Shown here piece by piece: positions 1 to 10,414 of a stretch of 10,414 bases of DNA. The notes under the pieces were generated by a model. That model was not told the origin of the DNA, did no database searches, and worked only from the letters and a program-made list of their open reading frames with translations. The DNA is taken from assembly GCA_002284615.2 (NCBI GenBank), contig MU070510.1:1-10414 (forward strand). Direction: 5' to 3'. Every line of letters starts with the position of its first letter. The stretch's first letter is position 1. This stretch comes from Dunaliella salina (Eukaryota > Chlorophyta > Chlorophyceae > Chlamydomonadales > Dunaliellaceae). The position numbers were made by a program, and so were the translations under genes.

Positions 1-205
1 TGGTTACTGCTCGGTGACTGAGCTGCTGGTGACTGCACGGTGCCTGGCCAGTTACTCAGCTAGTCATGCAAAGGAGTGTGACTGGTTGGTTACTGCTCGG
101 TGACTGAGCTGCTGGTGACTGCAAGGTGCCTGCCAAGTTACTCAGCCAGTCATGCACTGGAGTATTGCTGACTGGTTACTGTTCGGTGACTGAGCTGCCG
201 ATGAC
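1..205. repeat. 86-bp minisatellite, about 2.4 copies
   Basis: Two full 86-bp units (1-86 and 87-172) differ at only a few positions, and a third begins at 173 and decays after about 30 bases. The array probably extends left of the window. Inside each unit a shorter pattern of the form (T/C)GGT(T/G)ACTG recurs, for example at the unit start and around positions 12 and 29. This suggests the 86-mer itself grew from an older 10-13 bp repeat. No open frame is convincing here. Confidence 0.9.
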
Positions 206-416
206 AGCCTGATAACAATTCAATTACTTATTCAGTAATGCTCTAAAGTGTTGCTGGACGATTTCCAGGCAGTTACAAAATGAGAAATCGAGGCCGGTTA
301 CGATTTGGTTACTTGTTCAGAAACTGCTTTGTAACGGTCCAGTAATGAAATACAACATTCCGACGTGCTAAATATACAGACATTGGAAGAGGTATAAGGG
401 TTTGCATGGGGGTGGC
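206..416. other. Non-coding spacer
   Basis: AT-richer sequence between the minisatellite and the minus-strand LINE relic. Faint GGTTACTTG-like and GTAACGG-like words near 290-345 may be eroded minisatellite units. It would also hold the 3' untranslated region of the minus-strand element whose reading frame ends at 417. No other feature is seen. Confidence 0.5.
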
Positions 417-887
417 CTACAGTCCGAGACTCTGGCTGATTGGCTGCTGGTGAAACATTCTCAGCCAGCAGCAAAAATTGAAATCAATCCCAACAAAAAA
501 ACAGCGGGGCCTGGTAAAAGCATGTAATGGCCGGAACAAATCAATAAACAGTTCTTTGTGCTTTTAGCACAGCTCACGCACCTCCAAGCACTTGCAACAG
601 AAGAGAGCATGTTTCTCGTCTTGGACTTGAGCACACTCACATTTTTCATAAATATTTGAGCCGCCCAGCCATTTACACAATCCAACCTTCAAGCAATGGG
701 CACAGAGCCTGAACCTACTCATATCCACAACTTTTCTATCCAAATCCTTAAATGAATATGATGGGATGCAAAAGGGTGTATGTGTAGTTGGATGTATTGG
801 CTCACCACACTGATGATGGTAAGTCACTGCTTTCTTGTTCACCTCTCGGGGATTGAGGGCTCTGCTCCCCTCCAAACCTTTTGCTGT
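417..887 (-). pseudogene. LINE (non-LTR retrotransposon) C-terminal fragment with Cys-His finger, minus strand
   Basis: One minus-strand frame is open from 887 to the TAG at 417-419, apart from a single in-frame TAA at 564-566. It reads through a helical motif (SRFRLCAHCLKV), then a finger ECEC-type pair, VQDEKHALF and a cysteine. This gives C-x-C-x7-H-x4-C at about 594-641. The spacing is the CCHC signature known downstream of the reverse transcriptase in many LINEs, where it binds nucleic acid. The frame continues after the TAA with plausible protein (KELFIDLF, then WLRMFHQQP) up to TAG 417-419, so the TAA is probably a disabling mutation and the TAG the old C-terminus. No catalytic domain is present upstream on this strand within 888-1480, so this is a short remnant. 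The finger sequence differs from that of the 5166-9227 element, which suggests another LINE family. Confidence 0.7.
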
Positions 888-1480
888 CTATGCCTCAACT
901 CCCCTAAAAGTTCCTGCTTCGGAAGCTAAGTAGCACTCTGCATTTTCTGTTTTGAAATATCCTCAGAGCGCATGCCTCAAAAAGCTGCAAACACATGTGC
1001 AGACCAGCAGGTCTCACTGACTGAAGAGGTACAAACTGCCCATGGGCCAAAGTTTGGGCCTCCAGAAACGCTGTTTTGTAGCCTGCGTATCACCCTTACC
1101 CTGCTAGGGCCAAGCCACCCGTATCCATACCCGTAACCCCGCCTGAGACAATCTCATTAGCTAAACATTAACCAACGCCAACTTGAAGTGCACTCCATTG
1201 AAATTACGTATTGTGAAGGCACAAGGCCTGAATATCACTTGGCTGCAGCAAAGCAGCAGCATGCAGACCCTTGCAAACGCATCAGTGCTAAGAAGGAAAA
1301 GAAAAGAAAAGCCGCGTAGGCAGAGAAATTTCCCCTACGGAAAAGGGGATACCTAGGGCCGAGGCACGTGTATCTGCTTTACCTTCCTGGTAGCTCACAT
1401 GGGATGCCTCCTGCCTGAGATACAAGGTTACAGGGTTACAAGGGAAAAGAAGGCCTCCAGTGGAACTGACTGACTGCTAG
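888..1480. other. Gene-free stretch between two oppositely oriented LINE relics
   Basis: No frame of useful length and no recognised domain. Small features: an AAAAG-type run near 1292-1312, and a repeated GGTTACA word near 1426-1440. Parts may be undetected flanks of the minus-strand relic (its 5' side) or of the plus-strand reverse transcriptase that starts to be readable at 1481. Confidence 0.5.
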
Positions 1481-2210
1481 CCTACCTGTGGTGGAGCCTT
1501 TGCTGTTGACATTATCTGCCTTGTAAGCGCATTTCACAACCTTCAGCTTCAAGCCAAAAAGCTCACGCTACATGCAGACTGGGCACACCTTTTCATCTCT
1601 GGAAACAAAACCAAAGTCACTTGCATCCTGCACAGCAAAGAGACCTCACAGCTGCGGGGCAACACGAATGTATCAGACTTTGCCAACATTTTCTTACTGG
1701 AAGAATTCTTGTACAAGGCCAACCTGCTCAATTCATGCGCCAAGAGGAGCCTTTCCGCTACTTGGGTGTCCTAATAACCATGGATTTGAATTGGTCCCAC
1801 CAGAGTATGACCCAAAAACTTTCGGCTAGCCCCAAGCAAACATTAGATGTACTACGCAAAGATGCCATACCAAGCATAGCATATGCATTCCCTGTAACAC
1901 CTTGTTTGCCAGCTGACCTACACAAACGGGACACTAAGATACTGTTGACAATTAAATGACAACTCCAATAAGACGTAAGGGTGCCCTCGGCGAGCCATGC
2001 TGGACAACTACAGCTTAGCTACCAGAAAGAAGGAGTTTCAGAACAGTTTGCACAAGGCCCCCTCTGCCGTGGGCCTGGGTGGCCAAGTGTGAACTTTACC
2101 GGGAAACCTGCCAAACCTAGGGGCATGGTTCAGTTTGTGAAAATGACCTTTCATGCACCTTTCATGCACCTTTCAAAGGACGTGCGTGATCGGAACATTT
2201 TCTTACCGCG
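1481..2210 (+). pseudogene. LINE reverse transcriptase fragment (palm end and thumb), frameshifted
   Basis: This is the post-catalytic part of a non-LTR reverse transcriptase. The first open frame, 1481-1774, contains FAVDIICLV, which looks like an eroded F/Y-x-D-D catalytic box at about 1499-1525. It continues with LQAKKLTLHADWAHLFISG and NKTKVTCIL, the usual segment after that box in LINE enzymes. A frameshift near 1700-1720 moves the protein to the frame ending at 1959, which carries EPFRYLGVLITMDLNW, the classic [FY]-x-YLG motif of LINE reverse transcriptases. It is followed by the thumb-like SIAYAFPVTPC. After a stop the same frame resumes (1981-2210) with QLSYQKEGVSEQF, plausible as the connection region. 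Fingers, first catalytic aspartates and endonuclease are missing. An 11-bp tandem duplication sits inside (2148-2169). It belongs to a LINE, but the clade cannot be fixed. Confidence 0.85.
2148..2169. repeat. 11-bp direct tandem repeat
   Basis: CCTTTCATGCA occurs twice head to tail, and a third partial unit follows (CCTTTCAAAGG). It lies inside the reverse transcriptase relic, and 11 bp is not a multiple of three, so a recent duplication here would itself break the frame. Probably replication slippage. Confidence 0.85.
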
Positions 2211-2458
2211 TTGGACCCGTCGTCTTTCTTTCTGAAAAGAATAGGTCCCGTCTCTTGTTTCTGAAAAGAAAGGGATGGACATCCTGAGCAAAGTGGTCAT
2301 TTGCAATGTGCTCATTATTATTGCTGCAATCCGCCCCCGGCTCATGCGGGCTCATCTCAAACGTGTCAGTGGAGCGTCAGCAGAGCCCACGATGCGTGAG
2401 TGCAGCAATGAGGGGTGCATTTATGGATGGAGGTAGTACTGCAATGGTCAGATCATCA

Positions 2459-2459
<1 letters not shown>

Positions 2460-2533
<74 letters not shown>
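2460..2533. repeat. (CA)37 microsatellite
   Basis: Thirty-seven uninterrupted CA units. A perfect tract this long is typical of nuclear genomes of many eukaryotes and is highly mutable. The long Thr-His or Val-Cys repeats seen in translation are artefacts of this tract, not protein. Confidence 0.99.
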
Positions 2534-2534
<1 letters not shown>

Positions 2535-2724
2535 TTCTGGTACTCTGTGCAGATTTGCACCATTCGGCGCGCATGACAATTTGCGTAACAACCTCTCTTG
2601 AATAGACAACCCAGAGATCATTCAAGTGAGGGCAGCTTTAAACCTTCTTGCTGTGCAGTTGGACGCATGGACGTGACCTGCGCAGTTGGCATGCATATAC
2701 GTGTGTCTGGCCAAGGTGTGATAC

Positions 2725-2802
2725 TGTCTCATTCCTTTTCCATTCCTGTCTCATTCCCTTTCCATTCCTGTCTCATTCCCTTTCCATTCCTGTCTCATTC
2801 CC
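2725..2802. repeat. 22-bp pyrimidine-rich tandem repeat, 3.5 copies
   Basis: Units start at 2725, 2747, 2769 and 2791 (the last partial) and begin TGTCTCATTCC. Only one base differs between units 1 and 2. The array is almost purely pyrimidine on the plus strand and ends 18 bases before a CCACCAG. It could act as an expanded polypyrimidine tract of an intron that ends at 2821. Confidence 0.95.
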
Positions 2803-2821
2803 TACCACCTCCCCCCACCAG

Positions 2822-2902
2822 GTGGCGTCTGAATACCTGTCCAACGTGATTGCTGCTGCTGGAAACCCGGAGTACGTCCTGTATGTGCAGTGTCAATAGA
2901 GG
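2822..2902 (+). CDS. Possible internal exon, unrecognised protein
   Basis: An 81-bp segment lies between a polypyrimidine tract with CCACCAG (AG at 2820-2821) and GGGTGAGT (GT at 2903-2904), which are good 3' and 5' splice signals. The frame beginning at 2822 reads VASEYLSNVIAAAGNPEYV and continues to CQ. It then meets TAG at 2897-2899, two codons before the donor; the other two frames have early stops. So the exon is either broken or ends the protein. I do not recognise the peptide. It may form one gene or gene relic with the open segments at 3039-3741. Confidence 0.35.
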
Positions 2903-3038
2903 GTGAGTGCCAGTGTTTCCATGTGTGAGTTCAGATCAGGGCTACATACAAATAAATGCATAAGGCCTCATGTTAATGTTTCTAAGCTGTTTTGCTAGAG
3001 CTCACCATGTACCCTTTGCCGTGCTTGCATTTCTGCAG

Positions 3039-3741
3039 GCTGGCAATCGAGCTGCAGCAGCGTTGACCAGCATCCAGGTTGGGGCACCAAGAGCTGCTGT
3101 TGGGCGTCCCGGTAGCGATGTCCAATCTCGCTCACACAGGTGCACAACCGCTCTGTGACGCACTGCTCCAAGAACGCACCACCCTACAATCTTGGGGGTT
3201 GGATGTATATGCCCTGTGTGGAGAGCTGGAGAGCTGGCGCAGCGCCAGCTCTTGCCAGGAGGCCAAGGACCAAGCCATGCAGAGCTTAGTGATTTGCCTG
3301 CATGTCATCATGCTTAATCCCTTTTCCTCAGACATTTTTGAGCCAAAACAGAACCACAACCTGCCCCTCTTGTCACCTCTGAATACTTGGCTTGGTATGC
3401 AGGCCACCTGGGAGGCACTGAATCTGTGGCATCCAAGAAGGATGCGGGGCTCCACTCCTTCTTGGCCCCCAACACGAGCATGGCCAACCTCCCCACTGCC
3501 CAAGAGCAGCGCAATTTCCTTGCTGACGCTGGTGGACAAGGGGGTGAGGTGTAGGCTTTTTTATTTGTTAAACTGTTTTGTAGGGAGTTCCGCGAGCGAG
3601 ACTAGTTGTTTGTTTCAACGCCTTTGGCACCAACAGGGCATGCAAGTGATGAAACACTGTCTGGAAATTTTGATCCACATCGATAAGTTTTATTTCTCTG
3701 AACCTGCTTTGATTCAAAGGGATCCCCCCTGTAGGCTCTGA
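3039..3741 (+). CDS. Open reading region of unknown function, probably spliced
   Basis: A 3' splice signal (TTTCTGCAG, AG at 3037-3038) opens this region. The frame shared with ATG 3079 runs unbroken to the stop at 3739-3741, 220 codons. Upstream of the ATG the same frame contains TGA 3064-3066, in a CGT-TGA context that may be a decayed CGA codon. The first 70 residues look most protein-like: LCDALLQERTTLQSWGLDVY, then ELESWRSASSC, amphipathic and helical. From about 3290 the composition changes to a Trp/Pro-rich type, while another frame (3342-3551) looks better. A short intron ending at CCTCAG (AG 3330-3331) is therefore plausible. The family is not recognised. The 220-codon length could be chance plus an exon, so a host gene fragment and a decayed transposon gene both remain possible. 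Confidence 0.4.
3342..3551 (+). CDS. Possible exon in a second frame, unrecognised protein
   Basis: This 70-codon open frame follows AG 3330-3331 (CTTTTCCTCAG) and reads SEYLAWYAGHLGGTESVASK, then ANLPTAQEQRNFLADAGG. Its balanced composition is more protein-like than the overlapping Trp/Pro-rich frame. A donor-like GGGGTGAGG (GT 3544-3545) ends it, and an acceptor-like CCAACAG (AG 3635-3636) lies further on. It competes with the second half of the 3039-3741 frame, and both cannot be real. No family is recognised. Confidence 0.3.
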
Positions 3742-4520
3742 TTCAGCCACATAGGCGGTGCCTGATTTAGGCAAATAGCCAGACTCCCATTCAAATCCCT
3801 TTTTCTTTGATTCAGACCCCCTGATCCCTAGCCATCCCAGACTGCTTGATCACTGAATGTTTCTGATTCAGACCCAATTCAGGACCCCCCCTGTGCACGA
3901 AAGAGCGGTATAAGAATTGAACTGGGGATCACATGCTTTGCAGCGGGCCTCCAATGAGCCAAGGTCTCAGCGCCCATCCACGATCAATTCAAGTACATAT
4001 GTAATAATAATCCATTGCTTACCCTGTATACAATGAGCTCATCCGTAGGCTGTACATGCGCAGGAAAGCCTCACTATTGGTAATAGGCCTTGCAATATGT
4101 CTCCCCACCATCAACAGTGGCAGATGGAGAAATACACCACCTCTTGCATCATAGGCTTAGCACCCTCTGACTCAGAGCCACTTCGGAAGATAGTTCTGAA
4201 ACAGGTGGGTGTTCTTTATCAGAAATCTGCATGGGATTCTAGATGAATTGGCCTGATTATGAGAAAATTGGACTCTGCTTCGGAGGCAGTTCAGACATTG
4301 TGTAAATAGGCAGATGGGGCAAAGTTCGAATCAGACAAACATCAATCTGATTCAGAGTGCCTTCAGAGGGTCCATCACAAGGCAGATGGGAACTTAGATG
4401 AATTGGTCTGACTCTGAGAAGTTGAACACTGATTCAGAGGCGGTCCAGACATTGTGTGAATAGGCAGATGGGGTCCAGTTATGTTAGTCCAAATCACACC
4501 GGGTTTATTCTGATTCAGAA
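3690..4520. repeat. Ancient repeat field built on CTGATTCAG words
   Basis: The nonamer CTGATTCAG occurs exactly at 3738, 3863, 4347, 4429 and 4510, with close variants (TTGATTCAG at 3807, CTGACTCAG near 4168). It is palindromic apart from its central base. Many copies are followed by AGA or ACCC. This looks like an old repeat body that has diverged, perhaps the tail region of the SINE-like unit at 3903-3975. No coding frame is supported. Confidence 0.65.
3903..3975 (-). repeat. tRNA-derived SINE-like head (A box and B box), degenerate
   Basis: On the minus strand TGGCTCATTGGA (3962-3951) matches the RNA polymerase III A box, and AGTTCAATTCT (3924-3914) matches the B box (GTTCRANNC). They are 38 bases apart start to start, a little short for a tRNA. 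Between them, GCTGCAAAGC recalls the anticodon arm of a tRNA such as Ala-UGC. The T-stem and acceptor stem do not pair, so this is not a functional tRNA gene. It is better read as the head of an old SINE whose body would run towards lower coordinates into the CTGATTCAG field. A chance match is possible but the two boxes are in the right order. Confidence 0.45.
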
Positions 4521-4540
4521 CATCATCAGAGGCTCTTAAT
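4231..4540. repeat. Diverged tandem duplication, period about 155 bp
   Basis: The segment starting ATGGGATTCTAGATGAATTGG at 4231 is repeated from 4386. The best-conserved blocks are AGATGAATTGG, and CAGACATTGTGT(A/G)AATAGGCAGATGGGG, followed in each copy by a CTGATTCAGA block near the end. The copies differ at many positions, so the duplication is old. Confidence 0.8.
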
Positions 4541-4559
4541 GATGCTGCTCTGTTTCTGG

Positions 4560-5165
4560 CTCTCTCCTAGGCTAGCTATGTCATTTTGGCAATTCAATGC
4601 AGGCAGCCTGGTAGAAGAGGCAAGATCCTGAGGCCTTGAAGAAAAAAAAGAGAGGCTAAGCAGAGGTCAAGGGCAGCAGCAGCAGAAAAAGCAGCAGCAA
4701 AAGCAGTAGCGTCAGAGAGGAAGTCATGAACTGTAGGCAAATGTAGGCACCGGCTTTGCAAATCTTTAAATTTTGCTTGGAATTGTGCAGTTCTGAATTC
4801 TTGTATCCTCCTTTTTCTCTGTGACTACAGGCAAAGGGTCCATGGAATTTATGGACATGCAAACATCCTTTCATTGTTCAACATATTAGGAGCCCTCCAT
4901 GACCACATTCAGATCGCCACTGCCAGCTTCTACTCATCAAGCCTGAGGCATGACCTGTTCTAATAAATGTGCACAAATACACCTTCAGGAAATTGCAATG
5001 CACTGTGACCAGAAGGGTGTTTTCACCAACACAGAGGTGGCCATGAGATGCTCAAGTAAATGAGAGGGAGAGGGGGAGCAGGCGAGCAAGGTAGCAAATG
5101 CAGGAGACTACTCCCTACAAGGCCAAGCAAATTGTGAGCAGCAGGCAGCCTGGTAGAAGCAGCAG
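4560..5165. other. Gene-free purine-rich spacer with CAG clusters and a 19-bp dispersed repeat
   Basis: No convincing frame. Purine-rich and CAG-rich clusters lie at 4639-4710 and 5060-5170. The 19-mer GCAGGCAGCCTGGTAGAAG occurs exactly at 4599-4617 and 5141-5159, the second copy ending just before the large LINE becomes readable. Leu-rich translations of the minus strand near 4660-4710 are due only to the CAG runs. Confidence 0.6.
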
Positions 5166-5192
5166 CAACAGTGCTCATCTACAATTCATTGC

Positions 5193-5843
5193 CCAGGGCC
5201 ACCATGGCCCTGCCTGCCAAACACCTAAATGCTTGTATTAATTACTCAAGTACAACCTACGCCCTCAGCAATACATCAGCATTCATGCCAGTGGCCTGCA
5301 GCTGACCTTTCAAGGCCACTTGCCCTACGCGAAAACCTTCCATTCGATTGCAAACACCCTCTGGTCCCCAAAAGCACCTACGCTTCACTGGTTGCCTCTG
5401 TCATCCATCCCCTCATGGAAGCGGGAATTTCAAATTTCCATTCTATCCTTTCTGACAGGTGCACACACATCATGGATGTCAATGCTTTGTGCCACCACAC
5501 CACCTTAAAGAAGAAACAGACTATTGCCCTGAATAGGCTGGCTTCCCTTTTAAACTGTCACAATATAAGCCAAACAAACATTGAGCACATAAATGCAAAC
5601 ACTGATACCACACCAGACAAAGCTCCAGAACTCAGAAAAATGAATTACGCCACCTTAAACATGCTCACCCACTATACACCCCTAGGGTGGTCATGGCTCA
5701 TCCAGCGCACTCCATCAATTTCATACATAATAATAATCGTAGGAACAAGCGGTCCTCTGCCATCCAAACCCTCCCCCGCACGCAGCCTGCCCCAGAAACA
5801 CAAACCTCAAAGAAGCATACAAACAACTCCGCTACATTCTTAA
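5193..5843 (+). pseudogene. Reverse transcriptase thumb and connection segment
   Basis: The region starts in the frame of ATG 5193 (MALPAKHLNACINYSSTTYA), which resembles the thumb segment SIAYAFPVTPC of the other LINE copy at about 1880. A TGA at about 5302-5304 and a frameshift pass the reading to the frame of 5229-5843. That frame reads WPAADLSRPLALRENLPF, then HPLMEAGISNFHSILSD, HIMDVNAL and IALNRLASLLN. This pattern fits the helical connection region that follows the thumb in LINE proteins. The last 60 residues to the stop at 5843 are Pro/Ser/Lys-rich and look like a linker. The catalytic palm is not present. Assignment rests on order and on similarity between the two copies in the window. 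Confidence 0.6.
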
Positions 5844-6040
5844 CATTCCCACTGTAACCACGGAAACCAATGCACTGCCTGCAAACACAAACCCTCTTAC
5901 TGCATAACCCTTATAGGGCCATAGGAAATGGCATGCTGAGCAACAAGACTTCAATGCCATCCATACTGCTTTTTAGCACGACCTTCAATTCATGTTATCC
6001 TGGACTGGCAAATGCTGCGCAAAAAAAGCAAGGTTCTTAA
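5844..6040 (+). pseudogene. Low-information linker of the LINE polyprotein
   Basis: No frame is open through this 197-bp interval. Short pieces in different frames (for example GHRKWHAEQQDFNAIHTAF) suggest coding sequence that has taken several indels. It joins the reverse transcriptase end to the PHD-containing frame, which opens at 6041. No domain can be named. Confidence 0.4.
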
Positions 6041-6745
6041 CCTGCACACTCACAAGCACAACACAAGGTTGAATGGCAGCCACTGACACTTGAAAAATGG
6101 ACCCTGCCTATCCTACAAAAAGCAAAACTTGCGGCAGCCCGCATTGAGCCCTTTGCTAGGAGCCAAAACAAGGATGACGACTGCCAAATCTGCTGGACTC
6201 CGACCAGCCTGGAACATACTTTTGATGAAGACGATCATTATGACATGCTTCAATTGGACATGTGCTTACAAACACACCATTGGAAATGCCTGCTTCAACA
6301 CAACCTTCGCACACCATCACAGCGTATCCAGGCAGAACACAGTTCTACTTGGGTCTGTCCCTCATGTGCCAACCTTACAAATTCTCAAAAGACAGAGCAA
6401 AACACCTTTGCAGAAGAAGCTGAAATGGTTAATGTCACCTGGCACCCCACCTGGGAAGCAGCTGATTTGCTCTTTGCAAATCCGGACTTCAAAGCACTTG
6501 TGCAAAGTTTCGAACAATCCCACACGGAAAATACGTCGTTTCACCTGCACTCAACAGCTGCTGACAATGATGTGGACAATCTTGCCTGTCAAGGTTATGA
6601 GGGTTCCACAGACACTTCCAGAGATACTGGATCACCACCCAGGGCCACCCCATGCGCAACAAGGCATACTTTGACCCAGAACCTACCAACCCTCGAGCAG
6701 ATATCATATCCACAAAGAAATGTGTATTCTGGTTGCAAAAAATAG
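6041..6745 (+). pseudogene. LINE polyprotein segment with PHD finger and chromo-like patch
   Basis: The longest well-kept frame of the element, 234 codons open from 6041 to the stop at 6743-6745. It begins with EWQPLTLEKW and a helical stretch. A PHD finger follows at 6182-6367: CQIC, then LDMC, then H-x2-C (HWKC) with exactly four residues between the cysteine and histidine, then WVCPSC. PHD fingers bind two zinc ions with Cys4-His-Cys3 and often read histone H3 tails. Here the third cysteine is replaced by leucine (TTG 6254-6256), so zinc site two is damaged. At 6422-6520 EMVNVTWHPTWEAADLL and FKALVQSFEQ resemble the last strands and C-terminal helix of a chromodomain (W...TWE...L...F); its first part is missing or unrecognisable. 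Known precedent: PHD fingers occur in ORF1 of some CR1-like LINEs. A role in chromatin-targeted insertion is inference. Confidence 0.7.
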
Positions 6746-7093
6746 ATATTGTGGCACCAGGATCCAACAGGAATTGGTGGACTGTCAAACCCCCCCTCTT
6801 GCAGTGATACCACTCACGCAGCATGCATCTACGGTACCAGAGGAAAATGTGCATGCATACTCACCCCCTACAGACTACAAATCCTGCTTCAAGCATGCGA
6901 TGCAGCCAGACAAGCTGGCCTCCACACCTCCATACAGCCCCCCGTCCAAGATGAAGCAACAGAAATTATGACCTCTTACACAGGCACACATCCCACCTCA
7001 GAAAAGGCAATCAGAAACTGAAAGAGTCAAACTCTCTGCGCACACCGGAGCATATCCTTACAGCCCTAACATGCTATGCCCTGAACGCAATAA
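6640..7093 (+). pseudogene. LINE polyprotein linker, two frames
   Basis: The protein path leaves the PHD frame and continues in the next frame as NKAYFDPEPTNPRADI and, after a lysine-rich piece, KIDIVAPGSNRNWWTVKPP. It shifts again near 6805 to GTRGKCACILTPYRLQILLQ and QDEATEIMTSY, ending at the stop 7019-7021. A short piece in yet another frame (LRTPEHILTALTCYALNAI, about 7035-7093) leads into the methyltransferase-like segment. The peptides are well-formed but match no domain I can name. The WW and the basic Cys-containing stretch could belong to a small DNA-binding module. Confidence 0.45.
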
Positions 7094-7447
7094 AAACTTG
7101 CAAGCCCCCTTGACTATGACACACATTTCAAAGCATACTGGAGTCCTTACGCTCGAGACAGGGTATTTGGGGCCAACATTGACATGTTTGCAACTAAACT
7201 TACAGTTTTCTCCTCTTGCCATCCTGCCCATGATGACGCAATTATATACCGTCTCATCCTTCATGCCCTGACCTCGTCGGAGCCACAGATATTATCCCGA
7301 CTGTGGCTTTCATGCCTCTCACCAGGCAGATGAGATGGAACAAGAAAGGCTACATGCGCTGGATGTCAAGCCATCCTGCCCATGCCACATTCCTTGCAAA
7401 ATTTCTCTCAGGGAGTCACTCCCTAGGGAGTCACTCCCTGGGGTGAG
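7094..7447 (+). pseudogene. Methyltransferase-like (Dam-type) segment of the LINE polyprotein
   Basis: Two frames combine. 7094-7331 reads LDYDTHFKAYWSPYARD, VFGANIDMFATK, then SSCHPAHDDAIIYRLILHAL. After a shift near 7265, 7276-7447 reads IIPTVAFMPLT and NKKGYMRWMSSHPAHATFLA. Phage-type Dam N6-adenine methyltransferases have the same sequence of elements: an aromatic-Ser/Thr-Pro entry motif, a glycine plus D-x-x-A strand, a catalytic D/N-P-P-Y followed by a helix, then a hydrophobic strand ending in Leu-Pro and an aromatic patch. Here the catalytic position reads CHPAH, so activity is very unlikely in this copy. DIRS-type elements are known to carry Dam-like domains; I know of no firm case in LINEs. 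The fold assignment is tentative, and a different conserved domain is possible. Confidence 0.4.
7410..7439. repeat. Tandem pair of a perfect 15-nt palindrome
   Basis: AGGGAGTCACTCCCT (palindromic around its central C) occurs twice without a gap. The 30 bases also read as one large inverted repeat. The duplication is 15 nt long, so it keeps the frame of the methyltransferase-like segment and adds a second SHSLG pentapeptide. A related GGGGTGAGACGGTCTCACCTT follows at 7440-7460 and holds a further small inverted repeat (GTGAGACGGTCTCAC). Confidence 0.95.
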
Positions 7448-7841
7448 ACGGTCTCACCTTCCAATCACCTCAAATCTATCTTCCTCTAGTTTTATCAGAA
7501 AAAAAATACTAGACACATGTAACCAACAAAACAATCCAAGCTGGCTTGAGTGCTTACAAAATGAAATCCCTCAAGGAATATGCTGCCAAAGAAGCAACCG
7601 CCAGCTTGCACATAGAGGCAACACATCCCTCTCCTTAAAAGCACCTTGCAGGTGGAGGAAGATATTGGCACTCCTACATCAAGACACATACAATAACTTT
7701 TAAGCTTCTGTCCAACAAAAAAATATTACACCTAATATACACCTGTACACAGAACCCCTGCAACCCAAAATCCCAGACTGGCGATACCTGACATACACAG
7801 ATGGCAGTGTCGTCACCTTTGCAGATGGAGAGAATCAATAA
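7448..7841 (+). pseudogene. Linker and start of RNase H domain
   Basis: One frame is open apart from TAA 7701-7703, from the palindromic repeat to TAA 7839-7841. The first 85 codons are helical, polar linker with no named domain. After the internal stop the frame reads IHLYTEPLQPKIPDWRYLTY and then TDGS (YTDGS at 7794-7808). This is the first strand of type I RNase H with its first catalytic aspartate (codon 7800-7802). The protein then shifts to the next frame near 7842-7890. Confidence 0.7.
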
Positions 7842-8382
7842 ACAAGTGCATCTTTCTTCGTCAACAAAAGCATCAACTGCGCTCAACTCACACCATCAAG
7901 GCAGAGCAGAGCTTGCTACGATTTTGGTTGCCCTTCAGCAAGGGCACACTTCCATCGCAACTGATAGCTCCTCAGCAATTAACCAAACCAGAAAGCAGAT
8001 CCTTGAGCCCATGAGCATGTCCACACACCTACATGCACAAATCCTCCTCGACATAATGCATCATATTAATCGTCAGAAACTCCTGTACACTTTTACAAAG
8101 TCAAATCACACTCTGGCATCCTTGGCAATGGAGCTGGTGCTGACCGCACATGCTTTTCAAGCAGCAATGTCACCTTACCAAGCTGACACCTCACTCAACC
8201 AAGCAGACAATCCTTTCTACCATCTGTACTTGCTTGCTACACCTGTTGGAAAACCTGAATCTCACACAGAACTTTGGACCCTTCCAAACCCACAAGATAA
8301 ATTAAAACAAATTATGCATGACAAGCACAAATTGGGGGTAGCAAACATCAACACACAAATTGGCAAAACTTGCAGCGATTGA
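7842..8382 (+). pseudogene. RNase H domain and following segment of the LINE polyprotein
   Basis: RNase H removes the RNA strand of RNA/DNA hybrids. Continuing from YTDGS, this frame supplies GRAELATILVALQQG (catalytic Glu, codon 7909-7911) and SIATDSSSAI (catalytic Asp, codon 7963-7965), in the usual order and spacing. Near 8097-8160 TKSNHTLASLAMELVLTAHA corresponds to the final S-H-x-G...N-E-x-A-D-x-x-A block, but the fourth acidic residue is lost. The frame then reads NPFYHLYLLATPVG, ELWTLPNPQDKLKQIMHDKH and KLGVANINT, a well-preserved module I cannot name, and stops at 8382. Three of four catalytic acids survive. Confidence 0.75.
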
Positions 8383-8803
8383 CCAATCACCAACCCACTG
8401 TTAATTATAAGATTAGCAATGCATTCTGGCAAATGAAAACCGTCACTCTTAAAGAGCAGACAAATATAATGCGACATCGAACGGACACTGTGGCACACTC
8501 TACAACAGCAAGCATGCCGCACGATTCAATAACCACCCCGGGCTTGCTCTTTGTCCTCTTTGTGGTGCTCCTGATAACATCTCCCATAGTCTACTTAGAT
8601 GCACCCACCCAACAATCAATAGAATGAACATAAATCGTCATCATCAAGCTCTCAGCATCTGTGGTGAAGCACTCAGCAACGGAAACTTTGGACCCCTTCA
8701 TTGTTTCAATGGATGCATGCAACACAGACAGACACAGCTCCCTAGGCATGGAAATTCCGGAAAATGCCCAGAGAAACATTCCACATTTGATTTTCCCATC
8801 TAG
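8370..8803 (+). pseudogene. C-x2-C-x7-H-x4-C zinc finger segment of the LINE polyprotein
   Basis: Reading starts in one frame as KISNAFWQMKTVTLKEQTNI plus MRHRTDT. Near 8490 it shifts to the frame open to TAG 8801-8803, which reads LYNSKHAARFNNHPGLALCP, then LCGAPDNISHSLLRC. The finger CPLC-x7-H-SLLR-C lies at 8552-8602. This spacing is the known finger between reverse transcriptase and endonuclease in R2-like LINEs, where it helps bind the target DNA. After it comes THPTINRMNINRHHQAL, with the Arg-His pair that follows the finger in such proteins. Note the different spacing and residues from the minus-strand finger at 594-641. Confidence 0.75.
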
Positions 8804-9227
8804 AGAACCACCACATATACACCTCAGTTGCCCTGATGGCATTATTGTATTACCCCTGGAAAAAAAAGTAGAGACTCTACCCGCCATCCGAAGGACATGA
8901 ACCCTAGAAACAGAGACATTGCTGCCTCATTGAGATTCTGCTTAGACACCATTCCTGAACAAACACCCCTGACTGCACAAAATCAACATAAAGACGCTAT
9001 TGAGAACTTACGCACAAAACACTTTGAGGTCCGCACCGCAATAACAGAGTCACTTTACACACTATCCTTATTGGACTTGCCAGACTATTTACAACCCCTA
9101 AGCTATTGATCCCCTCTGTGACTAAGGCTTAACCAAAGAAAGAGCCCAAAAGACTGCAACCAAGCTACACCTTCATACTGTTAAGACCTTAGCAGAAACT
9201 GAAAACACCAAACATGCCATACATTAA
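8661..9227 (+). pseudogene. Restriction-like (PD-D/E-x-K) endonuclease, C-terminus of the LINE polyprotein
   Basis: This type of enzyme nicks target DNA so the 3' end can prime reverse transcription. The first frame (to 8900) reads MEIPENAQRNIPHLIFPSR and CPDGIIVLPLEKKVETLPAI, with PD at 8832-8837. The next acidic element appears in another frame as CLIEI (8923-8937; Glu codon 8932-8934), and a third frame resumes with CLDTIPEQ (from 8939) and QNQHKDAIENL. The few bases expected to encode Lys after IEI seem to be deleted at the shift, so the PD...E-x-K site is broken. Near 9049 the frame VTLHTILIGLA takes over. From about 9126 GLTKERAQKTATKLHLHTVK and TLAETENTKHAIH end at TAA 9225-9227, taken as the original stop. 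That Lys is lost is inferred from the family pattern. Confidence 0.6.
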
Positions 9228-10121
9228 TGTATGAAATATTTCAGCAATTCAAAAAACACAGAACCGGGTTTGGCGGCTAGTGAACGTGCAGGTTACAGAA
9301 GGGTGAGGCGCACGCCTAGACGGAGGCTCATGGTCAGGGACAGCGCAGACTGTTGGGTCTTTTCTTAATCCACGCTGGATCTTATCCAGCATAGACTTTT
9401 ACTTCTCCTTTTACTGCTAGCCTGTTCAGAAAAAGAGAATGAGTCCACAAAGGAAGGAATACAGTTTCTTGTTGTTTTGATTAAGGAAACGAGACGCATC
9501 GTGTGACTGGACATGGTGAGAAGCAGGCAAGTAAGGAACCATCTGAGGAATTGGAGGAGGAAGAAACAAGAGAGCATCAGCGCTATAAACGTAACTATTC
9601 AGCTAAATAAATTATCCAGCACATAGTCAAGTGTGTTAAATCGAGCACATCCTTAGAAGTTAACACAGTTCTAGTAGATCTGGACCACAAACTTGTCATT
9701 ACACTTTCTCAAATACCCATGCCCATTCAGTTCAGTGACGTAGGGGACTCAAGGCTTTCCTGTGCCATGTGTGTCTCTTTTTCCTTGGTTGGCGTAGGGA
9801 GAGTTTTCCTACCAGTGTAGAGCCAGTAGTCCTTCTTTTCTTTCTTACCCTAGAGCTTGCGATGCAAGTTGCAAACCCTCTGGAGCATTTTGTTTCGGAA
9901 TTCAAGCATCTCAAAAAGGGAAAGGAAGATGACAAGTGACAACCGAATTAAATTTGACAGCACACACTTTCACGTGCTTTGTTTTTGCAATTCATGCTTC
10001 CTTCGACAGGAAGGTTGCACGTCTTAACTTCGGCTTTTGTGCACAAAATTGCTTTGGGTGATTCAGGCGTTTTCCAACTACTCTGAAGCAGCTAAATTCT
10101 AAGGATTACTATGGTCCTTTC
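9228..10121. other. Gene-free stretch after the LINE
   Basis: The first part is probably the 3' untranslated region of the element. An AATAAA lies near 9604-9609, but neither a poly(A) tail nor a target duplication is clear. Short open frames on both strands are not protein-like. A small hairpin is described separately. From about 9700 the sequence is T-rich and could be an intron leading to the acceptor at 10123-10124. Confidence 0.5.
9374..9390. repeat. Small inverted repeat (7-bp stem, 3-nt loop)
   Basis: GCTGGAT, CTT, ATCCAGC forms a perfect hairpin about 150 bp after the end of the LINE reading frame. It could be part of the 3' untranslated structure recognised by the element's own reverse transcriptase. 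At this length it could also be chance. Confidence 0.5.
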
Positions 10122-10124
10122 TAG

Positions 10125-10414
10125 AATGTGCAAGATGAAGAGCACATTACTCTGGAGTGTCTGACACTCCAGGAGTCCTTCTCGGAACCTGACACACCTG
10201 GGCACCCGGTTCTTTTCCGGTTGCATCGTGAGATGCGTGAGGATGTTGCATTTACAGAGCGAACTCACCAACTTGCCAGGTATAAAAGGAAGAAGAAAGG
10301 AAGAACAAGGGAAGGCAGGAAGTGTGCCTCAGGTTTTAAAATAAAACCTGAGGCAAGTTGGAAAGTGTTTCTGGAAATACAAAAAGATGGAGACATTATA
10401 CTAGGGAACAGGAA
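10125..10414 (+). CDS. Possible exon or gene fragment of unknown function, runs off the window
   Basis: A frame is open for 96 codons from 10125 to the window end, preceded by GGTCCTTTCTAG, a good 3' splice-site sequence (AG 10123-10124). It reads NVQDEEHITLECLTLQESFS, then PGHPVLFRLHREMREDVAFT, a basic stretch YKRKKKGRTREGRK, and KIKPEASWKVFLEIQKDGDI. The composition is charged and hydrophilic, with lysines and arginines clustered like a nuclear localisation signal. VQDEEH...C recalls VQDEKHALF of the minus-strand LINE finger, but no preceding C-x-C pair exists, so this is probably chance. I do not recognise the protein. Confidence 0.4.
10325..10355. repeat. Perfect inverted repeat (14-bp stem, 3-nt loop)
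   Basis: TGCCTCAGGTTTTA and its exact complement TAAAACCTGAGGCA are separated by AAA. RNA from either strand would fold into a stable hairpin. It lies inside the open frame at the window's right edge and codes there for part of CASGFKIKPEAS. A terminator role is unlikely in a eukaryotic nuclear context. It may be a foldback remnant. Confidence 0.95.

What the first reader, a model, noticed from the sequence alone, without database searches (positions are those of the whole stretch)
5166..9227. LINE with an unusual domain chain: RT, PHD, chromo-like, methyltransferase-like, RNase H, CCHC finger, restriction-like endonuclease
The segments lie in one orientation, in consistent order and without host sequence between them, so they look like one ancestral polyprotein. 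RNase H together with a C-terminal restriction-like endonuclease is itself uncommon, since R2-like LINEs normally lack RNase H. The added PHD, chromo-like and Dam-like modules would make a LINE carrying both chromatin-reading and DNA-modifying domains. Such an element could choose its targets by histone mark.
Basis: partly seen in the sequence, partly recalled or inferred. Interest (0 to 1): 0.8.

Follow-up and report, generated by a model that had tools for sequence, protein, structure and literature searches.

The report
LINE carrying chromatin-reader and methyltransferase-like domains
This is a dead copy of a green-algal jumping gene, probably of a known but obscure group (Dualen/RandI), whose long protein also carries a histone-reader finger, a chromodomain-like piece and a relative of an mRNA cap methylase, which makes chromatin-guided insertion a testable idea.

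Summary
The domain chain is real; the interpretation needs correcting. The window copy is a broken, nested LINE in an unnamed 285-Mb genome whose nearest named relatives are Dunaliella salina. Its RT fragment lies at 1484-1956; a ~3.2-kb insertion (1957-~5165) splits it; it resumes at ~5170 and ends near 9412. APE sequence lies upstream in other copies. Another copy in this genome (L045) has RT, PHD, chromo-like, methyltransferase-like, RNase H, zinc-finger and RLE parts in one 2430-aa frame; 67 of 120 listed database relatives have RT, methyltransferase-like, RNase H, zinc finger and RLE, in that order in all 67. The PHD finger is genuine. The chromo-like piece resembles only the C-terminal part of a chromodomain (weak support). 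The 'Dam-like' part belongs to the PCIF1 family (RNA cap m6Am methylase); its catalytic motif is lost in this lineage, so DNA modification is not supported, though 18 of 61 relatives keep an NPEY-type motif. APE plus RLE plus RNase H fits Dualen/RandI, so RNase H with RLE is not itself new. The PHD/chromo-like/PCIF1-like block did not turn up in the open literature I could search. Histone-guided targeting is plausible and untested.

The parts
1140..1291 (+). RLE fragment of a different, related LINE family; neighbour, not part of this element
   Evidence: tblastn of P0001, P0003, P0005, P0006, P0008 and L045
1484..1956 (+). Reverse transcriptase fragment (includes the RYLGV motif), frames 2 and 1
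   Evidence: tblastn of natural RT frames L028, L015, L045; blastn adjacency to ~5170 in copies; below Pfam detection in the window itself
1957..5165 (.). Insertion that splits the element; 2600-5160 matches another interspersed repeat (C316, 86% over most of the match)
5170..5843 (+). Post-RT connecting region of the polyprotein (three frames)
6059..6100 (+). Pre-PHD W-x-P motif (QYLVxWxPT in relatives); chromo-like by eye only, no profile support
6182..6367 (+). PHD finger (C4HC3), 7 of 8 zinc ligands left in this copy (the third Cys is Leu)
6422..6520 (+). Chromo-like segment (EMVNVTWHPTWEAADLL...)
6809..7811 (+). PCIF1-like methyltransferase domain, broken by frameshifts; recognised through relatives, not in the window alone
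7220..7231 (+). Position of the PCIF1 NPPF motif; reads H-P-A-H here
7758..8370 (+). RNase H domain, two frames
8489..8692 (+). CCHC zinc finger, homologous to the zinc-knuckle region of R2
8790..9221 (+). Restriction-like endonuclease region; second motif reads ASLR here, while L010, L011 and L017 have E-L-K
9224..9412 (+). C-terminal remnant, 3' UTR with GCTGGAT/ATCCAGC hairpin (9374-9390) and degenerate (CTTTTA)n tail

Best explanation
A dead, nested copy of a Dualen/RandI-type non-LTR retrotransposon of a green alga near Dunaliella. Complete relatives encode one very long protein: AP endonuclease, reverse transcriptase, PHD finger, chromo-like segment, PCIF1-like methyltransferase fold, RNase H, CCHC finger and restriction-like endonuclease; several also carry a Josephin, Ulp1 or OTU-type protease domain. 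Likely working: the protein binds its own RNA, is held to nucleosomes by the PHD/chromo-like module, nicks DNA with an endonuclease, copies RNA by target-primed reverse transcription and removes RNA with RNase H. The PCIF1-like domain was probably an adenosine methyltransferase acting on the element's own RNA (cap or near it) and has become non-catalytic, perhaps RNA-binding, in the lineage of this copy. Shown: architecture, order, frame, motif state. Inferred: all activities, the nucleosome tether, the substrate.
For: Copy L045 with a single 2430-aa frame holding RT-PHD-chromo-like-MTase-like-RNase H-ZF-RLE. Order kept in 67 of 67 complete relatives, of 120 listed. P0090 (2863 aa) passes Pfam cut-offs for APE, RT, PHD, PCIF1_WW and RNase H in one protein. 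22 members scanned at E<=0.01: RVT_1 20, RNase_H 20, PCIF1_WW 17, PHD 9, Exo_endo_phos 4. The profile of alignment A3 matches in the PDB R2 RT (3e-52), MLL3 and DPF PHDs (best 1.9e-9), PCIF1 (4.6e-7), RNase H1 (8.9e-10) and the R2 zinc knuckle (4e-5 to 2e-4 as a stretch). An APE profile finds L028 (9e-24) and L015 (1e-16), 2 of 21 sequences scanned. PHD ligands nearly invariant. Third-codon-position excess 2.0-2.8 in RT, PHD, chromo-like, MTase-core, RNase H and ZF segments among older subfamilies.
Against: No Dualen reference sequence was available, so group membership rests on anatomy. The RLE rests on its RPD...ExKYC motif and place: the R2 RLE stretch aligns in line but is not significant on its own (9.6 and worse) and PDDEXK_9 in P0090 is below cut-off. 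The chromo-like segment has no Pfam match and its best named PDB chromodomain match is 0.012 with a pattern-chosen profile and 0.041 with a pattern-free one. PCIF1_WW is below its cut-off in P0001, P0004, P0005, P0011 and P0018, absent in P0113 and listed for no Haematococcus row. Flanks of the MTase part show little codon bias (1.3-1.4). The structure model was poor (pLDDT 42.8). No activity or histone binding was tested. I read no copy of this genome with APE and the rest in one frame.
Confidence: 0.8

Rival explanations
1. The segments come from several elements stacked by nesting, and the chain is an accident of this locus.
For: The window is nested: another family's RLE piece at 1140-1291 and a repeat at 1957-~5165. 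Among the 20 copies first fetched none holds the chain in one frame; the longest listed frame without long N runs is 525 aa.
Against: The order is kept in one open frame in L045 and in 67 of 67 complete relatives among 120 listed, from Haematococcus and many metagenome contigs; blastn runs through the chain in several copies.
Confidence: 0.02
2. PHD, chromo-like and PCIF1-like parts are used for RNA or DNA binding or for folding, with no role in choosing targets.
For: NPPF is found in 0 of 61 rows and NPxY or NAEY in 18 of 61. The chromo-like segment lacks an identifiable first strand, and the pre-PHD motif found no PDB match. PHD-like fingers can bind non-histone ligands (recalled).
Against: PHD zinc ligands nearly invariant; the finger's best PDB matches are histone-reading PHDs (their reading function is recalled). 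Codon-position bias over PHD and chromo-like segments.
Confidence: 0.4
3. An R2-like RLE element that gained RNase H and host domains, rather than a Dualen/RandI member.
For: The RT is closer to R2 than to L1 among solved structures (3e-52 against 6e-29 by profile; 4e-18 against 0.01 by single sequence), and the zinc knuckle aligns with R2.
Against: APE upstream of RT in the family and in many relatives and RNase H in the relatives; R2 has neither (recalled). The two named hosts, Haematococcus and Dunaliella, are green algae.
Confidence: 0.09
4. The methyltransferase-like part is an active DNA adenine methyltransferase.
For: PCIF1 belongs to the N6-adenine methyltransferase fold (recalled), and NPEY-type motifs in 18 of 61 rows keep Asn and the aromatic residue.
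Against: Matches are to PCIF1 (RNA cap), not to Dam families. In the 21-row RT clade holding L045 no row has N-P-x-[YF], and this copy reads HPAH.
Confidence: 0.05

Closest known systems
Dualen/RandI non-LTR retrotransposons (Chlamydomonas and other green algae)
   Same: APE plus RLE plus RNase H around an RT; green algae; 3' tail of short tandem repeats
   Different: A PHD finger, chromo-like segment and PCIF1-like domain between RT and RNase H; I saw this described for Dualen/RandI in none of the passages read or listings seen (the founding paper was not held)
R2 elements
   Same: RT and zinc knuckle homologous by profile; the RLE stretch follows in line but is not significant on its own
   Different: R2 lacks APE, RNase H, PHD and PCIF1-like domains (recalled)
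CR1-group LINEs with a PHD in ORF1 (recalled; phrase matches in papers listed)
   Same: A LINE with a PHD finger
   Different: There the PHD is in ORF1, not inside the RT polyprotein (recalled)
Chromoviruses (Ty3/gypsy elements with an integrase chromodomain; recalled)
   Same: A chromatin-reader piece in a retroelement polyprotein
   Different: LTR elements with integrase and a full chromodomain
PCIF1/CAPAM cap adenosine N6-methyltransferase
   Same: FASPLN and NPPF regions align (5.9e-6)
   Different: NPEY-type motif in some relatives, HP-x-Y or other in this lineage; embedded in a LINE protein
DIRS elements with a Dam-like methyltransferase (recalled)
   Same: A retroelement with a methyltransferase fold
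   Different: Tyrosine-recombinase element and a different methyltransferase family

Membership tests
Dualen/RandI | APE endonuclease N-terminal to RT | tested here: met
   APE profile (18 non-redundant relatives chosen by a motif pattern) hits L028 (9e-24) and L015 (1e-16), copies of the window family, 2 of 21 sequences scanned; Pfam Exo_endo_phos above cut-off in P0090 and P0113. Missing from the truncated window copy; none seen by eye in the 3 kb upstream of L045; Pfam and PDB alone missed it in L028
Dualen/RandI | C-terminal restriction-like endonuclease | tested here: met
   Met by motif: RPD...ExKYC.DT conserved at the C-terminus. Profile support is weak: R2 RLE stretch not significant alone, PDDEXK_9 at 0.07 in P0090
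Dualen/RandI | RNase H domain | tested here: met
   PF00075 above cut-off in 9 of 9 relatives and in L022
Dualen/RandI | RT placed between the RLE-only and APE-only groups | tested here: inconclusive
   Closer to R2 than to L1; no Dualen reference sequence was available for a tree
Dualen/RandI | 3' tail of short tandem repeats | tested here: met
   (CTTTTA)n-type tails in the window, L009, L017, L018 and L019 of the copies printed; RandI families of green algae listed with (ATT)n and (CTATTT)n (PMC3747384 table passage)
R2 | Single endonuclease (RLE) and no RNase H (recalled) | tested here: not met
   APE and RNase H present
PHD finger | C4HC3 zinc-ligand pattern and profile match | tested here: met
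   Ligand columns 37/39, 47/47, 48/48, 48/48, 48/48, 47/48, 48/49, 49/50; PF00628 8.3e-8, above cut-off, in P0090. Below cut-off in the window, L028 and P0018
Chromodomain | Three-strand fold with aromatic cage and C-terminal helix | tested here: inconclusive
   No Pfam chromodomain match in 8 segments at E<=10. Pattern-free profile: 11 of 14 PDB matches up to E 10 are named chromodomain proteins, best of these 0.041; the top match is a ribosomal protein. Only the region of the WEP motif and helix aligns
PCIF1 methyltransferase family | Profile match | tested here: met
   PF12237 above cut-off in P0003, P0006, P0008, L009 and P0090, below it in P0001, P0004, P0005, P0011 and P0018; precomputed for 29 of 120 listed proteins; PDB PCIF1 at 5.9e-6
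PCIF1 methyltransferase family | Catalytic NPPF motif (role recalled) | tested here: not met
   NPPF in 0 of 61 rows; NPxY or NAEY in 18 of 61; HPAH in the window copy
Dam DNA adenine methyltransferases | Profile match to a Dam family | tested here: not met
   No Dam family among the matches reported for the relatives scanned

The most novel reading that the evidence does not exclude
A widespread clade of algal LINEs carries a complete chromatin-and-RNA toolkit in one protein: a PHD/chromo-like reader that steers insertion to chosen chromatin (for example centromeric or silent chromatin; Dualen elements are reported at Chlamydomonas centromeres) and, in the lineages with NPEY, a PCIF1-type adenosine methyltransferase that marks the element's own capped RNA, repeatedly lost in others including this one.
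Probability: 0.25. Interest if true: 0.85.

Novelty: new variant of a known kind. Interest (0 to 1): 0.62.

Why it matters
If the reader module works, these are LINEs with a built-in histone reader, giving a direct way to test chromatin-guided target choice in LINEs. The PCIF1-like domain suggests that a LINE took up an RNA cap-methylase fold; this genome holds at least 150 places over the PCIF1_WW cut-off. The mix of NPEY-type and decayed motifs on one RT tree makes loss of catalysis testable.

Tried and rejected
Dam-like assignment: replaced by PCIF1. Accident of nesting: rejected by single-frame relatives. The pre-PHD QYLVxWxPT motif as first half of a chromodomain: the profile (15 of 27 non-redundant segments) found no PDB match at E<=10. 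The first chromo-like profile (15 of the 16 segments) was chosen by a W-x-P-x-WEP pattern and so is biased (20 of its 23 matches are named chromodomain proteins); the pattern-free A8 was made as a check and gave the same answer more weakly (11 of 14, with a ribosomal protein on top). AlphaFold of P0018 with 9 sequences: low confidence, no conclusion drawn. A deeper second model and a fold search could not be run. One scan of viral contigs with six peptide patterns of P0005 found no relative. Pfam on the L028 ORF missed the APE and PDB found nothing; a profile from relatives found it, while BLASTP to P0090 was weak (0.016). The 3' end folded as RNA was no more stable than shuffles (z -0.78, 42 of 200 at least as good). 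Whether the genome is Dunaliella salina was not settled: one search hit only the LINE part of P0010 at 79-89% among 41 scored candidates, and the host-gene query did not complete.

Literature: full-text searches (open-licence PMC only); listings were cut to 20 of 91, 20 of 25, 40 of 95 and 12 of 408, and I saw titles and starts of abstracts. PMC4640811, PMC3747384, PMC3636483 and PMC8226300 were seen as passages. The founding Dualen paper (Kojima and Fujiwara 2005) is not held and was not read.
Full report
Source and extent. The window is contig C1053:1-10414 of an unnamed 284.9-Mb assembly in 1403 contigs. The nearest named proteins carrying pieces of such elements are from Dunaliella salina (P0009, P0010, P0012-P0017; 76-87% identity over the matched part). 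I could not show that the genome is that species: the query with P0010 matched only its LINE part at 79-89% among 41 scored candidates, and the host-gene query did not complete. Segment 6041-6745 gave 45 matches with 40 of 414 candidates scored, a lower bound. Twenty copies were read at length. None holds the chain in one frame; the longest listed frame without long N runs is 525 aa.

The element is longer than reported and is nested. Eleven of the 20 copies match both window 1488-1956 and the stretch after ~5170. In seven of them (L011, L018, L019, L023, L024, L026, L027) the two matches are 170-191 bases apart; L015, L021, L025 and L028 differ. Natural RT frames from L028, L015 and L045 match window 1484-1956 in frames 2 and 1. 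So the RT of this copy is upstream, and 1957-~5165 is an insertion. Window 2600-5160 itself matches an interspersed repeat (C316, 86% over 1232 of its bases). The 3' end is near 9412: several copies share a hairpin GCTGGAT/ATCCAGC and a CTTTTA-repeat tail, although the RNA fold there is no more stable than shuffles. The copy is dead: its matches to L045 change frame several times and cross 8 stop codons (5, 1 and 2 in three pieces).

One frame. L045 (C812) has a natural uninterrupted frame of 2430 residues (five X from N bases) with RT 170-589, PHD 1342-1416, chromo-like 1418-1465, methyltransferase-like 1650-1805, RNase H 1880-2039, zinc finger 2125-2232 and RLE 2223-2429. No APE was seen by eye in the next 3 kb upstream, and its RLE second motif departs from the norm, so it is no proof of a working copy. 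A database search with its RT part gave 216 proteins, of which 120 are listed, 1387-4249 residues long; many are Haematococcus lacustris proteins, most others metagenome frames without a name. With profiles built here, 67 of the 120 have RT, MTase-like, RNase H, ZF and RLE at E below 0.01, and 67 of 67 are in that order. These profiles rest on few seeds: MTase-like on P0011 alone, RT on L045 alone, PHD on two sequences. The PHD pattern was found in 81 of 124 rows (the 120 plus L045, P0005, P0008 and P0018). By precomputed Pfam, 29 of the 120 carry PF12237, no Haematococcus row among them, and three (P0090, P0103, P0119) carry APE, RT, PHD, PCIF1 and RNase H together. P0090 (2863 aa) was rescanned and passes the cut-offs for these five; P0113 shows APE, RT and RNase H above cut-off, a PHD below it and no PCIF1.

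PHD. In the window the finger is below the Pfam cut-off (PHD_4 0.0082, PHD 0.1) and has lost one of eight ligands. In 62 aligned rows the ligand columns hold the expected residue in 37/39, 47/47, 48/48, 48/48, 48/48, 47/48, 48/49 and 49/50 rows with a letter there. The family profile matches MLL3, DPF2, DPF3, KMT2D and KAT6A PHD chains in the PDB (best 1.9e-9; 60 of 269 matches shown). Which histone state it would read cannot be told from sequence.

Chromo-like segment. The 75 residues after the finger were taken from 81 rows without any pattern filter and reduced to 36. Their consensus is LxxVxWxPxWEP, with the Glu invariant and the first Trp in at least 90%. The profile finds 14 PDB sequences up to E 10: 11 are named HP1, CBX, Clr4 or CHD1 chromodomain proteins (best 0.041), one is unnamed (2m2l), one is a phosphodiesterase, and the top hit is a ribosomal protein (0.017). 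An earlier profile chosen by pattern gave 23 matches, 20 of them named chromodomain proteins counting cpSRP43 and MPP8 (best named 0.012); it is biased by selection. Pfam finds no chromodomain in eight segments at E up to 10. I call it chromo-like and leave the fold open. A second W-x-P motif before the finger has no support.

Methyltransferase-like domain. Relatives match PCIF1_WW up to 1.9e-16; 17 of 22 members match at 0.01. It is above the cut-off in P0003, P0006, P0008, L009 and P0090 and below it in P0001, P0004, P0005, P0011 and P0018. In the PDB the P0090 domain aligns with PCIF1 at 5.9e-6, ERFASPLN over ECFASPLN and EANPEY over EANPPF. The genome has at least 150 places over the PF12237 cut-off and the 14 control genomes none (scoring stopped at 150 of 881 candidates, and I did not check that each lies in a LINE). 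At the NPPF position 0 of 61 rows have NPPF and 18 of 61 have NPxY or NAEY. On an RT tree of 54 rows (nine of the 62 rows had no RT and were dropped, L045 was added) all 18 lie among the 33 rows outside the 21-row clade that holds L045 (clade support 92/86). NPEY-type rows stand on both sides of the midpoint root, so repeated loss from an NPEY-like ancestor is the simpler reading, but that root is for drawing only. The Dunaliella-type families read CHP-x-Y and the window CHPAH. That NPPF is the catalytic motif of PCIF1 is recalled.

RNase H, zinc finger, RLE, APE. RNase H passes its cut-off in 9 of 9 relatives. The zinc finger aligns with the R2 zinc knuckle (4e-5 to 2e-4 as a stretch); the R2 RLE stretch follows in line but is not significant alone (9.6 and worse), so the RLE rests on its motif, its place and its conservation. 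L010, L011 and L017 keep E-L-K at the second motif where the window has ASLR. An APE profile from 18 non-redundant relatives, picked by a motif pattern, hits L028 and L015 out of 21 sequences.

Selection. Between the window and older subfamilies (75-81% identical; 6-11 copies a segment) differences at third codon positions exceed the mean of the first two 2.0-2.8 fold in the RT, PHD, chromo-like, MTase-core, RNase H and ZF segments, and 1.2-1.6 fold in the linkers and in the two flanks of the MTase part. Against near copies (87-92%; 2-9 copies) the ratio is 0.4-1.5, with ZF at 1.98, as for dead copies. No significance test was made.

What it is. APE plus RLE around one RT is given for Dualen/RandI (PMC3636483 passage), RNase H is reported for the group (PMC4640811 passage), and the tail type fits RandI (PMC3747384 table passage). 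RT is closer to R2 than to L1 among solved structures, which fits a deep-branching RT but does not prove the group. Dualen elements are reported as contributors at Chlamydomonas centromeres (PMC8226300 passage), which fits chromatin-guided insertion without proving it. In the listings of my ten literature searches (several cut short) no title or abstract start describes a PHD or PCIF1 domain inside these elements. The founding Dualen paper and most subscription journals were not available, so this is not proof of absence.

Verdict. Observation partly confirmed (chain right, coordinates and two labels corrected); interpretation partly supported. A new variant of a known kind: Dualen/RandI-type LINEs with a PHD, chromo-like and PCIF1-like block.

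Noticed in passing
window 1140-1291: Fragment of the restriction-like endonuclease of a different, related LINE family on the same strand just upstream of this element.
   Followed up: partly
window 1957-5165: The insertion carries an interspersed repeat (2600-5160) with two ~155-base units near 4231-4480 and many partial copies in the genome.
   Followed up: partly
window 1-258 and 2459-2533: An 86-base minisatellite of three units, and a long CA repeat.
   Followed up: no
relatives P0019-P0138: Many relatives carry a Josephin (PF02099) domain, P0109 and P0121 an Ulp1 (PF02902) and P0127 an OTU (PF02338) domain: three protease types in one element group.
   Followed up: no
P0009, P0010, P0012-P0017: Annotated Dunaliella salina proteins contain RLE or zinc-finger pieces of these LINEs, probably gene-prediction fusions.
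   Followed up: no
P0011: A 763-aa relative is filed under a Deltaproteobacteria metagenome bin, probably eukaryotic contamination.
   Followed up: no
P0001-P0008, C-terminus: Seven of these eight relatives end in PPDPH and P0008 in PRDPH.
   Followed up: no
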